The notes under the pieces were generated by a model. The model had not been told where the DNA came from. It was given only the letters and a program-made list of their open reading frames with translations, and did not search any database. Source: Oscillatoria sp. SIO1A7 (GTDB taxonomy: Bacteria > Cyanobacteriota > Cyanobacteriia > Cyanobacteriales > Laspinemataceae). Taken from it: 64,000 bases of DNA. The number at the start of each line of letters is the position of its first letter. The stretch's first letter is position 1. The stretch covers positions 1 to 64,000 of the forward strand of contig JAAHFN010000001.1 in assembly GCA_010672965.1 (NCBI GenBank), written 5' to 3'. Made by a program: the position numbers and the translations under genes. Shown piece by piece: positions 1 through 64,000 of this stretch.

Positions 1-138
1 GGGGGGGGGGGTGTGGGGTGGGGGGGGGGGGGTGGGGGGTGTGGGGTGTGGGGTGTGGGGTGTGGGGTGTGGGGTGTGGGGTGTGGGGTGTGGGGTGTGG
101 GGTGTGGGGTGTGGGGTGTGGGAAGAACCAAAGCATAA
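1..138. repeat. G-run and GGGGTGT heptamer tandem repeat
   Basis: A poly-G stretch is followed by about a dozen head-to-tail copies of a 7-base unit (ggggtgt) from about 34 to 121. The same heptamer recurs in several other spacers of this window (near 27550, 36318, 46246 on the other strand, and around the element at 47767). It fits the class of short tandemly repeated heptamers known from cyanobacteria. The open frames through it are repeat artefacts. Confidence 0.9.
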
Positions 139-139
139 G

Positions 140-306
140 GAGACTTCTGGGAAAGAAAGTACCGCTTCCCCTCCTGCGGGCGGTGTGGGTTCTTACCCGG
201 TCGCAGTACCCACCCCAACCCCCTCAACCCACCCACACCGCCCGCCCGCAGGAGGGGAAGCGGGCAGAAGCTCCGATATTCTGGTACTTTTATTACCAGA
301 AATCAC
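140..306. mobile_element. MITE-like element, family B, copy 1
   Basis: The left end (GACTTCTGGGAAAGAAAGTACC, from 142) is an imperfect inverted match to the right end (ggtacttttattaccagaaatcac, 283-306). Inside is a second inverted repeat built on cttcccctcctgcgggcggtgtgggt and its complement (about 165-262). A second copy with the same ends lies at 7942-8122. No coding capacity. It is called MITE-like because two copies share ends and the core motif; no target duplication was resolved. Confidence 0.6.
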
Positions 307-406
307 CTAAATCTTCTCCCCATTCTCCCCCATCTCCCCACCCTCCCCCATCTCCCCACCCTCCCCCATCTCTCTCCCCTACACCCTACACCCCACACCC
401 CACACC
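307..406. repeat. C-rich tandem repeats
   Basis: Imperfect tandem copies of ctccccaccctcccccat are followed by repeated accccacaccc and accctacaccc units, the complement of the heptamer family at the left edge. No gene is seen here. Confidence 0.8.
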
Positions 407-673
407 CTATATTAGAGAGTCTGCTTCAGCTATTGCTTGTAATGGTCTAGAGGCAAGTTTCTCCTCCTGTACTTCTATATTTCCATCTTGCCAGAGCATA
501 ATATTTTTAATATTGTCCCAAGAGGGCTTAAATGCTGGGCTAGCTACCGAGCAAGCCTTCCAAGTTCCTTGTACGGGCACGCCCAGTTGCTGACAATGGC
601 CGCCCCGCCTTCCTTCTGGTTGATAATGTTGGCAATTGCGACAGCAAGAGACAGGACAGCTTAAGGATTTCAT
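407..673 (-). CDS. Small cysteine-rich conserved cyanobacterial protein
   Basis: An 88-residue protein of unknown function. The first 40 residues hold six cysteines: CPVSCCRNC near the N-terminus, then C27 in the GRRGGHCQQLGVPVQG segment, and C41 in the following WKAC. The pattern suggests a small metal-binding or disulphide-stabilised fold. The block GRRGG-C-QLGVPV-G-WKAC looks like one seen in small hypothetical proteins across cyanobacteria, recalled from the family rather than searched. The tail is acidic and less ordered. The start is the ATG at 673, with only a weak AG-rich stretch upstream. It stands alone between repeats, and nothing in the context suggests a pathway. Confidence 0.7.
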   Translation of the reverse strand: MKSLSCPVSCCRNCQHYQPEGRRGGHCQQLGVPVQGTWKACSVASPAFKPSWDNIKNIMLWQDGNIEVQEEKLASRPLQAIAEADSLI

Positions 674-1088
674 AATTATTCTCTATTTATCAGGGAATTC
701 ACTATTCTTTTTCCATTGAAGACTTTTTTTTCTAGCCTTGCTGATATCACCGCTACAATTTGGCATATTTTTATATGAATATTTGTAACAAAGTCTTGAG
801 TTATAGCTCTAAATATTTAGCGTAACCAAACCTATAGTTGGACCGTTATGAAATATAGCAGCAACCAATCGACTGTAGTAGGGGCGAATGGCATTCGCCC
901 GCGCATATGGTTTGACATAGAACTGGAGACAGTCCTACGATCGCAGATAGCAAGCAACCAATCGACTCTAAGCAGTAGGGGCAAATGGCATTCGCCGGTA
1001 CAAATGGCATTCGCCGATACAAATGGTTTGACATAGGACTGGAGAAAATCCTACGATCGCAGATGGCAAGCAACAGATTACGGAGGTA
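674..1088. repeat. Spacer with a direct duplication of about 100 bp
   Basis: Two related units lie head to tail, 862-954 and 955 to about 1072. Both start caaccaatcgact, carry taggggc(g/a)aatggcattcgcc and end with a GGACTGGAG...TCCTACGATCGCAGAT block before the next caagcaac. The second is longer because the tacaaatggcattcgccga segment is itself doubled. Short frames on both strands here have no family resemblance and are ignored. The first 170 bases are AT-rich and may hold the promoter of the minus-strand gene ending at 407; no clear -10/-35 pair is claimed. Confidence 0.75.
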
Positions 1089-1091
1089 TTG

Positions 1092-2654
1092 ATGACCATC
1101 AAGCGGTTGATGCTAACCCTGCTGACAGCGATCGCAGTAGGTCTGGTCTTATTGTCTTTGCTAGCTAGCTGGAATCAGCCCCAGATTCAAAGTCGTTTGG
1201 AACTATACCAAACCAATCTGCTATTGCATGCAGCGGAGTTCGAGGCCGACAACCCAGAAGACCCTACGGCAGCCGCAGCTAGCAGTTTCTTGGGGCAAGC
1301 GCCGTTTCAAACTGCCCTAAAACAGTATCAAGAGGCCCAAGAGTCTGCGGAAAAGACTCTGGAACAAACCCGCGCCCAATTAAGCGCCCAATTTAGCGAC
1401 TCCAAACTAGAAAATATAGAATCAAACCCTGCTACAATCGGGCAAGAACAACTGGAGCAATCCATCCAAGAATTGGAGCAACTCAACGAGGAACTCCGCC
1501 TTAGAAGCGGAGTTCTGCTCCAGCAGCAAGGGGAGACCGAAAAGGCTTTAGAAATTTGGACTCTTCCCGAAGAGTTGCCCTCGCCCAACCTGAAACCAAC
1601 GGCTAAAACCGCACGAGTGCTGTTGGGCTTATGGAGCGAACCTCCCAGGATTTTGCGCGATTCCGAGGAACTAATCGAAAAAAATTTAGAAGGCTGGTTT
1701 CGCTACCGGGCTTTAACCCAGCTTTATCAAGTTCAGGAGCGGCAAGATAAGCTCTTAGATTTAGAGCAACAAGAACAGCAGTTGGCCGAAGGGGCTCTAG
1801 TAAAATTAGTAATTATTAGCGGCATTCCGGGCTTCGGCTTTGTCCTCGGTTTTGCAGTCCTGATTTTTTTATTAGCTCAGCGCTTGGTCAAGCCAGAAGA
1901 GTCTATTTTGGCTCTGGAGAAAGCTGGCCGCGAGCAAAGTCCAAGCTGGGAAACCCCTTGGGACTGGGAAATGATTTGGCAAGTGCTGGTGGTTGGCTTT
2001 TTCTTTGTCGGCCAAGTATTGGTGCCTTTAGTATTGTCAGTTTTGCCTCTTCCCGTCGCCGAGTTCGGAGTGCGATCGCGCGCTTTCTATATTCTCGGCA
2101 GTTATTTGCTCCTGGCCTTTGGCGGACTTTTAGTTTTGTATCTCTGTTTGAAGCCCTTTTTCCCCCTCCCAGACGGGTGGTTTCGCTGCCAACTCAAAGG
2201 TAGTTGGTTTTGGTGGGGACTCGGCGGCTATTTCGCGGCGATGCCGTTGGTTCTTATCGTCTCTACGCTCAACCAACAGGTTTGGCAAGGGAGAGGAGGC
2301 AGTAATCCCATGCTGCCTATTGTTCTGGAAGGGCGAGATAGTATTGCGATCGCAGTATTTTTTCTGACCGCCTCCGTAGCCGCTCCTCTATTTGAAGAAA
2401 TAATCTTTCGCGGTTTTCTCTTGCCTTCTTTAACTCGCTATCTCTCTGCCTGGGGAGCGATCGCGGCTAGTGCTTTTCTATTTGCTATTGTCCATCTGCA
2501 ACTCTCTGAATTGCTGCCCCTAGCTACTTTGGGCATAGTCTTGGGATTCGTCTATGCGCGATCGGGCAATCTCCTGGCACCGATGCTTCTCCATTGTCTC
2601 TGGAACAGCGGCACTCTTCTAAGTCTCTTCGTCTTGGGCAGCGGAGCAATTTAG
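1092..2654 (+). CDS. CPBP-family intramembrane glutamic protease
   Basis: Membrane protein of 520 residues. The C-terminal third is a CPBP (Abi/Rce1) domain: EEIIFR at about 435-440 supplies the catalytic glutamates and arginine, FxxxVH with H468 and LLHCLWN with H501 and N505 give the other conserved motifs. It should cleave peptides within the membrane; substrate unknown. An N-terminal hydrophobic segment (about 5-25) and a Glu/Gln-rich, probably coiled-coil extension (about 60-230) precede a second membrane anchor near 240-265 and several further helices. This long extension is typical of cyanobacterial members rather than minimal CPBP proteins. The ATG at 1092 was chosen because GGAGG lies five bases upstream; a TTG one codon earlier is possible. 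It stands alone. Confidence 0.88.
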   Translation: MTIKRLMLTLLTAIAVGLVLLSLLASWNQPQIQSRLELYQTNLLLHAAEFEADNPEDPTAAAASSFLGQAPFQTALKQYQEAQESAEKTLEQTRAQLSAQFSDSKLENIESNPATIGQEQLEQSIQELEQLNEELRLRSGVLLQQQGETEKALEIWTLPEELPSPNLKPTAKTARVLLGLWSEPPRILRDSEELIEKNLEGWFRYRALTQLYQVQERQDKLLDLEQQEQQLAEGALVKLVIISGIPGFGFVLGFAVLIFLLAQRLVKPEESILALEKAGREQSPSWETPWDWEMIWQVLVVGFFFVGQVLVPLVLSVLPLPVAEFGVRSRAFYILGSYLLLAFGGLLVLYLCLKPFFPLPDGWFRCQLKGSWFWWGLGGYFAAMPLVLIVSTLNQQVWQGRGGSNPMLPIVLEGRDSIAIAVFFLTASVAAPLFEEIIFRGFLLPSLTRYLSAWGAIAASAFLFAIVHLQLSELLPLATLGIVLGFVYARSGNLLAPMLLHCLWNSGTLLSLFVLGSGAI

Positions 2655-3554
2655 AATATAGCAATACGCATTTTTGGTTAGGGCAAATGTAGGGTATTGT
2701 AGCGGTCAAAAGTCTCAAGGTAATAACTCAAAAGTCTCAAGGTAATAAGTCAAAAGTCAAAGGTCAAAAGTCAAAAGTGTCAAGGTAATAATATCAAATC
2801 CGGTTAAAAAAATACAATATAGCACTACCGGTTAAGGTTAGGACAGTTACAAACGCTCTATTGCAATGATTGCAGGACTTTTGCTGACTGCTGACTGCTG
2901 ATAGCTGATAGCTTACTGCTATACTTGTAGGGGCGGTGCCCCCGTGCCCGCCCCTGCCCGCCCGATACTAACCGGGGCGATCGCGTTGGCGGAGCCTGCG
3001 CGCCGTGGAGCGCATAGCGTCTGGGCCCCTGAGAATCGCGGGGGGATTGCCCCTACTTGGTGGGTGTCATTAACCGGATTTAATATAAGTCAAAAGTCTC
3101 AAGGTAATAAGTCAAAAGCGAAGAAAACCAACCCCCGTTGCCAATTCCGCTCTTCCCAATGCCTGTCCTAAGCCTGTCGTAGTAACCATCTCGGCTGTAT
3201 AACGGGAATTTCTGTAGTGGGATGCTTCGCCCGTTTCGCCCCAGAAACTTCACATCAATTTGAGAACCGCTATAACCAGAGCTATAGCAGTTATCAAATT
3301 GATGCACAATCTCAAAGTGCAGTCAAAGCAAGGGTTTCAGCCGTTTCAGATCTATGTACGTTCTTTGAGAAGCGCTGTATGAAGATTAGTTATATAACTT
3401 GTAAGCTCGAAGCCCCGAAGCTTAAAACTTAAAACTTAAAACTTAAAACTTAAAACTTAAAACTTAAAACTTAAAATTTAAAACTTAAAACTTAAACCTC
3501 TACCCTAAGTAGTGTTATTCTGGCGAAACTGACGAGGTAACGGAAGGAGGTTGC
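2655..3554. repeat. 900-bp repeat-filled spacer upstream of ureC
   Basis: Contains repeated aaaagtctcaaggtaataa units (about 2710-2790 and 3090-3120). It also holds a copy (2835-2924) of a dispersed repeat ending in tgatagcttactgctata, and paired ends of the atatcaaatccggtt family near 2787 and 3068-3083 that enclose a GC-rich taggggcggtgcccc block. From 3419 to 3496 there is a run of about eleven heptamers of type acttaaa. No ureA or ureB is present. The frames at 2944-3171 and 3217-3432 have no recognisable homology. Confidence 0.8.
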
Positions 3555-5297
3555 ATGAGTTACCGGATGAATCGCCGCGCTTACGCAGAAACTTATGGAC
3601 CGACGGTGGGAGATCGCCTGCGTCTGGCGGATACGGATTTAGTCATCGAAGTAGAGCAAGACTACACCACCTACGGCGACGAAGTGAAATTTGGCGGCGG
3701 CAAAACAATCCGAGACGGGATGGGACAGTCCCCCATTGCCAACGCCGATGGAGCGGTAGATTTGGTAATTACCAACGCCCTGATTCTGGATTGGTGGGGA
3801 ATTGTCAAAGCCGATATCGGCATTAAGGATGGCAAAATTTTCAAAATCGGCAAAGCAGGCAATCCTTACATCCAGGATAACGTGGATATTATTATCGGGC
3901 CGGGAACCGAAGCGGTAGCAGGAGAAGGGTCGATAGTTACTGCAGGGGGAATTGACTCCCATATTCACTTTATTTGCCCGCAACAAATAGAAGTTGCGAT
4001 CGCCTCTGGCATCACCACCATGCTCGGGGGCGGAACTGGGCCAGCTACCGGCACCAACGCGACCACCTGCACCCCCGGCCCTTGGAACATTTATCGAATG
4101 CTCCAAGCCGCAGACGCCTTCCCGGTCAATCTCGGCTTTCTGGGCAAAGGCAATAGCAGCCAACCGGCGGGATTGACGGAACAAGTCCTCGCCGGTGCGA
4201 TGGGCTTGAAACTGCACGAAGACTGGGGAACGACCCCCGCCACCATTGACACTTGCTTGAGCGTCGCCGACGAATACGACATCCAAGTCGCCATCCACAC
4301 CGATACGCTCAACGAAGCAGGATTCGTAGAAAACACGATCGCCGCCTTTAAAAATCGCACTATTCATACTTACCATACCGAAGGCGCTGGAGGCGGACAT
4401 GCGCCGGACATTATTAAAGTATGCGGCGAGGCGAACGTGCTGCCTTCTTCGACCAATCCAACCCGTCCTTATACTCTTAATACTTTGGACGAACACCTGG
4501 ATATGCTGATGGTTTGCCATCACCTAGATCCTGGAATTGCTGAAGACGTGGCCTTTGCCGAATCGCGCATCCGCAGGGAAACCATAGCCGCCGAAGATAT
4601 TCTCCATGATTTGGGCGCTTTCAGTATGATTGCTTCTGATTCCCAAGCAATGGGTCGCGTGGGCGAGGTAATTATCCGCACCTGGCAAACTGCACATAAA
4701 ATGAAAGTTCAGCGAGGCTTTTTGCCTTCTCCTGCCAACCCACAGTCTCCGCCTATTTCCCAGGATAACCAGCCTAATGATAACTTCCGGGCGCGGCGGT
4801 ATGTGGCCAAATATACGATTAATCCGGCGATCGCTCACGGAATTGCCCAATATGTCGGCTCCGTGGAAGAGGGCAAACTAGCAGATTTATGTTTGTGGAA
4901 GCCGGCCTTTTTTGGAGTTAAGCCGGAAATAGTTATCAAAGGAGGAGCGATCGCCTACGCCCAAATGGGAGATGCCAATGCCAGCATTCCCACACCGCAG
5001 CCGGTTCTCAGCCAGCCCATGTTTGGCAGTTTTGGCCAAGCTCGCGCCGCCACTTGTTTGACCTTTCTTTCCCAAGCGGCGATGGAACGGGACATCCCAA
5101 CCCAACTAAAATTACAGAAGCAGGCAGTAGCGGTATCCGGCTGCCGCGAGTCGAGCAAACAAGATATGAAGCTAAATGATTTGCTCCCTCGCATCGAAGT
5201 CGATCCAGAAACTTACGAAGTCAGGGCTGATGGAGAGCTGCTCACCTGCGAACCGGCTACAGTCTTGCCCCTAGCGCAGCGCTATTTTCTTTTTTAA
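3555..5297 (+). CDS. ureC: Urease alpha subunit UreC
   Basis: Catalytic subunit of the nickel enzyme urease, which hydrolyses urea to ammonia and carbamate in the cytoplasm. All active-site residues can be placed: H136 and H138 (HIH), the lysine to be carbamylated K219 with H221 (GLKLHEDWG), H248, H274, the flap C321-H322 and D362. Length is 580, slightly above the usual near 570. The excess lies around 389-408, where a Pro/Ser/Gln-rich stretch precedes the conserved [14 protein letters not shown] before the ATG at 3555 fixes the start. The usual ureA and ureB partners are not next to it: the preceding 900 bases are repeats and the next gene is unrelated, so the other subunits and nickel chaperones must be encoded elsewhere. 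Residues look intact, so it is probably functional. Confidence 0.97.
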
Positions 5298-5709
5298 TGG
5301 AATTGGGCATGGGGAATGGGGAATGGGGCATTGGGCATTGGCACCCGTAGCGCGGGCGTCCCGCCTGCGCCAATTCCCCAATTCCCAATTACCGTAAGGC
5401 TTCGCGTCTCGCCTGCGCCAACGCCCAAAGCTGACTGCTTACTGCTGAGAGCTGACCGCTGTGAATGCCCAACGCCCCATGCCCAAGAGGCGCGATCGCT
5501 GCTCTGTGCCTAAAGCTTACTGTTTACTGCTGAGAGCTGACCGCTGTGAATGCCCAACGCCCCATGCCCAAGAGGCGCGATCGCTGCTCTGTGCCCAAAG
5601 CTTACTGCTTACTGCTGAGAGCTGACCGCTGTGAATGCCCAATTCCCAATCCCCAATTCCCCATTCCCAATTAATATATATAGGAGTTGCGCTAGTTAGG
5701 AATGACCCG
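5298..5709. repeat. Spacer with 85-bp tandem repeat
   Basis: An 85-base unit beginning gagagctgaccgctgtgaatgc starts at 5447, 5532 and 5617 (the last partial) and contains a HIP1 site. It is flanked by ggcattgggcatt- and cccaattcccaat-type repeats at both ends. An open frame begins inside the third unit at 5635 but this is repeat sequence, so the next gene is started at 5710. Confidence 0.85.
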
Positions 5710-6486
5710 ATGATTCAACAACTAGAGAAGCCAAACCAACAACTAGAGCTTTCCAACCAAAAGGCAGAGCCCAACCAAAAGGCAGAGATTATCTATCCCG
5801 ACAGCGACGGCGAGCCAATGTCAGATAACACCGAGCATTTTGAACTAATTGTCACGATTAAGAATAATCTGGATATAGTATTCGCAGATGCGGATGTCTT
5901 TGTAGCCGGAGACTTGCTCTGGTATCCGGTAGAAGGAGAAAACACTATCCGCTATGCGCCGGATGTCATGGTGGCATTTGGACAGCCAAAAGGACACCGG
6001 GGCTCCTATCAACAATGGAAAGAAGACAATATTCCGCCACAAGTGGTATTTGAAATCTGGTCGCCGGGAAACCGACTGGCGAAGATGGCCAAGAAATTTC
6101 AGTTTTACCAGAAATACGGCGTAGAAGAATACTATCTCTACAAGCCGGAGGGAGCAGACTTAACGGGTTGGCTGCGTTCTGGAGATAAATTAGAACCGAT
6201 AGAGGAAGTAGTAGGCTGGACTTCCCCTCGCTTGGGGGTGCGATTTGAAATCGAGTCAGATACTCTGGCTATCTATCGCCCGGACGGTCAGCGCTTTTTG
6301 ACTTACGAAGAATTGGAACAACAGGCGCAGCAAGCTCGGGAACGAGCCACCCAGGCCGAGCAACAGGCGGAGCAACAGGCAGAGCAGGCTCAGCAGGCCC
6401 AGGAACGAGCCACCCAGGCCGAAGCCCGAATCCTAGAGCTGGAAGCCCGACTGCGGCAAGAGGGAATCGATCCAGAACAGTTGTAA
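5710..6486 (+). CDS. Uma2-family (DUF820) nuclease-like protein
   Basis: A 258-residue protein of the Uma2 family, which has a PD-(D/E)XK restriction-endonuclease fold and is highly expanded in cyanobacteria; its biological role is unknown. The core spans about 35-190: YAPDVMVAFG carries the aspartate, VVFEIWSPGNR the glutamate of the nuclease motif, followed by KFQFYQKYGVEEYYLYKP. The last 60 residues are an Ala/Gln/Arg/Glu heptad-like coiled coil (EQQAEQQAEQAQQAQERA), common as a tail in this family. The ATG at 5710 was preferred over an in-frame ATG at 5635 because the region before it is tandem repeat and would encode low-complexity sequence. Solitary gene. Confidence 0.85.
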   Translation: MIQQLEKPNQQLELSNQKAEPNQKAEIIYPDSDGEPMSDNTEHFELIVTIKNNLDIVFADADVFVAGDLLWYPVEGENTIRYAPDVMVAFGQPKGHRGSYQQWKEDNIPPQVVFEIWSPGNRLAKMAKKFQFYQKYGVEEYYLYKPEGADLTGWLRSGDKLEPIEEVVGWTSPRLGVRFEIESDTLAIYRPDGQRFLTYEELEQQAQQARERATQAEQQAEQQAEQAQQAQERATQAEARILELEARLRQEGIDPEQL

Positions 6487-6567
6487 GGACGAGTTTTTAG
6501 GATTTTTGGCAATAGGCAAAGGGAGCGAAAGTCTAGATGCGCGATCGCTCCCCCTATTTCTCTTTAT

Positions 6568-6683
6568 CAGGACTTACGCAAACTATCCACATATAGTATT
6601 TGTAGGGGCAATCCCCCCGCGATTCTCAGGGGCGGAGACGCGGGGCGCGATCGCCCCTATTCATAGAGTCAATGCGTAAGTCC
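6568..6683. mobile_element. MITE-like element, family C (ends GGACTTACGCA)
   Basis: Ends ggacttacgcaaac (from 6570) and gcgtaagtcc (to 6683) are inverted. The body is taggggcaatccccccgcg and its rough complement. The 7 bases tctttat occur on both sides (6561-6567 and 6684-6690), consistent with a target duplication if the left end is taken as cagg. Full-length relatives are at about 32977-33071, 47510-47597 and 52813-52899. Confidence 0.7.
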
Positions 6684-6904
6684 TCTTTATTTTATTTCGG
6701 GTTTGCTGATTTGCTGAAATAGCCTTTTGGTGCGCGTCCCTACAAGGACGATCTAGGGCCAAAACATAATTACTTATAGCATAAACTATTAAAGTTTAAT
6801 TATGTAATAGCAATTAAATCTGGCGGTAATTAAAAGATAGCAGCCTATCTTTTAATAAGCCAACTCGCTATTAAAGGAAACTTTTGTTACGGAGAAGGAA
6901 AAAT
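6684..6904. other. Spacer before the fic remnant
   Basis: AT-rich spacer. A short inverted pair, aaaagatagc and gctatctttt around 6832-6854, could form a hairpin. Otherwise nothing is recognised apart from the GGAGAAGG ribosome-binding site at about 6891 used by the gene at 6905. Confidence 0.5.
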
Positions 6905-7501
6905 ATGGAGCGCGGCATTCAGGGCCATTATGCAATCAATCGGACCGCGCAGGAGCCGTTTCGGGCATTTGTACCCAAACCTCTGCCGCCAGAACCGCCA
7001 CTGCATTTCCAGAGCAATCTTCTCTACGATCTAATAGAGCAAGCCAACCGATCGCTCGGTCGTTTAGACGGACTGACGGCGCTCCTGCCAGAACCGTCTC
7101 TATTTCTCTACTTTTACGTTCGTAAAGAAGCCGTGCTGTCTTCCCAGATAGAAGGCACCCAGTCTTCTTTCTCGGATTTGTTGCTCTATGAAATTGAAGA
7201 AGTACCGGGGGTGCCTTTGGATGACGTAATGGAAGTCTCTCGCTATGTGGCAGCCCTTAACCACGGCCTGACTCGCCTAAGAGAAGAAAACTTTCCCCTC
7301 TCCCTGCGCCTGATTCGCGAAATTCATCAAGTGTTGCTCTCGGAAGGGCGAGGTAGCGAGAAAACTCCCGGAGAATTTCGTCGCAGCCAAAACTGGATCG
7401 GCGGAACGCGCCCCGGAAACGCCCCCGAAAACGCCCTATTCGTGCCGCCGCCACCAGAAGAGGTTATCCCTTGTCTCGGAAATTTAGAGCTTGAGAGTTA
7501 G
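6905..7501 (+). pseudogene. Fic-family protein, truncated after the N-terminal domain
   Basis: The 198-residue product matches the N-terminal part of Fic/DOC AMP-transferase-like proteins of the Fic_N type (usual length about 370). It includes the inhibitory-helix motif SSQIEG ((S/T)xxxE(G/N)), which in intact proteins blocks the active site. It also has FRRSQNWIGG, then FVPPPPEEV, which normally leads into the Fic core. The frame ends shortly after, at GNLELES, and the catalytic HxFx(D/E)GNGRxxR motif is absent, both in this frame and in the sequence I read downstream. The start at 6905 has GGAGAAGG upstream. It is probably a broken gene caused by deletion or replacement of the 3' half. A retained N-terminal domain would have no transferase activity. 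Confidence 0.8.
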
Positions 7502-7941
7502 CTTTTTGACTTGTTCGCTCGAAGGTTATGAAAAGTTCGATTTGGTCGATAATCGAGGGGAGCATTTCAATGTTGTAATGACATAGAAGGTCATTCATGT
7601 AGGGAGCGGTGGGAGCGGTTGAGGAACGGATGTAGAAGAGCGAAATATTTCTTAACGTACTGAAAGCATAGATATTGCGTTTGTGTCTGTCAAAATACTT
7701 TGTATTTTTGTAACGCTATCGACGGCAGAATCAGCATTTGGGATGTTAACTTATATTTCGCTCTTCTGCATCAGGAACGTATCGCAACCTATTTAGACTT
7801 CATATATGGCGTTCGGTGCTAGGCAGGGAACCCTATAGTCTTTAATAACAGATACTTAACTAAAAACTTACAACTAAAAAAACCTAAAAACTGGACTGCC
7901 AAGATTGCTAGAATAGAAAAAACGGGGATTATCCGCATTAG
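7502..7941. other. Spacer after the fic remnant, with a solo MITE end
   Basis: At 7558 the sequence gggagcatttcaatgttg matches the left terminal repeat of the family A element (full copies at 37212, 47767 and 63682), but no matching right end was found nearby. The rest is AT-rich and holds no recognisable gene. The lost 3' part of fic is not here. Confidence 0.55.
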
Positions 7942-8122
7942 GTGACTTCTGGGAAAGAAAGTACCGCTCGTTGGGAAGCGACGAGGAAATTCAACTGCCT
8001 TCCCCTCCTGCGGGCGGTGTGGTTGGGTTGCGGGCGGTGTGGGTGGGTCAGACTTGCGGAACCTCCAAAGAGGGGGGATCGGAAGTGATTTTCCTACGGG
8101 TATCCTTATTATCAGAAATCAC
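7942..8122. mobile_element. MITE-like element, family B, copy 2
   Basis: The left end gtgacttctgggaaagaaag is the inverse of the right end ending in cagaaatcac (8122). It shares with the copy at 140-306 the left end and the internal ccttcccctcctgcgggcggtgt block. The middle differs, with a duplicated gcgggcggtgtgg segment. No coding capacity. Confidence 0.6.
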
Positions 8123-8210
8123 GTTAGCGACCCGAGCTTGGGATAAATTTTTTGCTTAGAACCCAAGCGAAGGGGAGATATTTTTTATCCCCGCAATTGG
8201 GAGAATCTTT

Positions 8211-10781
8211 ATGTCATCGGAATCATCAACGAAAAAACTACTGCAAGGGGGAATAAAGGACCTCACAGAGGGCCGCTATTCCGAAGCTGCAGGGCAATTG
8301 GAAGAATTTTGCCAGCGCTGCGAAGCTCGCAGCTTAGAAGTTCATAACTCTAAGGCTTATTGCACGGCCCAGATGGGTTTGGTGAGAGCTTATTACCACA
8401 GCGGTAAGACTGAAGATGCGATCGCCCTTTGCGAAAAACTGGCCGGGAGCGAAAACCCAAAGCTGAAGGCTTGGGCGCAGAAGTCGCTGCAATCTTGGCA
8501 AGTGCTAAATGAAAGGAAAGGAGCTAAGAAGGAAAACAAGGAAGCGATCGCATCAGCTCCTGCATCCTCAGCTCCTACATCCTCAGCTACCCCAGAAGCT
8601 TCTACTCCTATATATCTAGAGAAGCCAGCAAGCGAGGAGGAAAGCTACGAGCAGGAGCAAGAGGACGAACTAGACAGCGAGAGCGAAACCGATCTAATCG
8701 TTCCTGGGGAATTGCTCCAAGGGGGACGAAAGGCGTTAAAAGAAAAGCGCTATGCGGAAGCGGTGCAACAACTGGAAGAATTTTGCCAGAGATCCGAAGA
8801 AACCCATTCAGATTTTGCTCAGGCACGGATGTGGTTGGTAAAGGCTTATCGAGGCAATGCTCAACTATCGGAAGCGATCGCCCTGTGCGAAGAATTGGCC
8901 GACAGTTCCGATACGCTGGTTAGAGATTGGGTCAAACAAACCCTGCCCTCTTTAAAAGCTTCTGGTAGAAAAGCCTCTGGGAAAAAAGCGCCAACGCCGG
9001 AACCGATCGCGGCGCCAGATCCAGAATCGCCAGAAGAGGAACAACCTAAAGCAATTCCGAAAGCAGGACGCTCTCCACAAATGGGAGTCAGGCTAGCCAT
9101 GAAAGGAATTGCTGGCAGTCTCGCTCTAGCATCCACCGTAACTATTAGCCTGCTATTTGGCATGGTATTAGTCTTATCTTTAGCCCTAATCCTGATAGTC
9201 GGGAGCGACAATCCAGGCACAGGGCTACAGATGTCTATTGCCATTACCATTGCCGTCAATTTAGGGATGTTTTTCCTCTCTCCTTGGATAATGGACTTCA
9301 TCCAGGGCGGGCTCTATCGCACTCGCTGGGTTTCTCTCAAGGAAATCGAGCGCTACAGTCCAGAATCCGCAGAAGTAATTCGGCAAGTTTGCGCCCGGAA
9401 AAAGCTCAAGCACCCGAAACTGGGAATAATTGACGACGACAATCCTACAGCCTTTACCTATGGTTCCCTGCCCAACACCGCTCGCATCGTCGTCAGCAAT
9501 GGAATCTTTGTTTATCTAGATGATGACGAAGCAGCCACCGTCTATGCTCACGAACTCGGGCACATAGTTCATTGGGACTTTGCGGTGATGACCTTGGCCT
9601 CGACTTTGCTGCAAATCATTTATCTGATTTACATCTATACCCGAGAGCTAGCAGACCAGCTCGGTAACGGCGACGCGGAGAAGAAAATCAAACAAGCCGC
9701 TCGCAACGCCGCTCTCTTGGCCTATATCTTTTACATTATCGGCAACTATCTGCTGCTATATCTATCTCGCACCCGAGAGTATTTTGCCGATCGCTTTTCT
9801 GCAGAAGCCACCGGCAACCCCAACGGTCTCTCCCGCGCCTTGGTCAAAATTGCCTACGGCATTCTCGAAGAAGCTAAAGAAACTGCACAACCGAGCAAGT
9901 TAATTCAAGGAACTCGCGCTTTGGGCATTGCCGACTCGAAAGCTGCGGCATCCATTGGCACCGCTTATCGCATTGCCTCAGAACCGGAAAAAATTGGTCG
10001 CGTCTTTCTCTGGGATATGTTTAACCCTTGGGGCTGGTGGATGGAGCTAAATTCAACTCACCCCCTGACTGGCAAGCGGGTGCGAGCCCTAAGCACCTAT
10101 GCAGAACAACTGGGCTTAGACGTAGAATTCGATATGGGTCGGATTATCGGAGAGGGTCGCAAGCTAAACCGGAAAAAACTCTACGGCGATTTTGTCTTCG
10201 ATATCTTCATTTATTGGATTCAGTGGATTGGGGCGATCGTCGGTGCCGTTCTCGGTTTTATCCTCTACAGCTTATCCAGAGGTCTGATGAGTCCGGCAAT
10301 GGTCAGCGCATTCGCCACTCTTGGTTTTGGTATCGCTACTCTGATTAAAATATTAGTTGCATTTCCCCAGTTCAAGCGATTGCCCAAGACTGATGTTCTC
10401 ACCCTCATGTCCGATCCTTATGCCAGCCCAATGCGGGGCAAGCCTGCCAAAATTGAGGGCAAGGTTATAGGTCGCGGCGATGCGGGCTATGCTTTCGGTT
10501 CGGACATGAAATTCCAGGATCCGGCGGGTACGATCTATCTACGTTATGCCTCCCGCTTTGGCCCGCTCGGTAACTTCCTATTTGGCTGGACGCAAGTCGA
10601 GAGCTTGGTAGGTCTCGAAGGTGGTGCAGTCGGTTGGTTCCGGCGCGGAATAGTTCCCTGGATCGATTTATCGGAGCTTAAGGGGGACAATCGACGCATT
10701 ACCAGTCACCATCGCTTTTGGCTGGGGATTGTCGGCTGCGGAGCTATAGTCCTCGGCCTGCTTCAGGCTTTTATGTCTTAA
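8211..10781 (+). CDS. Membrane-bound M48-family (HtpX-like) metalloprotease with TPR-like N-terminus
   Basis: 856 residues. The M48 zinc protease domain has HELGH at 447-451 and the third zinc ligand E523 in REYFADRFSAEATG. The N-terminal 270 residues contain two related helical repeats (LLQGGIKDLTEGRYSEAAGQLEEFC and LLQGGRKALKEKRYAEAVQQLEEFC), TPR-like, joined by Glu/Ala/Ser-rich linkers. Two hydrophobic segments (about 300-325 and 343-363) precede the protease and more follow. A C-terminal domain of about 130 residues (KPAKIEGKVIGRGDAG) ends with a final membrane helix. HtpX-like enzymes degrade damaged membrane proteins; the substrate here is inferred only. GGGAG seven bases upstream supports the ATG at 8211. 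It is longer than HtpX (about 290), as usual for cyanobacterial fused versions. Confidence 0.9.
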   Translation: MSSESSTKKLLQGGIKDLTEGRYSEAAGQLEEFCQRCEARSLEVHNSKAYCTAQMGLVRAYYHSGKTEDAIALCEKLAGSENPKLKAWAQKSLQSWQVLNERKGAKKENKEAIASAPASSAPTSSATPEASTPIYLEKPASEEESYEQEQEDELDSESETDLIVPGELLQGGRKALKEKRYAEAVQQLEEFCQRSEETHSDFAQARMWLVKAYRGNAQLSEAIALCEELADSSDTLVRDWVKQTLPSLKASGRKASGKKAPTPEPIAAPDPESPEEEQPKAIPKAGRSPQMGVRLAMKGIAGSLALASTVTISLLFGMVLVLSLALILIVGSDNPGTGLQMSIAITIAVNLGMFFLSPWIMDFIQGGLYRTRWVSLKEIERYSPESAEVIRQVCARKKLKHPKLGIIDDDNPTAFTYGSLPNTARIVVSNGIFVYLDDDEAATVYAHELGHIVHWDFAVMTLASTLLQIIYLIYIYTRELADQLGNGDAEKKIKQAARNAALLAYIFYIIGNYLLLYLSRTREYFADRFSAEATGNPNGLSRALVKIAYGILEEAKETAQPSKLIQGTRALGIADSKAAASIGTAYRIASEPEKIGRVFLWDMFNPWGWWMELNSTHPLTGKRVRALSTYAEQLGLDVEFDMGRIIGEGRKLNRKKLYGDFVFDIFIYWIQWIGAIVGAVLGFILYSLSRGLMSPAMVSAFATLGFGIATLIKILVAFPQFKRLPKTDVLTLMSDPYASPMRGKPAKIEGKVIGRGDAGYAFGSDMKFQDPAGTIYLRYASRFGPLGNFLFGWTQVESLVGLEGGAVGWFRRGIVPWIDLSELKGDNRRITSHHRFWLGIVGCGAIVLGLLQAFMS

Positions 10782-11079
10782 AGCGATAGGGTGGGAAGAT
10801 ATTATAGGACTTACGCATGGGCTCTATATCTGCTAGGGGTGACTCGCGAATCACCCCTACATCCGATCGCTCCCCCTGCCCAAATTGCGATCGCCTGTTT
10901 ATTGCCATGTCCCAGAGAGGGTAAAATGCTCCTGACCCAGCCCCAGTAGAGGTGGCCCCATATAAGAGTTAGCGCCCGAGCCCTAATTGCTGCATTGCTC
11001 TTAATTGCCGCTCTTACAAGTCGCTCTTAATTGCCGCTCTTACTGCCGCCCTTATTTGGGGAAAGCGATCGCAATAAGC

Positions 11080-12471
11080 ATGGAAGATAAAATTTCAATC
11101 GCTCGCGTAATCCTAGTTCGTCACGGCCAAAGCACCTATAACATAGAGCGTCGCATTCAAGGCCGCCTCGACAAATCGGTATTAACTGAAATTGGTCAAA
11201 CTACAGCCCGTCAAGTCGCTGCAACCCTTAGAGGCATGACTTTAGATGCCGTTTACTGCAGCCCCTTGCAACGGGCCAAACAAACTGCCGAAATAATCGT
11301 TTCCGAACTAGCCAATAGCGAAGCGCCACCGCCAGGGCCGCAGGTATCGCCAGAACTGATGGAGGTGGATTTGCCGCTCTGGGAAGGAATGTTGCGCGAA
11401 GAAGTAATTGAGAAATTTCCCGAGGACTACTCTTGCTGGCAGGAGCGACCGCAGGAATTTCGCATGGTCGTCCCCGAAGGCACCGCCGAGCGAGAACATT
11501 TTCCGGTCTTAGCCCTACACCAGCAAGCAAAGCGGTTTTGGACAGAAATTTTATCTCGACATGGCGGCCAAACTATTTTAGTCGTTGCTCATAACGGTAT
11601 TAATCGCTGCCTGCTGAGTACGGCGATCGGGATTTCCCCAGCAAGCTACCATTCCATCCAACAATCCAACTGCGGCATCAGCGTCCTTAACTTTGCCATT
11701 CCGGCCGGGAGCGCATTTACCCCCGACTCTTTGCCCCGAGTACAGCTAGAGTCGATGAACGTAACTAGCCATCTGGGGCAAAACATTCCGACCCTAAGAC
11801 CAAACCACACTGGGGCTCGCTTGCTGCTAGTCCGCCACGGGGAAACAGAATGGAATCGCAACCAGCAGTTTCAGGGACAAATCGATATACCGCTCAACGA
11901 GCGTGGTAAAGAACAAGCCCAGCGTGCGGCGGAGTTGCTCCAGGACGTGCAGATAGACTCAGCCGTTAGCAGTACCCTATCGCGTCCGAAAGAAACAGCG
12001 GAAATTATTTTGCAGCAGCACCATCCCGGAGTAGAGCTGGAACTGCGCGACACCATGAAAGAGATTAGCCACGGATTGTGGGAAGGCAAATTCGAGTCGG
12101 AAATCGAAGGGGAATTTCCCGGGATGTTGCAGGAGTGGAAGGAAGCGCCAGAAACCGTGCAGATGCCAGAAGGAGAAAATTTGCAACAAGTCTGGGAGCG
12201 TAGCCTTGAGGCTTGGCGCTCTATTGTTTCCTCTGCCCCGAGCGGCACTACAGTTTTAGTCGTAGGTCACGATGCGATTAATAAAGCTATCCTCTGTCAG
12301 CTTTTCAATCTAGAAACCGAGCATTTTTGGAAATTCAAACAGGGTAACTGTAGCGTTACTGTCATAGACTATCCCAAAGGCATAGAAGGACGACCGGTAC
12401 TACAGGCGATGAATATTACCACTCATCTCGGTGGCGGCGTTCTGGATAAGACGGCGGCGGGGGCGTTGTAA
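11080..12471 (+). CDS. Two-domain histidine phosphatase (phosphoglycerate mutase-like)
   Basis: 463 residues made of two tandem histidine-phosphatase domains. Each has its own RHG phosphohistidine motif: LVRHGQSTYN near residue 14 and LVRHGETEWN near 250. Each also has its own second histidine segment: VVAHNGINRCLL and VVGHDAINKAIL. The duplication is typical of a cyanobacterial subfamily annotated as phosphoglycerate mutase or broad phosphatase; the real substrate is unknown and could be a sugar phosphate. The start is the ATG at 11080. An upstream frame back to 11005 reads through directly repeated gctcttaattgccgctcttac sequence and is not believed. The 298-base spacer before it also contains a fragment beginning ggacttacgcat (about 10804) from the family C element. 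Solitary gene. Confidence 0.88.
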   Translation: MEDKISIARVILVRHGQSTYNIERRIQGRLDKSVLTEIGQTTARQVAATLRGMTLDAVYCSPLQRAKQTAEIIVSELANSEAPPPGPQVSPELMEVDLPLWEGMLREEVIEKFPEDYSCWQERPQEFRMVVPEGTAEREHFPVLALHQQAKRFWTEILSRHGGQTILVVAHNGINRCLLSTAIGISPASYHSIQQSNCGISVLNFAIPAGSAFTPDSLPRVQLESMNVTSHLGQNIPTLRPNHTGARLLLVRHGETEWNRNQQFQGQIDIPLNERGKEQAQRAAELLQDVQIDSAVSSTLSRPKETAEIILQQHHPGVELELRDTMKEISHGLWEGKFESEIEGEFPGMLQEWKEAPETVQMPEGENLQQVWERSLEAWRSIVSSAPSGTTVLVVGHDAINKAILCQLFNLETEHFWKFKQGNCSVTVIDYPKGIEGRPVLQAMNITTHLGGGVLDKTAAGAL

Positions 12472-12774
12472 GTGGGCATTGGGAATTGGGTGTAGGGTGT
12501 AGGGTGTAGGGTGTAGGGCATTGGGAGTTAGGCATTATAAAAGTTGTAAGTTCAATTATTGAATTGACAAGTTAAACTAAACTCAAAATTTCTTCCCTGT
12601 CAAATGCCCCATGCAATTGCGCCTGCCCCGCTTTAAAAGAGGGGAGCCCAATGCCCAATTCTCCAATGCCCAATGCCCAATGCCACCCACCCCCCAACCC
12701 CCTCCCGAGAGGCGGAGGTTGCCCCATGCCCAATGCCCAATGCCCAATGCCCCATGCCCTAATTAATAATTCTA
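12472..12774. repeat. Spacer with gggtgta and atgccca heptamers
   Basis: Contains gggtgtagggtgtaggg repeats (about 12488-12518), then tandem atgccca units (12645-12760) interrupted by a short GC-rich block. The frame at 12651 is built from these repeats and is rejected. The last 14 bases before the gene at 12775 are AT-rich and lack a clear ribosome-binding site. Confidence 0.8.
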
Positions 12775-14166
12775 GTGAAAGGTACGTTACTGCAACAAGT
12801 CAGGGTGCTAGATCCGGTTTCCGATACGGATCGGATTGCCGATGTTTTTATAGCCGATCGCACCATCAAAGCCATCGAAGCCCAGATACCGGCTCCGGGC
12901 TCCGAGATAGAAACGGACGAAGAAACTAATATAAAAACGATAGATTGTCGGGGCTTAGTTCTCGGACCTGGTTTGGTGGATTTGTACGGTCATGGTGGCG
13001 AGCCCGGGTTTGAAGAGCGAGAAACTCTGGCTTCTTTAATGCAAGCGGCCGCAGCCGGCGGATTTACCAGAATAGCGATTTTGCCCGATACCAAACCGCC
13101 ACTAGACAATCCAGGTAGTTTGGCATGGTTGCGATCGCTCCTGGATAGGCTACAAATAGATTTCCCAAATTCCACCGCTCCCCCGCAACTCTATTTCTGG
13201 GGAGCGCTAACTAAAGAGATCCAAGGGGAGCAAATGACCGAATTTGCAGAATTAGCGAATTCGGGAATAGTCGGATTTGCCGACAGCCTGCCTCTGGAAA
13301 ATCTGGCATTGTTGCGACGGATCTTGGAATATCTGCAACCCCTGGAATTGCCGTTGGCTATTTGGCCGAAGTGGAGCAGTTTAGCAGGCAAAAGTGCGGT
13401 TAGGGAAGGTCGAGCCTCTATCCGCTTGGGATTGCCCGGGGCTCCAGCTAGCGCCGAAACCTCTGCCCTGGCTGCGATTCTGGAAATAGCCCGCGCCACG
13501 GGGACTCTAGTTCATATTATGCGGGTTTCTACAGCTCGGAGTTTAGAACTAATAGAAGAAGCGAAAAGCCGAGGCTTGCCCGTTACTGCCAGCACCACCT
13601 GGATGCACTTACTCCTTAATACAGAAGATATCGACGGTCAAAATACTCTTTCTCAAAATATTCAAGCTCTTTCTCAAAATACTCAAGAGTCCCGAGAGTC
13701 AAATTTTAATTTTTCATTTCCAATTCCCTACGATCCGAGCCTGCGTCTCGACCCGCCTCTCGGCAATCCAGAGGATCAAACAGCCCTGATTCGGGGAGTG
13801 CGAGAAGGAATAATCGATGCGATCGCCATCGACCACAGCCCCTATCTTTATGAAGAGAAAAACGTTGCCTTTGCCGAAGCTCCTCCCGGTGCCATTGGTT
13901 TAGAGCTGGCACTCTCGCTACTTTGGCAAAACTTGGTCAAAAATGAGAGACTATCGGCTTTGGAATTATGGCGGGCCTTGAGCAGCCAACCCGCCCTCTG
14001 TTTGAATTTGAAGCCAGTCTCCTTATCTATTGGCAGTCCGGCAGAGTTGACTTTATTCGATCCAGAAGAAACTTGGCAAGCGGACGAGCATATTCTCAAA
14101 TCCCGCTCTGCTAATACTCCTTGGCTCGGCCAACAGATTATCGGGCGCGTGGTGAGGACCTTTTAG
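12775..14166 (+). CDS. Dihydroorotase homologue lacking most metal ligands
   Basis: 463-residue amidohydrolase of the dihydroorotase (PyrC) family, whose active members convert carbamoyl aspartate to dihydroorotate in pyrimidine synthesis. Here the HxH metal motif and substrate arginine (normally DxHxHLREPG) read DLYGHGGEPG (69-78), so the first His is Tyr and the Arg is Gly. The HVST histidine is R250 (HIMRVS). The HCED region has no equivalent histidine. D353 (AIDHSPY) is kept. The same substitutions are, from memory, a feature of a conserved cyanobacterial subfamily, so this is a lineage trait rather than decay. A non-catalytic or altered role is likely, with a canonical PyrC elsewhere. 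The start is GTG at 12775. Confidence 0.85.
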   Translation: MKGTLLQQVRVLDPVSDTDRIADVFIADRTIKAIEAQIPAPGSEIETDEETNIKTIDCRGLVLGPGLVDLYGHGGEPGFEERETLASLMQAAAAGGFTRIAILPDTKPPLDNPGSLAWLRSLLDRLQIDFPNSTAPPQLYFWGALTKEIQGEQMTEFAELANSGIVGFADSLPLENLALLRRILEYLQPLELPLAIWPKWSSLAGKSAVREGRASIRLGLPGAPASAETSALAAILEIARATGTLVHIMRVSTARSLELIEEAKSRGLPVTASTTWMHLLLNTEDIDGQNTLSQNIQALSQNTQESRESNFNFSFPIPYDPSLRLDPPLGNPEDQTALIRGVREGIIDAIAIDHSPYLYEEKNVAFAEAPPGAIGLELALSLLWQNLVKNERLSALELWRALSSQPALCLNLKPVSLSIGSPAELTLFDPEETWQADEHILKSRSANTPWLGQQIIGRVVRTF

Positions 14167-14327
14167 GGTAGGGGAGTGTGGGGGAGGGGAGTGTGGGGAG
14201 TGTGGGGAGTATGGGGACATGGGGACATGGGGACATGGGGACCGGGAGACATGGGGACATGGGGACATGGGAGCAGGGGTCGAAAATAAACCTAACGACC
14301 CGACAATTTGCGTAAGTCCTATAAACT
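14167..14327. repeat. Tandem gggagtgtgg and ggggacat repeats
   Basis: Immediately after the dihydroorotase-like gene come gggagtgtgg units and then seven or so ggggacat units (about 14210-14268). A solo gcgtaagtcct end of the family C element lies at about 14311. Confidence 0.8.
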
Positions 14328-14368
14328 ACGGCCACCTCTTGCCAATTAGGGCGGTAAGAGGTGGCCGT
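14328..14368. terminator. Hairpin terminator
   Basis: A perfect 13-bp stem (acggccacctctt, 14328-14340, with aagaggtggccgt, 14356-14368) is followed on the plus strand by tttgg. It lies between the plus-strand dihydroorotase-like gene and the minus-strand nblA, so it could serve the former. The T-run is short. Confidence 0.6.
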
Positions 14369-14418
14369 TTTGGTATTAATTTTGGCTATATTTGCGATCG
14401 CTAACCCTTGAGGGAGTT

Positions 14419-14542
14419 ATATCAAATCCGGTTACTCATAAATACCGTACCGTAGGGGCAGTCCCCCCGTGGCTGCCCCGATTGGTCTGGGGCGCTCCCG
14501 GGGGCACCGCCCCTACGATCGTTGTTTAACCGGATTTGATAT
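14419..14542. mobile_element. MITE-like element, family D (ends ATATCAAATCCGGTTA)
   Basis: Perfect 16-bp inverted ends atatcaaatccggtta (14419-14434) and taaccggatttgatat (14527-14542) enclose 92 GC-rich bases, themselves partly self-complementary (taggggcagtcccccc and gggggcaccgccccta). A second good copy is at 41064-41193, and solo or degenerate ends lie near 2787, 3068, 32803 and 41819. No coding capacity. Confidence 0.75.
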
Positions 14543-14670
14543 TAGTCTGTCAAGAAAGAATTAGGCATTGGGCCGTAGGGCCGTAGGGCATCGGAAATAA
14601 AATTGCCAGGACTTACGCGCCCTCAACCCCACACCCCACACCCCACACCCTAGCTTGGCGGTGTAGATTC
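14543..14670. repeat. Short heptamer repeats downstream of nblA
   Basis: Holds gggccgta repeats, a solo ggacttacgcg end (about 14610) and a run of accccac heptamers (14628-14650). Nothing coding is seen. Confidence 0.7.
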
Positions 14671-14838
14671 TTACAGTTTTTTGGCCATATACCTGAATAA
14701 ATTGTCTTTTACCATGTTTTGTCTGAGAACCTCCAGCAAATATTCTTGGGCCTGTTGACGACTTAAATTTTGGACCTGATCGCGCAAAACTTGTAGCTTG
14801 AATTGTTGTTCCAAAGTGAGGCTAGTTGGCATATCCAT
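14671..14838 (-). CDS. nblA: Phycobilisome degradation adaptor NblA
   Basis: 55 residues, the usual NblA length. NblA binds phycobiliproteins and a Clp chaperone so that the phycobilisome is degraded under nitrogen or sulphur starvation. The signature is LTLEQQFKLQVLRDQVQNLS followed by RQQAQEYLLEVLRQNMVKDN, the two helices of the family, and the short basic tail RYMAKKL. The start was set at the ATG at 14838 (MDMPTSLTLEQQF); a frame runs 16 codons further upstream, but that extension is Gln/Lys/Arg-rich and unlike NblA. A GGAG lies about 9 bases before this ATG. It is placed near the cpcS-type and cpcG genes, although on the opposite strand. Expression is normally starvation-induced; no binding site was identified here. 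Confidence 0.88.
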   Translation of the reverse strand: MDMPTSLTLEQQFKLQVLRDQVQNLSRQQAQEYLLEVLRQNMVKDNLFRYMAKKL

Positions 14839-15075
14839 AGTTCTTTGCTCCCGTTGTTCCTGTTTGTTCGTTTGCTTGGGTATCAAAGACGCCGTTCAAA
14901 TCGCCTTTGGTTCTCTTTATTGTAAATTATCGTAAACTTTGCTTGACAAACTGTCCATGCTGTACATTTGGCGATTAATTTAGTCAACAAAAGTTAAATT
15001 AAGGGGTAGAGCAGTTATGATAGGAGGGTGAAAACCCTGGTAAATCAAGGGCTTGAGAGCTTTGGAGGTAATTTG

Positions 15076-15705
15076 ATGGATGCAATGGAATTTTTTGAAA
15101 AAAGTGCGGGAAAGTGGCGATCGCAGCGCACGACCCACCATTTGGCTTTCCGACGGGCCGAGATGGGGGATTTGGAAATTGCGGTGGAAACTCTAGGGCC
15201 AAAAGCCGATCGTGTGGTAGAAATCTGCAAGTACCACGATATAGATCCGACCCTGGCCGTTGGTGGGGCATTGGTAATCTGGGAGGGTTCGATGGCTTGG
15301 GACAAAGAGGGCGAAGGTCACTCGTCGGAAACAGTATTTGCGATCGTTCCCGACCCAGACAATCCCAAAAAGGGCAGAATGCTGCGAGAAAGGGGATATG
15401 CCGAAACCGTTCCAGTTGCCGGCCGCTATGAAATGGACGATGACGATGGACTGGTTCTGATTACCGAATACGAAACCATGTCTGCTAGGGAGCGCTTCTG
15501 GTTTGTCAATCCCAATCTGCGCCTGCGAAGCAGCACGGTGAAACGCTTTGGCGGGTTTAACACTGCTTCATTTTGCAGCGAAACCCGGATAAATTCCGAG
15601 AATGGCGAGAATGGCTCCGCCGATCCCGACTCAGCCCCGACGCCAACCGTGGCAACTGCCCCAAAAGCAACTGCCCCACAGTTTTCTTCCTTATTGGGTT
15701 GGTGA
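15076..15705 (+). CDS. CpcS/CpeS-family phycobiliprotein lyase
   Basis: 209-residue S-type bilin lyase. These lipocalin-like proteins attach phycocyanobilin or phycoerythrobilin to Cys-82/84 of phycobiliprotein subunits. The opening MDAMEFFEKSAGKWRSQRTT and the later RERGYAETVPVAGRYEM, TEYETMSARERFWFVNPNLR and GFNTASFCSETR segments are characteristic. GGAGG at 15064-15068, seven bases before the ATG at 15076, fixes the start; an in-frame ATG-less extension upstream is not used. The last 25-30 residues (NGENGSADPDSAPTPTVATA onward) are Pro/Ala/Thr-rich and exceed the family core. Which paralogue it is (CpcS, CpcU or CpeS) cannot be decided by eye. It sits close to nblA and cpcG, a loose phycobilisome neighbourhood. 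Confidence 0.87.
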   Translation: MDAMEFFEKSAGKWRSQRTTHHLAFRRAEMGDLEIAVETLGPKADRVVEICKYHDIDPTLAVGGALVIWEGSMAWDKEGEGHSSETVFAIVPDPDNPKKGRMLRERGYAETVPVAGRYEMDDDDGLVLITEYETMSARERFWFVNPNLRLRSSTVKRFGGFNTASFCSETRINSENGENGSADPDSAPTPTVATAPKATAPQFSSLLGW

Positions 15706-15911
15706 AAAGTCAAAAGTCATGCATTCAAAAGTCAAAAGTGAAAAGTGAAAAGGAAAGAGGCTCCGGTGCAGGGAGGGGCAGGGTAGAGAGCGGAAGAGAG
15801 GCAGAGAGCGGGGGCAGGGTAGAGAGCGGGGGAACTGTCGGTCAGTGGGAAGAGCGCGCAGAATATTCTCCCCCATCTCCCCACTCTTCCCCACCTCTAC
15901 ACCCTACACCG
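15706..15911. repeat. Purine-rich repeats between the lyase and the HExxH gene
   Basis: Contains caaaagtcaaaagtgaaaagtg repeats, gcagggtagagagcgg(g/a) repeats, then C-rich ctcccccatctccccac sequence. An open frame runs through from 15573, but the part before 15912 is low-complexity and not considered protein. Confidence 0.75.
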
Positions 15912-16670
15912 ATGGCGGCCCCACACCCTGGAGATCTCGCCAACTCCGATCGCGAAGCGTCTGCGCAGGAGAATCCCTTCCAGAACGGCTGGGAGTATCT
16001 GAATCGGGCGCGTCAGCTTGCTCCAGATTCGGGAATCATTGAAGTGACAGAGGATATTGTCGATCGCATCCACATCTGCACCTGGATTGGCTTGCATATT
16101 GATGCGGTTAATTCCCAGCTCTATGCTTGTCTGGACGCCTGCCATCAATGCTTTCGGAAAAGCCAACAGCGAGAAATGCAAATTTTGGCCGTTCCCTTGT
16201 CCTCGCACTTGGGCATAGATGGTTTCTGCAATATTCTGCTCGACCCGGTAGCGATTATGATTGATGTCGGTCGCGTTGCTCCTTCCGATTGGCTGGGTTT
16301 GGTGGCCCATGAATACGCCCACGCCCACTTAAAGTCGGCCGGTCACGATCGCTCTTTTTTCGAGGTATTGACTCATATTTGTTTGGGATTGGGATTGCGA
16401 CCGCCTCCAGCAGAAAGCATCGACAGTGCGATCGCTTCTGCCCAACTGCGCCATTGGCCCTACTGTAACCCCCTTCCAGACCCCCTGGCTTTTTGGAAAG
16501 GACTCGGGGAGCAGGGGAGCAAGGGGCATCGGGGCAGGGGAGCAGGGGAGCAGGGGAGCAGGGGGCATCTCCCCCCTCCTGAGCCTTTAAAAGGGTCCCT
16601 TATGGAGCCCAAGGAAGCTCTTCTGCTCTCAGCGGTCAGCTCTGAGCTAGAGCTAAAAGCTGAAAGCTGA
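15912..16670 (+). CDS. Putative HExxH metalloprotein, C-terminus derived from repeat DNA
   Basis: 252 residues, not assigned to a named family. HEYAHAHL with the HExxH signature of zinc metallopeptidases lies near 138, followed by GHDRSFFEVLTHICLGLGL, which could supply the third ligand. The upstream part (NPFQNGWEYLNRARQLAPDS) is a helical lead-in. From about residue 198 the protein is coded by gagcaggggagcaagggg-type tandem repeats and by a hairpin sequence, giving GEQGSKGHRGRGAGEQG and a Leu/Ser/Glu tail. The ancestral stop has apparently been lost to repeat insertion. The ATG at 15912 is the first after the upstream repeats; no strong ribosome-binding site is seen. Function unknown. Confidence 0.6.
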   Translation: MAAPHPGDLANSDREASAQENPFQNGWEYLNRARQLAPDSGIIEVTEDIVDRIHICTWIGLHIDAVNSQLYACLDACHQCFRKSQQREMQILAVPLSSHLGIDGFCNILLDPVAIMIDVGRVAPSDWLGLVAHEYAHAHLKSAGHDRSFFEVLTHICLGLGLRPPPAESIDSAIASAQLRHWPYCNPLPDPLAFWKGLGEQGSKGHRGRGAGEQGSRGHLPPPEPLKGSLMEPKEALLLSAVSSELELKAES

Positions 16671-16684
16671 GAGCAGAAGAGCTT
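16615..16684. terminator. Long hairpin with T-run
   Basis: A perfect 18-bp stem (aagctcttctgctctcag, 16615-16632, with ctgagagcagaagagctt, 16667-16684) is followed by four or more T. It overlaps the stop codon of the HExxH gene, matching an intrinsic terminator for it. Confidence 0.65.
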
Positions 16685-17122
16685 TTTTGCCCAATTCCCA
16701 ATGCCCAAGGAAGCGGTCAGCTCTGAGCGCATAAGCTGTTGGGCGAAGCCCAACGCGGCAGGGTGAGCTGAGAGCTTTTTGCCCAATGCGAACATGCCCA
16801 ATTCCCAAGGAAGCGGTCAGCTCTGAGCTAGAGCTAAAAGCTGAAAGCTGAGAGCTGAGAGCTTTTTTGCCCAATTCCCAATGTCGGTCCTTAAAAAAAT
16901 ATTAAAATTTGTTGCGATTTTTTAGAAAAATGAGAATTGAATCCCCGCAATCCCCTAATCTGATGGTGGGCTATTTATGGCGTAGCCGCCAACCTGGGGA
17001 CTGGGGACTGGGGATTGAGGACTGGGGGATTAGGGATGCTCTGACCTCTAACTAGCCTCTAGACCCTGGGTAAAAAAATAACTGTAAGCTGATAGTAAAA
17101 AAGAGATCGCGGAGATTCTGAC
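16685..17122. repeat. Spacer of gctgaaagctgagagct repeats before cpcG
   Basis: Two further copies of a unit containing aaggaagcggtcagctctgagc ... gctgagagcttttttgcccaatt (about 16706-16890). Then comes a gactggggactggggattg tandem repeat (16996-17030). The last 90 bases upstream of the cpcG start are AT-rich and are where its promoter or leader would be; no motif is asserted. Confidence 0.7.
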
Positions 17123-17920
17123 GTGCCTATTCCTTTGTTAAACTATGCTCCCAAGACCCAAAACGAGCGGGTTGTGGGATATGAAATAGCTGGTGAAGAG
17201 CAACCCAAGATTTATTCAGCCGAAAACTTGCTCTCAGCAGGTGAAACGGACGAGCTGATTTGGGCTGCCTATCGCCAAATTTTTAGCGAGCACCAAATTT
17301 TGGCAAGCACGCGCCAAAAGTTTTTAGAATCCCAACTGACATTCGGTCAAATTACCGTTCGGGATTTTATTCGCGGTTTGCTGCTTTCGGATCCGTATCG
17401 CCGGCTCAACTTCGATACTAATAGCAACTACCGATTTGTAGAAAAATGCGTCCAGCGGGTTCTGGGTCGTGACATTTATAGCCAGCAGGAAAAAATCGCC
17501 TGGTCTATCGTCATTGCCGAGAAAGGTCTGCAAGGGTTTGTAGATGCTTTGCTCGATAGCGAGGAGTATTTGGAAAACTTTGGCTTCGATATAGTGCCCT
17601 ATCAACGGCGTCGGGTTTTGCCGAAGCGTGCTACAGGGGATACGCCCTTTAACTTGAAGAATCCCCGCTACGACGAATACTACCGCAGCTTGTCGGGCTT
17701 CCCGCAGTTGGTTTGGCAAAATCAAATTCGCAAGTTCACTCCGCAAGAAAAGCAGGCAAAGGAAGGCGATCCGTCTAACTTCATGGCTATGGCTAAGGAT
17801 CTTTCTCCTGAAGGAAATCCGGGGGGAAGGGTCTCGACTTTCAATATGAATTACGAAGCGATGGTGCCCTATCGCAAAACCACAACTGCAAGCGCAACTG
17901 CAACTGCAAGCGAGAGCTAA
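17123..17920 (+). CDS. cpcG: Phycobilisome rod-core linker CpcG
   Basis: 265 residues. CpcG joins phycocyanin rods to the allophycocyanin core. The Pfam PBS_linker domain fills about 10-190, with the typical start MPIPLLNYAPKTQNERVVGYE and motifs FGQITVRDFIRGLLLSD and RDIYSQQEKIAWSIVIAEKG. The C-terminal part lacks the hydrophobic helix that marks CpcL (CpcG2), so it is of the core-binding CpcG1 kind. The start is GTG at 17123, with GGAG about 10 bases upstream. The final residues are a short Thr/Ala/Ser repeat (ASATATASES) from a caactgcaagcg DNA repeat. The next gene is convergent. Confidence 0.93.
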   Translation: MPIPLLNYAPKTQNERVVGYEIAGEEQPKIYSAENLLSAGETDELIWAAYRQIFSEHQILASTRQKFLESQLTFGQITVRDFIRGLLLSDPYRRLNFDTNSNYRFVEKCVQRVLGRDIYSQQEKIAWSIVIAEKGLQGFVDALLDSEEYLENFGFDIVPYQRRRVLPKRATGDTPFNLKNPRYDEYYRSLSGFPQLVWQNQIRKFTPQEKQAKEGDPSNFMAMAKDLSPEGNPGGRVSTFNMNYEAMVPYRKTTTASATATASES

Positions 17921-17936
17921 ATAAAAACTGGGAAAA

Positions 17937-17966
17937 ATTGAGAATTGGGAATGCTCAATTCTCAAT
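17937..17966. terminator. Bidirectional hairpin between cpcG and the rluD-like gene
   Basis: An 11-bp perfect stem (attgagaattg with caattctcaat) with an 8-base loop lies between the two convergent stop codons. It has A-rich sequence on the left and T/C on the right, so it could terminate both genes, though the T-run is weak. Confidence 0.55.
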
Positions 17967-17968
17967 TC

Positions 17969-18883
17969 TCAGTTCCTTCGCCGTCGCAGCACCTCTAGGA
18001 GAGTGACGAAAGTATCTGGGAGGGGGGCGATCGCTTCTATATATTCTCCCTTAACCGGATGCTGCAATGTCAGTTTCCAAGCGTGCAAGGCTTGACCGGG
18101 GAGGTTAACTCCTACGGAACGACTCCGCCCATACAAAGAATCCCCTACTAGCGGATGCCCGATATGGGAACAATGAACGCGAATTTGATGAGTGCGACCC
18201 GTTTCTAGTTGGAAGTGCATTAAGGTATAGTTGCCCAGGCGTTCCCGTACTTTCCAGCGAGTCATGGCCGATCGCCCGCCTTTCTCTACAGGCACCACAG
18301 CATTTTTTTTCCGCTCCACCGGATGGCGACCTACGGGCAAATCAATACAGCCGCTCTCTTGGCGCGGGGCTCCATAGACTATACCCAGATATTCTCGGCG
18401 AGCAGTTTTCCCCTGGATTTGCCCTTGCAAATGCTGGTGGGCTAGATCGGTTTTGGCCACGACCAGAGCGCCGGTAGTATCTTTGTCCAGACGGTGGACT
18501 ATTCCAGGACGCCGAACTCCACCAATCCCGGCGAGGGAATCGCAGCGAGCCAGAAGGGCATTGACCAAAGTTCCTTCTGCATGGCCGGGAGCCGGATGCA
18601 CTACCATGCCAGCAGGTTTGTTAACTATTAAAAGCGAATCGTCTTCATAGAGAACGTCCAAGGGGATGTCCTCTGCCTGCACTTCTAGGGGTTTGGCTTC
18701 TGGGATGACAATTCGGAGGCGATCGCCCTGTTTTAGTTTGACTTTTTTTGAGGTGCAGACTTCCCCATTAATCTCCACGCCCCCTTCGGCTACTATTTTC
18801 TGCAACCGAGAACGGGAGATGTCTGAAAGGTTATCGGCGAGCCAGCGATCTAGGCGATCTTCTCCCCGAGCAGTTTCCGCCAC
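17969..18883 (-). CDS. RluA-family 23S rRNA pseudouridine synthase (RluD-like)
   Basis: 304 residues: an S4 RNA-binding domain (about 8-60) then a pseudouridine synthase domain with the catalytic aspartate D133 in HRLDKDTTG and the later ETGRTHQIRVH motif. It should convert uridine to pseudouridine in large-subunit rRNA. The frame is open upstream of the GTG at 18883, reading IYDREIYLEV; the IYLEV part resembles the usual start of cyanobacterial homologues. The real start may therefore lie near 18913-18925, where the only candidate is a non-standard ATT behind a GGAGGGGAG stretch. GTG is the conservative choice. Confidence 0.87.
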   Translation of the reverse strand: MAETARGEDRLDRWLADNLSDISRSRLQKIVAEGGVEINGEVCTSKKVKLKQGDRLRIVIPEAKPLEVQAEDIPLDVLYEDDSLLIVNKPAGMVVHPAPGHAEGTLVNALLARCDSLAGIGGVRRPGIVHRLDKDTTGALVVAKTDLAHQHLQGQIQGKTARREYLGIVYGAPRQESGCIDLPVGRHPVERKKNAVVPVEKGGRSAMTRWKVRERLGNYTLMHFQLETGRTHQIRVHCSHIGHPLVGDSLYGRSRSVGVNLPGQALHAWKLTLQHPVKGEYIEAIAPLPDTFVTLLEVLRRRRN

Positions 18884-18942
18884 TTCTAGATAAATCTCGC
18901 GATCGTAAATAATCTCCCCTCCCCTTTGAGAATAGATTTAGA

Positions 18943-19419
18943 TTAGATATTAGTATTAAACTCGATAGCCATCGAACCTTTTGCCACCTTACCCAACTCC
19001 TCTAGTGGAGGCAAGTCTTTTAAAGCTGATTGGAAGCTGGAGGTTTCCTCAAATATATCGCGCAGAGTCAGCAAATGAATAGTAACATTACTAATGCCAT
19101 CATGTCCAAACAGTCGTTCTCTGAAAGTATCCTTGTATCCTATTCCTGCTAGCATAATGCTAACATCTACTTTATGATATTTTAGATCCGAATAGTACAG
19201 GCGCGCCTCATCCTTATCTAATCTTTCTCCTTTTAATTTGGATTGGAAATGTATTTTGCGCCCATTATAAAATAGGACTCCATCGATGCCATCGTCAGAG
19301 CCTCGCGGTCCTGGTGTTAATCCCAGATGCTTGGCAAATCGTCGCCCCAGATCCTGCTTGGTCGCAGGATCGGCGTTTAAAATTCCTTTAATGACATGAT
19401 AAGTCGCAAAATCAGTCAT
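18943..19419 (-). CDS. Putative Mrr-like PD-(D/E)XK endonuclease
   Basis: 158 residues. The block GSDDGIDGVLFYNGRKIHFQSK matches a restriction-endonuclease fold: D of DGIDG followed by an IHFQSK (QxK) motif as in Mrr-type nucleases. The N-terminal part (TYHVIKGILNADPATKQDLG) is a helical lead-in, and the rest forms a helical and beta C-terminus. It probably cuts DNA and is shorter than full Mrr, with no DNA-binding domain of its own. It begins nine bases after the preceding minus-strand gene (19429-19845), almost certainly one operon, suggesting a nuclease with a small DNA-binding or antitoxin-like partner. The assignment is from motifs only. Confidence 0.65.
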   Translation of the reverse strand: MTDFATYHVIKGILNADPATKQDLGRRFAKHLGLTPGPRGSDDGIDGVLFYNGRKIHFQSKLKGERLDKDEARLYYSDLKYHKVDVSIMLAGIGYKDTFRERLFGHDGISNVTIHLLTLRDIFEETSSFQSALKDLPPLEELGKVAKGSMAIEFNTNI

Positions 19420-19428
19420 TTTCGTCCC

Positions 19429-19845
19429 TCAAATGGGTTTAATATTTATATTCTGTTCGTAGAGCAATGTAATGCCCGTAATAGCATATTCTGCAATTTC
19501 TTTTGGTTCGATAGCGCCAGCTTTTCTCAGTTCGACAAAGGTTTCGGCATTCAAGTCAAGCTTGAAGGATCGCGAGCCGAGGTTTTGAGGATATTCTTTG
19601 AGTTTGCTTATGTCTAATCCTTGTTTTTCTCTGTAAAATAAAACATATTTTACAGCAGAGTTGAGCATCGATCGCACGGACAAGCCAAAGACATTACAGA
19701 GTTCTTCAATCTTTCCTTCCTGAGATTCCGTCAAGCAAATAGCGATCGCCTTGGTCTCGCGTTCTGCTTTACTTGCTTGCTGAGTACCTAACAAAATAGC
19801 CCGTTCTACTGTCGAATCTATAATTATGTTTTCCTTCAAAGACAT
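19429..19845 (-). CDS. Putative ribbon-helix-helix-like partner of the nuclease
   Basis: 138 residues, not recognised as a named family. Two similar segments follow each other. Residues 34-72 (AIAICLTESQEGKIEELCNV then VFGLSVRSMLNSAVKYVLFY) and 93-129 (SFKLDLNAETFVELRKAG, then IEPKEIAEYAITGITLLY) each have the order strand, helix, helix of a ribbon-helix-helix DNA-binding unit; this is inference from pattern. AAAGGAGG five bases before the ATG at 19845 is a strong ribosome-binding site. It is the first gene of a pair with the endonuclease-like gene, as in toxin-antitoxin or small restriction modules, where it would repress or neutralise the nuclease. Confidence 0.55.
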   Translation of the reverse strand: MSLKENIIIDSTVERAILLGTQQASKAERETKAIAICLTESQEGKIEELCNVFGLSVRSMLNSAVKYVLFYREKQGLDISKLKEYPQNLGSRSFKLDLNAETFVELRKAGAIEPKEIAEYAITGITLLYEQNINIKPI

Positions 19846-20113
19846 TTAAAGCCTCCTTTAAATCTTAAGCAAGAATTCTCCTTGTCCTGGAGTGCTTCAC
19901 CAGTAGCGCGATCGCTTCCTGTTGGCCTCTAAATATCAACACGCATACTGGCCCGCTCTGCCATAGAATAGGGAAAGCGGCGATCGCCTGAAATCTGTCG
20001 GTCTCAGTCGGGCTGGAGCGATCGGTGCCAAAAGTCGGTTGAATCTATTATAAAAACCAAAATAGCCGAATTGCGATCGCGGGCTACATGGCTTGACCTC
20101 GGAGGAAAAAACT
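19846..20113. repeat. Divergent spacer with a dispersed 36-bp repeat
   Basis: The sequence at 19947-19982 (starting actggcccgctctgccatag) recurs with few changes at 20512-20547. The two copies bracket the UPF0175 gene. Either could be a promoter or operator element, or the scar of a duplication. HIP1 sites flank it. Confidence 0.65.
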
Positions 20114-20422
20114 ATGACATCGCCAAAAACGCTCCTGGAAAATTTGGATATTTTAGTTCAAGAAGGAATCTATAAAGACAAAGAAGCTTTACTGCAAGAT
20201 GCCAAGCGGGCGCTACTTAGGAGCAAACCCGAACTGCGCGGCCTTATGGCAATTGCTCTGTACAAGCGAGAAGATGTTTCCCTGACGAGGGGCTCGGAAA
20301 TTGCTGGCGTCGATGTAGAGAGTTTTAAGGAAATGCTGCGAGAAGCAGGAGTCGAGCGCAGCATAAATTCTGTCGGCCATGCAATTCACCACGAAGTGGA
20401 ACAACTTATTGGCATCGCCTAA
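20114..20422 (+). CDS. UPF0175-family antitoxin, apparently solitary
   Basis: 102 residues. The segment ALYKREDVSLTRGSEIAGVD matches the UPF0175 helix-turn-helix region that usually pairs with a DUF3368 PIN-like toxin. No DUF3368 gene follows: the stop at 20422 is followed by a 280-base spacer and the large gene at 20706. GGAGG nine bases before the ATG at 20114 fixes this start over an upstream TTG at 20093. A canonical UPF0175/DUF3368 pair is present at 36621-37474. It may act as a lone regulator or a decayed pair. The 36-bp repeat occurs on both sides. Confidence 0.7.
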   Translation: MTSPKTLLENLDILVQEGIYKDKEALLQDAKRALLRSKPELRGLMAIALYKREDVSLTRGSEIAGVDVESFKEMLREAGVERSINSVGHAIHHEVEQLIGIA

Positions 20423-20705
20423 CAATATCGGCAGAGGTAGAAGGCGAAATTTTCGGTTATGACGGGGAATAACATCCATGCCTAAATAAATCGTCAGGGC
20501 TCCTGGCTTATACCGGCCCGCTCTGCGATAGAATAAGGAAAGCGGCGCGCAGATCTTTTTGTTAGACTATATTCCTACCCCTCATTGCGCTAGATCGCGT
20601 CTAGCCCAACAAGGGAGCCAACAAGGGAGCGGGGCAGGCGAGCCCCTTGCAGCTTTTTGCAATCCTAATGCACAACAAGCCAACCGGGTTTGGAGATAAC
20701 CAGCT
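20423..20705. other. Spacer upstream of the large AAA gene
   Basis: Carries the second copy of the 36-bp repeat (20512-20547) and a short aagggagc direct repeat around 20611-20630. No ribosome-binding site stronger than GATAACC is evident before the start at 20706. Confidence 0.55.
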
Positions 20706-23700
20706 ATGGTATTTAGGTGGATCGGAAGATTATTTAACGGCCCCAACAAAATAGAAGGAATTGAGGAGCAAGTGGGAATAGGGGGCCAAGTCAAAATATC
20801 GCAAAAAAACGGCAGTGAGGTTTTTGGCAATGTAACATTTGTTCGTCCTGACAAGAAAGAAATAACGATTGTTAGTGGCAATGGCACGGTTAGTATAGTG
20901 CCTGAAGATTCAATAGAGTCTTTTTCCTATAACCCTTTGTCCCAGCAGGAGCGAACGGGCGGGGGAGTGACAGCAGAGCCAACCGAATCCGTTGCGCCAG
21001 TAACACAACCAGAGCAAACCCAAAGCCAACCGGCGACTACTCCGACTCAGTACGTTGCGCCAGTAACACAACCGGAGCAAACCCAAAGCCAACCGGCGAC
21101 TACTCCGACTCAGTACGTTGCGCCAGTAACACAACCGGAGCAAACCCAAAGCCAACCGGCAGCGACAGAACGGGTTTCGGCAACGCCCAAGCCCGAGCAA
21201 CCACAAGAGCAACCGACGCCAGAGCGAACCGAGCCTAGTTCGCAGCAAAAAGAACGTAATGACCAAAGTTTATTAAGAGTCATCAAGATTGAGGGTCGCT
21301 TTGACTCCAAGCTTGAAAATGCCAAGCTTGAGCTGAAGGAGCCGGATTTTCGATTTCCATCAAGCGAGCTTCACGAACGGCTGAGGAAAAATTGGGATCG
21401 GATTAAAAATCGCTACGACCATGCTCGCAAAAATAACGAGTTGAGTAGCAGACATGGACGAATACAGCCGCTGCTCCACGAGTTGACAGATTTGGCGAAG
21501 GATTTTCCCGATTCGCCCAGCTTGAAGCGACATCTCGCCTATTTGCACTATCTATCTAATAATTTTAAAGGAGCAACAAAATATTATAAGGATGCTGCCA
21601 TGTCCTCTCAGGCAGCAGAGGACTGGTTTAATGTTGCTGTTGTAGCCTTGCAGGAATCGGGTCAAGAGGCCGGGAAAGAAGAATTGGCCGCCTATGGTCT
21701 GAAACAGTTTTTTTGGCAAGAGTCCCTCGCTGGAGAAGCAGAGGCATGGTATGTTTATGTAAGACTGCTGAAAAAGTTTACCAACTATCCGGCTCTAAGG
21801 GAGCTATGCAGGGCAGAGCGAGAGTTTTCTGAGGGCGACCTAGAGCTGTTGCTGGAAACGGGGATTTATCTGCTCAAAGCCGCTGGCGAAGAACCCCAAG
21901 CCATCCAGGTGGCTAGGCAATGGAACGAAGGACAACCCCTGCAATCCCTGGCGCAAGAGACCTTCGAGTCGTTGGCTCAAAAAACGACGGAATCTTATCT
22001 ACGCTATAGCAACTATGAATCCCAACTGTCCAAAGAGGTTAGAAAAATCCAAGAGGAAATCCAAGACCGGGAAGGAAAGCTAATTCGAGGCTCTCTGTAC
22101 AAATACTTAAAGCCCCAAAAATATGGCTTTATCGTGGATGACGAAAATCGCCAATATTTTTTCCACTCAATCGACGTTATCGATGACGAACTGATCGAGG
22201 CGTTAAACCAATTTACCTCTTCCTTAGAGGAGAATATTACTGTCGTTTTTAAGGCTAAAAGAGTCCCCGAAGGGCTGAAGGCTCTCGATATAGCTATAGA
22301 TCGCAGGCTCGGTTGGAACGAGGAACCGGAGAGAGAGGGCGGAAGAGAGACTAGAGTGGCGGATTCCCAGCAAATAAAGGGCGACATTTCTACCTACTTC
22401 AAAGAAAAAAACTATGGTTTTTTGCGGGATCGGCGAGGCAGCGATTATTTCTTTCACAAAACGGGGATTATCGATGAGAACTTACAGAATCGACTGGAAA
22501 AGGTAAATGTATCGGCGTCCCCAATTGCCGTGCTGTTTGAAATGGGATGGGGCAAGGAAGGACCGATCGCGCTCGCTATTGTTGAGTACCGCGATACTGA
22601 TGATGTATTCCAACTAGCGAACGAGTATGCCGATGAAGGAGACTATGGGAAAGCGATCCAACAAATCAAGCGGGTTCTGGAAATGGAGCCCAATTATTCC
22701 CAAGCGCAGGAACTGCATGAAAAATGGCGTAAGTACGCTAGCGAAACCACTCTGCCTAAAGGATCTAACCCCTATGCCAAGGCCAAACGCGCCCAAGAGC
22801 TAGATCGGGACTATGAGGAGGCCGCCAGACTGTATCGTCAGGCGATCGCTCGACAGGACAACCTGGAAAGTGCCATCAAGGACTTTGCAAAGCTGCTTAC
22901 AGATCGCTTAAATCGTACTGATGAGGCCATTAAGGTTCTCGAAGAAAACCGTCAGAAGGTGAGAGATCGCAACTCCCTAGAAAACTTGTTGGTAAATATC
23001 TACAAGAGAGCGGGACAGTACGAGAAGGCGATTGCCTTGTTGGAGATAAAGCGGCAAGCAGCCGACAATCCGGGCAAGAAGGCTAAAATTTTCTGGGAAA
23101 TGGCTAACTGCTACCTCTACCTAGAAAACTTTGAGAAGGCTAAGGAGATTTTTAACAAGCTTTTAAAAATCAAACCGGACAACATAGCCGCGAAGCGGAA
23201 TCTGGCGATTTGCTACTCCCGCATGGGGCGTTACGAAGAGGCCGAAAAAGAACTCAACGAAATCCTCGACAGCTCTAACGACTCCAAATCGGCGGAAATC
23301 CTGGCTGCGATCGTTGAGGCAAAGCAAACGGGCCAAGGCACTCAATTAATTGAAATTGTTACGCAAACCATCCTCTCGGAGTTGGATACCGGGGAACTGA
23401 GCGGATTTGCCCAGTTCTTCTTAGAGCGCTGTGGCTTTCAGGGGGTGGATCCCGAGAGAGTCCCAATCGAAGAGGATCGGGAGCGCAGAAAATATGTCGG
23501 TTCGGAAAGGGACGCTAACCAGGACATCGAAAGGCTCCAAGGTTTTGCTAAGGATCAGGGAACCAGCCGCCCCGGGGACAGGAGCAATTACCATCTATCA
23601 GCCGCGAGAATCCTACTTGACATAGGGGAAGATCGCGACTATTCCAAATACCTTTATCGAAGCTTTACCTCCAGGGGAGATGCTGCCGTCAAAGAAAATC

Positions 23701-26042
23701 GACCCCTCGATACTGCCCGGGAGTGGTATAGCGAGGCCCTCAGTATCTACGATCGCGTTCCTGGCGGGCGAGACGAGCAAGATGCTGCCAATGCCCTGGT
23801 GCGATTTTTATTTTCAACCCTGGGACGGGACTTTATTTCCACTACGCCAAATGCAAGGCTCTCGATTGACGAAGCCGTGGAAACGGCGATTACTCATCCC
23901 TACGCTCAACAGGACAAAGCTTTTGATGCCATTGCCTATTTAGTCTGGCGCAGCCGCTACGCTGCCAACCGCATTCTGGATCGCATCCACAGAAAGCAAA
24001 CCTTACAGGCATTGGCTATCAAATATCTCAACAATCGGGGCATCGAGGCTCCCAAGTGGACAAAAAATATAGACGAGTTCGTGGAGTTGTGGGATGAACT
24101 GCGACGCCAACAATCCGAGGCAGCGCGCTCCTTGGCTAATGAATTGCGCTTCCTGACCCGCGTTAGCTTGACAACTGCATCCTTGGAAAACGGCATTGGG
24201 CGAGCTATGAAAGTTCTGGAGAATCGCTTACTCTTAGACCTGGATGGGCAAAGAGTCCAGAAGTTGCGAGAAACTTTGGCAACAGCCCTAGACCTGAGCC
24301 GCGAGAAGAGTTTTGAAGAGCGGGAGCGCCTCTGCATTCAGATCGAGAACCGCTGTCAGGATTTGTTCAAGGAGATCGAAGACAATCCTACCAAGCTATC
24401 CATTGAAGAAATTTATCCGGTCGTAGAAGCACTTCAAAAGCGAGCCCACGAAGAGCTAACCCAGCTCTACGAGACGGCCAAGCCACAAGTATCCCTGCGC
24501 TTGGCCGTGGATTCCTATGTGCCGGACAAGCAGCGGCAAATCGAAGTACAGATCGCGATCGCCAATGAGGCAGGCCGCAGTCCCGCTGAGTCTTTAGAAC
24601 TGCTAGTTCAAAAGGAGGACAATTATTTTGACGCCCTAGATTCAGAGATTAAGCTCGATGAGTCATTGCGGGGCGGGGCTCAGAAAATCGCCTACGTTCG
24701 CTTGTCCCTGACTGAGGAGGCGTTGCAGTCTGAAACCTTTTCCTTAACTCTGTCTGCTCGGTATCGCACCCGTTCCCAAGATGTAGAACAAACCGACCCC
24801 TACAACTTCGGCATTAAGCTCTATTCTGAGGAGGATTTTGAGCAGATTGCCAACCCCTATGCCGCTTATGCAGAAGGAGGAATTGTTGGAAAACCAGAGA
24901 TGTTCTTTGGGCGCGGAGAGCTGATCCAGACTATTGCCCGCTCTATCCGCGAGTCTCGCTCCCAGAGTAAATGCGCGATCGTGTTCGGTCAAAAACGGGC
25001 GGGAAAATCGTCTATTTTGCATCATCTTAAGGTAGAGTTGGAAGCTGACAAAGACTTGATGATTCTCGATGTCGGCAACATTGGCGCTATTTTGGATGAG
25101 AACTCGGAAGTTCCCCTGCTCTATCAGATACTCTGGGGGATTTTGAAGGAACTAGGGTATGCGATTGAGGATCGGATTGACGAAGGATACAGCGATCTCA
25201 ATCTGCAATGGCCTACAGATATGGATTTCTACGACCATCCCAGCCCTTTGACACTATTCCAAGACCTACTCGATCGCTTCCAGCGTGCCGCATCCAAGCG
25301 AGAAGACTGGCGCAACCTGCGGATTGTGGTCTCGATCGATGAGTTCTCCTATATATACCAGCAAATAGTGGCCGGACGCATCGCCCCAGAGTTTATGAAA
25401 AACTGGAAAGCGATTTTGCAGCGGAACTATTTTAATGTCGTACTGGTGGGTCAGGATGTGATGCCCAAATTTAAGCAGCGCTTTGCCAATGAGTTTGGCA
25501 CCAGCCAGGACGAGCGAGTCACCTATCTCCGGGAAGAGGATGCCAAGAAGCTGATTGATGAACCGATCCGCATTGGGGGACGAGAGGGCAAAACCCGCTA
25601 CCGCGAGCAAGCTATAGCGCGCATTTTAGAATTAACAGCGGGCAGTCCTTTCTACATCCAAATTATCTGCAATCGACTGGTGGAGGATATGAACCGCCGG
25701 CGGGTCAGCCTGGTAACCGAGGCAGATGTGGAACAGGTTAAAAACGACCTGATCCGGGGGGTCAATCCCCTGGGACTGGATAAATTCGAGAATTTGGTTA
25801 ATTCTGGAGATACGTCAGCAGAGGCAATTTCTGACGAAGACGCCCTGGCAGTGCTAAAAGCCATAGCCCTCAATAGCCGCACGGGGCTCTGTCTTCGCAG
25901 CAGCATCGCTTGCCAAACAGATACGCCGATTGACGAGATTCTCGAAGATCTGGCTCAGCGAGAAGTTATAGACCGGGAACGGCAGGAATATTACGAGATT
26001 AAGGTGGGCTTGTTTAAAGAATGGCTGATTGCCAAAGGTTAA
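20706..26042 (+). CDS. Large TPR / twin cold-shock-like / AAA ATPase (STAND-type) protein
   Basis: 1778 residues. In order: a small SH3- or Sm-like domain (about 25-75); a Pro/Gln/Thr linker of three 21-residue repeats (about 95-160); TPR-like helices (200-440); two cold-shock-like domains (about 461-545 with KYGFIVDDENRQYFFHS, and 558-640 with NYGFLRDRRGSDYFFHKTGI); more TPRs (640-870); a long helical region; a beta domain (about 1265-1365). Then, after NPYAAYAEGG and FFGRGEL, comes an AAA/STAND ATPase with Walker A GQKRAGKSS (1428-1436) and Walker B D1545-E1546, ending in a winged-helix-like region. This looks like a sensor-switch conflict ATPase. The cold-shock-like domains suggest RNA or DNA sensing. 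Its product is followed after 4 bases by a second ATPase gene. Confidence 0.75.
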   Translation: MVFRWIGRLFNGPNKIEGIEEQVGIGGQVKISQKNGSEVFGNVTFVRPDKKEITIVSGNGTVSIVPEDSIESFSYNPLSQQERTGGGVTAEPTESVAPVTQPEQTQSQPATTPTQYVAPVTQPEQTQSQPATTPTQYVAPVTQPEQTQSQPAATERVSATPKPEQPQEQPTPERTEPSSQQKERNDQSLLRVIKIEGRFDSKLENAKLELKEPDFRFPSSELHERLRKNWDRIKNRYDHARKNNELSSRHGRIQPLLHELTDLAKDFPDSPSLKRHLAYLHYLSNNFKGATKYYKDAAMSSQAAEDWFNVAVVALQESGQEAGKEELAAYGLKQFFWQESLAGEAEAWYVYVRLLKKFTNYPALRELCRAEREFSEGDLELLLETGIYLLKAAGEEPQAIQVARQWNEGQPLQSLAQETFESLAQKTTESYLRYSNYESQLSKEVRKIQEEIQDREGKLIRGSLYKYLKPQKYGFIVDDENRQYFFHSIDVIDDELIEALNQFTSSLEENITVVFKAKRVPEGLKALDIAIDRRLGWNEEPEREGGRETRVADSQQIKGDISTYFKEKNYGFLRDRRGSDYFFHKTGIIDENLQNRLEKVNVSASPIAVLFEMGWGKEGPIALAIVEYRDTDDVFQLANEYADEGDYGKAIQQIKRVLEMEPNYSQAQELHEKWRKYASETTLPKGSNPYAKAKRAQELDRDYEEAARLYRQAIARQDNLESAIKDFAKLLTDRLNRTDEAIKVLEENRQKVRDRNSLENLLVNIYKRAGQYEKAIALLEIKRQAADNPGKKAKIFWEMANCYLYLENFEKAKEIFNKLLKIKPDNIAAKRNLAICYSRMGRYEEAEKELNEILDSSNDSKSAEILAAIVEAKQTGQGTQLIEIVTQTILSELDTGELSGFAQFFLERCGFQGVDPERVPIEEDRERRKYVGSERDANQDIERLQGFAKDQGTSRPGDRSNYHLSAARILLDIGEDRDYSKYLYRSFTSRGDAAVKENRPLDTAREWYSEALSIYDRVPGGRDEQDAANALVRFLFSTLGRDFISTTPNARLSIDEAVETAITHPYAQQDKAFDAIAYLVWRSRYAANRILDRIHRKQTLQALAIKYLNNRGIEAPKWTKNIDEFVELWDELRRQQSEAARSLANELRFLTRVSLTTASLENGIGRAMKVLENRLLLDLDGQRVQKLRETLATALDLSREKSFEERERLCIQIENRCQDLFKEIEDNPTKLSIEEIYPVVEALQKRAHEELTQLYETAKPQVSLRLAVDSYVPDKQRQIEVQIAIANEAGRSPAESLELLVQKEDNYFDALDSEIKLDESLRGGAQKIAYVRLSLTEEALQSETFSLTLSARYRTRSQDVEQTDPYNFGIKLYSEEDFEQIANPYAAYAEGGIVGKPEMFFGRGELIQTIARSIRESRSQSKCAIVFGQKRAGKSSILHHLKVELEADKDLMILDVGNIGAILDENSEVPLLYQILWGILKELGYAIEDRIDEGYSDLNLQWPTDMDFYDHPSPLTLFQDLLDRFQRAASKREDWRNLRIVVSIDEFSYIYQQIVAGRIAPEFMKNWKAILQRNYFNVVLVGQDVMPKFKQRFANEFGTSQDERVTYLREEDAKKLIDEPIRIGGREGKTRYREQAIARILELTAGSPFYIQIICNRLVEDMNRRRVSLVTEADVEQVKNDLIRGVNPLGLDKFENLVNSGDTSAEAISDEDALAVLKAIALNSRTGLCLRSSIACQTDTPIDEILEDLAQREVIDRERQEYYEIKVGLFKEWLIAKG
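20991..21165 (+). repeat. 63-bp in-frame tandem repeat
   Basis: Unit starts (gttgcgccagtaacacaacc) fall at 20991, 21054 and 21117, so the period is 63 bases, or 21 codons. The repeats encode the PVTQPEQTQSQPATTPTQY linker between the N-terminal domain and the TPR region. Near-identity of the copies points to recent expansion. Confidence 0.9.
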
Positions 26043-26046
26043 AAAG

Positions 26047-27549
26047 ATGACATCCGATCTAGAAAACCCCTTTGCCGATTACGGGAACATCGTATTTGGC
26101 TCCCCTTTCATCGGTCGCCAGCAGAGTCTCAGGGCCATTGAGAGCCGGATCGTCCGCCCCAAGGAGGCTGGCAATCTGGCCATTATTGGCGAGCCCCGCA
26201 TTGGCAAAAGTAGCTTGATCTATCAAGCGATTATCCAGCGCAAAGACGAGCTGGCCGATCGCAAAATCCTGCCCATTTGGATTAACTTGGCCACCTATGA
26301 CGAGCCCTCGGCCTTTTTTCGCGAGCTGGTGACATCCTGCCAGGACGAAATGGAGGATTTGGGCTGGCTGACCGAACCGATTGAACGGGCGGCCAGTCGC
26401 GCCTTAGAAGAGCAGGTCTCTTGGAATGAAGGCTATGGAAGAATCCAGCGGTTTTTCGGCAAGGTGAGGAAAATCTGCCGGGTCGTCTTCATTCTGGATG
26501 AGTTTGACCATGCCCGCCATCTTTTTAAAGGAAATGTTGCCGGATTTCAGGGATTGCGAGAACTATCCTATCGTCCCGAATGGCGGATAACTTTTGTGAC
26601 CGCATCCCGCCGCAGCATCCACGATATTGAGGTTCAGTCTGGAGCCATTTCTACCTTCGATGGGATTTTCCAAAAGCATTACTTAGGGATGTTTGCCCCT
26701 GAAGACTTTCAGGAATATCTGCAGCGGTTGGCCTCTGCTGGTGTTTCCCTTGCCAATGAGGCCATAGAGCGGATCGCTTTTTTTTGCGGGCGGCATCCTT
26801 TTCTCCTAGATATGCTGGGCTATGAAATGGTAGAGCTGTTTCGAGACAATCGAGACAACCAAAGCGTTGATGTGGAGCTAGCTGCCCAAAGGATTGCCAA
26901 TTCATTTTTGTTAGACTACTACGACAGTATAGTTAGGCTGCTGCAAGAAGACGATAGGCTGAATAAATTAATTTCGATTCTTTTCGGTCCGACAGTGGGA
27001 GTGAAGCAAACCGATATTGATGAGTTTATGCAGTACGGTTTAATCGAGCCAGCTCCCAAAGGTGCCGAGCAAATTTATGTAGGCTTTTCCGAGCATTTTC
27101 ACAATTTTCTCGGCTTGGTAGAACGGGAGCAAGGCATCGGCGACCTCTGGAAGCAAACCGAGAAAGCGCTCCGCCATCTGGTCGCCAGGACAATGGAGGA
27201 GGAATATGGAGAGCGCTGGGTCTCCAAGCTGGAGCGAAGTCATCCTAAGCTGAAACCGATTTTTGCCCGCTGCCGGGAGAAGCAAAATCAGGAAGCCAAG
27301 TGGTTTGGCAGCCGAGCCTCCCAGAACTTAATGGACTTTGCTTCCGCCGCCGACTTGTTTGCCATTATTTTTATTAAATGGGAGAGTTTTAAATCCATAT
27401 TCGGGCAAGACCTGGAATATTGGCAGGAGCGCTCCGCATGGCTGGAAAAGGTCGCTACTTCCTTAGCCCAAAATCGCGACGAATCCCTGCAAGAATACGA
27501 TCGCAAGATTGCCGAGGGATATTGCCAGGAGATTTTGAGCTTATTTTAG
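26047..27549 (+). CDS. AAA/STAND ATPase partner of the 1778-aa protein
   Basis: 500 residues (ATG at 26047; a TTG at 26029 would overlap the upstream gene). NPFADYGNIVFGSPFIGR at the start parallels the NPYAAYAEGG...FFGR junction just before the ATPase of the preceding protein, so the two ATPases are related. Walker A is GEPRIGKSS at 48-56 and Walker B is FILDEFD with D151-E152. The rest is helical with a possible winged helix near 300-350 and a C-terminal region of unknown fold. Cotranscription with 20706-26042 is near certain, and a heteromeric sensor-effector pair is the simplest guess. No nuclease, protease or TIR effector domain was recognised. Confidence 0.78.
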   Translation: MTSDLENPFADYGNIVFGSPFIGRQQSLRAIESRIVRPKEAGNLAIIGEPRIGKSSLIYQAIIQRKDELADRKILPIWINLATYDEPSAFFRELVTSCQDEMEDLGWLTEPIERAASRALEEQVSWNEGYGRIQRFFGKVRKICRVVFILDEFDHARHLFKGNVAGFQGLRELSYRPEWRITFVTASRRSIHDIEVQSGAISTFDGIFQKHYLGMFAPEDFQEYLQRLASAGVSLANEAIERIAFFCGRHPFLLDMLGYEMVELFRDNRDNQSVDVELAAQRIANSFLLDYYDSIVRLLQEDDRLNKLISILFGPTVGVKQTDIDEFMQYGLIEPAPKGAEQIYVGFSEHFHNFLGLVEREQGIGDLWKQTEKALRHLVARTMEEEYGERWVSKLERSHPKLKPIFARCREKQNQEAKWFGSRASQNLMDFASAADLFAIIFIKWESFKSIFGQDLEYWQERSAWLEKVATSLAQNRDESLQEYDRKIAEGYCQEILSLF

Positions 27550-27738
27550 GGTGGGGTGTGGGGTGTGGGGTGTGGGGTGTAGGGAAAAGAGAGAGGGGAG
27601 GGTGGGGAGGGTGGGGAGAGGGGGAAGAGAGATGGGGGAGAGAATTTTGTTTAGTTTTTCGCACACTTCCCACACTTCCCACGCTTCCCACACTTCCCAC
27701 ACCTCCCACACCTCCCACACTTCCCACACACTTGGGCA
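27550..27738. repeat. GGGGTGT and cttcccaca tandem repeats between convergent genes
   Basis: Four or so ggggtgt heptamers are followed by gagggtggggag units, then from about 27667 a 9-base unit cttcccaca repeated about seven times. Frames on both strands here are repeat artefacts. Confidence 0.85.
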
Positions 27739-30700
27739 TCAGAACATTGGCGGCAATGCCCTTTGTAAAGGCTCGGGATTGGTTTTGAGATAGTCCTGCA
27801 ACCAAAGGTCGCCAGCCTCGACCAGCTTTTGCAGGTCTATACTCTCCAGTTTCCAGAGTTTAACGGTTTTGTCCTCGCTAGCGGAAGCAAGCCCGAGACC
27901 GTCGGGGCGGAAACAAACGCTGCGAACCTGCCCGCTATGCCCTCTGAGAGTTGCCAGTAAAGTCCAGTTGAGGCAGCTCCAGAGTTTAACGGTTTTGTCC
28001 GCACTAGCTGAAGCCAGAGTATAACCGTCTTCGCTAAAACTCGCTTCCAAAACCCGATCGCTATGCCCTTCCAATATTTGGCTTGTGGTGCCGTCTCGGT
28101 TCCAAATTCTTACGGTTTTATCGTCGCTCGCCGAGGCCAGCATCTGACCGCCAGGAATGAAACAGACGCTATTGACGCGATCGCTATGTCCCGAGAAAGT
28201 TTTGATTTCGTTAATTTCTGCTCCACCAGATCGACTATTAAGATAGTTAATATCCCAGAGCTTTACGGCGCGATCGTCGCTGGCCGAGGCTAGCCTCTTA
28301 CTGTCAGGACTAAAACAGACGCTATTGATGCGATCGCTATGCCCCTGGAAGGTTTGCAATTCCTTCCCTTCTACATTCCATATTTTTATAGTTCCGTCGG
28401 CACTAGCCGTAGCCAACAACCGTCCGTCCGGGCTAAAGCTCGCTGCTAGGATTTCATCCTCTTGTTTTGGCAGAGTTTGCAGAGTTTGCCGCAAAGTGCC
28501 GTCTGGCTGCCAAAGTTTTACCGTTCCATCGCCGCTGGCGGAAACGAAGAAGCCGTCGGGGCTAAAGCGCAGGCAGGAGATCCAATCATCATGCCCCTGG
28601 AAAGTCTTAAGGTTTTTTCCTTCCCAGTTCCAGATTTTGATAATTCCATCATCGCTGGCCGAGGCTAGTATCTCCCCTTTGGGACTGCAACTGACACTCC
28701 AAACTTCGTCCTCATGGTCGCAGGTTTGTAGTTCTCTGCTATCCAATTTCCAGAGTCGGACGGTTCGGTCGGCACTTGCCGAAGCCAAGACCCGACCCTG
28801 GGGACTGAAACTGACGCTCCAGATGCGATCGTCGTGTCCCTCAAAGGTATCTAATTCTATGCCAAGAGCAATTCTCCAAATTTTGATAGTTTTATCGTCG
28901 CTAGCGGAGGCAATGAGCCGACCGTCAGGACTGAAACTGACGCTATTGATGGCAGAGTTATGTCCTTTGAATGCGTCCAGTTCTTTACCATCAAGACTCC
29001 AAACTTTTATAGTTGTGTCAGCGCTGCCAGAAACTAATTTGCTGCTGTTGGGGCTAAAACCGATGCTAGCGATCGCATCTTCATGTCCCCTGAGAGTATT
29101 CAGGGATTCGCTATCTTCCGGGTTCCAGAGTTTCACCGTTTTATCTTCGCCGGCTGAGGCCAGGACTTTGCCGTCGGGACTGAAGCTGACGCAATTCACC
29201 TCAGCGATATGCTCCTCAAAGCTCTGCAATTCCTTGCCCTCCAAACTCCAGAGTTTTACAGTTTTGTCTTTGCTAGCAGTAGCGATAGTTTTTCCATCCG
29301 GGCTAAAGCTGACGCTCGTCACCGTATCGCTATGGCCTTGGAAAGTCTGTAGCTCCGTACCGTCCAGACTCCAGAGTTTTGCAGTTTTGTCCTCGCTGGC
29401 AGTGGCAATAGTTTGGCCATCGGGGCTGAAGCTGACGCTAGTGAGGCCAGCACTATGCCCCTGGACAGTTTGTAATTCCTTGCCGTCCAGACTCCAGAGT
29501 TTTGCAGTCTTGTCCTCGCTGGCAGTGGCGATAATTTGGCCGTCCGGGCTGAAACTCAGATCCCTGACTCCACCGTCCTGCCCTTGAAAGCGATTGCGCT
29601 CTTGAATCTTGTAGATAACTTGCCGCAGAGCTTCCATAGTCCAATCATAAGTGTTGTCAGATGGCGCTTGGATTTTCTGTAATTTTCTGCCAGCCTCAAC
29701 AATAGCTGCTAAGATCCACAATCGATCGCGTCTTGGATTAGGAGCCTGAGACCACAAGACTAATATAAGTATTTGCTGGATTTGAGAAAGTTCTGCCTGC
29801 CTTAGCGACTTTTTCTGCTGGCGGCTGGCTTCGATAAATGCTTTTTCATTATCGCCGAGCAAATCCGGGTATTTCGCAAGCCATTTCTCTGCTTCCTCCA
29901 AGAGCGGTTCTCTTAACAAAACCTCCTTATCTTTGTTATTGTCCTGCCATTGCCTTACGAGAGGTCGCAGCCCTTGTTGCCAAATCAGAAACTCGCGATC
30001 CTCATCGATCCAACTCTTTAACCGCTCCCATTTCCAGATTAAGATTTCATGTACTATTTCAACGGTTTCTTCCTGAAATTGGGAATTGCCTCCGGCCAAG
30101 ACTAGACTTTTGTCGGCCAGCTCGCTTGCTACTTCAATGGTTTCTATCTTAGGTGTTTCTGTTTTAGGGTGGGAATAGCGCCCGGTTACCAGCAGACGTT
30201 TGTCGGCAAGACCCCGAACTAAACCCCAGTTCTCCTCCCCCACCTCAGCGCGGGTCGCCAGACGGCGGGTATCTCTCGTATTTTCTCCCGAATGCACCAG
30301 TTGGCTAAAAATTTGCCTTGCTTGTTGCTGTTCTTGAGCAGTTAGTTCCCCATACACCTTTTCCGCGTAATAGGTCAAAGCTTGCGCCATGCTACCGATC
30401 GCATCATAGGCTTCATGGGTTAGTTTTTTGTTTTGCTGTTTCTCCCAGAGTTGGGTCAGGGTGAATTCTACTAATGGCAAATGTCCCGGTTCCTCGCTCG
30501 CTTCTTCTAGAATGCGATCGCTCAGCCATTCTTCAAACTTGACTCCAACCTTAGCGGCGGGTTTTTCTATTACATCCCGCAATTCTTGGCGACTCATAGG
30601 ACCGAGAGTTCGGATCGCACCTTGCAAGGCATCGGCAAAGGGACGGTAAGAGAGAGCCTGTCCTAAAAAGTCCGCTCGCAGGGTCAAGACCAGAGCTAAA

Positions 30701-31539
30701 TCCGGCGATCGCGAACCTGTCAGGGCTTGCATTGCTGCCAGCAACTCATCTAGAAACTGCTGGCGATCGCTTGCATCTTGACAGAGCGCGTACAATTCCT
30801 CAAATTGGTCTGCCACCAAAAGCAGGCGGCTCCCCGGAGAATTGCTAACGATCTTTTCAACTACATCTCGCAACTCTACAGTTTTGTCTTGAAAATAACC
30901 CGCCAGTTTCTTGGCCTCTGCAAGCCGCTCCATCTCGCTCGTCTCAGGCTCTAGTAAAGTAACGAGAGCCTGAGCCAGTCCGTAGAAAGGGCGATTATTT
31001 GGTCGAAAAAAAGCAACCTGCCAGCTCCGGTCTTGACGGAGTTTAGGCATCAGCCCCGCAAAAACCACCGAAGACTTGCCGCTGCCAGACGGCCCAATCA
31101 CAGCTACCAGAGGTTTAGCTCGCACGTCCGCCACCAGGTCTTCTATAAATTGCTCCCGCCCGAAGAAAAACTCGGCATCTTCTTCCTGAAAAGCAAATAG
31201 ACCGCGATAGGGACAGTCGGGAACGGGGGCAATAACAGTTGGATCGGCAGGTGCCTGTCTTTGCTCCTGTCTTTGCTCCGGAGTCTCAGGTTGATACCAG
31301 TCGGCCACTATCTCGCCCGGCTCTAAACCTAAGAAGCTAGTAATTTTTTCAATGGCATCTCTTTGAATTTTACGTCCCCAATGCCGGTTTAAGAGTTTTT
31401 TTATCTGGTCTAGGCTTACATCGGACAGCTTATCTGCAAGTCCCTGTTGGGTGTAACCCTTCTCGCTCATCCGAGCCTCCAGTTTTTTTTGTCCCTCAGG
31501 GGTAGCGAGAAAGCCTCGACGTCTGCGTTGTTTGCTCAT
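27739..31539 (-). CDS. HTH - nSTAND ATPase - 14 WD40 repeat protein
   Basis: 1266 residues. The N-terminal 80 residues look like a helix-turn-helix (GYTQQGLADKLSDVSLDQIK). The nSTAND ATPase follows the entry motif YRGLFAFQEEDAEFFFGREQ: Walker A GPSGSGKSS (149-157) and Walker B LLLVADQFEE with D244. After a helical middle part come fourteen WD40 units, enough for two seven-bladed propellers, most with FSPDGxxIATASxDKTxKLW. The repeats probably form the recognition surface, the ATPase the switch. Such proteins are common in filamentous cyanobacteria and are linked to signalling or defence. A start codon at 31539 fits, with no strong ribosome-binding site identified. Confidence 0.9.
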   Translation of the reverse strand: MSKQRRRRGFLATPEGQKKLEARMSEKGYTQQGLADKLSDVSLDQIKKLLNRHWGRKIQRDAIEKITSFLGLEPGEIVADWYQPETPEQRQEQRQAPADPTVIAPVPDCPYRGLFAFQEEDAEFFFGREQFIEDLVADVRAKPLVAVIGPSGSGKSSVVFAGLMPKLRQDRSWQVAFFRPNNRPFYGLAQALVTLLEPETSEMERLAEAKKLAGYFQDKTVELRDVVEKIVSNSPGSRLLLVADQFEELYALCQDASDRQQFLDELLAAMQALTGSRSPDLALVLTLRADFLGQALSYRPFADALQGAIRTLGPMSRQELRDVIEKPAAKVGVKFEEWLSDRILEEASEEPGHLPLVEFTLTQLWEKQQNKKLTHEAYDAIGSMAQALTYYAEKVYGELTAQEQQQARQIFSQLVHSGENTRDTRRLATRAEVGEENWGLVRGLADKRLLVTGRYSHPKTETPKIETIEVASELADKSLVLAGGNSQFQEETVEIVHEILIWKWERLKSWIDEDREFLIWQQGLRPLVRQWQDNNKDKEVLLREPLLEEAEKWLAKYPDLLGDNEKAFIEASRQQKKSLRQAELSQIQQILILVLWSQAPNPRRDRLWILAAIVEAGRKLQKIQAPSDNTYDWTMEALRQVIYKIQERNRFQGQDGGVRDLSFSPDGQIIATASEDKTAKLWSLDGKELQTVQGHSAGLTSVSFSPDGQTIATASEDKTAKLWSLDGTELQTFQGHSDTVTSVSFSPDGKTIATASKDKTVKLWSLEGKELQSFEEHIAEVNCVSFSPDGKVLASAGEDKTVKLWNPEDSESLNTLRGHEDAIASIGFSPNSSKLVSGSADTTIKVWSLDGKELDAFKGHNSAINSVSFSPDGRLIASASDDKTIKIWRIALGIELDTFEGHDDRIWSVSFSPQGRVLASASADRTVRLWKLDSRELQTCDHEDEVWSVSCSPKGEILASASDDGIIKIWNWEGKNLKTFQGHDDWISCLRFSPDGFFVSASGDGTVKLWQPDGTLRQTLQTLPKQEDEILAASFSPDGRLLATASADGTIKIWNVEGKELQTFQGHSDRINSVCFSPDSKRLASASDDRAVKLWDINYLNSRSGGAEINEIKTFSGHSDRVNSVCFIPGGQMLASASDDKTVRIWNRDGTTSQILEGHSDRVLEASFSEDGYTLASASADKTVKLWSCLNWTLLATLRGHSGQVRSVCFRPDGLGLASASEDKTVKLWKLESIDLQKLVEAGDLWLQDYLKTNPEPLQRALPPMF

Positions 31540-32339
31540 GGCTCTTATGGATTGAAGTATGGTTACAGGCCCTATGCATTTATACTGCGTTTACTGCAAA
31601 TCGCATTCGCTTGTCTGAAGCATTGGCCTCCTCATCTGCAATGTCACTTTCGTTGGAAAGCCCGCCAGATGGCTTGACCCACATATACAACAGTGGTTTG
31701 CGGAGCTGATTTGCATGGCTGCATTGGCGCTCTGGCCACCTTCATTATAATGCGGATATCTGCTTTTAACCGCATTTTAGAATTTTTGCTTGTTTCAATC
31801 TAGCTTAATATATTTTAAATTGCTATTAATATTTAAACATTAACTTTAAAAATAAAATTTAGCAATTGTTGCTTATAATGCTTATAATGCTTATAATGCT
31901 TATAGTGAGAAATGTCCTACCAGACTAGGTATTTTTATATAGGGCCTTAAATCTTTGATCCGATCGGCTACCAACGTCCTGTATAGCTCGCTATTCATAG
32001 CATCGCGCCGAGGAGTTAGTGGCCTCAATCCCTCTCACTGTAAGGGTTTAATTCCAATATGGCAGGAAATTTACCATAGCAAGTCCGGATAGATCAAAAA
32101 TTTTTTGCCACTGCCAGTCAAATTCTTGTTTTTAGTGCTATAGTTAAAAGCAGCAAAAACATAAACAGCAAAAACATAAACAAACAGCATTAGGGACCTT
32201 TGGAGTAAAGATGATGTCCAATCGCAAATTCAACCCAGAGGAGCTGCCACAAAAAGAACTATTGATAGTTAGGGACCCATTGATGAGCCTACAACCGAAA
32301 ACCCAAGGCCCAAAGTCCCACTCCTCCTAGTCCCGCAAG
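31540..32339. other. 800-bp AT-rich spacer
   Basis: Contains a gcttataat tandem (four copies, about 31871-31907). No credible gene was found. The frame at 31447-31677 overlaps the start of the WD40 gene in the opposite sense and is rejected. The part from 32200 onward may be the degraded 5' end of the antitoxin remnant, but no antitoxin-like protein sequence is visible before 32340. Confidence 0.6.
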
Positions 32340-32428
32340 AATGCAAGCCGACTATTTAATGCCTTAGCGGAATCTAAGGCAGGCAAGGTTCAGCCTCAAT
32401 AGCTGCAAAGGAAATAGAAAACTGGCCA
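32340..32428 (+). pseudogene. Remnant of a YefM/Phd-type antitoxin gene
   Basis: Nearly identical to the 3' end of the intact antitoxin gene at 33514-33822 (from 33730). It translates as NASRLFNALAESKAGKVQPQ before an early stop, the intact gene continuing as IRPQTIEELQKEIE. About ten bases (tcaaacgatagaag region) are deleted. No N-terminal part is recognisable upstream. It lies 25 bases before the yoeB-like toxin, where its antitoxin is expected. Confidence 0.8.
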
Positions 32429-32452
32429 TTGAACTAGATAGGGAGATAAGCA

Positions 32453-32764
32453 TTGACTAAGAATAAATCTTCTCAGGATAAAGCTAAATCAACCGTGCAT
32501 CGAACTTCTGACTTTAGCCCTCGATTCCAGCAAGAACGCGATTGGTGGAATAAGCAAAAGTCTAATAAGGCATCCAAGGTCTTCAAGCTGGTTAAAGCTG
32601 TCGAGCAAGATCCGTTCCACGGGCTAGGTAAACCGGAACCTCTGAAATATGTCGGTGCGGACACTTGGTCGCGACGAATTGACTTAGAACATAGATTGGT
32701 CTATCGAGTTCACAGCAACTACATCGAGTTTATAGCCTGTCGATATCACTACAATGCTAAATAA
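32453..32764 (+). CDS. yoeB: YoeB-family mRNA interferase toxin
   Basis: 103 residues, Txe/YoeB family, a ribosome-dependent endoribonuclease that cuts mRNA and stops translation. Signature residues are kept: E62 in DPFHGLGKPEPLK, R81 in EHRLVYRV, and H99-Y100 in CRYHY, equivalent to E46, R65, H83 and Y84 of E. coli YoeB (family knowledge). About 15 extra residues precede the usual N-terminus. The start is a TTG at 32453 with gggaga upstream; no ATG fits. The normal upstream antitoxin is only a remnant, so any neutralisation would have to come from a protein encoded elsewhere, possibly the paralogous antitoxin at 33514. Confidence 0.85.
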   Translation: MTKNKSSQDKAKSTVHRTSDFSPRFQQERDWWNKQKSNKASKVFKLVKAVEQDPFHGLGKPEPLKYVGADTWSRRIDLEHRLVYRVHSNYIEFIACRYHYNAK

Positions 32765-33513
32765 TTCGTAAAACTTAGACTGAGATTCGATAGAAAAAAT
32801 AATATCAAATCTGGCAAATCCGGTTAAACAGTTACAGTATTTATAGAGTTTCCCCCTGCCCGCGCCGGTCGCGCCCCATACCAACCACATACCGTAGGGG
32901 CGAACGGCCGGAAAGCCCCTACCAGACATAGGGTTAAGTTTCCCCCTGCCCGCGCCGGAGCTGGCTCTCTCCAACAGGACTTACGCAAAATATCCATATC
33001 TAGTTGTTTGTAGGGGCAATCCCCCCGCGATCGCCCCTACCCCTCTTACCCGTAGCGTAGATGCGTAAGTCTTGAGAACGAAACTGTCCCAGCAGATTCT
33101 ATTCCATCCAATCAAGAGCGATCGCTTTATCTTGAATAGTTGCCATAGCTCGGCGATCGCTCCTTTCCCAAAGACATTTTCTACCCGGACGCACGGACTA
33201 CAACAAACACCTATTAGTTGGATCCTACCCTGCGAGGCTATCTCCCCTTATCCTATTGTAGAGTCGGCCAGATGTGCGAGGAGAGTTGATTTTTTAGGGG
33301 CTAACAGAGAGCGATCGGCGCTAAAATAGAGACAATAATCATAACGGATATGGGGAAATACCATGACTCAAGTGGTATCGCATTGAGGTTAGGACAAGTC
33401 TATCGGTCGCCAAAGCTATAATCGGCAAGACTTTAGCTGACTGCTGAAAGCTGAACGCTTACTGCTATATAATAATTGCAACGGATATGAGTCTCTCAAT
33501 TGGTGAAACATAA
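32765..33513. repeat. Spacer between toxin and lone antitoxin
   Basis: Holds a degenerate family D left end (about 32803), two copies of gtttccccctgcccgcgccgg (about 32850 and 32937) around a taggggcgaacggcc block, and a full family C element (32977-33071). A copy of the repeat ending cttactgctata (33386-33470) lies 45 bases before the antitoxin. The frame 33072-33329 has no recognisable homology. Confidence 0.75.
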
Positions 33514-33822
33514 ATGAACGAAACCCAGTCCGCTCTGCCGATACTCTCCCGCGAAGTCGCTTCCCCAAGCGAAGCTAAGGATGATTTTTTTATCTGGCTA
33601 GAACGAGTCGCAGAAGAAGGCCAAGTAGTTATCGTCGATCGCGGTGAAGGTCGCGAAAATGTAGCGATGATTCCCGAATCGGAGCTAACCAGCTTGTTAG
33701 AAACAGTCTATCTGTTGCGAGAGCCAGCCAATGCAAGCCGATTATTTAATGCCTTAGCGGAATCTAAGGCAGGCAAGATTCGGCCTCAAACGATAGAAGA
33801 GCTACAAAAGGAGATAGAATAG
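33514..33822 (+). CDS. YefM/Phd-family antitoxin without adjacent toxin
   Basis: 102 residues. ILSREVASPSEAKDDFFIWL, VAMIPESELTSLLETVYLLR and EPANASRLFNALAESKAG are typical of antitoxins that precede YoeB/Txe toxins; the N-terminal part binds the operator and the C-terminal part covers the toxin. The ATG at 33514 is used. No toxin gene follows: the next gene is the minus-strand NACHT protein ending at 33940. The toxin at 32453 has lost its own copy, so the two genes look like the split remains of a duplicated pair. Confidence 0.8.
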   Translation: MNETQSALPILSREVASPSEAKDDFFIWLERVAEEGQVVIVDRGEGRENVAMIPESELTSLLETVYLLREPANASRLFNALAESKAGKIRPQTIEELQKEIE

Positions 33823-33939
33823 AAAACTGGCCAGAAGAGGAGTTTGCCTCTAGGGGCGTTGGCGCAGCCTGCCTGTAGGGGCGAACGGCCGTTCGCCCCT
33901 ACCAGACATAGGGTTAATGCGTAAGTCCTAATATAAGTC
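33823..33939. repeat. Repeat fragments between antitoxin and NACHT gene
   Basis: A palindromic taggggcgaacggccgttcgccccta (about 33875-33900) resembles the block at 32896, then a gcgtaagtcct end of family C follows (33919-33929). Confidence 0.6.
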
Positions 33940-36210
33940 CTACCGCCGCTCGATCTCCGCTGCCGGCAAAAGCAAAGACTCCTCTATCTCTTGTCGCACC
34001 TCCCGACTAACATAACAATCGGTATTCAAACAATCTACCAGCAGCTTATTAGCATCGTAATAGCGATCGAGCAATTTCTTTTGCTCCTCGTCGAACTGCC
34101 AGTCATGGCCAATATTGCGATGCTTAATTGCAATTGCTCTTAATTCCTCTGTCCAAGCTTTGCCCTCAGTTTCCTTCCATTGCTGCAATTGTTCTTCGTC
34201 GCCGTCTGTATCTTCGCTGTTTGGATCTTCGCTGTTTGGATTGGGGCTGTCTGAATCCGGGAGTTTTGCCTTGAGTCGTTGCAATTCTTCCGCCAACTCG
34301 GGATTGAGACCTTGGGCGAGGTCGAGGTCTAGATCTAGGTCGAGGTCGAAGTCTAGATCGAGGGCAATGGCGATGTCTAAGTCCAGAAGGAGGTCGGAAT
34401 TGAAAGCGAAGTTAAAGTCGAAGATGTAGGCGAACTGTCGGTCGATCGCTTCTGCCAGGGCGAGGCCAAAGTAAAAACCCCGAACTGCAGCGGACTTATA
34501 AGGAACCTCAACCCTAAGAGATTTCTGGTTAACCCAACTCAGAAATTCTTGCAGCTTCTCATTTTCTGCCAACAACCCATCGATTCGGTCTTTCATCGAC
34601 TTTAGCAAAACATCTGCGCTGTCCAACATTTCAGCGCTCAGCAAAAATACTTCTTGCCAGCGTTTCTCCGTCAGATGTTCCACCAACCCTTGCAAAGTTG
34701 GGTCGTCCTCAGCCTCGGGATTGCAAGTAGCGACAATCTTGCGAGCGGTGAAATATTCGTGAAAGGTCGGGTGCAAGAAGGAATAGATGCCCTGCGCCCG
34801 TTCTATTAATACTCCGTGCTGTGCCTCCATCGATTTCAACGCCGCCGCGCTATCGACATCTAGAGCGTCTGGGTCGGTGCTGGCATCGGTCCGATTTTGG
34901 ATATAATCCTTGAGGTACCCTTCCAGCTCTTGTTGCGAGCAAAAATATTTGCCCGCTTCAAAGGTGGCGCGAGCAATCCGACCGAGCATATCTTTTTTGC
35001 GTCTTAGGGAAAGATCCCGATAAGGGCGATCGCCTTCTATATTGCGTTCGGCATCCCATTGCGTTAGCAGCACGTCAAGTCCAGTCTCATAGAGATCGGT
35101 GTAATTGCTGGGAAAGCTCTCCGAGTCGTCAAAGACTAGACATAATAGGATCGCCAGCAGGGGACTGCTAGTCAGTTTCTTTTTAGAGGGTTCTGCCTCC
35201 AGTCTCTCCAGAAAGCGAGGGGTCTGTTTCAGGTCGTCTTTGCCCCGAAACCATCTACCGCAGAAACCGGCGATTTGCTCGTCGTCAAAATCGGCAATTT
35301 CTATCTCGACAAACTCCTCGAAGGCATATTCTGGCTTCGCAGTCCGACAGGTAATGGCGAACCGATTCTCGGGGAACTGCTCGGAAAGTTTCTTAATTTC
35401 TCCCAAAACTCGGCTGCTGTGGGCATCTGTCACTTCGTCCAATCCGTCTAGCAATATTAATGCCTTGCCCGCAGCCAAAATCTGCTGCCAATCTTGCGAT
35501 CGCACCAGGCTTTGGTTGATGTATGCCAACAAATCCGGCTCACCTTCAGCTTCGGCAAAGTCCTTTAGAAACACGAACAGAGGCACCTGCTTTTTCTGGA
35601 ACCAACTATCAATACACTCAATAGCCACATGCTTGAGAAAAGTGCTTTTTCCCGCTCCGGGCTTGCCCAGAATCAATACTTTAGAATTTTCGTCGAGGGC
35701 TTCGAGACCTGGACGGCGAGGGGAGCGCACCTGCCCCACACCAAGGCTCTCGAACTGCTGCGGGTCGGTCTCGCGCCATAGCTCCGACAGTTTCAGCCCC
35801 TGCCGCCCGCTAATCCGCTCCCGAATATTGACGCGGGTATCGACTTCGCCCAATTTCATCGGCCGTTCTATATCCAGCACCCGCAGGTTGCTGCATTTTT
35901 CCCGGATAAGCGGCTCTATCTGCTGCCGCATCGAGCGCACGATATCCTCGATTGCACTAGCTTCCGGGCTATCGGCTTTGGACAACCCGGCCGCATCATA
36001 CCAATCCATCCCCAGCACTTCACAAATAGCCTTAAAGCTCTTGAGTCCAATTGGCTTGCAGGTATAAAAACTCTGAATTGTAGCCCGAGATCTGCCGACC
36101 AAACGTGCCAATACATTCTTATCGTCTTGGGCAACTCTTTTGAGTGCCGCCTTTGCCTGAATTAGGCCCTCTGCTTTTAGTGCGAGCGATCGCTTTTCCC
36201 GTTTCGGCAT
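33940..36210 (-). CDS. HTH-NACHT NTPase
   Basis: 756 residues from the ATG at 36210 (a TTG 54 bases upstream is possible). The N-terminal helix-turn-helix (AQDDKNVLARLVGRSRATIQ, KSFKAICEVLGMDW) is followed by a NACHT NTPase: Walker A LGKPGAGKSTF (near 182-190) and Walker B ALILLDGLDEV (D255 and D258). A winged-helix and helical region comes next, then a C-terminal domain of the NACHT-associated type seen in cyanobacteria. A run of alternating Leu-Asp (DLDLDLDLDLA) is coded by a 6-base repeat near 34320-34345, followed by a Ser/Asn/Asp/Glu-rich loop. NACHT proteins act as conflict switches, and bacterial ones can give phage resistance; no specific effector domain is recognised here. Confidence 0.85.
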   Translation of the reverse strand: MPKREKRSLALKAEGLIQAKAALKRVAQDDKNVLARLVGRSRATIQSFYTCKPIGLKSFKAICEVLGMDWYDAAGLSKADSPEASAIEDIVRSMRQQIEPLIREKCSNLRVLDIERPMKLGEVDTRVNIRERISGRQGLKLSELWRETDPQQFESLGVGQVRSPRRPGLEALDENSKVLILGKPGAGKSTFLKHVAIECIDSWFQKKQVPLFVFLKDFAEAEGEPDLLAYINQSLVRSQDWQQILAAGKALILLDGLDEVTDAHSSRVLGEIKKLSEQFPENRFAITCRTAKPEYAFEEFVEIEIADFDDEQIAGFCGRWFRGKDDLKQTPRFLERLEAEPSKKKLTSSPLLAILLCLVFDDSESFPSNYTDLYETGLDVLLTQWDAERNIEGDRPYRDLSLRRKKDMLGRIARATFEAGKYFCSQQELEGYLKDYIQNRTDASTDPDALDVDSAAALKSMEAQHGVLIERAQGIYSFLHPTFHEYFTARKIVATCNPEAEDDPTLQGLVEHLTEKRWQEVFLLSAEMLDSADVLLKSMKDRIDGLLAENEKLQEFLSWVNQKSLRVEVPYKSAAVRGFYFGLALAEAIDRQFAYIFDFNFAFNSDLLLDLDIAIALDLDFDLDLDLDLDLAQGLNPELAEELQRLKAKLPDSDSPNPNSEDPNSEDTDGDEEQLQQWKETEGKAWTEELRAIAIKHRNIGHDWQFDEEQKKLLDRYYDANKLLVDCLNTDCYVSREVRQEIEESLLLPAAEIERR

Positions 36211-36620
36211 CTTGTTTCTGAGATTTTTTGTCTCTTTCTCGAAGTTTAATCCAACAATAGACAAAAATTATACATCCTCAAACCATTGCGGGCATTGGGC
36301 ATTGGGCAATAACTGGGGTATGGGGTGTGGGGTGTGGGGTGTGGGAAGAGAGATGGGGGAGGATGGGGAGACTGGGGAGAGGGGGGAGAAAAGAGAAAAT
36401 TTTGCGTGCAGCTCTGCTGCTTATGCGCGGGAGCGCAGGCTGCGCCAACAGCTTTTAGCTCTAGCTGAGAGGCCCCTGTATAGGGTAGGAGCGATCGCTC
36501 CTCTGGCGAAGAGTTTATTAAAGGCGATCGCGCCCGTACAATCGTCTTATTTTAGCCCATTTTTTAGGTTCGGTCAATGGTTAGTAGTATTATTGAAACA
36601 GATAATATAGATCTAAGGCC
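36211..36620. repeat. Spacer with GGGGTGT heptamers
   Basis: ggggtgtggggtgtgggg heptamers (about 36318-36345) and ggagactggggagag units, then a GC-rich part with HIP1 sites. Nothing coding recognised. Confidence 0.75.
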
Positions 36621-36881
36621 ATGAGCAAAGTAATCTTAGAAATCCCTGACGACTTGGCAGAAGCTCTCTGCGTGCCTCCCGAAGAGCGACTGCCTCGCTT
36701 GCGTCGAGAGCTGGCAGTGCGATTATATGAAAAAGGTTTGCTCTCTTTCGGTAAGGCTCGCGAGCTGGCTCAGATGAGCAAATGGGACTTTCACGTTTTA
36801 CTCGGAAACGAGGAAGTCGTCCGCAGCTATGATGTAGAAGAATTAAAGACAGATTTAAAAACATTGGAGTCTTTAGATTGA
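36621..36881 (+). CDS. UPF0175-family antitoxin
   Basis: 86 residues, start ATG at 36621. LYEKGLLSFGKARELAQMSK followed by WDFHVLLG is the characteristic UPF0175 core (helix-turn-helix-like). These proteins are the usual partner of DUF3368 PIN-domain toxins, and the stop overlaps the TTG start of such a gene by four bases (ttga), so the pair is translationally coupled. Probably binds its own promoter and the toxin. The downstream toxin is broken by an insertion, so the antitoxin may now have no toxin to neutralise. Confidence 0.88.
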   Translation: MSKVILEIPDDLAEALCVPPEERLPRLRRELAVRLYEKGLLSFGKARELAQMSKWDFHVLLGNEEVVRSYDVEELKTDLKTLESLD

Positions 36882-37474
36882 AAGCGATATCGAATTCCTC
36901 TATTTTGATAGCTCTAAGCAGGATTGAACGACTAGAGCTGTTACACCTCCGATTCCCGGAGGGGATTCTAGTACCTCAAGCGGTTTGGCGAGAGGTTGTA
37001 GAAACAGGGAGCGGCCGTCCAGGAGCAGAGGAGGTAGCCTCGGTTTCATGGGTGACCGTGCGTCCGGTCGGTAACAAAGCATTAGTATCCCTACTGCGTC
37101 TGGGATTGGACGAAGGTGAGGCGGAGGCGATCGCCTTAAGCTTGGAAGAGCCAGCAGAAGCCATTTTACTCGATGAAAAGAACGCACGTCGAACAGCAAA
37201 GCGTTTGGGTTGGGAGCATTTCACTTTTGCAACCTAATAGCCCGAAGGGCTTTGTTTGTGTAGCCGCGCCTTTAGGCGTCAGGCGGCAGCGTACAAAATT
37301 GAAATGCTCCCTTTGGGTTTGGCAATATTGGGCACGGTAGGCATCCTAATTTGGGCGAAACGAACTGGAGCAATTCCAAACCTGAGAGCAGAACTTAATG
37401 TTTTGCAAAGTAAGGGAAATTTTCGCCTTAGTAAATCGGTTTATCAACAGGCTGTAAGTGCAGTTGGAGAGTAA
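36878..37474 (+). pseudogene. DUF3368 PIN-like toxin gene split by a 100-bp element
   Basis: The 5' part (36878-37211) encodes DUF3368: SNSSILIALSRIERLELLHL (PIN aspartate position replaced by Asn), VPQAVWREVVETG, LDEGEAEAIALSLE and LLDEKNARRTAKRLG. It then runs into element 37212-37311 and stops at 37237. Removing the element and one tttgggtt copy gives an uninterrupted frame RTAKRLG-LAILGTVGILIWAKR and on to QQAVSAVGE at 37474, total about 162 residues, the family's normal size. The TTG start overlaps the antitoxin stop. The truncated product lacks the C-terminal PIN helices, so toxicity is probably lost. Confidence 0.9.
37204..37319. mobile_element. MITE, family A, copy in the toxin gene
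   Basis: A 100-bp element (37212-37311) has ends gggagcatttcacttttg and caaaattgaaatgctccc. The 8 bases tttgggtt are duplicated on each side (37204-37211 and 37312-37319). The inside carries cgcctttaggcgtcaggcgg. No coding capacity. Other copies with their own 8-bp duplications are at 47767-47895 and 63682-63815. Confidence 0.95.
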
Positions 37475-37520
37475 AACAGGGTATTTTCCGGCGTCCTGGC
37501 TTTCCTGAGTGACAATTGTT

Positions 37521-40500
37521 CTACCATTGCCAATTATCCATGCCAGCCTGTCGCGCTTTTTCCAGGATGACGCCAACTTGGTTATTGAAAATCTCCATAT
37601 AGCGCCGATCGCGCTGATTAAAACTGACTTTAAAATGGTCGGGAACGCGAGGCCAGTCATCCATATTATAGTCGGGGAACTCTCCCGGTTTGCGCTTGTT
37701 GAGCAACTGAGTGACTCCCAGCAATTCGCCATCAAAACTGAAAAGGGGCATACAGAGGAGACTGCAACTCCGATAGCCGGTTTTCCAATCAACTTTTTTG
37801 GCATAATCGGCATTGGAGGAATCGTACAAATCAAAAGGAATAGCCATTTCCTGGCGCGAAAAAGCGACAGTGCCGGCAAAGCCCGTACCAATGGGGCAGC
37901 GCAGTTCCCCGACGCCGGGAATGTTCGTCCACAAATCCCCGCGATCGCGATCGAACAACCACAAGCTACTGCGGTCTGCATTAGTCAATGTTTTCGCCGC
38001 CTCCATCACCAAGCGGACAATTGCTGGGGAGTTCTCGCCCTCTTGGCTTGTAGAGAGAATAGCCGACCACAGCGCCTCGATCGCTCGTTTTCCCTGGATG
38101 GTGCGGATTTCGCGATGAAAAGACTGAAACCCTTCCAGAATTGGCAGCATGGACTCAGCCCGCTTTTCCAGTTGCTTTTCGCGATCTGCCGCAGAACTTT
38201 GGGAGAATGCAGAATCCTCAAAAAACTCTAAAACTGCCACTAGATTGCCCAAGCGACCCATCAAAGGAAAGATAGATTTTTTGCGAAGCGGAGCGCCAGT
38301 TTTAGCCGGGGTTAAAGAACGAACATTATAGAGCCATTCCCTGGGTTTAGAAGTTGCAATCTCCCTGGCGATGCCGCGTTCCGCCGGAACCCTCACTTCT
38401 ACAATTCCCCTGCCAAACTCTTCCATACGCAACGTCCAAAATTCATTTTCCTCAGCACTAAAGAGGAAAATCGTTGCCTGCTCTGCCCCCAGCAAGCCGC
38501 GAATAGATTTCGTAGTAAAGTCGAGCATATTATATAGGGTCTGGTATAGCGGCTCATCGCTCTCGGCACCCAGGGCATTACTCATCATCGACAGAGTATT
38601 ATGGACGCTTTCTTTCGGTTTTATTTTGGCAATCCGCTCCAGGTCTTCATGGGTTCTGGCATATTGGAGGACGACCCCAGCTCGCTCGTTAAAGACCTGC
38701 ATCGACTGGCGATCGCTTTCGTCAAAGCTGGCCTGGAATTGCTCCGGTGGCTCCGGCCAATCAGTGAAATTATACTCGGGATAATCCCCCGATTTGCGTT
38801 TATTCAATAACTGAGTAACTCCCAACAATTCGCCATCGGGATTCAACACCGGCATACAAAGCAGGCTGCAAGTGCGATACCTGGTTTTCAAATCTGTATT
38901 TTTGGCATAATCGGCATTGGAGTCTTCGTATAAATCAAAGGGGATAATCATAGGCTCCAGAGATTGCGCCACTTTGCCAGCAAAGCCGGTGCCAATCTCG
39001 CAGCGCAACTCTCCGATGCCGGGAAGCTCCGTCCACAAATCGCCGCGATCGCGATCTACCAACCATAAGGTGCTGCGATCGGCATTCATTAATTTTTTGG
39101 CCGCATCCATGACCCGCTGGAGAATTTCCTTAGTATCCAAACTGCTCTTGTCCAGAGAGCGCGTAGCTTCTGCCAGGGCAGCAGTCGCCCGCAGTTTTTT
39201 CGTCGCCTTATAAGAAGACTGACAGCTTTCCATAATCCGGCAGATTGGCGGGGCAAACTTAGTCAATCGCATTTGGTCTTCTGCGCTAAAGCCCCGGCGA
39301 TCTATTCTCTCCGATAGCATTTTCTGGGGATTGTCCGGTCGAGCTATCTTGTTGAGCAATTGGACTATCGCCACTACCTCCCTGTCTTCATTCAGAATAG
39401 GAAAAGCCAAGACATTATAGGTTTGGTAGCTATATTTGCGATCGGATTTTTTTACCAGGGTAGAGCGCGGATCTTCATACAGGTTATTGGCAATATGAAT
39501 AGCTTGTTTGCTCTCGGCGGCCTGACCGGCAATTCCTTCCCCCAGCCGCACCTGAATGTCCAGGAATTCATCCCCTTCATGTTCGGCCACCAGAGACCAT
39601 AGTTCGTTTTTTTCTGGATTTAGTAAAAAGATAGTGACGCGATCGCCAGCGAGCAAATCTCCCAAGAGCAAGGCGATTTCCCGGACTACTTCATAGAGAA
39701 CTCGTTCCGAACCTTTGCCCTTAGCCACGTTGGCGAGCTGAGAAACTAGCAGTTGTCGTTCTAATTCCGCCAAAGCCTTAGTAAATTTGCTATCGCTACT
39801 TTGCTCTTGCGTCTCTGGAATCTGTAAATTATTTTCTACCCACTTGGAGTTAAATACCGCTTCGTAAATTCGATTGGCAACTGTTAATTTTCCTGACTGC
39901 TTGACAACTAAACCCGACAGTTGCAGTTCTATTTCTTCCCGAGTACAATCGGCAAGATCGGCTAGGTCTGGAATATCTGCGATCGCCTCGTTGCCAGAGG
40001 ATTCGGGTACAGTCAAAATTTGCCTATAGAGCTTTAATAACTCAATAGTTTGCTTGCCCTTGCTTAACAGGCGATCGCGAATTATCTGCAAATGTTGCGG
40101 TTCGTCTTGGTTTTCCCAATTTTCAATAACTAGCTCTTGCACCAAGTTTTCCGTCCAAGATACTTCCTCGCCGAGCATAGGACAGTCTGGCGCTTCTGCT
40201 ACCAGCTTGCAGAGCTTCTGGGTTAGAAAAGGCTGTCCCCCGGTCCAGCTCAAGACCGCTTCTAGTAATTGCTTGTAGTTGGCAGACTTTGCTTTTAATC
40301 CATTGCCAAGAATTTCAGCTTCCTGCAATTCAAAGTTATTCAATTCTATAATTCGAGCAAAAGCAAACGGCGTCGGGTTATTGTTCTCTCCAAGCAAATC
40401 CGCAGGAGAAGCTACGCCCAAGAGAGCAAAGGTGAGGCGTTTGTATGCCGGACGCGAGTCGCGACGCTCGTAGCAAGCTCGAATAAAACGAAAAAAATTA

Positions 40501-40979
40501 CTGACCGAGAAGGGCAGCTTTAAAGCGCTATCGATTTTATCTAAGAATATGACTATATTTTGTTCCGCTAAAAACTCGCAGGGCAGCAGAACTTCGTCGA
40601 TAAACTTGGCCAATCGCGATAGGGGATAGAGGGATTGTTTTTGCTTCCACCAGCTTTTCAAACCGCCCATATCCTCTAGAAGATTAAAGCGGTTTGCCAA
40701 AGTGTAGGCAATTCTGGCATAAAACTGGCTTTCGGTCAGCTCCGGCTTGACAATCTTGCTCAGGTCAATATTGGCACAAGCAATCCCATCTTGCCGCAGC
40801 CTTCGCATTCCTTGGAGGCACAAGCTAGATTTGCCGGTATGCGGGGGAGCGAGAACGAGACAAAATACCCCCGATCGCAAGCTTTCATATAGCTGGCGAT
40901 CGCCTTGACGCCAGATATATGTTGGAGACCGAGGAGGCAGACTTTCTCCGATTTGATATTGGCTGGCTATATCGGTCAT
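37521..40979 (-). CDS. AAA_35-type ATPase with four GAF domains
   Basis: 1152 residues. The N-terminal 400 form an AAA-like ATPase of the AAA_35 type found in cyanobacterial multidomain signalling proteins: Walker A APPHTGKSS (44-52) and IVIFLDKID as Walker B. Four GAF domains follow (about 420-590, 615-785, 830-955, 965-1145). GAF2 and GAF4 are close duplicates (DRGDLWTELPGIGELRCEIG and DRGDLWTNIPGVGELRCPIG), as are their tails. Many such proteins end in a cyclase or kinase; this one stops after GAF4 (KARQAGMDNWQW), with no output domain. The start ATG at 40979 (MTDIASQYQIGES) is preferred to a TTG at 40991. Function: likely ligand-sensing ATPase. Confidence 0.82.
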   Translation of the reverse strand: MTDIASQYQIGESLPPRSPTYIWRQGDRQLYESLRSGVFCLVLAPPHTGKSSLCLQGMRRLRQDGIACANIDLSKIVKPELTESQFYARIAYTLANRFNLLEDMGGLKSWWKQKQSLYPLSRLAKFIDEVLLPCEFLAEQNIVIFLDKIDSALKLPFSVSNFFRFIRACYERRDSRPAYKRLTFALLGVASPADLLGENNNPTPFAFARIIELNNFELQEAEILGNGLKAKSANYKQLLEAVLSWTGGQPFLTQKLCKLVAEAPDCPMLGEEVSWTENLVQELVIENWENQDEPQHLQIIRDRLLSKGKQTIELLKLYRQILTVPESSGNEAIADIPDLADLADCTREEIELQLSGLVVKQSGKLTVANRIYEAVFNSKWVENNLQIPETQEQSSDSKFTKALAELERQLLVSQLANVAKGKGSERVLYEVVREIALLLGDLLAGDRVTIFLLNPEKNELWSLVAEHEGDEFLDIQVRLGEGIAGQAAESKQAIHIANNLYEDPRSTLVKKSDRKYSYQTYNVLAFPILNEDREVVAIVQLLNKIARPDNPQKMLSERIDRRGFSAEDQMRLTKFAPPICRIMESCQSSYKATKKLRATAALAEATRSLDKSSLDTKEILQRVMDAAKKLMNADRSTLWLVDRDRGDLWTELPGIGELRCEIGTGFAGKVAQSLEPMIIPFDLYEDSNADYAKNTDLKTRYRTCSLLCMPVLNPDGELLGVTQLLNKRKSGDYPEYNFTDWPEPPEQFQASFDESDRQSMQVFNERAGVVLQYARTHEDLERIAKIKPKESVHNTLSMMSNALGAESDEPLYQTLYNMLDFTTKSIRGLLGAEQATIFLFSAEENEFWTLRMEEFGRGIVEVRVPAERGIAREIATSKPREWLYNVRSLTPAKTGAPLRKKSIFPLMGRLGNLVAVLEFFEDSAFSQSSAADREKQLEKRAESMLPILEGFQSFHREIRTIQGKRAIEALWSAILSTSQEGENSPAIVRLVMEAAKTLTNADRSSLWLFDRDRGDLWTNIPGVGELRCPIGTGFAGTVAFSRQEMAIPFDLYDSSNADYAKKVDWKTGYRSCSLLCMPLFSFDGELLGVTQLLNKRKPGEFPDYNMDDWPRVPDHFKVSFNQRDRRYMEIFNNQVGVILEKARQAGMDNWQW

Positions 40980-41063
40980 ATCTATAAACAATTTAAAGTC
41001 ACCGAGAGTAGAAAATTGCTCTATCGAGCTATCGACCTATAAAAAAACGGTAAATTGGGCTTT

Positions 41064-41193
41064 ATATCAAATCCGCGTAGCTGTTCCATAAATCCCGTAG
41101 GGGTTCCCCGGGAGCGCCCCGGCCGCCCTGGTTGGTCTGGGGCGCTCCCGGGGAACCCTACAAATATTGTAACCGTTTGACCGGATTTGATAT
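41064..41193. mobile_element. MITE-like element, family D, copy 2
   Basis: 130 bp with ends atatcaaatccg and ccggatttgatat, near match to the copy at 14419-14542. The centre is taggggttccccgggagcgcccc and its rough complement. Confidence 0.7.
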
Positions 41194-41722
41194 TACTTTT
41201 TTATTCACCTCCATGACGATCTGGATCGAACTTGTAAAAGTGAAGGTTATCTTGTACTTTACTATAAAAAATTCTAGAGCATCTGCGATCGCTGCTGCCC
41301 CGTCCCATTTTGAAAACATCCGCACTATACTTGGGACATTTTTGATTTTGAAGCGATCGGACGCGATCGGTGAGCTGCATGGGTTTCTTGGGCGAAGCAT
41401 TCAAATACAATAATCTTCTTTAATAGCACAAGCTGTCTCGGGAATGCTGTCGCCCCTACGCCCCCGGAAGCCCCCTAAGCCCTAAATCGATACTCGATAC
41501 CGAGCGCTGAATGCCAAATCTAAAAAAACATACCCTTGAAAGCGGGCAATATGGGGGGAGTGGGTTGGAGCTGCACGGGTTTATCGCCTCTGGAATCGCG
41601 CTCGCTTCTGGAACGGACTGGAAATTTTGCGATCGAGATTATCACGGCTGAGATAACCGATGCAATAAGCATAAATGCTTAATCAAATGCCAAGATAACG
41701 CCCCAAAAAAAAGTCAAGTTCT

Positions 41723-41790
41723 CAGTAGGATGGGACCAGCGAAAAGTCCCTACCGGATCTGGCGGACTTTTCGCTGGTCCCGTCCTACTG
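41723..41790. repeat. Long near-perfect hairpin
   Basis: Arms of 27 bases with a 14-base loop; one G-U type mismatch. No T-run follows closely, so a palindromic element is preferred over a terminator. Confidence 0.85.
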
Positions 41791-41909
41791 AAATTCCAAA
41801 TTTTTTGTGCGATCGTTTAAGCGGATTTGATATAATTAATAGGTAAAACCCCCAATGGGTAACGAAGGACGGTAAAAACCCCAATCAAAAATCAAAAATC
41901 AAAAATCAA

Positions 41910-43241
41910 TTAGTCTGAGGACTTATAAATCGGAATTTCAATAATAAACTCAGTGCCCAAGCCTTCTGAAGAGATGCACCGCAGTTTGCCCCTATGTTTT
42001 TCTTCAACGATTTGGCGAGAAATGGACAAGCCCAAGCCCGTGCCCTTGCCTGGAGGTTTTGTGGTGAACAAGTGGTCGAATATTTTAGCTTTTACTTCCT
42101 GGCTCATTCCCGGCCCGTTGTCTTCGATCGCGATCGCCATATAGTCGCCGTTATCAATAATCTCCGTCCTAATCGCAATTTTATTGGGATCTGCATTAAT
42201 TTCCTCATAACTGCGACCTTGGTTGGATTCGTCTAAGGCATCAATAGCATTAGCGATCGCATTCATAAACACTTGATTGAGCTGTCCTGGATAGCACCAT
42301 ACTTCTGGCAAATTGCCATAATTTTTGATAATCTCAATTGCCGGACGCTTTTCGTTTGCTTTCAGTCGATGCTTTAAAATTAATATAGTGCTATCCAAGC
42401 CATCGTGGATATTAAACTTTACCATTTGACTGGTATCGGAGCGCGAGAAAGTTCTCATAGACTTGCTAATTTGAGCAATGCGCTGAGTGCCTTCTTTCAG
42501 AGATGAGATTAGTTGCGGCAAATCTTCCACAACAAAATCCAAATCTATAGCCTCTATTTGTTTTAATATTTCTGCTCCTGGTTCGGGAAACTTTTTCTTG
42601 TATAGATTTAGCAGAGTAATCACTTCCTGAATGTACTGCTGAGCGTGATTTATATTGCCATAAATAAAGTTTACAGGATTATTAATCTCGTGACCGACTC
42701 CCGCTACTAATTGTCCCAGAGTCGCCATTTTTTCATGCTGTACTAATTGAATTTGAGTTTCCTTCAGCTTTTCTAGTGAAAGAGCCAGTTCTGCAGTTCG
42801 CTCTGTCACCTTCTGCTCTAAAATTTGGTTTTGTTCTTGGAGTTGCTTGCTTAGGGAACGAAGCTTCATATGAACGTTGACTCTGGCCAAAACTTCTTCA
42901 GTTTTAAAAGGCTTGGTAATATAGTCAACAGCTCCTAGAGATAACCCTTTTACTTTATTATCCGTGTCGTCAAGAGCGGTCATAAAAATTACCGGAATTT
43001 CCTTCGTTGCCGGATTTTCTTTGAGCCTTTTACAAGTCTCAAATCCATCCATCCCGGGCATCATCACGTCTAACAATATGAGCGCTGGTGGTTTGTACTG
43101 AACCTGTTTGAGCGCACCTTCGCCGCTCTTGGCCACCGCGACCTTGAAGCGAGCGCTCCCCAAGGCGTAGGATAGCACTTTTAAATTGTTGGGGTTATCA
43201 TCGACAATTAAAATAGGCTCTGTTTCCATAACCTGGCTCAT
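41910..43241 (-). CDS. Receiver-histidine kinase hybrid
   Basis: 443 residues. N-terminal receiver with phospho-acceptor D58 (PPALILLDVMMPG) and K111-P (YITKPF region), coiled coil, then a histidine kinase of the HATPase_c type with H184 in GVGHEINNPV and ATP-binding blocks FMNAIANAID, EDNGPGMS and GKGTGLGLSISRQI. It likely receives phosphate from another kinase or serves as a regulatory kinase. GAGGAG upstream of the ATG at 43241. It ends the minus-strand set 47325 to 41910 and sits 82 bases after the Cache kinase gene, so the two are likely cotranscribed and form a phosphorelay. Confidence 0.9.
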   Translation of the reverse strand: MSQVMETEPILIVDDNPNNLKVLSYALGSARFKVAVAKSGEGALKQVQYKPPALILLDVMMPGMDGFETCKRLKENPATKEIPVIFMTALDDTDNKVKGLSLGAVDYITKPFKTEEVLARVNVHMKLRSLSKQLQEQNQILEQKVTERTAELALSLEKLKETQIQLVQHEKMATLGQLVAGVGHEINNPVNFIYGNINHAQQYIQEVITLLNLYKKKFPEPGAEILKQIEAIDLDFVVEDLPQLISSLKEGTQRIAQISKSMRTFSRSDTSQMVKFNIHDGLDSTILILKHRLKANEKRPAIEIIKNYGNLPEVWCYPGQLNQVFMNAIANAIDALDESNQGRSYEEINADPNKIAIRTEIIDNGDYMAIAIEDNGPGMSQEVKAKIFDHLFTTKPPGKGTGLGLSISRQIVEEKHRGKLRCISSEGLGTEFIIEIPIYKSSD

Positions 43242-43323
43242 GCTTTTGCTTCTCCTCGTTCCCAGCTCGATCGACGCAAGGGCTACTCTCTGCCTTTATT
43301 TTCATCTTAATTGAATTTAAAAT

Positions 43324-45993
43324 TTATTTCAAACATAGTTGGAGGAAATCCTGGATTTTTTCTAATTCAAACTCTCGGCTCCAAGTCAAAATTTTTGTAG
43401 CAAAGGGCACAAACTGCCGATCTTGGTCTTGGATCTGCTCCACTCGTTCCTCAATATTAAAAATGAGCCCTCTTCTGGACCATTCGTAGAGCTGAGCTAG
43501 TTCTGCAACTGGGGGTAGCAGGAGGGGAGCGGTTTGCTGCGGCGGCGCTTCCTCAGACAAAAGCCTATATATCTTAGTCTGATAAGTCCATTCTAGCCCT
43601 AAGTGAGTTTCTAACTTTTTCAACAATTCCCACTCGCGCACCGGCTTGGGGAGAAAATCGTCGCTGAGGTCATGGATGGTCTGCTGCCGGTCGTGCTGCC
43701 GGTCGTGCTGTGGGTCGTGCTGTCGGTCGGCATCATCGGCGCTTGCTGAAGATACGATCGCGATCGCATTTTCTAAACCCGAGTCGGAGCGCAAGCGTCG
43801 CAGCAGCTCTAAACCAGGGATATCTGGCACAGACAGATCTATAATAATTAGATCCGGTTTAAAGGACGCGGCCTTTTCTAATCCTTCAGTTCCGTTGGCT
43901 GCCTCCATCACCTCAAAGCCAATGGGTGCCAGTAGATTAACGATAAAAGAACGATCGTCCCATCTATCGTCCACTACTAAAATTTTCGCCCCCAGTTTTC
44001 CCTCGAAACCCGCGATGTTTTCCACAGAGGCTTGGTCTAAGCTCCCTGGGGCGGTAGAGCAGGGCAGTTCTACCTCGAAATAAAAAACACTGCCAACACC
44101 CACTTGCGATCGCACCTGCAAGCTACTGCCCATCATCTTAACAATTTTTTGGCTAATAGCCAGTCCCAATCCGGCTCCTTCCGACTGGCGAGCCACCTCG
44201 CCTACCCGCTCGAAGGGTTGAAAAATTTTCGGTAATTGTTCCGCAGTCATTCCCATGCCAGTATCGGCAACTTCAAAGGAAAACTTTCCGCCATTTATGG
44301 CCGATACTTTTAATGTTACTCTGCCCCTATCTGTGAATTTTATAGCATTGCCTAATAGGTTTATCAGTACCTTTCGCAGCCGCTGTCTATCGGCAAATAC
44401 TTTTAGAGGTAAAGGCTCGTCAGCTTGGTATATAAACTCTATTTCTTTGCGCTCGGCCTTTATTTTGCCTATTTGGACGATATCGATTAAAAAATTAGCT
44501 AAATAAAACTCTGATGGATAGAGTTCCAGATCGCGCTCGTCGATTCTGGCTAAGTCTAAAATATCCTCGATGAGAGCAAGCAGGCGATCGCCGCACTTAT
44601 GGATAACTTCTATACCATCTTTTTGGTCTTTCCTTAACGATTTATCCCCTTCCAAAACTTGGGCGTATCCCAGGATGCCATTCAGAGGCGTGCGCAGTTC
44701 GTGGCTCATATTGGCCAAGAATTCGCTTTTGGCCCGGTTGGCCGCATCGGCAGCCTCTTTCGCCTTAGCCAGTTCTGCAGTCCTCTCTTGGACTCTGGTT
44801 TCTAAAAGTTGGTTCGTTTTTTCCAATTCAGCAAAAGATGCTTGTAATTTCTCGGCCATTTGATTAAAGGATGCAGCCATAATCCCTAGTTCGTTTTCGG
44901 AGCTAATGCGGACTCGGGCTTCCAGTTTACCAGCGCTGATTTCCCCAGCAGCATCGGTCAGATTTTTAAGAGGAACGACGATGCTCCGAGATAAGATAAA
45001 GCCGACGCCTATGGTTATAGTCGTTGCTGCGCCTAGCCAAACTGCCATGTTTAGAATTAACCGATCGACTGGAGCATAGGCTTCGGCGATGGGAAGTTCT
45101 ACGACGACGCTCCAAGGGGCGCTGCGAACAGGAGTGATTGCCCCGAGTACCTCTATATCTTCAAGTCCTCGATATTGGCTTAGGGGTTTTTGCTTGTTGG
45201 CTGCAAGTTGTTTTATGAAAGGGCGATCGCTAATATCTTGGATTGTCTTCGCTTCTGAGGCGCTTCTTTTTGTCGCTATTAAAAAGCGGCGATTGTCAAT
45301 CACATAAGCATAGCCGGTTTTGCCTACTTTCGTTTGGGATAGAACGAAATCCAGAAACTTGAGATTAATTTTGGCTATTAATACTCCATCTACCCGATCT
45401 TGGCGATCGCGAATCGGTACGGACAGGGTGGCTACCAACTCGTCGATTTCCGCATCAACTTCCACCGGAGCGGTATAGCTTTCCTGCTGCTTGAAAGGCC
45501 ATAAAAAAATTCGCTCTTTGGCCAGATTTCCCTCAATAGCGAAACCATAAGGAGAAACGCTCACCACTGGTTCGCCCCGATTGTTGACAATAGCCACCAC
45601 TTCATAAGCATCATTGTGACGGGTCAAGCTCTCCAGGAGAGTTTTCTGACTCGATACTGGCAGTTCCGCCAGACCGCGCACTCTGGCTAAATACTCCAGT
45701 TTTCTTTGTAAGTCCTCCATATAGCTATTAATTCGATTTGCTGCCAAAAGCGATCGCTCCTTTTGCAGCAGCTTCGACTGTTTTAGCTGGGTCTGAAAGC
45801 TCGAATAAATTAAAACTCCTCCAGTTAAGAGCAGGCTCAGCACCACCAACACCATCAGCCCCCATCGCAATTGATTGGCGATGGAAAAACTACCCAATTT
45901 TCCTAAATTACTTGTTGCTGTCGGTCTTGGGTCTTGGCTATTATCGGTTTCTAATTCTGGCGACATATCTGCCGAATCGGTTGGCCGTTCCAT
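43324..45993 (-). CDS. Cache-HAMP histidine kinase with C-terminal receiver
   Basis: About 889 residues from the ATG at 45993. Transmembrane helix near 45-70, an extracytoplasmic dCache-type sensor ([19 protein letters not shown] to [13 protein letters not shown]), second helix ([19 protein letters not shown]), HAMP, coiled coil, HisKA with H431 ([11 protein letters not shown]), HATPase_c, receiver with D719 ([10 protein letters not shown]) and a helical tail. A frame reading 35 codons further upstream consists of short tandem repeats ([13 protein letters not shown]) and is not believed. Within the receiver a repeated [11 protein letters not shown] stretch from a 12-base DNA repeat sits in a loop. 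It probably senses a small molecule outside the membrane; the BMP-family binding protein gene is immediately upstream. Confidence 0.88.
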
Positions 45994-46311
45994 TAGATTT
46001 TGAATTTTGAATTTTGAATTTTGAATTTTGAATTTTGAATTCTTCAAACTCCTCCCGTTCAAAAAGGTCCCCATGTCCCCATGTCCCCATGTCCCCATGT
46101 CTAGGGTGTTGACTCTGACGGGTTGTCACCATTTTTGGTGACAACCGGGATCGTTCCCAATTGAAACCTGAATCCAAAGTTCCCTTCAGACTTTTCGGCT
46201 CCTGAAAGCGGTTGGGAAATAGTATGAAGTTTCCCTACACAAGAGCACCCCACACCCCACACCCCACACCCCACACCCTACCCCATGTCCCCATGTCCCA
46301 TTCCCAGCCCT
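45994..46311. repeat. Spacer with ttttgaa and cccatgt tandem repeats
   Basis: Six head-to-tail ttttgaa heptamers (45996-46040), then ccccatgtccccatgtcc units (46070-46100), and accccacaccccacacc heptamers (46246-46278). No gene. Confidence 0.85.
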
Positions 46312-47325
46312 TCAGGGCATCACGTCAATCTTGCCAAGCAAAATTTCGTCTTTAGCTCGTTGCACCAAGGCTTCTTCCTCGGGAGTCAAGGCTCCCCTAA
46401 ATGGAGCCAGCTCCAAAACTCCTTCTCGCAGACCCAAGCGATATTTCCTCCCTTCCCAACGACCTTCTCGCACTAGGGTTGCTCCCACTAGCAATAGCTC
46501 GGGAATCTTGAGTACGCCGCTGGTAATAACAGCATCGGGCGATCGCTCCTTTTGGTCTGTATTCCAGCCAATTATGGCAATACCGGCTTTTGCCAAGATT
46601 GGATACAGGGGTTGCGTAGCAGGATCGCCATGCAATACGAAGAGGTCAACGCCAGATGCCATCAGTTCCCGGGCAATTGTCTCGGCCTTGGCAGCATCCG
46701 TCCAACCTCCCAGCCATCGGATCGCAACCTCTACCGCCGGTTTGGTCGCCTTGGCTCCTCGCTCCAACAATGCAGCCTCTTCCTGTAAAGTTGCATAGTC
46801 AAACCCACCTATATAGCCAATTTTATTAGTTTTTGTTTTCAGAGCAGCAACCACTCCAGCTAAATAGCCGAGTTCCCCATACCGAGCCTCTAGCACCCCT
46901 AAGTTATGATTGTTGCCCGAGCCACCGCCTCCGATCGCAGCAAATTTACTCCGGGGAAATTCCTTGGCCGCGACCTCCAGAGCAGGCAAAGTCAGATGCT
47001 CGCTGCCGTGACCGATAATAAAGTCGAAGCCTTCAAAGGCATACTGGCGGAATATCTTTTTTATTTCTTCTGGGTTTTTGCGCTCGATTCCCTCCGCATA
47101 TGCTACCTCGGCTCCGAGTTCGGTTTCAATCAGTTTCAGCCCTTCGTAACCAGCCTTGCTCCAGGGGTCTGCGTCAATTGCTTCCGGGAGGACGATCGCA
47201 ACCCGAAAATCCCTCGCTGCCTCCGGACTGGTAGCGGGCAAGCGATCGCCGTTGTTTCCCACACAGGCGATCGGGATGCAAACTAGAAGCGCTAGCACTA
47301 TATATCTAATAGACCGAAAGAACAT
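46312..47325 (-). CDS. BMP-family (nucleoside-binding) substrate-binding lipoprotein-like protein
   Basis: 337 residues of the BMP family, periplasmic binding proteins for nucleosides and similar ligands in ABC importers or sensing systems. A hydrophobic leader ends near C21 (IPIAC; a lipobox-like but not ideal sequence). The domain includes FRVAIVLPEAIDADPWSKAG, GFDFIIGHGSEHLT, KIGYIGGFDY and GIAIIGWNTDQ. No permease or ATPase gene is adjacent; the next genes in the same orientation are a Cache kinase and a receiver-kinase, so it more likely acts as a ligand-binding component for a signalling relay. No strong ribosome-binding site before the ATG at 47325. Confidence 0.87.
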   Translation of the reverse strand: MFFRSIRYIVLALLVCIPIACVGNNGDRLPATSPEAARDFRVAIVLPEAIDADPWSKAGYEGLKLIETELGAEVAYAEGIERKNPEEIKKIFRQYAFEGFDFIIGHGSEHLTLPALEVAAKEFPRSKFAAIGGGGSGNNHNLGVLEARYGELGYLAGVVAALKTKTNKIGYIGGFDYATLQEEAALLERGAKATKPAVEVAIRWLGGWTDAAKAETIARELMASGVDLFVLHGDPATQPLYPILAKAGIAIIGWNTDQKERSPDAVITSGVLKIPELLLVGATLVREGRWEGRKYRLGLREGVLELAPFRGALTPEEEALVQRAKDEILLGKIDVMP

Positions 47326-47509
47326 GGCAAACGACCACTTTCATCTATGTTATTTTCTAAGCTGAGCGATCTTTTATAGCTATTTCCTCCTCTCTTGTCC
47401 TGGCGATCGCACTGTCCTACTACAATTCACCTTATTTTAACCATATTATTATAAATAAATTTACAAAATATACTTGATTCGATATTTGTAATTATTGTAG
47501 TTTTCCCCA

Positions 47510-47597
47510 GGACTTACGCAAATTGTCGGCTCGATAGCTACATCTAGCGTCTGGTGCGCGGTGCGGCACCCTACATAAAGACTCTCTGCATAAGTCC
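47510..47597. mobile_element. MITE-like element, family C, copy 3
   Basis: Ends ggacttacgcaaatt and gcataagtcc are inverted with one mismatch; the core ggtgcgcggtgcggcacc is palindromic. Confidence 0.65.
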
Positions 47598-47758
47598 CGT
47601 TTCCCGAACAAGCACTCATTAAAAAAGGACAGGCGGGACGCCCATCCAACCGGAGGTTTTTATTTTTCACAATCGAGAGAAAGCATTCCATCTTTGTAGG
47701 AGAATTACTCCTTTTATCTAGGGTCTGCTGAATAAATCTAAAAATCCCGTCACATGGG

Positions 47759-47903
47759 GGGGTGTGGGGAGCATTTCAATTTTGCACGCCCACCGCCTGA
47801 CGCCTATAGGCGTAAGCCGCTCCTAGACGGAGCCTGGCGCGGCTACACAAACTCTCGCCCTCCGGGCTGCCCTGTTACAAAAGTGAAATGCTCCCGGGGT
47901 GTG
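47759..47903. mobile_element. MITE, family A, copy in a heptamer repeat
   Basis: 129-bp element (47767-47895) with ends gggagcatttcaattttg and caaaagtgaaatgctccc. The 8 bases ggggtgtg lie on both sides (47759-47766 and 47896-47903), fitting insertion into a heptamer array. The core holds gcctataggc. Confidence 0.9.
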
Positions 47904-48090
47904 GGAGGTGTGCTGTGGGAAGTGTGGGAAGAATTAAATAAAATTGTCCTATCCCCACCCTCCCCACAGTCCCCACCCTCCCCCTTTCAAGGGTATGTTT
48001 TTTACAATACCTTCGCCAAAATGCAAAAACACCTTATTTGCAGGGAGCGGCTCGGGAACCAACCCAACAAATGCCCGATCTTTCACCAAC

Positions 48091-48264
48091 GTCGGATCCC
48101 CCCAACCCCCCGATTAATTGGGGAGTGTGGGGACTGTGGGGACTGTGGGGAGAGGGGGGAGAATTTCTTCTGGTTCTTCCCACCCCTCCCACTCTTCCCA
48201 CTCTTCCCCATCTCTCTTGGAGCCCCCCTTTTTAAGCTTTTTAAGGGGGGTTGGGGGGATCCGA
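48091..48264. mobile_element. Inverted-repeat element, family E, copy 1
   Basis: Ends gtcggatccccccaacccccc and ggggggttggggggatccgac are exact complements. A second copy is at 63893-63990 with slightly different ends. The inside here is interrupted by ctgtggggagagg-type repeats. No coding capacity. Confidence 0.7.
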
Positions 48265-48280
48265 CCCTGCGGAAAAATGG

Positions 48281-48406
48281 CGAAGGTATTGTTTTAGATT
48301 TGGCATTTTTGAGGGGTATCCAGAGGGCGTAGGGGCGATAGCATTCCCGAGACAGACTTTGTTCTTAAAGAAAATTATTGTATTGGAATGCGCGGGCCCC
48401 AGAAAG
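48281..48406. repeat. Dispersed repeat, family F, copy 1 (inverted)
   Basis: The reverse complement of this stretch matches 49303-49429 over its whole length and 41383-41539 in its outer parts. Shared blocks include aagaacaaag(t/c), tcgggaatgct and tgccaaatctaaaa. Confidence 0.75.
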
Positions 48407-48522
48407 CTATGAAACCCACCGACAACATCAAACAAGAGGATTATAAAAAACATACCCGCAGATTGCCAACCTCCCCACAGTCCCCACTCTCCCCACCCTC
48501 TGCCTTTTTCAGCAAGCCCTAT

Positions 48523-49164
48523 CTATTCTTTGCGTCCCTTAGCAACTTGTTGGCGGCCGGTTATGCTTTCAATAGCCGTTAGCGCTGCTTTAGAACCGGC
48601 TAAAATATCCCTTTCTTCTCCTCCTAGATAGAGACGACCGAAGCTGCCAACTGCTTGAACTTGCAAGATATTAATTAGAGCGGCTTTTTCCGACTCGTTG
48701 GCGGCCAGAGCGGCATAGGCGGCGGGCTCGACTTCTAGGACATAAAGGGTCTGTCCGGCTAAAATCATCTGCCCTCGCCTAGTGCGATTTATTAATTGGG
48801 CTTGGTGGGAATCGAGGTTGCGGATAATTTGACTAGAAACAACCCGAGGCTTGAGGCGATCGCTTTCCCGCAATTCTAGATGGTCTAAAATTGCCTTCCC
48901 TGCCGTGCGCGTGTCCCCCTGACTGCTAGAATGAATTTCTAAAAGCCCGTAAAGTCGTTCCACAAACTGCACCCCTGGGCGAACTCTAGTCGATTTCAGC
49001 GCGATATCCGTAATCCGATTAATTTCAATCCCCGGAGAGATTTCAATCCACAGCGACGTATCTCCGGGTAACGGCAAGAATCCTAGGGCCACCGTCCCGA
49101 TGTAGGCCGCGTGCTGAGGCTGCAAGTTGTCTAGATATACGAAACTTCGCAGTTCTATACCCAA
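48523..49164 (-). CDS. ccmP: Carboxysome shell protein CcmP (tandem-BMC, BMC-T)
   Basis: 213 residues, the CcmP length. Two BMC domains; the first is divergent ([20 protein letters not shown]), the second typical (AINILQV-type with [17 protein letters not shown] and [13 protein letters not shown]). The opening [20 protein letters not shown] matches the CcmP family as I know it. CcmP trimers stack with a central pore thought to pass larger metabolites such as 3-phosphoglycerate or RuBP through the carboxysome shell. The start is a TTG at 49164 with GGAG nine bases before. It lies apart from any ccmKLMNO operon, as is common for this protein. Confidence 0.92.
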
Positions 49165-49555
49165 GGTTTATATCTCCATACGACTTTGCTGTTGATTTTA
49201 GTCCAGGGAGGATTATAAACCTAATTGGGCATTGGGCATTGGGACTGTGGAGAGTGGGGAGAGGGGGAAGGGTGGGAAGGGTGGGAAGGTAGGCGGCATG
49301 TGTTTCTGGGGCGCAGCATTCCAATAGAAGAATTTTATTTAAGAACAAAGTTTGTCTTGGGAATGCTATATATCGCCCCTACGCCCTCTGGATACCCCTC
49401 AAAAATGCCAAATCTAAAAAACATACCCCGAGGAAAGTCCCCCCACAGTCCCCACAGTCCCCATCTCTCCCCACACCTCGTAGGCGGCCTCCCACACTTC
49501 CCACACTTCCCACAGTCCCCACAGTCCCAATGCGTAAGTCCTGTCTAAAATAAAA
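49165..49555. repeat. Spacer between ccmP and the diguanylate cyclases
   Basis: Includes gggaagggtgggaaggg repeats, the family F repeat (49303-49429), ccccacagtcccc units and a family C end (gcgtaagtcct, 49532-49542). The minus-strand frame over part of this stretch is a repeat artefact. Confidence 0.75.
49303..49429. repeat. Dispersed repeat, family F, copy 2
   Basis: Same element as 48281-48406, in opposite orientation. The strong match extends over about 110 bases; the ends (tttctggggc and aaaaaacatacccc) are also found near 41383 and 41539. Confidence 0.75.
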
Positions 49556-50935
49556 CTAATGCTTTAATTGCAACAACTCATTAAAAACAACAAAGCGATC
49601 GCGCCCTCGATTTTTGGCTTCGTACAATGCTTCGTCGGAAGCTTGAATCAACTGTTCGTAGGATTTGTTATAACTGGGAATAAAGGTCGCAATTCCCATA
49701 CTGAGAGTGACATAGTTGCAACTCAAAGAAGTTTTATGAGGGATTTTGAGGTTATGAATCTCATTTTTAATCAAGGCGGCTACTTTGCTTGCTTCAACGC
49801 TATCTGCTTCTGGCAAAACGATCGCAAACTCTTCCCCCCCGTAACGGGCGGCAACTTCTCTACCATGTTTGACGCTACCTTGCAAAACTCGGGCAACAAA
49901 ACGAAGGCAATCATCCCCTGCTAGGTGACCGTATGTATCGTTGTAATTTTTGAAACAGTCAATATCGCACAGAATTAACGATAAAGGCTGTTGCCTTCGC
50001 AGCCCTCGCTCCCATTCTTGTTCGAGGAGTTTGTTAAACTCACGTCGATTGACTAATTGCGTTAAGTCATCAACGGTAGCCAAACGATGGAGAGCAACAG
50101 TTCTTGCCGCTACCTTCTCTTCTAGCTCTTCATTAATAGTCCGAAATTTTCCAATAACCAAGATTAAACCTAAAATAGCTAGGCCAATTACGATCGCCTG
50201 CGTTGTATAAATAGCCTTTAAACCGTCACTAGCAATCAATAGAATATTATCTAGGGGCTGAGTAATTTGCACAATGCCTCGGACATCCCCTACCTTCCAG
50301 TCCTTTTTGGGGCTATTTGGCAATTTGTTATGACAGGTCACGCAGCTTTGTTCCATGATAAGAGGTTCCGTATAGCGGAAGGAGAGGCGATCGCCAACTT
50401 TCTCTTTGCGATAGAACGAGGCTTCTGGATGCTCTTTCAGGTAATTTAGGGCCTCGCGTTCAAAACTATCTCTTGGTCCCCCGGTTTTTTGCCGATTGGG
50501 AAATGGATAATCGCTGTAAAGTCGGAACAACACCCCGTTTGAGACATCGCTGATGTTTTCTCCTAATTCAATCGTATAGGTTGCAGGATTGGGAATGCCG
50601 CCACTGATGTAATGGTATTCCGAGGAGACCTTCACATCATCCACGGATCTTATCCGACCGACAACGTTACTGCTGTAGAGTTTTCTCGCCTCATTCATGG
50701 TTTTGACTGATACCCTAGCATATTGTATTGCTTGGGAATCTACCAAATTTATAGAAAGATAGTAGCTGCCTTGCAAGGCTACGCCAAGACCCACGCAGAG
50801 CAAGGTTACAAGAATTACGATCGGACGTTTGTAGAAAAGTTGGTACAGTTCTTTAGGAAAATTGAATATCTTATTTATACAATTTACTGACTTCGCTATA
50901 GTCATCTTTTCTTGCTGCTGAGTAAAAGTTTTCAT
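49556..50935 (-). CDS. DUF3365 heme-sensor diguanylate cyclase
   Basis: 459 residues. Helix near 38-57, then an extracytoplasmic DUF3365 (Tll0287-like) domain with CxxCH (CVTCH, 198-202), the motif for a covalently bound heme c. Second helix near 242-262, coiled coil, then a GGDEF domain with the active motif GGEEF at 366-370. It should make cyclic di-GMP in response to a redox or gas signal sensed through the heme. The usual RxxD inhibitory site five residues before GGEEF is absent (KHGRE). The start is ambiguous: ATG at 50935 or at 50905. Tandem to a very similar gene at 51040-52359. Confidence 0.88.
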   Translation of the reverse strand: MKTFTQQQEKMTIAKSVNCINKIFNFPKELYQLFYKRPIVILVTLLCVGLGVALQGSYYLSINLVDSQAIQYARVSVKTMNEARKLYSSNVVGRIRSVDDVKVSSEYHYISGGIPNPATYTIELGENISDVSNGVLFRLYSDYPFPNRQKTGGPRDSFEREALNYLKEHPEASFYRKEKVGDRLSFRYTEPLIMEQSCVTCHNKLPNSPKKDWKVGDVRGIVQITQPLDNILLIASDGLKAIYTTQAIVIGLAILGLILVIGKFRTINEELEEKVAARTVALHRLATVDDLTQLVNRREFNKLLEQEWERGLRRQQPLSLILCDIDCFKNYNDTYGHLAGDDCLRFVARVLQGSVKHGREVAARYGGEEFAIVLPEADSVEASKVAALIKNEIHNLKIPHKTSLSCNYVTLSMGIATFIPSYNKSYEQLIQASDEALYEAKNRGRDRFVVFNELLQLKH

Positions 50936-51039
50936 AGAATTTATGATAAGTTACAATAGTTTCTGCATTTTTTTTTAGTACAATTGAGACTTCGCCGTTT
51001 GTATGTATCTTTTGGGGCTGCATATTTTTTCGTATAAAC

Positions 51040-52359
51040 CTAATGTTTTAATTGCAAGTCATTGAAAACAACAAAGCGATCGCGCCCCCGATTTTTTGCT
51101 TCGTACAAGGCTTCGTCGGAAGCTTGAATCAAATGTTCGTAGGACTTGCTATAACTGGGAATAAAACTCGCAATACCCATGCTGACGGTGACATAGTTGT
51201 AATTCCAAGAAGTTTTATGAGGGATTTTGAGATTATGAATAGCATTTCTAATCAAGGCCGCTACTTGGCTTGCTTCAACGCTATCTGCTTCTGGCAACAC
51301 GATCGCAAACTCTTCTCCCCCGTAACGGGCGGCAACTTCTCTATCGCCTTTGACGCTACTTTGCAAAGCTCGGGCAACAAAACTAAGGCAATCATCCCCT
51401 GCTAGGTGACCGTATGTATCGTTGTAATTTTTGAAATAGTCAATATCGCACAGAATTAACGATAAAGGCTTTTGCCTTCGCAGCCCTCGCCGCCACTCTT
51501 GTTCGAGGAGTTTGTTAAACTCACGTCGATTGACTAATTGGGTCAAGTCATCAACGGTAGCCAAACGATGGAGAGCAACAGTTCTTTCGGCTACCTTCTC
51601 TTCTAGCTCTTCATTAATAGTGCGAAATTTTCCAATAACCAAGATTAAGCCTAAAATAGCTAGGCCAATTAGGATCGCCTGCGTTGTATAAATAGCCTTT
51701 AACCCGTCACTAGCAATCAATAGAATATTATCGACGGGCTGAGTAATTTCTACAATGCCTCGAACCTCCCCTACCTTCCAGTCGTGTTTGGGGCTATTTG
51801 GCAATGCGTTATGACAGGCCACGCAGCTTGGTTGCATGACAACAGCCTCCGTATAGCGAAAGCAGAGGCGATCGCCTAGTTTGTCTTTGCGATAGAATGA
51901 CGCTTCTGGATGCTCTTGGAGATAATTTAGAGCCTCCCGTTCAAACCTGTCTCTTGGCCCCCCGGTTCTTTGCCGATTGGGAAATGGATAATCGCTGTAA
52001 AGTCGGAACAACACTCCCTCTGAGATATCGGTGATGCGTTCTCCTAGTTCTATCGTATAGGTTGCAGGATTGGGAATGCCCCCGCTGACAGAATGATATT
52101 CTGGAGAGACCGTCACGTCATCCATGAAATTTACCCTATCGACAACGTTACTGCTGTAGAGTCTTCCAGCCTCATTCATGGTTTTGACTGCTACCCTAGC
52201 ATATTGTATTGCTTGGGAATCTACCAAATTTATAGAAAGATAGTAGCTGCCTTTCAAAGCTACCCCAAGACCGACACAGAGCAAGGTTACAAGAATTACG
52301 ATCGGACGTTTGTAGAAAAGTTTATACAGTTTTTTATGAAGGTCGAACAATTTAGTCAT
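51040..52359 (-). CDS. DUF3365 heme-sensor diguanylate cyclase, paralogue
   Basis: 439 residues, closely similar to the preceding-coordinate gene over nearly the whole length (most lines share long runs such as GGIPNPATYTIELGE and LFRLYSDYPFPNRQ). CVACH at 179-183 and GGEEF at 347-351 are intact; the RxxD site is also lost here. The N-terminus is shorter (MTKLFDLHKKLYKLFYKRP). The 104-base gap between the genes fits a tandem duplication; both face the same way. Confidence 0.88.
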   Translation of the reverse strand: MTKLFDLHKKLYKLFYKRPIVILVTLLCVGLGVALKGSYYLSINLVDSQAIQYARVAVKTMNEAGRLYSSNVVDRVNFMDDVTVSPEYHSVSGGIPNPATYTIELGERITDISEGVLFRLYSDYPFPNRQRTGGPRDRFEREALNYLQEHPEASFYRKDKLGDRLCFRYTEAVVMQPSCVACHNALPNSPKHDWKVGEVRGIVEITQPVDNILLIASDGLKAIYTTQAILIGLAILGLILVIGKFRTINEELEEKVAERTVALHRLATVDDLTQLVNRREFNKLLEQEWRRGLRRQKPLSLILCDIDYFKNYNDTYGHLAGDDCLSFVARALQSSVKGDREVAARYGGEEFAIVLPEADSVEASQVAALIRNAIHNLKIPHKTSWNYNYVTVSMGIASFIPSYSKSYEHLIQASDEALYEAKNRGRDRFVVFNDLQLKH

Positions 52360-53433
52360 AAAATGCTCTTAATTTAATATAGTCATTTTTTGTTGCTACC
52401 TAAAACCTTCAATAATATTGTTTTTGATGTTTTACAAATATTTGTGTATTTTTATTGCCATTGAGACTTCGCCGTTTATATTAATTTTTATCTAGGGGCT
52501 GCATATGTGGTTTGCGGTATAGGCTAGAAACGCTCCCGATCGTATATTGTTACATCAAAAATATTACTATTTTTTTAATGGGATAATTATTTGTTAAAAA
52601 TTAACAAAAATACATCAATGTAGCTAGTTTAATTAATAATATTAAGGTCTTTAATAAGATTCATAACAATCCTAAATATTTTATAAAATAGCAAGTAGCG
52701 GGTAGTCTGCATTGTTTCAGACCTAATATTTGTGGAAGTTAAGCAGATCGCGAATTTTTTTCACAATTCCTCAACCTATATCCCGCTCTTTTTATTGATT
52801 TTAGCTTGTTCGGGACTTACGCAAACACACTACTTGTAGGGTGCTTTTTGCACACCCTACTCTATAAATAGAGTTAAAACCCAAAATTTGCGTAAGCCCT
52901 GTGTTGTTTATTCCCCTAAAGGTATTAGTGGTTATGCCCTGGAAATAACCACTAATTTCTAGTCTTCCGTCTAAATTATGGCCTATGTCTCGTTTTTTGT
53001 CAAGTATGGCAACCTAAAATTATTCTTTTTAAATATAGCTCTAATATTTGAGATTATGACCCTGAAATACAAATTAGGTTTTGACTATAAATAATAACTT
53101 TTACTATGTATAGTTAATCATTAAGCATTGCTATATATAGCCATGACTCAGAATAAGAGCAAGAGAAATTGGCTAAGGGTGTATTCACTGAAACTATCCC
53201 ATTGGAGCAGCCTATTGCCCTGGGGGGCAAAATCCAAGATATAAGATTTAAAATGATATAATGTAGGACTACCGATTAAGGGAACGGACAGTTACAAATC
53301 GCGCATATATGCGTATGGCAGAACTTTAGCTGACTGCTGACCGCTGACAGCTAATAGCTTACTGCTATACCAGCCACGGCAATATATAGGGAATGTATCG
53401 AGTACAATTGGTCCTTCGCTGAAAAAAGCTTCC
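52360..53433. other. 1.07-kb spacer before the giant kinase gene
   Basis: Mostly AT-rich, with the family C element at 52813-52899 and the repeat ending gcttactgctata at 53276-53370. A 33-codon frame starts at 53143 (MTQNKSKRNWLRVYSLKLSH) and could be a broken gene's N-terminus, but I cannot name it. No ribosome-binding site is obvious before 53434. Confidence 0.6.
52813..52899. mobile_element. MITE-like element, family C, copy 4
   Basis: Ends ggacttacgcaaa and tttgcgtaagcc are inverted. The core tagggtgctttttgcacaccct is a hairpin. Confidence 0.65.
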
Positions 53434-56400
53434 ATGTCTCACACTAAGCTCGCCCTCCCGGGCTACCGCGATTTTCAACAGCTCTACGATGGCTCTAGAA
53501 CCGCAGTCTATCGCGGAGTTCGCGTCTCGGATTCCTTGCCCGTCGTCATCAAGCTGCTCAAAACAGAGTATCCTACTCTGGCGGAACTGATGCTGTTTCG
53601 CAATCAGTATTCTATTGCCAAAAGCCTCGACCTGCCGAGAATTGTCAAACCGATCGCTCTGGAAAACTACGGCAATGGTTTGGCCTTGGTTATGGAAGAT
53701 ACGGGCAGCGTCTCCCTGGCCGATTACATCGCTCCCGATGGGAAGGAACAACGCAGTCTTTCTCTGGATGAATTTCTCGCGATCGCCACCCAGCTTGCAG
53801 AAATACTAGGCGGATTGATTCGCCATCGCATAGTTCACAAGGATATTAAACCCCGGAATATTCTAATTAACCCAGAAACCAAAGCAGTCAAGCTGATTGA
53901 CTTTAGCATTTCTGCTATTTTGCCCCCAGAAGAATTAGAAATTGAAAATAGGGGCGCTCTGGAAGGAACTCTCGCTTATATGTCTCCAGAACAAACGGGA
54001 CGCACCAGCCGGGGAATCGACTATCGCACGGATTTCTATTCTCTAGGGGTGACTTTCTATGAAATTCTGACGGGACAACTTCCCTTTCAGTTCGACGACC
54101 CGATGGAGTTAGTCCATGCCCCGATCGCTCGCCAACCCTCTCCTCCAATAGAGATAAATCCCGATATTCCCCAAGCAGTTTCCGATCTGATTCTGAAATT
54201 AATGGCAAAAACGCCGGAAGACCGCTATCAAACTGCCAAGGGGCTTAGCTCCGATCTGGAAAATTGTCTGGCGCAATATCGAAAAAATGGTGAAATAGCG
54301 CCGTTTGCTTTGGGACAAAAAGATTTTAGCAATAGCGATTCATTAGCAGCGAATCGAGAAATAGGCCAACAATTGCCAATCTCTTATAGCAGCGATCGCT
54401 GCGATCGCTGCGATCGCCTATTTTTCGCAGCAGAAAGTCTCGACTCGGCGGCGGAGAAAATGGCGCAGTTGGCCGAAGAGTTCGGCAACCAAAACTCTGG
54501 CTCCGTTCTGGATAGACTCAATATCTGGCGACAACTCACGGAAAATTTATTAGGACTTGGGGACAAGGGGACTTGGGGAGAAGGAGACTTGGGGACAAGC
54601 GAGACAACCCTACACCCAACACCCAACACCCTACACCCTAATTCTTCCCAACACCCAACACCCAACACCCTACACCCTAATTCTTCCCAACACCCAACAC
54701 CCAACACCCAACACCCTAATTCTTCCCAACACCCAACACCCAACACCCTACACCCTAATTCTTCCCAACACCCAACACCCAACACCCTACACCCTAATTC
54801 TTCCCAACACCCAACACCCAACACCCAACACCCTAATTCTTCCCAACACCCAACACCCAACACCCTACACCCTAATTCTTCCCAACACCCAACACCCAAC
54901 ACCCAACACCCTAATTCTTCCCTACACCCTACACCCAACACCCTACACCCTAATTCTTCCCTACACCCTGAAGCTGAGAAGGATCGCGGTTTAATTTTTA
55001 TTTTTTATCTGGCTAAGACCATTCTCTGCTATTTGCTGGGAGAGGAGGAGAGCGCTAGAGCAAACTCGGTCTTAGCCGCCGAATGTCTGGAAGCGGCTAA
55101 GCTAGAACTGGCTAAAGAAATTGGCGCTAAGGAAATTGGCGATACTGCCGTTTGTCATTTTTACTTTTATCGCGCTTTGTCGCTTCTGGCTCGATATCCC
55201 CAAGTACAAGGGCGGGAGCGACAGAGCCTATCCCGGCAAGCTAACCAAGATTTAAAATTTCTAAAAGAACGGGCAGAGCGATCGCCGAGGGATTGTCTGC
55301 ATAAGTTTTATCTGCTCGAAGCGGAACGAGATCGGGTTAAAGGTCGCAAACTGCGGGCGATGGAGAATTACGATCGCGCGATCGCCGCTGCCAAGGAAAG
55401 CAAGTCCCTCTGCGAAGAGGCGCTGGCCAACGAACTCGCCGCTCGATTTTATTTGGAATGGGACAAGGAAAAAATTGCTCGCACTTATTTGCTCGATGCT
55501 TACTACGGTTATGCCCGCTGGGCGGCGACGGCGAAAGTCCAATCTTTAGAAGAACTCTATCCGCAACTATTGGGCAATATAAAGGAGCAAGCAGAAATTA
55601 GAAATCGGGAAACTCTGCTATCGCAAACTATAACGGGAACTCTGCGATCGAGCAGTAAAGTTTCCGAGGCTCTGGACTTGGCCGCCCTGATGAAAGCGAC
55701 CCAAGCCCTGTCCGGCGAAATCCGCTTCCAACCCCTGCTCGGCACTTTAATGCAAGTGGCTATCCAGAATGCTGGCGCTGAAAAAGGCGTTCTGATTTTG
55801 CAGGAAAAAAATAAATTAACTATTGCTGCCGAATGTGTCGGCGGTCGAGAATGTCGCATCCAATCGGTGCCGATTAGTCCGCCGATTAGTCCCACCGTTC
55901 GGGCTATGCCCTTCGGGCAGGCTTCGCCAACGCCTACGACAAGCGATCGCCCGAACGGTACATCATTAACAAGCAAGTCCCAAACATCGGCGCAAGCATC
56001 GGAGCAAGCATCAGCGCGATCGTCGGCGGAACCATCGGCGCAGCAACCACCGGCGCAAAAGTTGGAGCAAGAGTTGGAGCAAGCATCGGAGCGGGTGCCG
56101 ATGACTATAGTTAATTACGTTCTCGATTCTGGAGAAACCTTCGTTTTGGAGGAGGCAACCCTCGATCGCCGCTTTGCAGAAGATCTATATATAGTGGCGC
56201 GGCAACCGAAGTCGCTGCTATGTACTCCTATTCTTTATGGCGGCAAAACCCTGGGAATTTTGTATCTGGAAAACAATCTCGTTTCTGGAGCATTTACCAG
56301 CGATCGCCTGAAAGTATTGAAAATCCTCATGTCCCAGGCGGCGATATCTATTGAAAATGCCCGACTCTACCAGGAAGTCGAAGCCCATTCGCAAAATCTG

Positions 56401-59400
56401 GAAGCTAAGGTCGAAGAGCGGGCTCGCGAACTGCAAGAGGAAATTCGGGTGAGAACCGAGGCAGAGGCGCGGTTCGCCAGCGCTTTTCGCGCCAGCCCCA
56501 ATCCCAGCGCTATTATCAGTTTGAAAAAGGGAACTATTATCGAGGTAAATGAAAGCTTTCTGAGCTGGTTCGGCTGCGATCGGGACGAGCTTATCTGTCA
56601 AACTAGCGTGGAATTGAATCTTTGGGTCAATCCAGAACAGCGCCTAGAAATTCTTAGCATTCTGGAAAGTCGAGGCTCGATTCGTTCTCTGGAATGCGAG
56701 CTTCGCCAAGCATCCGGCGCAATTAGAACCGTGCTTTTTTCTGCGGAGACTCTATATATAGATGGCAAAGCCTGTTGGCTGGGCAGTATTAACGATATCT
56801 CCGATCGCAAGCAAAAGGAAGAGGAGCTGCGCCAGAGCGAAGAGCGCTTTCGGCAAATTGTCAAGGCCAGTCCTCTGCCTTTGCTCATCAGTCGCGCCGA
56901 GGATGGAGTGGTTTTATATGCAAACGAACTTTTGGGAGAGACTTTTGGCATTGCGGTTGAGGATTTGCTCGGCCGCCTAACGCCAGACTTTTACGAAAAT
57001 CCCAGCGATCGCCAGGATTTGCTGCAAACCATAAAACAATATGGCTATCTCCATTCCTATGAAATGAGAGTTAAGAAAGCAGACGGAACGCCTTTCTGGG
57101 TTGCTGCCTCGATACGGCCGATTGTCTATGATGGCAATTGGTCGCTGCTATGTATGTTCTACGACCTGACCGAGCGCAAGGCCGCAGAGGAAAAACTCAG
57201 ACAGAGCGAGGAACGCTGGCAGCTCGCCCTGCAAGGTAGCAACGACGGGATTTGGGATTGGGATTTGTCAGGAAATAGAATTTTTCTCTCTACCCGCTGC
57301 AAAACTATGCTGGGATATGAGGATAAGGATGTTTGCAATAGTCAGGAAAGATATTTTAGCCGCATTCATCCCGATGACTTGACGCCAGTGACAGAAGCGA
57401 TCGCCGCTCACCTCCAGCACAAAACTACCTATTACGCCGCCGAGTTTCGGATGCGCTGTAAGGGTGGTAGCTATAAATGGGTTCTCTGTAGGGGTCGGGC
57501 TCTTTTCGATCGGAACGGAGAAGCGACTCGCTTTATTGGCTCTCAAAGCGATATTAGCGATCGCAAGCATGCCGAAGCAGCTCTAGAGCGCCGAGCCGAA
57601 ACCGATAGTCTGCTCAGCGAGATTTCCCAGCAGTTGGTTGACCAAGATGCAGATATGGCGATTGATTTTACTCTGCAAAAAATCGGTCAATTCTTGGACT
57701 GCGATCGCGCCTATATCACCTGGTATGCCGAGGATAGCAGGACATTTATCAGTACCAGCGAATGGTCTGAAAAAGGTCTGGCATCCATTAGCCATTATTT
57801 TGATGGCATGCCCTTGCAGACTTTTCCCTGGTTTGCAAAAAAAATTATGGCAGGCCAATCTGTTGTCATCTCGAATATGGACGAGTTGCCCGCAGAAGCC
57901 GCAACCGAAAGAGCAGAGCTAGAATGCGAGTCAATTCAATCTATACTTATCGTGCCTACGAGGTACTCTAACCAGAATGTGGGATTGATCGGCGTCGATG
58001 CCATCAGTTCTGCCAAGCAGTGGCAGCGAGAAGATATAAATTTGCTACAGCGAGTCGGGGCGATAGTCGCTATTGCCCGAGCGCGATCGCAAGCGGAAAA
58101 ATACTTACAGGATCAGGCAGAACGCGATCGCTTGTTCGGCCAAATTTCCCGCGCTTTTATCGATCGCGACTTAGATACTGCTATTGATTTTACTCTGCAA
58201 ACTCTCGGGGAAATGACCGGAAGCGATCGGGCGAGCATCTATCGCATCTATGGCAAGCAGCGCCAATGGGATATGACTCGCGAATGGAGTGCCTTCGAGA
58301 TAGAGGCCAGCATCAATAAGTTTCGGGAATTGCCAACTAACGATTACCCGTGGTTGTCCCAACAGCTTCTGAGCGGACAACCTCTGGTGCTTTCTAATAT
58401 TGCCGACTTGCCCCCAGAAGCGATCGTCGAGCGGCAGATTTTGGCAAAAACTCACGTCCGCTCTATACTCTGCGTGCCCATGCTGCACGGAGAAACTACC
58501 ATCGGTTTTCTCTGTCTGGAGACCGCACGCTATAATAAAATCTGGACTGGCGAGGAAATTCGCTTGCTCCGACTGGCGGGAGAGTTTGTTGCCATTACTG
58601 AGATCCGATATGACGCGGAGGAAGCTTTGAAAGAATCCCAGGCGCGTTTTGCCGGAATTCTCGATAATGCCAACGAAGCGATTATTTCCGTGGATGAAAG
58701 TCAAAAGATTATCCTCTTCAACCAGGGGGCAGAAAAAATCTTTGGCTATTCAGATCGAGAAGTCCTCGGCCAACCGCTGGATCTGCTCTTGCCGTCGCGC
58801 TTCGCCAAGTTCCACCGCCAGTATGTTATCGACTTCAGTCACACTCCCGAAGTTGCTCGCAAGATGGCACAAAGGGATGCAGTACGCGCTCGTCGCCGAG
58901 ACGGCAGCGAGTTTCGGGCAGAAGTCTCGATTTCCCAAATCCAATTAGGAACGCGCAAAGTCTTTACGGCTTTTTTGCGCGACATTACCGATCGCTTGGA
59001 AGCGCAAGAAGCTTTGCAGCGCAGCAATACTAGCTATCAAAATTTGGCAGCGAACGTACCGGGGATGATTTTCCAACTGATGCTGCAAGCGGATGGCTCT
59101 ACGAGCTTTATCTATGTCAATCCGGGCTGTCAAGAAATTTTTGGTATCGAACCGGAGGAGGCGATGGGCGATGCCAACTCGATTTTCAATCTAATTCATA
59201 AAGACGATCGCTCTCATACCTATAATTCCCTGCTCGAATCTGCAAAAACTCTAGAACCTTGGCATCGGTTTTGGCGAGTGGTTGTTGGAGGTCGGATTAA
59301 ATGGCTGCAAGGGGATGCCCGACCGGAACGGCAATCGGATGGCAGCATTCTCTGGGATGGATTGGCGCTGGATATCAGCGATCGCAAGCGGGCAGAACTA

Positions 59401-61680
59401 GCACTTATCGACAGCGCCCAAAGGGAAAGAGCGATCGCCAACGTCATCCAAAAAATTCGCCAGACTCTCGACCTAGACACTATTTTCCAAACCGCCGTCA
59501 ATGAAGTGCGCAAACTCCTCGACGTAGAGCGCGTCGCCATTTTCCAATTCCAAGACGACTATTCCGGCGACTTTATCTTCGAGTCCCGCGCCATGAAATT
59601 CGCGCCGGTGGTCGGCAGAGCTTGGGCAGACACTTATCTGCAAGAAACTCAAGGAGGACGATTCCGCAGTAACGAGCCATTCTTCGTAGTCGATGATATT
59701 CACAATGGCAACTTGAGCGACTGCCATATCGAAGCTTTAGAATCTTTTAGCGTCAAATCCTGTGCGGTCTTCGCCATCTTCCAAGGAAAAAAACTCTGGG
59801 GTTTGCTGGGAGTTTATCAAAACAGCGCCCCCCGACATTGGAGCGGCAGCGAATCCAAGTGGCTGATGCAAGTTACCACCCAATTAGGAGTTGCCTTGCA
59901 GCAAGCAGAGCTATTCGCCCGCACGCAAAAACAATCTGCAGAACTCAAAAAAGCCAAGGAAGCCGCCGATGCCGCCAACCGCGCCAAGAGCGAGTTTTTG
60001 GCGAACATGAGCCACGAACTGCGCACTCCCCTCAATGCTATCCTGGGCTTTACCCAAGTAATGAACCGCAATTCCTCTCTATGCCCGGATAATCTGAAAC
60101 ATTTGAGTATTATCAATCGCGCCGGGGAGCATCTGCTCGACTTGATTAACGATATTTTGGAAATGTCCAAGATAGAAGCGGGGCGGACGACATTATATAT
60201 AGAGAGCTTCGATTTATTTCATCTGCTGGACAGCCTGGAAGAGATGCTGCGCCTCAAAGCCCAAGCCAAAGGCTTAGCCCTGACCTTCGAGCGAGCTGCC
60301 GACTTGCCCCAGTTCGTCAAAACCGATGCTGGCAAACTGCGCCAAGTTTTAATTAATCTCCTGGGCAATGCGATTAAGTTTACTGAATCTGGGGAAGTGG
60401 GATTGAGGATTGGGAATGGGGAATTGGGAATGGGGAATGGGGCATTGGGCATCGGGCATGGGGAATTGGGCATGGGGAATCGGGCATTGGAAGGCTTGGC
60501 AGACTTAGAAGGCTTGGAAGCAGTAGGTTGGGCCCGGGAACGAAACCCAACGAGAGAGTCATTGTTGGGTTTCGTTCCCGGACCCAACCTACAGAATCGA
60601 CTTGAAGCTAATAACTCTCAAGCTAAGAACTCAAACCTTGAAGCTAATAACTCAAGACTCAAGGCTCTACCCAATGCCCAATCCTCAATGCCCAATGCCC
60701 AATCCTCAATGCCCAATGCCCAATGCCCAATGCCCCAATTAATATTTGAAGTGGAAGATACCGGCCCGGGCATTGCTGCAGAAGAAATCGATCGCCTTTT
60801 TGAGGCTTTCGGGCAGACGGAGACGGGACGGAAGTCTCAGAAAGGAACGGGGTTGGGTCTGTCTATTAGTCAAAAGTTTGTGGAACTGATGGGGGGCAAA
60901 CTAACTGTTAGTAGCAAGGTCGGAGAAGGGAGCGTTTTTGCTTTCAATGTCGAAATCGAGTTGGCAGAGGCTACGGAAATAGAAAGCGCCCTGCCCCCGC
61001 GCAAGGCGATCGCTCTGGCTCCGGGTCAAGCAGAATATCGCATTCTGGTGGCGGAAGATCGCCTGGAAAGTCGGCTGCTACTGGTGGAAATCCTGAACTC
61101 CATCGGCTTTTCCGTGCGAGAAGCCCAAAACGGCAAAGAAGCGCTAGAATTGTGGCAAAGTTGGCAACCGCAGCTAATTTGGATGGATATGAGGATGCCG
61201 GTGATGGATGGTTTTGAAGCTACTAAGCGGATAAAGGCCCATCCGAAAGGTCGAGAAACGAGGATTATCGCTTTGACCGCCAGCGCTTTTGAAGAAGATC
61301 GCAAACAGGTTTTGTCTGCTGGCTGCGATGATTTCATGCGCAAGCCGTTTCAAGAAGACCTGCTTTTGGCCAAGATGGCAGAACATCTGGGGGTGCAATA
61401 TCTTTATGAAGAAGAGACCGATGCGATCGCAGAACCTACAGGGGGCGAAGAAGGCGCGACCGATGCAGACCCGAGGGTTTATTTAAAACAAATGAATCCC
61501 GACTGGCTAGAACAACTCCAAGAAGCGGCGGCGGACTGTAGCGATGACGTTATTTTGGAGCTAGTCGAGCAAATCCCGGCAAATTGCGCTTCTCTGGCCG
61601 CTAACCTGACGGATTTAGCGAACGATTTCTTATTCGAGCAAATTACAGAGTTAATCCAACAAGCCCAAGATGATAGATAA
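53434..61680 (+). CDS. HstK-like Ser/Thr kinase - histidine kinase hybrid lacking its ATPase
   Basis: 2748 residues. N-terminal eukaryotic-type kinase (about 10-290; HRIVHKDIKPRN with D137, DFS at 156-158). It then reaches FALGQKDFSNSD, where relatives enter an AAA_16 ATPase; here that domain is missing and a 39-bp repeat region encodes HPTPNTLHPNSSQ nine times (about 394-510). Next come the TPR-like stretch normally found after the ATPase (YLAKTILCYLLGEEE, KFYLLEAERDRVKGRKLRAM), a GAF, three PAS, two GAF, two PAS, and a GAF with a cyanobacteriochrome-like DCH motif (C2097). HisKA (H2194), HATPase_c (N2308, D2442) with a 109-residue insertion (2327-2435), a receiver (IWMDMRMPVMD) and a helical tail finish it. 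Confidence 0.87.
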   Translation: MSHTKLALPGYRDFQQLYDGSRTAVYRGVRVSDSLPVVIKLLKTEYPTLAELMLFRNQYSIAKSLDLPRIVKPIALENYGNGLALVMEDTGSVSLADYIAPDGKEQRSLSLDEFLAIATQLAEILGGLIRHRIVHKDIKPRNILINPETKAVKLIDFSISAILPPEELEIENRGALEGTLAYMSPEQTGRTSRGIDYRTDFYSLGVTFYEILTGQLPFQFDDPMELVHAPIARQPSPPIEINPDIPQAVSDLILKLMAKTPEDRYQTAKGLSSDLENCLAQYRKNGEIAPFALGQKDFSNSDSLAANREIGQQLPISYSSDRCDRCDRLFFAAESLDSAAEKMAQLAEEFGNQNSGSVLDRLNIWRQLTENLLGLGDKGTWGEGDLGTSETTLHPTPNTLHPNSSQHPTPNTLHPNSSQHPTPNTQHPNSSQHPTPNTLHPNSSQHPTPNTLHPNSSQHPTPNTQHPNSSQHPTPNTLHPNSSQHPTPNTQHPNSSLHPTPNTLHPNSSLHPEAEKDRGLIFIFYLAKTILCYLLGEEESARANSVLAAECLEAAKLELAKEIGAKEIGDTAVCHFYFYRALSLLARYPQVQGRERQSLSRQANQDLKFLKERAERSPRDCLHKFYLLEAERDRVKGRKLRAMENYDRAIAAAKESKSLCEEALANELAARFYLEWDKEKIARTYLLDAYYGYARWAATAKVQSLEELYPQLLGNIKEQAEIRNRETLLSQTITGTLRSSSKVSEALDLAALMKATQALSGEIRFQPLLGTLMQVAIQNAGAEKGVLILQEKNKLTIAAECVGGRECRIQSVPISPPISPTVRAMPFGQASPTPTTSDRPNGTSLTSKSQTSAQASEQASARSSAEPSAQQPPAQKLEQELEQASERVPMTIVNYVLDSGETFVLEEATLDRRFAEDLYIVARQPKSLLCTPILYGGKTLGILYLENNLVSGAFTSDRLKVLKILMSQAAISIENARLYQEVEAHSQNLEAKVEERARELQEEIRVRTEAEARFASAFRASPNPSAIISLKKGTIIEVNESFLSWFGCDRDELICQTSVELNLWVNPEQRLEILSILESRGSIRSLECELRQASGAIRTVLFSAETLYIDGKACWLGSINDISDRKQKEEELRQSEERFRQIVKASPLPLLISRAEDGVVLYANELLGETFGIAVEDLLGRLTPDFYENPSDRQDLLQTIKQYGYLHSYEMRVKKADGTPFWVAASIRPIVYDGNWSLLCMFYDLTERKAAEEKLRQSEERWQLALQGSNDGIWDWDLSGNRIFLSTRCKTMLGYEDKDVCNSQERYFSRIHPDDLTPVTEAIAAHLQHKTTYYAAEFRMRCKGGSYKWVLCRGRALFDRNGEATRFIGSQSDISDRKHAEAALERRAETDSLLSEISQQLVDQDADMAIDFTLQKIGQFLDCDRAYITWYAEDSRTFISTSEWSEKGLASISHYFDGMPLQTFPWFAKKIMAGQSVVISNMDELPAEAATERAELECESIQSILIVPTRYSNQNVGLIGVDAISSAKQWQREDINLLQRVGAIVAIARARSQAEKYLQDQAERDRLFGQISRAFIDRDLDTAIDFTLQTLGEMTGSDRASIYRIYGKQRQWDMTREWSAFEIEASINKFRELPTNDYPWLSQQLLSGQPLVLSNIADLPPEAIVERQILAKTHVRSILCVPMLHGETTIGFLCLETARYNKIWTGEEIRLLRLAGEFVAITEIRYDAEEALKESQARFAGILDNANEAIISVDESQKIILFNQGAEKIFGYSDREVLGQPLDLLLPSRFAKFHRQYVIDFSHTPEVARKMAQRDAVRARRRDGSEFRAEVSISQIQLGTRKVFTAFLRDITDRLEAQEALQRSNTSYQNLAANVPGMIFQLMLQADGSTSFIYVNPGCQEIFGIEPEEAMGDANSIFNLIHKDDRSHTYNSLLESAKTLEPWHRFWRVVVGGRIKWLQGDARPERQSDGSILWDGLALDISDRKRAELALIDSAQRERAIANVIQKIRQTLDLDTIFQTAVNEVRKLLDVERVAIFQFQDDYSGDFIFESRAMKFAPVVGRAWADTYLQETQGGRFRSNEPFFVVDDIHNGNLSDCHIEALESFSVKSCAVFAIFQGKKLWGLLGVYQNSAPRHWSGSESKWLMQVTTQLGVALQQAELFARTQKQSAELKKAKEAADAANRAKSEFLANMSHELRTPLNAILGFTQVMNRNSSLCPDNLKHLSIINRAGEHLLDLINDILEMSKIEAGRTTLYIESFDLFHLLDSLEEMLRLKAQAKGLALTFERAADLPQFVKTDAGKLRQVLINLLGNAIKFTESGEVGLRIGNGELGMGNGALGIGHGELGMGNRALEGLADLEGLEAVGWARERNPTRESLLGFVPGPNLQNRLEANNSQAKNSNLEANNSRLKALPNAQSSMPNAQSSMPNAQCPMPQLIFEVEDTGPGIAAEEIDRLFEAFGQTETGRKSQKGTGLGLSISQKFVELMGGKLTVSSKVGEGSVFAFNVEIELAEATEIESALPPRKAIALAPGQAEYRILVAEDRLESRLLLVEILNSIGFSVREAQNGKEALELWQSWQPQLIWMDMRMPVMDGFEATKRIKAHPKGRETRIIALTASAFEEDRKQVLSAGCDDFMRKPFQEDLLLAKMAEHLGVQYLYEEETDAIAEPTGGEEGATDADPRVYLKQMNPDWLEQLQEAAADCSDDVILELVEQIPANCASLAANLTDLANDFLFEQITELIQQAQDDR
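54613..54963 (+). repeat. 39-bp in-frame minisatellite in the kinase gene
   Basis: Nine copies of a 39-base unit encode HPTPNT(L/Q)HPNSS(Q/L); 13 codons keep the frame. The opposite strand is also open here. The unit is made of caacaccc and ctacaccc blocks like the intergenic heptamer repeats, with an aattcttcc spacer. It lies where the family's ATPase domain would be. Confidence 0.95.
60412..60738 (+). repeat. Repeat-derived in-frame insertion in the HATPase_c domain
   Basis: 327 bases between the N-box (LLGNAIKF) and VEDTGPGI of the kinase. It is built of ggggaatgggg / gggcattgggcat units, a 70-bp palindrome (60523-60592; gtaggttgggcccgggaacg and its complement) and atgcccaatcctca units. 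The same palindrome lies inside the family A element at 63706-63779. Confidence 0.9.
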
Positions 61681-62791
61681 GTCAGAAGTCAGCGATCGCC
61701 AGGGCACTATTCTGGTAGTTGACGACCTGCAAGACAATATTCGCTTGTTATCTGCCATGCTGGCGGAGCAAGGCTTTAAAGTGCGCAAAGCTCTGAACGG
61801 CAAGACCGCTTTAAAAACTGCTAAGAAGACGCCGCCGGATTTAATTTTGCTCGATATTAATATGCCGAATCAGAACGGCTATGAGGTCTGCGAAGAACTG
61901 AAGGCCGACGAGGAGACTAGAGAAATTCCCGTTATTTTTATTAGCGCCCTGGATGATGTTCTGGATAAGGTGAAAGCTTTTGAGGTGGGCGGGGTGGATT
62001 ACATTACCAAACCTTTTCAGGGAGCAGAGGTATTGGCGAGAGTCCAGAACCAATTGTCCCTGCGGAAGCAAAAACAGGAATTGGCGGAGAAAAATGCGCA
62101 ATTAGAACAGGAAATCTGCGATCGCGTTGCTGTTGAGGAGGCATTGCGGCGGGAGCAGCAGAAGTCAGAGGCTTTGCTGCTGAATATTTTGCCCCAGAGT
62201 ATTGCGGAAAGACTGAAGCAAGACCGACAGGCGATCGCCGATCGCTTCGACGAAGTGACTATTTTGTTTGCGGATATCGTCGGCTTCACTCCCCTGGCCG
62301 CCCGCATTTCTCCGAAAGAATTAGTCGCTCTGCTGGATAAAATTTTTTCTATCTTCGACGAGCTGGCGGAAAAACACGATTTGGAAAAAATCAAAACAAT
62401 CGGCGATGCTTATATGGTGGTGGGGGGATTGCCGGTGCCGAAGGAAAACCACGCCGAGGCGATCGCGGCTATGGCTCTGGATATGCAGAAGGCGATCGCT
62501 GGCTTTCAACCGGACATCGACCAACTTTTCCAAATTCGCATCGGCATCAATACCGGCTCCGTCGTCGCCGGAGTGATTGGCATCAGAAAATTTAGCTACG
62601 ACCTCTGGGGAGATGCAGTTAACGTCGCTTCGCGGATGGAGTCGTCGGGAGAGCCGGGGAAAATCCACGTTACCGCCGAAACTTACCAGCGCCTAAAAGA
62701 TAAGTATGCTTTCCAAGAGCGAGGGGCGATCGCGATTAAGGGCAAAGGAAATATGACTACTTATTGGCTGTTGGGAAGGAAAAAAGGCTAA
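61670..62791 (+). CDS. Receiver-adenylate cyclase
   Basis: 373 residues: receiver (D62 in LILLDINMPNQ), helical linker (to about 170), class III cyclase domain. Metal aspartates D202 (FADIVGFT) and D246 (KTIGDAYMV), adenine-specifying K242 and D311 (YDLWGDAVNVASR), and transition-state N318 and R322 are all present, so it should make cyclic AMP from ATP. The ATG at 61670 overlaps the kinase stop by 11 bases, so the two are cotranslated. The large upstream kinase probably phosphorylates this receiver to set cyclase activity. No ribosome-binding site beyond the overlap. Confidence 0.95.
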   Translation: MIDKSEVSDRQGTILVVDDLQDNIRLLSAMLAEQGFKVRKALNGKTALKTAKKTPPDLILLDINMPNQNGYEVCEELKADEETREIPVIFISALDDVLDKVKAFEVGGVDYITKPFQGAEVLARVQNQLSLRKQKQELAEKNAQLEQEICDRVAVEEALRREQQKSEALLLNILPQSIAERLKQDRQAIADRFDEVTILFADIVGFTPLAARISPKELVALLDKIFSIFDELAEKHDLEKIKTIGDAYMVVGGLPVPKENHAEAIAAMALDMQKAIAGFQPDIDQLFQIRIGINTGSVVAGVIGIRKFSYDLWGDAVNVASRMESSGEPGKIHVTAETYQRLKDKYAFQERGAIAIKGKGNMTTYWLLGRKKG

Positions 62792-63003
62792 TTTATTTTT
62801 TATACTCAGAAACTTCAGAATTACGGTTTTTTGAAGGATTATATTTTTTAGGGACCATTTAATGGCGATCGAGGCTCTTTGGCTGTTACCCTTGGCTATA
62901 CAAAAGTGCAGGAAGTGCAAAACGTCCAGAAATTCCCAAAATTTTCTGCCTTCAATGTTGAAATTCGAGGAAAACTGTGCTAATATGGTTTTATACCTCC
63001 CTA
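62792..63003. other. Spacer after the cyclase gene
   Basis: AT-rich, no recognised gene. The minus-strand frame 62693-63013 has no family resemblance. Confidence 0.5.
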
Positions 63004-63280
63004 GAGGGGGCATAAAAGAGGGCCACGGCTAGCCGCGACCCTTTGTGACAAGGAACATAGCAAACTTTAGCAAGGAGGTGTTTTCACTCAAAAAATTTCT
63101 CTCAAACACCCAGGCTGTTAGGGCTAGGGGTAAGCCTTGGACTCTGGGCAAGTAGTCCGTTGGCTTACTCCAATAGCAGCCCCAGGTGGGAAGCCCAGCC
63201 AAAATGCCGCTTACGGGGGCCCGTAAAGCGGCAGCGGGTGGGTTTCCTTTGGGAGAAATTCACGCTAGTTTTTACCACTG
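63004..63280 (+). ncRNA. Structured RNA candidate, possibly HEARO / omega-RNA-like
   Basis: A series of strong hairpins can be drawn. Cggctagccg (about 63025-63034). Ggtgttt...aaacacc (63076-63110) with a 21-base loop. A nested stem ggctg...cagcc (63113-63182) enclosing gtaagcc/ggcttac and ggact/agtcc. Gccgcttacgggggcccgtaaagcggc (63206-63232). A closing pair agcgggtg/cacgct around tttcctttgggagaaa (63233-63266). No protein is coded. The shape and a vague family recall suggest an IscB-associated HEARO (omega) RNA without its nuclease gene; other structured RNAs cannot be excluded. Strand + is chosen from the order of stems and the absence of coding. Confidence 0.5.
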
Positions 63281-63681
63281 GTCTTAATTAGCCTGGAAGT
63301 CGGGAAAAGTGACGACGTAATGAGCGATCGTCGCACCGAGCTTCCGCGCTAGCTCGCGGGCGATCGCTCTGCGGGCGATCGCTCTGCGGGCGAATGCGCG
63401 TCGCTGAGGAGCGATCGCGCCAACGCGGCTATTTGCACCAGGGAGGAAACTGGGCGTAGTGCCTCCTTGCTTTTTGTAGATTTTACAACGACTTGCTTTA
63501 TTTTGTATGCGCTCTCCTGCCCGACGGAGGGACAACGGCCCTGCGCTGGACTGTGGGGAGGGTGGGGCAGGCGATTTGGCGATCGCGATCGGAGCGAAGA
63601 ATTATCGCAGTAAGGCAGTTCCTACCTCAACTTTGAGTGCAAACTGACTAATTTTTTTTTGGGTTTTAACTTATCAGAGTT
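63281..63681. repeat. Spacer with HIP1-rich repeats
   Basis: gcgggcgatcgctct units (63358-63395) and other HIP1 sites. The minus-strand 83-codon frame 63284-63535 is built mostly from these repeats (ARRAIARRAIAREL) and is not called a gene. No IscB or TnpB reading frame is found. Confidence 0.65.
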
Positions 63682-63823
63682 GGGAGCATTTCACTTTTGT
63701 AAGTAGTAGGTTGAGCCCGGGAACGAAACCCAACAATAGCGTCAGTTTTGTTGGGTTTCGTTCCCGAGCCGCTCCCTACATTGCTATGTATCCCTTGCAA
63801 AATTGAAATGCTCCCTCAGAGTT
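63674..63823. mobile_element. MITE, family A, copy 3
   Basis: 134-bp element (63682-63815) with ends gggagcatttcacttttg and caaaattgaaatgctccc; tcagagtt is duplicated at 63674-63681 and 63816-63823. A long palindrome occupies the middle (63706-63779). Confidence 0.92.
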
Positions 63824-63892
63824 TGCAGATTGTCTCGTATCGCATTCACAAGGATGCCAGTTCTAAACCTTTGCCTTTTATGTAATACCAAC

Positions 63893-63990
63893 GTCAGATC
63901 CCCCCAACCCCCCGATAAATTGGGGGGCTATTGAGAGATTCAGAGCTTAGCCCCCCTTTTTAAGCCTTTTTAAGGGGGGTTGGGGGGATC
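63893..63990. mobile_element. Inverted-repeat element, family E, copy 2
   Basis: gatccccccaaccccccgat at the left and ggggggttggggggatc at the right are inverted; the inside holds taagcctttttaagg. The copy at 48091-48264 has the same ends and the same accaacgtc left flank. Confidence 0.75.
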
Positions 63991-64000
63991 GTCCCCTGGG

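Follow-up and report, generated by a model that had tools for sequence, protein, structure and literature searches.

A pair of genes on the minus strand of the window, by which we mean the whole 64,000-nucleotide stretch of Oscillatoria sp. SIO1A7 DNA analysed here, proves, on comparison with its relatives, to be a ParA-less form of a three-gene cassette. In its full form the cassette runs over about 1.7 kb from a ParA-type ATPase gene, through the gene of a tandem (double) ribbon-helix-helix (RHH) protein, to the gene of a predicted Mrr-like nuclease; it is a new combination of known parts. We are highly confident of this anatomy. As to function, we prefer, at a probability of roughly 45%, a conflict module in which the double RHH protein would bind DNA and control a DNA-cutting nuclease with ParA as an accessory, a mechanism that we infer from the comparisons below.

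The gene pair and its predicted proteins

The first-pass annotation had described two open reading frames separated by 9 bases, the first of them with a strong ribosome-binding site. Their coordinates proved exact, both lie on the minus strand and start with ATG, they encode 138 and 158 residues, and the ribosome-binding site is recognisable by eye (Table 1). The pair has a GC content of 40.8%, compared with 48.9%, and falls within the lowest 3.2% of 900-base windows. The HIP1 palindromes (GCGATCGC) upstream of the pair were considered as operators and rejected: the whole window holds 97 copies where 1.4 are expected by chance, and because of this overabundance those next to the pair are uninformative.

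Table 1. Features of the gene pair, with positions in the window
Feature	Position	Strand	Basis
Gene of the tandem (double) RHH protein as modelled, 138 aa	19429..19845	-	ORF; AF2 model; fold matches to F relaxosome chains, DndE, single-chain Arc and CopG
Gene of the predicted Mrr-like PD-(D/E)XK nuclease, 158 aa	18943..19419	-	ORF; AF2 model; fold matches to AspBHI, MspJI, FokI and EcoT38I; Mrr_cat in 16/21 family members
Predicted ribosome-binding site AAAGGAGG of the double-RHH gene	19852..19859	-	Sequence, by eye; strong; 6 bases before ATG
9-base gap between the genes; putative nuclease ribosome-binding site TGAGGG overlaps the double-RHH stop codon (19429-19431)	19420..19428	-	By eye
N-terminal helix of double RHH, residues 11-29, moderately conserved V..AI..G pattern	19759..19815	-	AF2 model and family alignment; low-confidence start precedes
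First RHH unit, residues 34-75	19621..19746	-	AF2 model
Second RHH unit, residues 93-132; conservation across the family peaks in its last helix	19450..19569	-	AF2 model and alignment
Nuclease residues D42 to D46 (DDGID)	19282..19296	-	D42 and D46 invariant in 21 sequences
Nuclease Q59-S-K61, QxK of the PD-(D/E)XK core	19237..19245	-	Q59 invariant; K61 in at least 90% (21 sequences)
Upstream intergenic region; site of the ParA-type ATPase gene in intact cassettes, none detected here	19846..20107	.	Locus comparison

The upstream protein is modelled as a tandem RHH, with two strand-helix-helix units in one chain. Its AF2 model (mean pLDDT 78.5) begins with a low-confidence stretch, continues with a helix and then forms the two units, the first from a strand at 34-37 and helices at 40-53 and 57-75, the second from a strand at 93-96 and helices at 100-108 and 114-132. 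The best fold match is to chains of the F-plasmid relaxosome (9f0x and 9f0z; Z 10.9 over 100 residues at 2.7 A), which we take to be TraY; DndE is the next family (Z 10.3), and single-chain Arc (6.9) and CopG (4.0) come lower. Together with the model, the relaxosome and DndE matches bear out the two similar strand-helix-helix segments noticed at first pass. Foldseek E-values were weak (best 0.023), its first 19 rows being all relaxosome or DndE chains, and VirC2 is absent among the fold matches, an absence that decides nothing. At the level of sequence, a weak hint comes from the PHROGs family phrog_582 (Arc-like repressor), matched by 3 of 24 members with a best E of 0.0015. Pfam gave 13 scattered families, each in 1 or 2 of the 24 and none of them RHH, and the window protein itself had zero matches in PADLOC 2.0.0 or NCBIfam at E ≤ 10.

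The downstream protein is predicted to be an Mrr-like PD-(D/E)XK nuclease. Its AF2 model (mean pLDDT 87.3) best matches AspBHI and MspJI, both in their C-terminal parts only (Z 8.2 each; 124 and 129 residues; rmsd 3.3 and 3.4), followed by residues 1-183 of Avs4 (Z 7.2), FokI and the BspD6I small subunit (6.9 each), and EcoT38I and EndoMS (6.0 each); in Foldseek the top match is EcoT38I (E 7.6e-5), with Cap4 at E 0.007. The matched parts of Avs4 and Cap4 are presumably their nucleases. Since a Z of 8.2 is only moderate on the fold-search tool's own scale, and since nearby scores are reached by RPB5 chains (7.4 at most) and carboxylases (6.1 at most), the assignment rests on fold, motif and Pfam family jointly. 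The conserved core that holds DGIDG and QSK keeps D42, D46, G47, F58 and Q59 invariant and K61 in at least 90% of 21 aligned sequences, and 16 of these 21 match Mrr_cat at E ≤ 0.05 (best 8.8e-6). The nuclease identity proposed at first pass from these two motifs is thereby supported by the fold, the D..QxK core and the family's Mrr_cat matches. Alignment to a PD-(D/E)XK profile is a property of the family, and the window protein alone had zero matches in Pfam, PADLOC, PHROGs and NCBIfam at E ≤ 10. PDB-sequence profile searches with the nuclease and double-RHH alignments returned only matches that we judged to be chance.

In close pairs of cassettes dN/dS is below 1 in all 10 values for the double RHH and in 9 of 10 for the nuclease (an eleventh pair was too similar to give a value). 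The exceptional nuclease value, 1.16 for L022 against L072, falls in one clade (L022, L023, L030 and L072) that reads FQCR where the other aligned members read FQ[SC]K; nine other pairs give 0.10-0.63, among them L022 against L023 of the same clade with 0.30, and three of the four loci of this clade keep all three reading frames.

A three-gene cassette and its decay

In most of the relatives found through the nuclease, a ParA/MinD-type ATPase is encoded upstream of the double RHH, identified by PDB profile hits to Soj, McdA and ParF and by the Pfam families AAA_31 and CbiA. The Lys that marks a deviant Walker A motif is present in 6 of 16 aligned cassette ParAs and is N, S, D or G in the other 10; in McdA this Lys is reportedly replaced as well. 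The VirC1 profile stayed below its cut-off in the two cassette ParAs scanned (E 0.018 and 0.13; 14.8 and 12 bits vs 24). We examined 62 loci, 53 of them distinct by a computed test, and find the intact trio in 33 of the 53. The first-pass annotation was right that the pair is a genuine unit and missed the three-gene system to which it belongs. Across the 33 intact trios the pairwise distances of the three proteins correlate with r 0.85-0.87, a level that 0 of 2000 permutations reached, in a test where shared species history remains.

The other 20 loci are incomplete. In 8 of them the double RHH and nuclease are intact while ParA fails, being broken in 7 and not found in one, the window copy, which is the only locus with an intact pair and no detected ParA. 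A further 10 have an intact double RHH and a broken or absent nuclease (9 without L096, which is cut by a contig end). In L020 the double RHH is broken near its C-terminus, with an intact nuclease and no ParA match, and L065 retains only fragments of ParA and nuclease. Failures thus number 15 for ParA, also the longest of the three genes, 11 for the nuclease (L096 included) and 2 for the double RHH; a rump of the ParA P-loop region persists upstream in L011 and, by eye, in L020. Because ParA is broken or missing beside two intact partners in 8 loci, the RHH-nuclease pair looks like the core of the cassette.

Within this core, decay is asymmetric: the nuclease is lost beside an intact double RHH in 9 loci, and the double RHH is broken beside an intact nuclease in 1. 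Nearly all loci were found via the nuclease, a search that should favour nuclease-intact, RHH-less copies, yet only one such copy turned up. The counts include close relatives (e.g. L005 and L015) and are therefore not independent events, and assembly errors or a nearby contig end (L092) may account for some of the breaks. The rarity of an intact nuclease without the double RHH is as expected for a controller or an antitoxin. The comparative evidence fits a controller/effector pair and is compatible with both an antitoxin-toxin and a mini-restriction operon.

A type II toxin-antitoxin or addiction module would account for the same asymmetry, with the double RHH as DNA-binding antitoxin and autorepressor, the nuclease as a toxin damaging the host's DNA once the antitoxin has gone, and ParA as an extra stability gene. 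The two genes are small and tightly spaced, the RHH gene comes first with its strong ribosome-binding site, and RHH folds are common in antitoxins. The delta/omega genes of pSM19035 are reportedly coupled to a toxin-antitoxin pair, and the cassette is present or absent without a recombinase at two sites described below. We nevertheless regard such a module as unlikely: an intact ParA accompanies an intact pair in 33 of 53 loci, which is unusual for type II modules, neither window protein finds a PADLOC or NCBIfam match at E ≤ 10, and the pattern of divergence taken up below sits awkwardly with autorepression.

The missing ParA raises the question of whether the window copy does anything at all. 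No ParA is detected at its locus, and no second cassette-type ParA is found in the 9.08-Mb genome; four ParA-family hits elsewhere were considered as partners serving the pair and set aside, the best of them scoring 44.7 bits (model positions 7-98) vs 214-321 bits for intact cassette ParAs. The window copy, lacking ParA, may be a relic. The stricter version, in which the copy has no function and the two remaining genes are drifting, draws on this lack and on the 20 incomplete loci of 53; we consider it improbable given that both reading frames are intact with the invariant motif residues kept, that the first gene has a strong ribosome-binding site and that its stop codon overlaps the ribosome-binding site of the nuclease gene.

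Co-occurrence and distribution

A single-sequence search found the nuclease in 25 of 194 related genomes, the window's own included. Profile searches of the same 194 genomes gave 35 strong places for each protein, and the association is strict, as the pairing proposed at first pass would have it. The double RHH adjoins the nuclease or its remains in 34 of its 35 places (four weak rows left out), and the nuclease adjoins the double RHH in 34 of 35 (36 rows, with one gene split in two, and seven weak rows left out), the exception being a 46-residue fragment in G179. The one strong double-RHH place with no nuclease is a decayed cassette in G097, which has a ParA fragment and lies between sufD-like and sufS-like genes (named by eye). 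Because the nuclease is present in 25 of 194 genomes, the pair is nearly always adjacent and dN/dS is mostly below 1, the gene pair is more than a chance arrangement. In a phylum-wide sample of 386 genomes we find strong matches in 13, all 13 in the gene order of the window, and two more weak ones.

Copies on contigs of 4.7-7.7 Mb are chromosomal (G005, G006, G021, G049, G105, G119, G129, G133 and G192), and one genome, G105, carries four. Plasmid cargo as a rule was rejected, the trio being found on 1 of 72,556 plasmid records, that of Synechococcus elongatus UTEX 3055 (L074), where the genes are annotated as 'ParA family protein', 'hypothetical protein' and 'restriction endonuclease'. The same record has, at 4944-6289, a second ParA gene and a 214-aa hypothetical protein by a tyrosine recombinase, about 2.6 kb from the trio. 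Among 22 named contigs one has a non-cyanobacterial label, a 5.3-kb contig of a Parabeggiatoa MAG (GC 38%) whose intact trio (L083) reflects either transfer or contamination. A phage origin was also rejected: 50,697 phage records gave no match, and one alignment-based scan of viral contigs confirmed none. A single-protein scan of genome contigs returned 63 pattern matches and confirmed no relative. In a literature search over titles and abstract openings, with most subscription papers and bioRxiv preprints outside its reach, none of the matches listed describes the ParA–double RHH–nuclease trio.

Presence and absence at defined sites

Two sites capture the cassette as a unit of presence and absence. 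Upstream of valS it is found in 3 of 10 genomes of one genus (Planktothrix, by the named copy) and absent in 7, the empty alleles having 53-64 bases of host-like DNA in place of 1.73 kb. In the genus of G105 it lies between Uma2-like and aldo/keto-reductase-like genes, with 15 bases instead in 3 of 7 genomes; three others are without the left neighbour and uninformative. Four genomes of the window's own family (G004, G006, G008 and G001) keep rluD and the linker genes together, and other reading frames occupy the cassette position there. Insertion sites vary between lineages. Recombinase-driven insertion was rejected, as no terminal repeats or target duplications are seen by eye at the two presence/absence sites.

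We surveyed the 80 nearest neighbours of 20 cassettes, two on each side. The immediate neighbours are mainly housekeeping genes with no evident defence island, and no integrase, transposase or relaxase is among the 25 commonest of 156 neighbour Pfam families, though some may lie among the other 131. PIN (3), DUF29 (3) and Uma2 (2) occur among the 80, and PADLOC names such as PDC-S03, mad3, DpdF and PD-T4-6 each in 1 or 2 of them (among 25 of 71 families listed). By eye, an IS630-like transposase adjoins the cassette in L113.

These data bear on a self-spreading element, in which nicking or cutting of DNA by the nuclease would mobilise the cassette, either in a homing-like way or as a minimal relaxosome with a VirC1/VirC2-like ParA and double RHH. 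We think such an element very unlikely. It would draw together the 1.7-kb presence/absence at two intergenic sites, the relaxosome chains at the head of the RHH fold matches and the four copies in G105. It is hard to reconcile with the lack of visible terminal repeats or target duplications at those sites, with filled and empty alleles that also differ by 53-64 or 15 bases of host-like DNA, with sites that differ between lineages, with the absence of integrases and relaxases from the 25 commonest neighbour families, and with VirC1 scores below cut-off in the two ParAs scanned.

Divergence of the double RHH and upstream repeats

Comparison of closely related cassettes shows where they change. 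Between L012 and L013 a divergent patch lies in the double RHH around the DNA-reading strands, where identity drops to 69% per 100 bases, while most of the remaining cassette and 231 bases upstream are 94-100% alike. Between L007 and L008 the patch (70-78% alike) spans the end of ParA and extends into the double RHH. Upstream of ParA, similarity is 92% over the nearest 92 bases and falls to 40-47% farther out. Among five close pairs the patch is clear in these two, a weak dip in two more (80 and 82%) and absent in the fifth. The patches in the double RHH of L012/L013 and L007/L008 resemble exchange of a recognition domain. In two close pairs the double RHH has changed and the DNA immediately ahead of ParA has not, and these alignments weakly favour a target lying outside the operon rather than autorepression; the same pattern is odd for the autorepressor of a toxin-antitoxin module and counts against that alternative.

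We then ask whether the DNA upstream of ParA carries a centromere-like site. An excess of exact 7-mers over first-order Markov sequences is found in a single cassette of 24, L009, which is the L106 locus. Tandem Repeats Finder reports arrays in 4 of 20 upstream kilobases vs 23 of 79 control windows of the same loci; since arrays are no commoner upstream than in controls, these sequences suggest no general centromere-like array in the cassettes. Two of the arrays are heptads, ATTGGTT x5 in L097 and AATTCAA x6.6 in L106, and they make a partition-like site possible in some members (L097/L002 and L106/L009). The array of L097 recurs in L002 at 3248-3291 as five tandem ATTGGTT about 185-220 bases before ParA. 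L002 and L097 are the nearest relatives of the window cassette, and their heptads are a possible binding array of the double RHH. In the window, the kilobase upstream of the pair has no tandem arrays.

Partition as the main function was demoted to a minor rival on the 7-mer and array counts, and is kept as one because of the heptads. As a plasmid-type (type Ib-like) partition cassette, ParA and the double RHH would segregate DNA with the nuclease as an incidental passenger. The ATPase does belong to the ParA family, one copy is on the S. elongatus plasmid, and the RHH partner has a low-confidence N-terminus like the flexible tail that PMC5016525 describes for type Ib centromere-binding proteins. 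Short arrays precede ParA in 4 of 20 cassettes, two of these arrays being heptads, and heptad repeats are what omega binds. That arrays are no commoner than in controls, that a 7-mer excess occurs in 1 of 24 cassettes only, that copies on 4.7-7.7 Mb contigs are chromosomal, that ParA fails more often than its partners (15 of 53, though also the longest) and that another ParA gene lies 2.6 kb from the plasmid copy together make this account highly improbable.

A proposed mechanism

In the conflict module that we prefer, the double RHH would read DNA sequence through its two-strand ribbon, bind the nuclease, restrain it and decide where it may cut. The nuclease would be the DNA-cutting effector, directed against DNA that bears the RHH site or is sensed as foreign. 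In the full cassette the ParA ATPase may move or load the complex of double RHH and nuclease on DNA, a role that ParA proteins have towards centromere-binding proteins of the RHH kind; the window copy would work, if at all, without this step. We count in favour of the conflict module that Avs4 (Z 7.2) and Cap4 (E 0.007), both defence proteins, are among the lower fold matches of the nuclease. Against it we count the mainly housekeeping neighbours with no evident defence island, the FQCR clade without the motif Lys, and the ATTGGTT heptads of L002/L097, which a partition system might have.

A more specific form of the conflict module is possible, though on balance we doubt it: an undescribed cyanobacterial conflict class of partition-guided restriction. 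Here parts of a DNA-segregation machine, ParA and a single-chain double-RHH reader, would have been converted into a device that guides an Mrr-type nuclease and keeps it safe, the reader diversifying its DNA specificity, the cassette spreading as a unit between intergenic sites, and the core in the window outliving its ATPase. If true, plasmid partition and restriction, which are normally separate, would be joined in a three-gene unit of 1.7 kb, and proteins annotated as in the plasmid record would gain a function. The unit is small enough for whole cloning, deletion and assay, and the natural presence/absence pairs (3 filled and 7 empty at valS) and naturally occurring variants without ParA or without the nuclease already provide controls. 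What is of interest is the family; the window copy is its reduced form.

Relation to known systems

Several known systems share parts of the cassette. TraY of the F-plasmid relaxosome, if the matched chains are indeed TraY, is the closest structural match of the double RHH; TraY acts in conjugation with an HUH relaxase, and to our knowledge its system has no ParA and no PD-(D/E)XK enzyme. VirC1 and VirC2 of Agrobacterium, a ParA-like ATPase and a single-chain double-RHH protein, resemble the first two cassette genes; they differ in that the two cassette ParAs scanned fall below the VirC1 cut-off and that only the cassette has a nuclease, since we know of none with the VirC pair. With Mrr and MspJI-type enzymes the nuclease shares the PD-(D/E)XK fold with QxK. 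In those enzymes a distinct recognition domain is part of the same polypeptide, whereas the window nuclease consists of the catalytic domain only and has a putative DNA-binding partner encoded as a second protein; its nearest folds, AspBHI and MspJI, belong to modification-dependent enzymes. No family of the PADLOC 2.0.0 anti-phage defence profiles matches either window protein at E ≤ 10.

By analogy, the cassette would work most like a DndE-plus-ATPase scanning core and resembles type Ib partition in its parts, the full definition of neither being reached. DndE has two RHH units and, in partnership with an ATPase, is interpreted as a scanner of DNA next to nucleases (PMC10853773). That account has the DndD/DndE features most like the cassette, namely a two-RHH protein and an ATPase in a conflict system, nucleases encoded nearby and DNA-reading strands that vary; it also gives a Dnd ATPase of the ABC kind, unlike the ParA of the cassette (PMC10853773). 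DNA-modification genes accompany DndE and are absent among the 25 commonest neighbour families of cassettes. Type Ib systems (ParF/ParG; delta/omega of pSM19035) combine a ParA-family ATPase with a small RHH protein that has a flexible N-terminus (PMC5016525), and omega binds heptad repeats according to the title of a reference cited there. The cassette likewise encodes a ParA-family ATPase and an RHH protein together in 33 of 53 loci, the window copy not being one of them. It differs in having a double rather than a single RHH and a nuclease gene within the unit, in showing no excess of upstream repeat arrays, and in being chromosomal in several cases on multi-Mb contigs.

In the window, the gene divergent to the pair (20108-20422, plus strand) encodes a UPF0175 protein (PF03683, E 5.2e-8) with a weak RHH_8 match (E 0.01), antitoxin-like in character. 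Beyond it on the plus strand, a 1778-aa TPR/cold-shock/AAA protein (20706-26042) adjoins the gene of a 501-aa AAA protein (26044-27549) with a Swt1-like HEPN match below cut-off (E 0.0005), and these two genes together look like a large NTPase conflict system.

What the first reader, a model, noticed from the sequence alone, without database searches (positions are those of the whole stretch)
63004..63280. Strongly structured RNA without a partner gene
At least six stems can be drawn, including a nested multi-stem region and a GC hairpin, across about 270 bases without coding. It could be a stand-alone HEARO (IscB omega RNA-like) or a new RNA. IscB would normally lie nearby, and none is visible to the end of the window.
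Basis: partly seen in the sequence, partly recalled or inferred. Interest (0 to 1): 0.68.

Follow-up and report, generated by a model that had tools for sequence, protein, structure and literature searches.

The report
High-copy RNA with hypervariable strand
The stretch is one of about 120 copies, scattered through a single cyanobacterial genome and found in no other genome searched, of an undescribed folded RNA gene whose scaffold is kept by compensating mutations while one short unpaired strand differs from copy to copy more than anything around it.

Summary
The stretch folds better than shuffled DNA (z -4.7), matches none of 4,227 Rfam families and has no iscB neighbour. It is one copy of an undescribed RNA gene family.

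A covariance model built here finds about 120 copies in the same 9.1 Mb genome, and none in samples of its order (292 other genomes), phylum (385) or family (13).

The stems are real: 36 of 49 pairs show changes on both sides (227 cells against 88±6 shuffled). 112 of 118 copies carry a sigma-70-type promoter, 108 with exactly 17-bp spacing. In 43 copies AGCAAGGAGGTG faces a downstream ACCTCCTTGC followed by a T-tract, giving a ~480-nt transcript model here (about 62993-63475).

The surprise: between hairpin P1 and GGAGG lies a 12-18 nt A-rich strand that diverges much faster than the rest. In 44 disjoint close pairs its median divergence is 0.33, against 0.06 in the core and 0.09 in the promoter region.

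Best reading: a lineage-specific family of expressed scaffold RNAs, each with its own address-like strand. Expression, partner and target are inferred, not shown.

The parts
62861..63681 (+). Extent of the repeated element in this copy (further conserved tail to about 63890, interrupted by another repeat at 63682-63815)
   Evidence: Copy-to-copy alignments run from 62860-62897 to 63531-63686; tail block
62906..62950 (+). Upstream repeats of the GTGCAGAA type, possible regulator sites
   Evidence: At least one GTGCAGAA (1 mismatch allowed) in 108 of 118 copies, against 8 of 118 after shuffling
62958..62963 (+). -35 box TTGAAA
   Evidence: 112 of 118 copies have TTGNNN/TANNNT, 108 with 17-bp spacing
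62981..62986 (+). -10 box TAATAT; transcription start predicted near 62993
   Evidence: start itself is inference
62990..63016 (+). P0, 5' hairpin (TTTATACCTCC / GGGGGCATAAA)
   Evidence: Hairpin predicted in copies with differing stem bases
63020..63041 (+). P1 hairpin (GGGCCACGG...CCGCGACCC)
63045..63061 (+). Hypervariable A-rich unpaired strand (copy-specific)
   Evidence: Median divergence 0.33 in 44 disjoint close pairs against 0.059 core and 0.093 adjacent 120 bp; unique in the genome
63069..63080 (+). P2 5' strand AGCAAGGAGGTG, with the highly conserved GGAGG
63094..63103 (+). P3 5' strand
   Evidence: covariation, helix 1
63109..63186 (+). P4 (63109-63120 with 63173-63186) capped by P5 (63127-63143 with 63153-63171)
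   Evidence: covariation, helices 2-5
63188..63247 (+). P6 (63188-63200 with 63236-63247) capped by P7 (63205-63233)
   Evidence: covariation, helices 6-9
63251..63260 (+). P3 3' strand GGGAGAAATT
   Evidence: helix 1
63262..63458 (+). P8, variable-length hairpin domain (about 26-380 nt among copies)
   Evidence: z -6.7 here; mean z -2.9 over 35 copies
63460..63475 (+). P2 3' strand TGCCTCCTTGCT and T-tract, terminator-like end of the RNA
   Evidence: motif with T-tract in 43 copies, 29 of them with 4 or more further pairs beyond GGAGG/CCTCC; fold of 484 nt

Best explanation
This is one gene of a lineage-specific family of about 120 structured RNAs, each with its own promoter. Shown: the copies, the promoter with upstream repeats, the covarying scaffold (P3-P7; hairpins P0 and P1), a closing helix with terminator-like end in at least a third of the copies, the lack of coding and of a neighbouring partner gene, and a hypervariable A-rich strand between P1 and GGAGG. 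Inferred: the copies are transcribed, probably under one common regulator; the scaffold binds one shared partner encoded elsewhere; the exposed variable strand is a copy-specific address by which the RNA acts in trans (short base pairing) or a tag that must differ between copies. Copies spread as duplicated segments, after which the address strand changes quickly through selection or targeted mutation. Confidence: about 0.9 for the RNA family, about 0.4 for the address mechanism.
For: About 117 full-length model matches in the own genome; 36 of 49 pairs with change on both sides, 227 compensatory cells against 87.7 +/- 6.4 shuffled, slid controls far lower (same direction on the independently made alignment); promoter with fixed 17-bp spacing in 108 of 118 copies; P2 plus T-tract; 108 of 112 copies intergenic; no reading frame; no shared neighbour gene; variable strand exceeds core and adjacent DNA in 43 of 44 disjoint pairs and the far upstream region in 35 of 44.
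Against: No expression data. No target: the strand pairs with its own locus only at chance level, and two tested strands occur nowhere else in the genome with 2-3 mismatches. About two thirds of copies have no recognised P2 3' strand. High-copy intergenic repeats are often just mobile DNA. The strand composition (about 55% A, 8% T) is what an unpaired linker might have.
Confidence: 0.42

Rival explanations
1. A non-autonomous mobile element (MITE- or SINE-like) that carries an RNA needed for its own spread by enzymes encoded elsewhere; the variable strand is a by-product, for example a site of imprecise copying or joining in each round.
For: High dispersed copy number in one lineage only; tandem array with 481-bp period; copies at contig ends (L081, L086, L046, L148); very similar copies in unrelated flanks.
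Against: Close copies share ragged flanks of differing length, no terminal repeats or target duplications were recognised; no transposase or RT gene shared among neighbours; promoter spacing and base pairs are kept across diverged copies. The left and right hairpins seen in some copies leave it open.
Confidence: 0.33
2. The variable strand is an ordinary unconstrained linker, and it only looks fast because short-tract gene conversion between copies homogenises the two flanks while tracts stop at the heterologous linker.
For: Flanking motifs are long, nearly identical recombination anchors; divergence of the 110-190 bp region further upstream (median 0.18) shows that element and surroundings age differently.
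Against: In L082/L089 the 120 bp on one side are identical and the core on the other side differs by 1.1%, so two separate conversions would have to stop at the same linker, and similar patterns recur in many pairs; strands keep some relatedness within subfamilies.
Confidence: 0.15
3. A stand-alone HEARO / IscB omega RNA.
For: Many stems, similar length, no ORF; HEARO is multi-copy in some cyanobacteria (own knowledge).
Against: No HEARO match; no IscB-type domain found (control silent); the variable strand is internal and does not come from the flank.
Confidence: 0.02

Closest known systems
HEARO / IscB omega RNA (Rfam RF02033)
   Same: 200-300 nt, many stems, high copy number in some genomes, can lack an adjacent ORF
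   Different: no covariance-model match, no IscB gene, own promoter inside the element, variable strand internal rather than at the transposon edge
IS110 bridge RNA / seekRNA (own knowledge)
   Same: structured RNA with internal segments that differ between elements
   Different: no recombinase gene next to any copy; the few IS110 genes in the genome lie far from the copies
MITEs and other small dispersed bacterial repeats
   Same: short intergenic repeats dispersed in high copy number, lineage-specific
   Different: no terminal inverted repeats or target duplications recognised; promoter spacing and RNA base pairs are conserved; one strand hypervariable
Cyanobacterial multi-copy sRNAs such as Yfr2 (PMC6778093)
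   Same: several structured sRNA paralogues per genome, each a free-standing gene
   Different: Yfr2-type families keep the exposed motif constant and occur almost throughout cyanobacteria; here the exposed strand varies and only one genome has the family; no Rfam match
Diversity-generating retroelements
   Same: a short A-rich segment that varies within conserved surroundings
   Different: no DGR reverse transcriptase: all reverse transcriptases found are group II intron type; change is not specific to adenines beyond composition

Membership tests
HEARO / omega RNA (RF02033) | match to the covariance model above 83 bits | tested here: not met
HEARO / omega RNA (RF02033) | iscB/isrB gene downstream or in the genome | tested here: inconclusive
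   none nearby; PF14239 absent from the genome but control genomes silent too
Any other Rfam family (4227) | gathering-score match at this place | tested here: not met
   only chance-level hits up to E=10
MITE / non-autonomous transposon | terminal inverted repeats and target-site duplications | tested here: inconclusive
   not recognised in close pairs; ends ragged and partly hidden by other repeats
MITE / non-autonomous transposon | empty sites in related strains | not testable with these tools
   no second genome of the genus was available
DGR or retron RNA | matching reverse transcriptase | tested here: not met
   PF00078 matches read as group II intron maturases with C-terminal HNH-like ends, by inspection
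IS110 bridge RNA | RNA in the non-coding end next to an IS110 recombinase gene | tested here: not met
   IS110 matches at C161, C116 and C99 are 25 kb or more from copies
Structured RNA gene (general) | compensatory base changes beyond shuffled and slid controls | tested here: met
Structured RNA gene (general) | transcription | not testable with these tools
   promoter conserved; no RNA data
Trans-acting base-pairing sRNA | complementary targets | tested here: inconclusive
   no cis pairing; no near-perfect match for two strands in the genome; short seeds untested

The most novel reading that the evidence does not exclude
A bacterial RNA family with a built-in diversity strand: about 120 paralogous, co-regulated scaffold RNAs in one genome, each given a different address by targeted mutation or strong diversifying selection, forming an RNA-only recognition repertoire (for silencing, immunity, or control of the element itself).
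Probability: 0.22. Interest if true: 0.92.

Novelty: categorically new. Interest (0 to 1): 0.72.

Why it matters
Structured bacterial RNAs usually occur once or a few times per genome, or travel with a protein gene. A family of about 120 RNA genes with a covarying scaffold, a shared promoter and one strand that changes faster than its surroundings has no counterpart among the families tested here. If the strand is an address, this is an RNA repertoire without CRISPR; if it is a trace of copying, it shows how an RNA-bearing element spreads. Either way, 120 natural variants in one genome make structure, partner and target directly testable.

Tried and rejected
HEARO and every other Rfam family. 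DNA matches in 39 relatives: three short hits, of which the one read was coding. Phages and plasmids: none. Pattern scan of 84,980 species: 18 hits, none supported by the covariance model, the two cyanobacterial ones read and coding. Viral contigs: no hit for one pattern, five for another, none supported. Weak 25-30 bit model hits in one sister genus: the one read lies inside what looks like a repeat-protein gene on the other strand (76, 79-81). Shared neighbour genes: none beyond families common in the genome. Coding of the RNA. Pairing of the variable strand with its own locus: chance level. Variable strand as a captured genomic spacer: no other match for two strands. Shuffling of ready-made strands between copies: longest words shared with unrelated copies 8.4 on average against 7.4 for shuffled strands, same maximum of 11 (83). 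DGR or retron enzymes: none among PF00078 matches (66-70). RNAalifold on a plain MAFFT alignment gave only 21 pairs because the alignment was poor; a structure-guided model was needed. Paper searches found no description of such a family.

Full report
OBSERVATION. Window 62980-63305 folds to -135.6 kcal/mol against -109.0 +/- 5.6 for shuffles (z -4.7). Rfam at gathering thresholds has no match here. A permissive scan of 62900-63450 gives only chance-level hits and no HEARO. HEARO's best score anywhere in the genome is 17 bits against a cut-off of 83. The HEARO idea is rejected; the idea of a new RNA is kept.

COPIES. A DNA search of the own genome (9,081,372 bases, 182 contigs) gave 41 matches. 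A covariance model R1 (187 positions, 49 pairs) was built from 23 copies. It finds 124 matches at E<=0.1, about 117 of them full length with 78-198 bits. Only the best 150 candidates of the first look were scored, so weaker copies may exist. One tandem array has a 481-bp period (L077). 108 of 112 copies examined do not overlap an ORF of 150 aa or more. The nearest upstream ORF tends to run in the same direction (54 of 87) and the nearest downstream ORF in the opposite one (59 of 88), so copies sit mostly behind genes.

DISTRIBUTION. No other genome searched has it: 292 others of the order, 385 of the phylum, 13 of the family with deeper scoring. In the two large samples only 6-8 candidates per genome were scored, so a very diverged homologue could be missed. 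The only weak signals (25-30 bits in one sister genus) are all about 161 nt long, and the one read lies inside a protein-coding gene. A pattern scan over 84,980 species gave chance hits only. Phages, plasmids and viral contigs gave nothing. Records of this genome or of very near ones may be left out of those collections.

STRUCTURE. On 109 copies aligned to R1, 87.3% of cells pair (shuffled 82.9 +/- 0.2), 36 of 49 pairs have a change on both sides (19.9 +/- 2.5), 227 cells are compensatory (87.7 +/- 6.4) and the covariation score is 0.175 (0.109 +/- 0.003). Versions with the 3' partners slid by 1-3 columns score 0.033-0.053. That alignment was fitted to the structure, which favours it, but the independently made alignment A2 gives the same direction. 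P0 stays a hairpin while its stem bases change. The strand AGCAAGGAGGTG is complementary to an ACCTCCTTGC motif with a T-tract about 215-570 nt downstream in 43 copies; 29 of these extend the GGAGG/CCTCC core by four or more pairs, and three show T-A where most have C-G. The domain between P3 and this 3' strand varies in length, folds better than shuffled on average (mean z -2.9 over 35 copies), and does so strongly in the window copy (-6.7). The 484-nt model of the window copy folds to -238.5 kcal/mol, with P2 closing a junction of the P3 arm and the P8 arm. About two thirds of copies lack a recognised P2 3' strand, some because another repeat follows P3 directly.

TRANSCRIPTION SIGNALS. 112 of 118 copies have TTGNNN/TANNNT upstream, 108 with exactly 17 bp between; the commonest boxes are TTGAAA and TAATAT. 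GTGCAGAA-type repeats sit further upstream in 108 of 118 copies (8 after shuffling). GGAGG is strongly conserved, yet none of 116 copies has a start codon 4-12 nt after it, so it is not an ordinary ribosome-binding site.

HYPERVARIABLE STRAND. Between P1 (..CGCGACCC TTT) and P2 lies an A-rich strand of about 12-18 nt (roughly 55% A, 8% T). Among close copies it is the most divergent part of the element: 0.24-0.40 mismatch per 6-nt bin against mostly 0.03-0.16 elsewhere. In 44 disjoint close pairs the medians are 0.33 (strand), 0.059 (core), 0.093 (adjacent 120 bp) and 0.18 (110-190 bp further upstream, partly outside the element). The strand exceeds core and adjacent DNA in 43 of 44 pairs and the far region in 35 of 44. 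In the pair L082/L089 the adjacent 120 bp are identical, the core differs by 1.1% and the strand by 7 of 18. A merely unconstrained spacer should not exceed the neutral rate, of which the far region is a rough and probably inflated estimate. So either this strand is mutated or selected to differ, or the rest is homogenised around it.

WHAT THE STRAND IS NOT. It does not pair with its own locus better than strands of other copies do. Two tested strands occur nowhere else in the genome, on either strand, with 2-3 mismatches allowed. Change is not adenine-specific beyond composition, and the reverse transcriptases found are group II intron enzymes.

MECHANISM. Shown: a repeated, promoter-borne, covarying RNA gene with one hypervariable strand. 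Inferred: transcription, a shared partner of the scaffold, and an address role for the strand. The main rival is a non-autonomous mobile element carrying its own RNA. Recent duplicates share flanks of differing length (L103/L105 about 1 kb) and no terminal repeats were recognised, which argues against a classical MITE but does not exclude mobility. A second rival is gene conversion of the flanks. The three readings predict different results in resequenced strains.

NOVELTY. Nothing in Rfam matches, and the papers searched (an open-access subset) describe no such family. The novelty grade rests on the combination of copy number, absence of a partner gene, covarying scaffold and hypervariable strand. 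Function is open.

Noticed in passing
63682-63815: MITE-like repeat with complementary ends (GGGAGCATTTCACTTTTGTA ... CAAAATTGAAATGCTCCC) inserted in the tail of the element; the same ends occur in many other loci (e.g. L030, L036, L039, L043, L105, L112, L130).
   Followed up: partly
63895-63990: Palindromic C-rich/G-rich repeat (GATCCCCCCAACCCCCC ... GGGGGGTTGGGGGGATC) at the window end.
   Followed up: no
53434-61680: A 2748-aa kinase/PAS/response-regulator ORF carries in-frame tandem insertions (HPTPNTLHPNSSQ repeats; PNAQSSMP repeats beside the ATPase domain), the same minisatellite type that fills intergenic DNA of this genome.
   Followed up: no
3706-3996 (- strand): Only Rfam hit of the window: 5_ureB_sRNA (108 bits), perhaps only because the family overlaps ureB coding sequence.
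   Followed up: no
L077:2891-4734: Tandem array of four to five element copies with a 481-bp period; two neighbouring units are almost identical, including the variable strand.
   Followed up: partly
L103 and L105 (C95:137644 and C95:68367): A 1.0-kb segment with an element copy duplicated at 99% identity; 2 of its few differences fall in the 17-nt variable strand.
   Followed up: partly
L043:2576-2611; L032 and L034 upstream of the element: Partial second copies of the core motif (TTCACTCAAAAAATTTTCTCCCT) about 100 bp upstream of complete copies.
   Followed up: no
L107:240-1935; L170:790-2356: Group II intron reverse transcriptase genes that appear broken by frame changes; one lies about 0.9 kb before an element copy, probably by chance.
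   Followed up: partly
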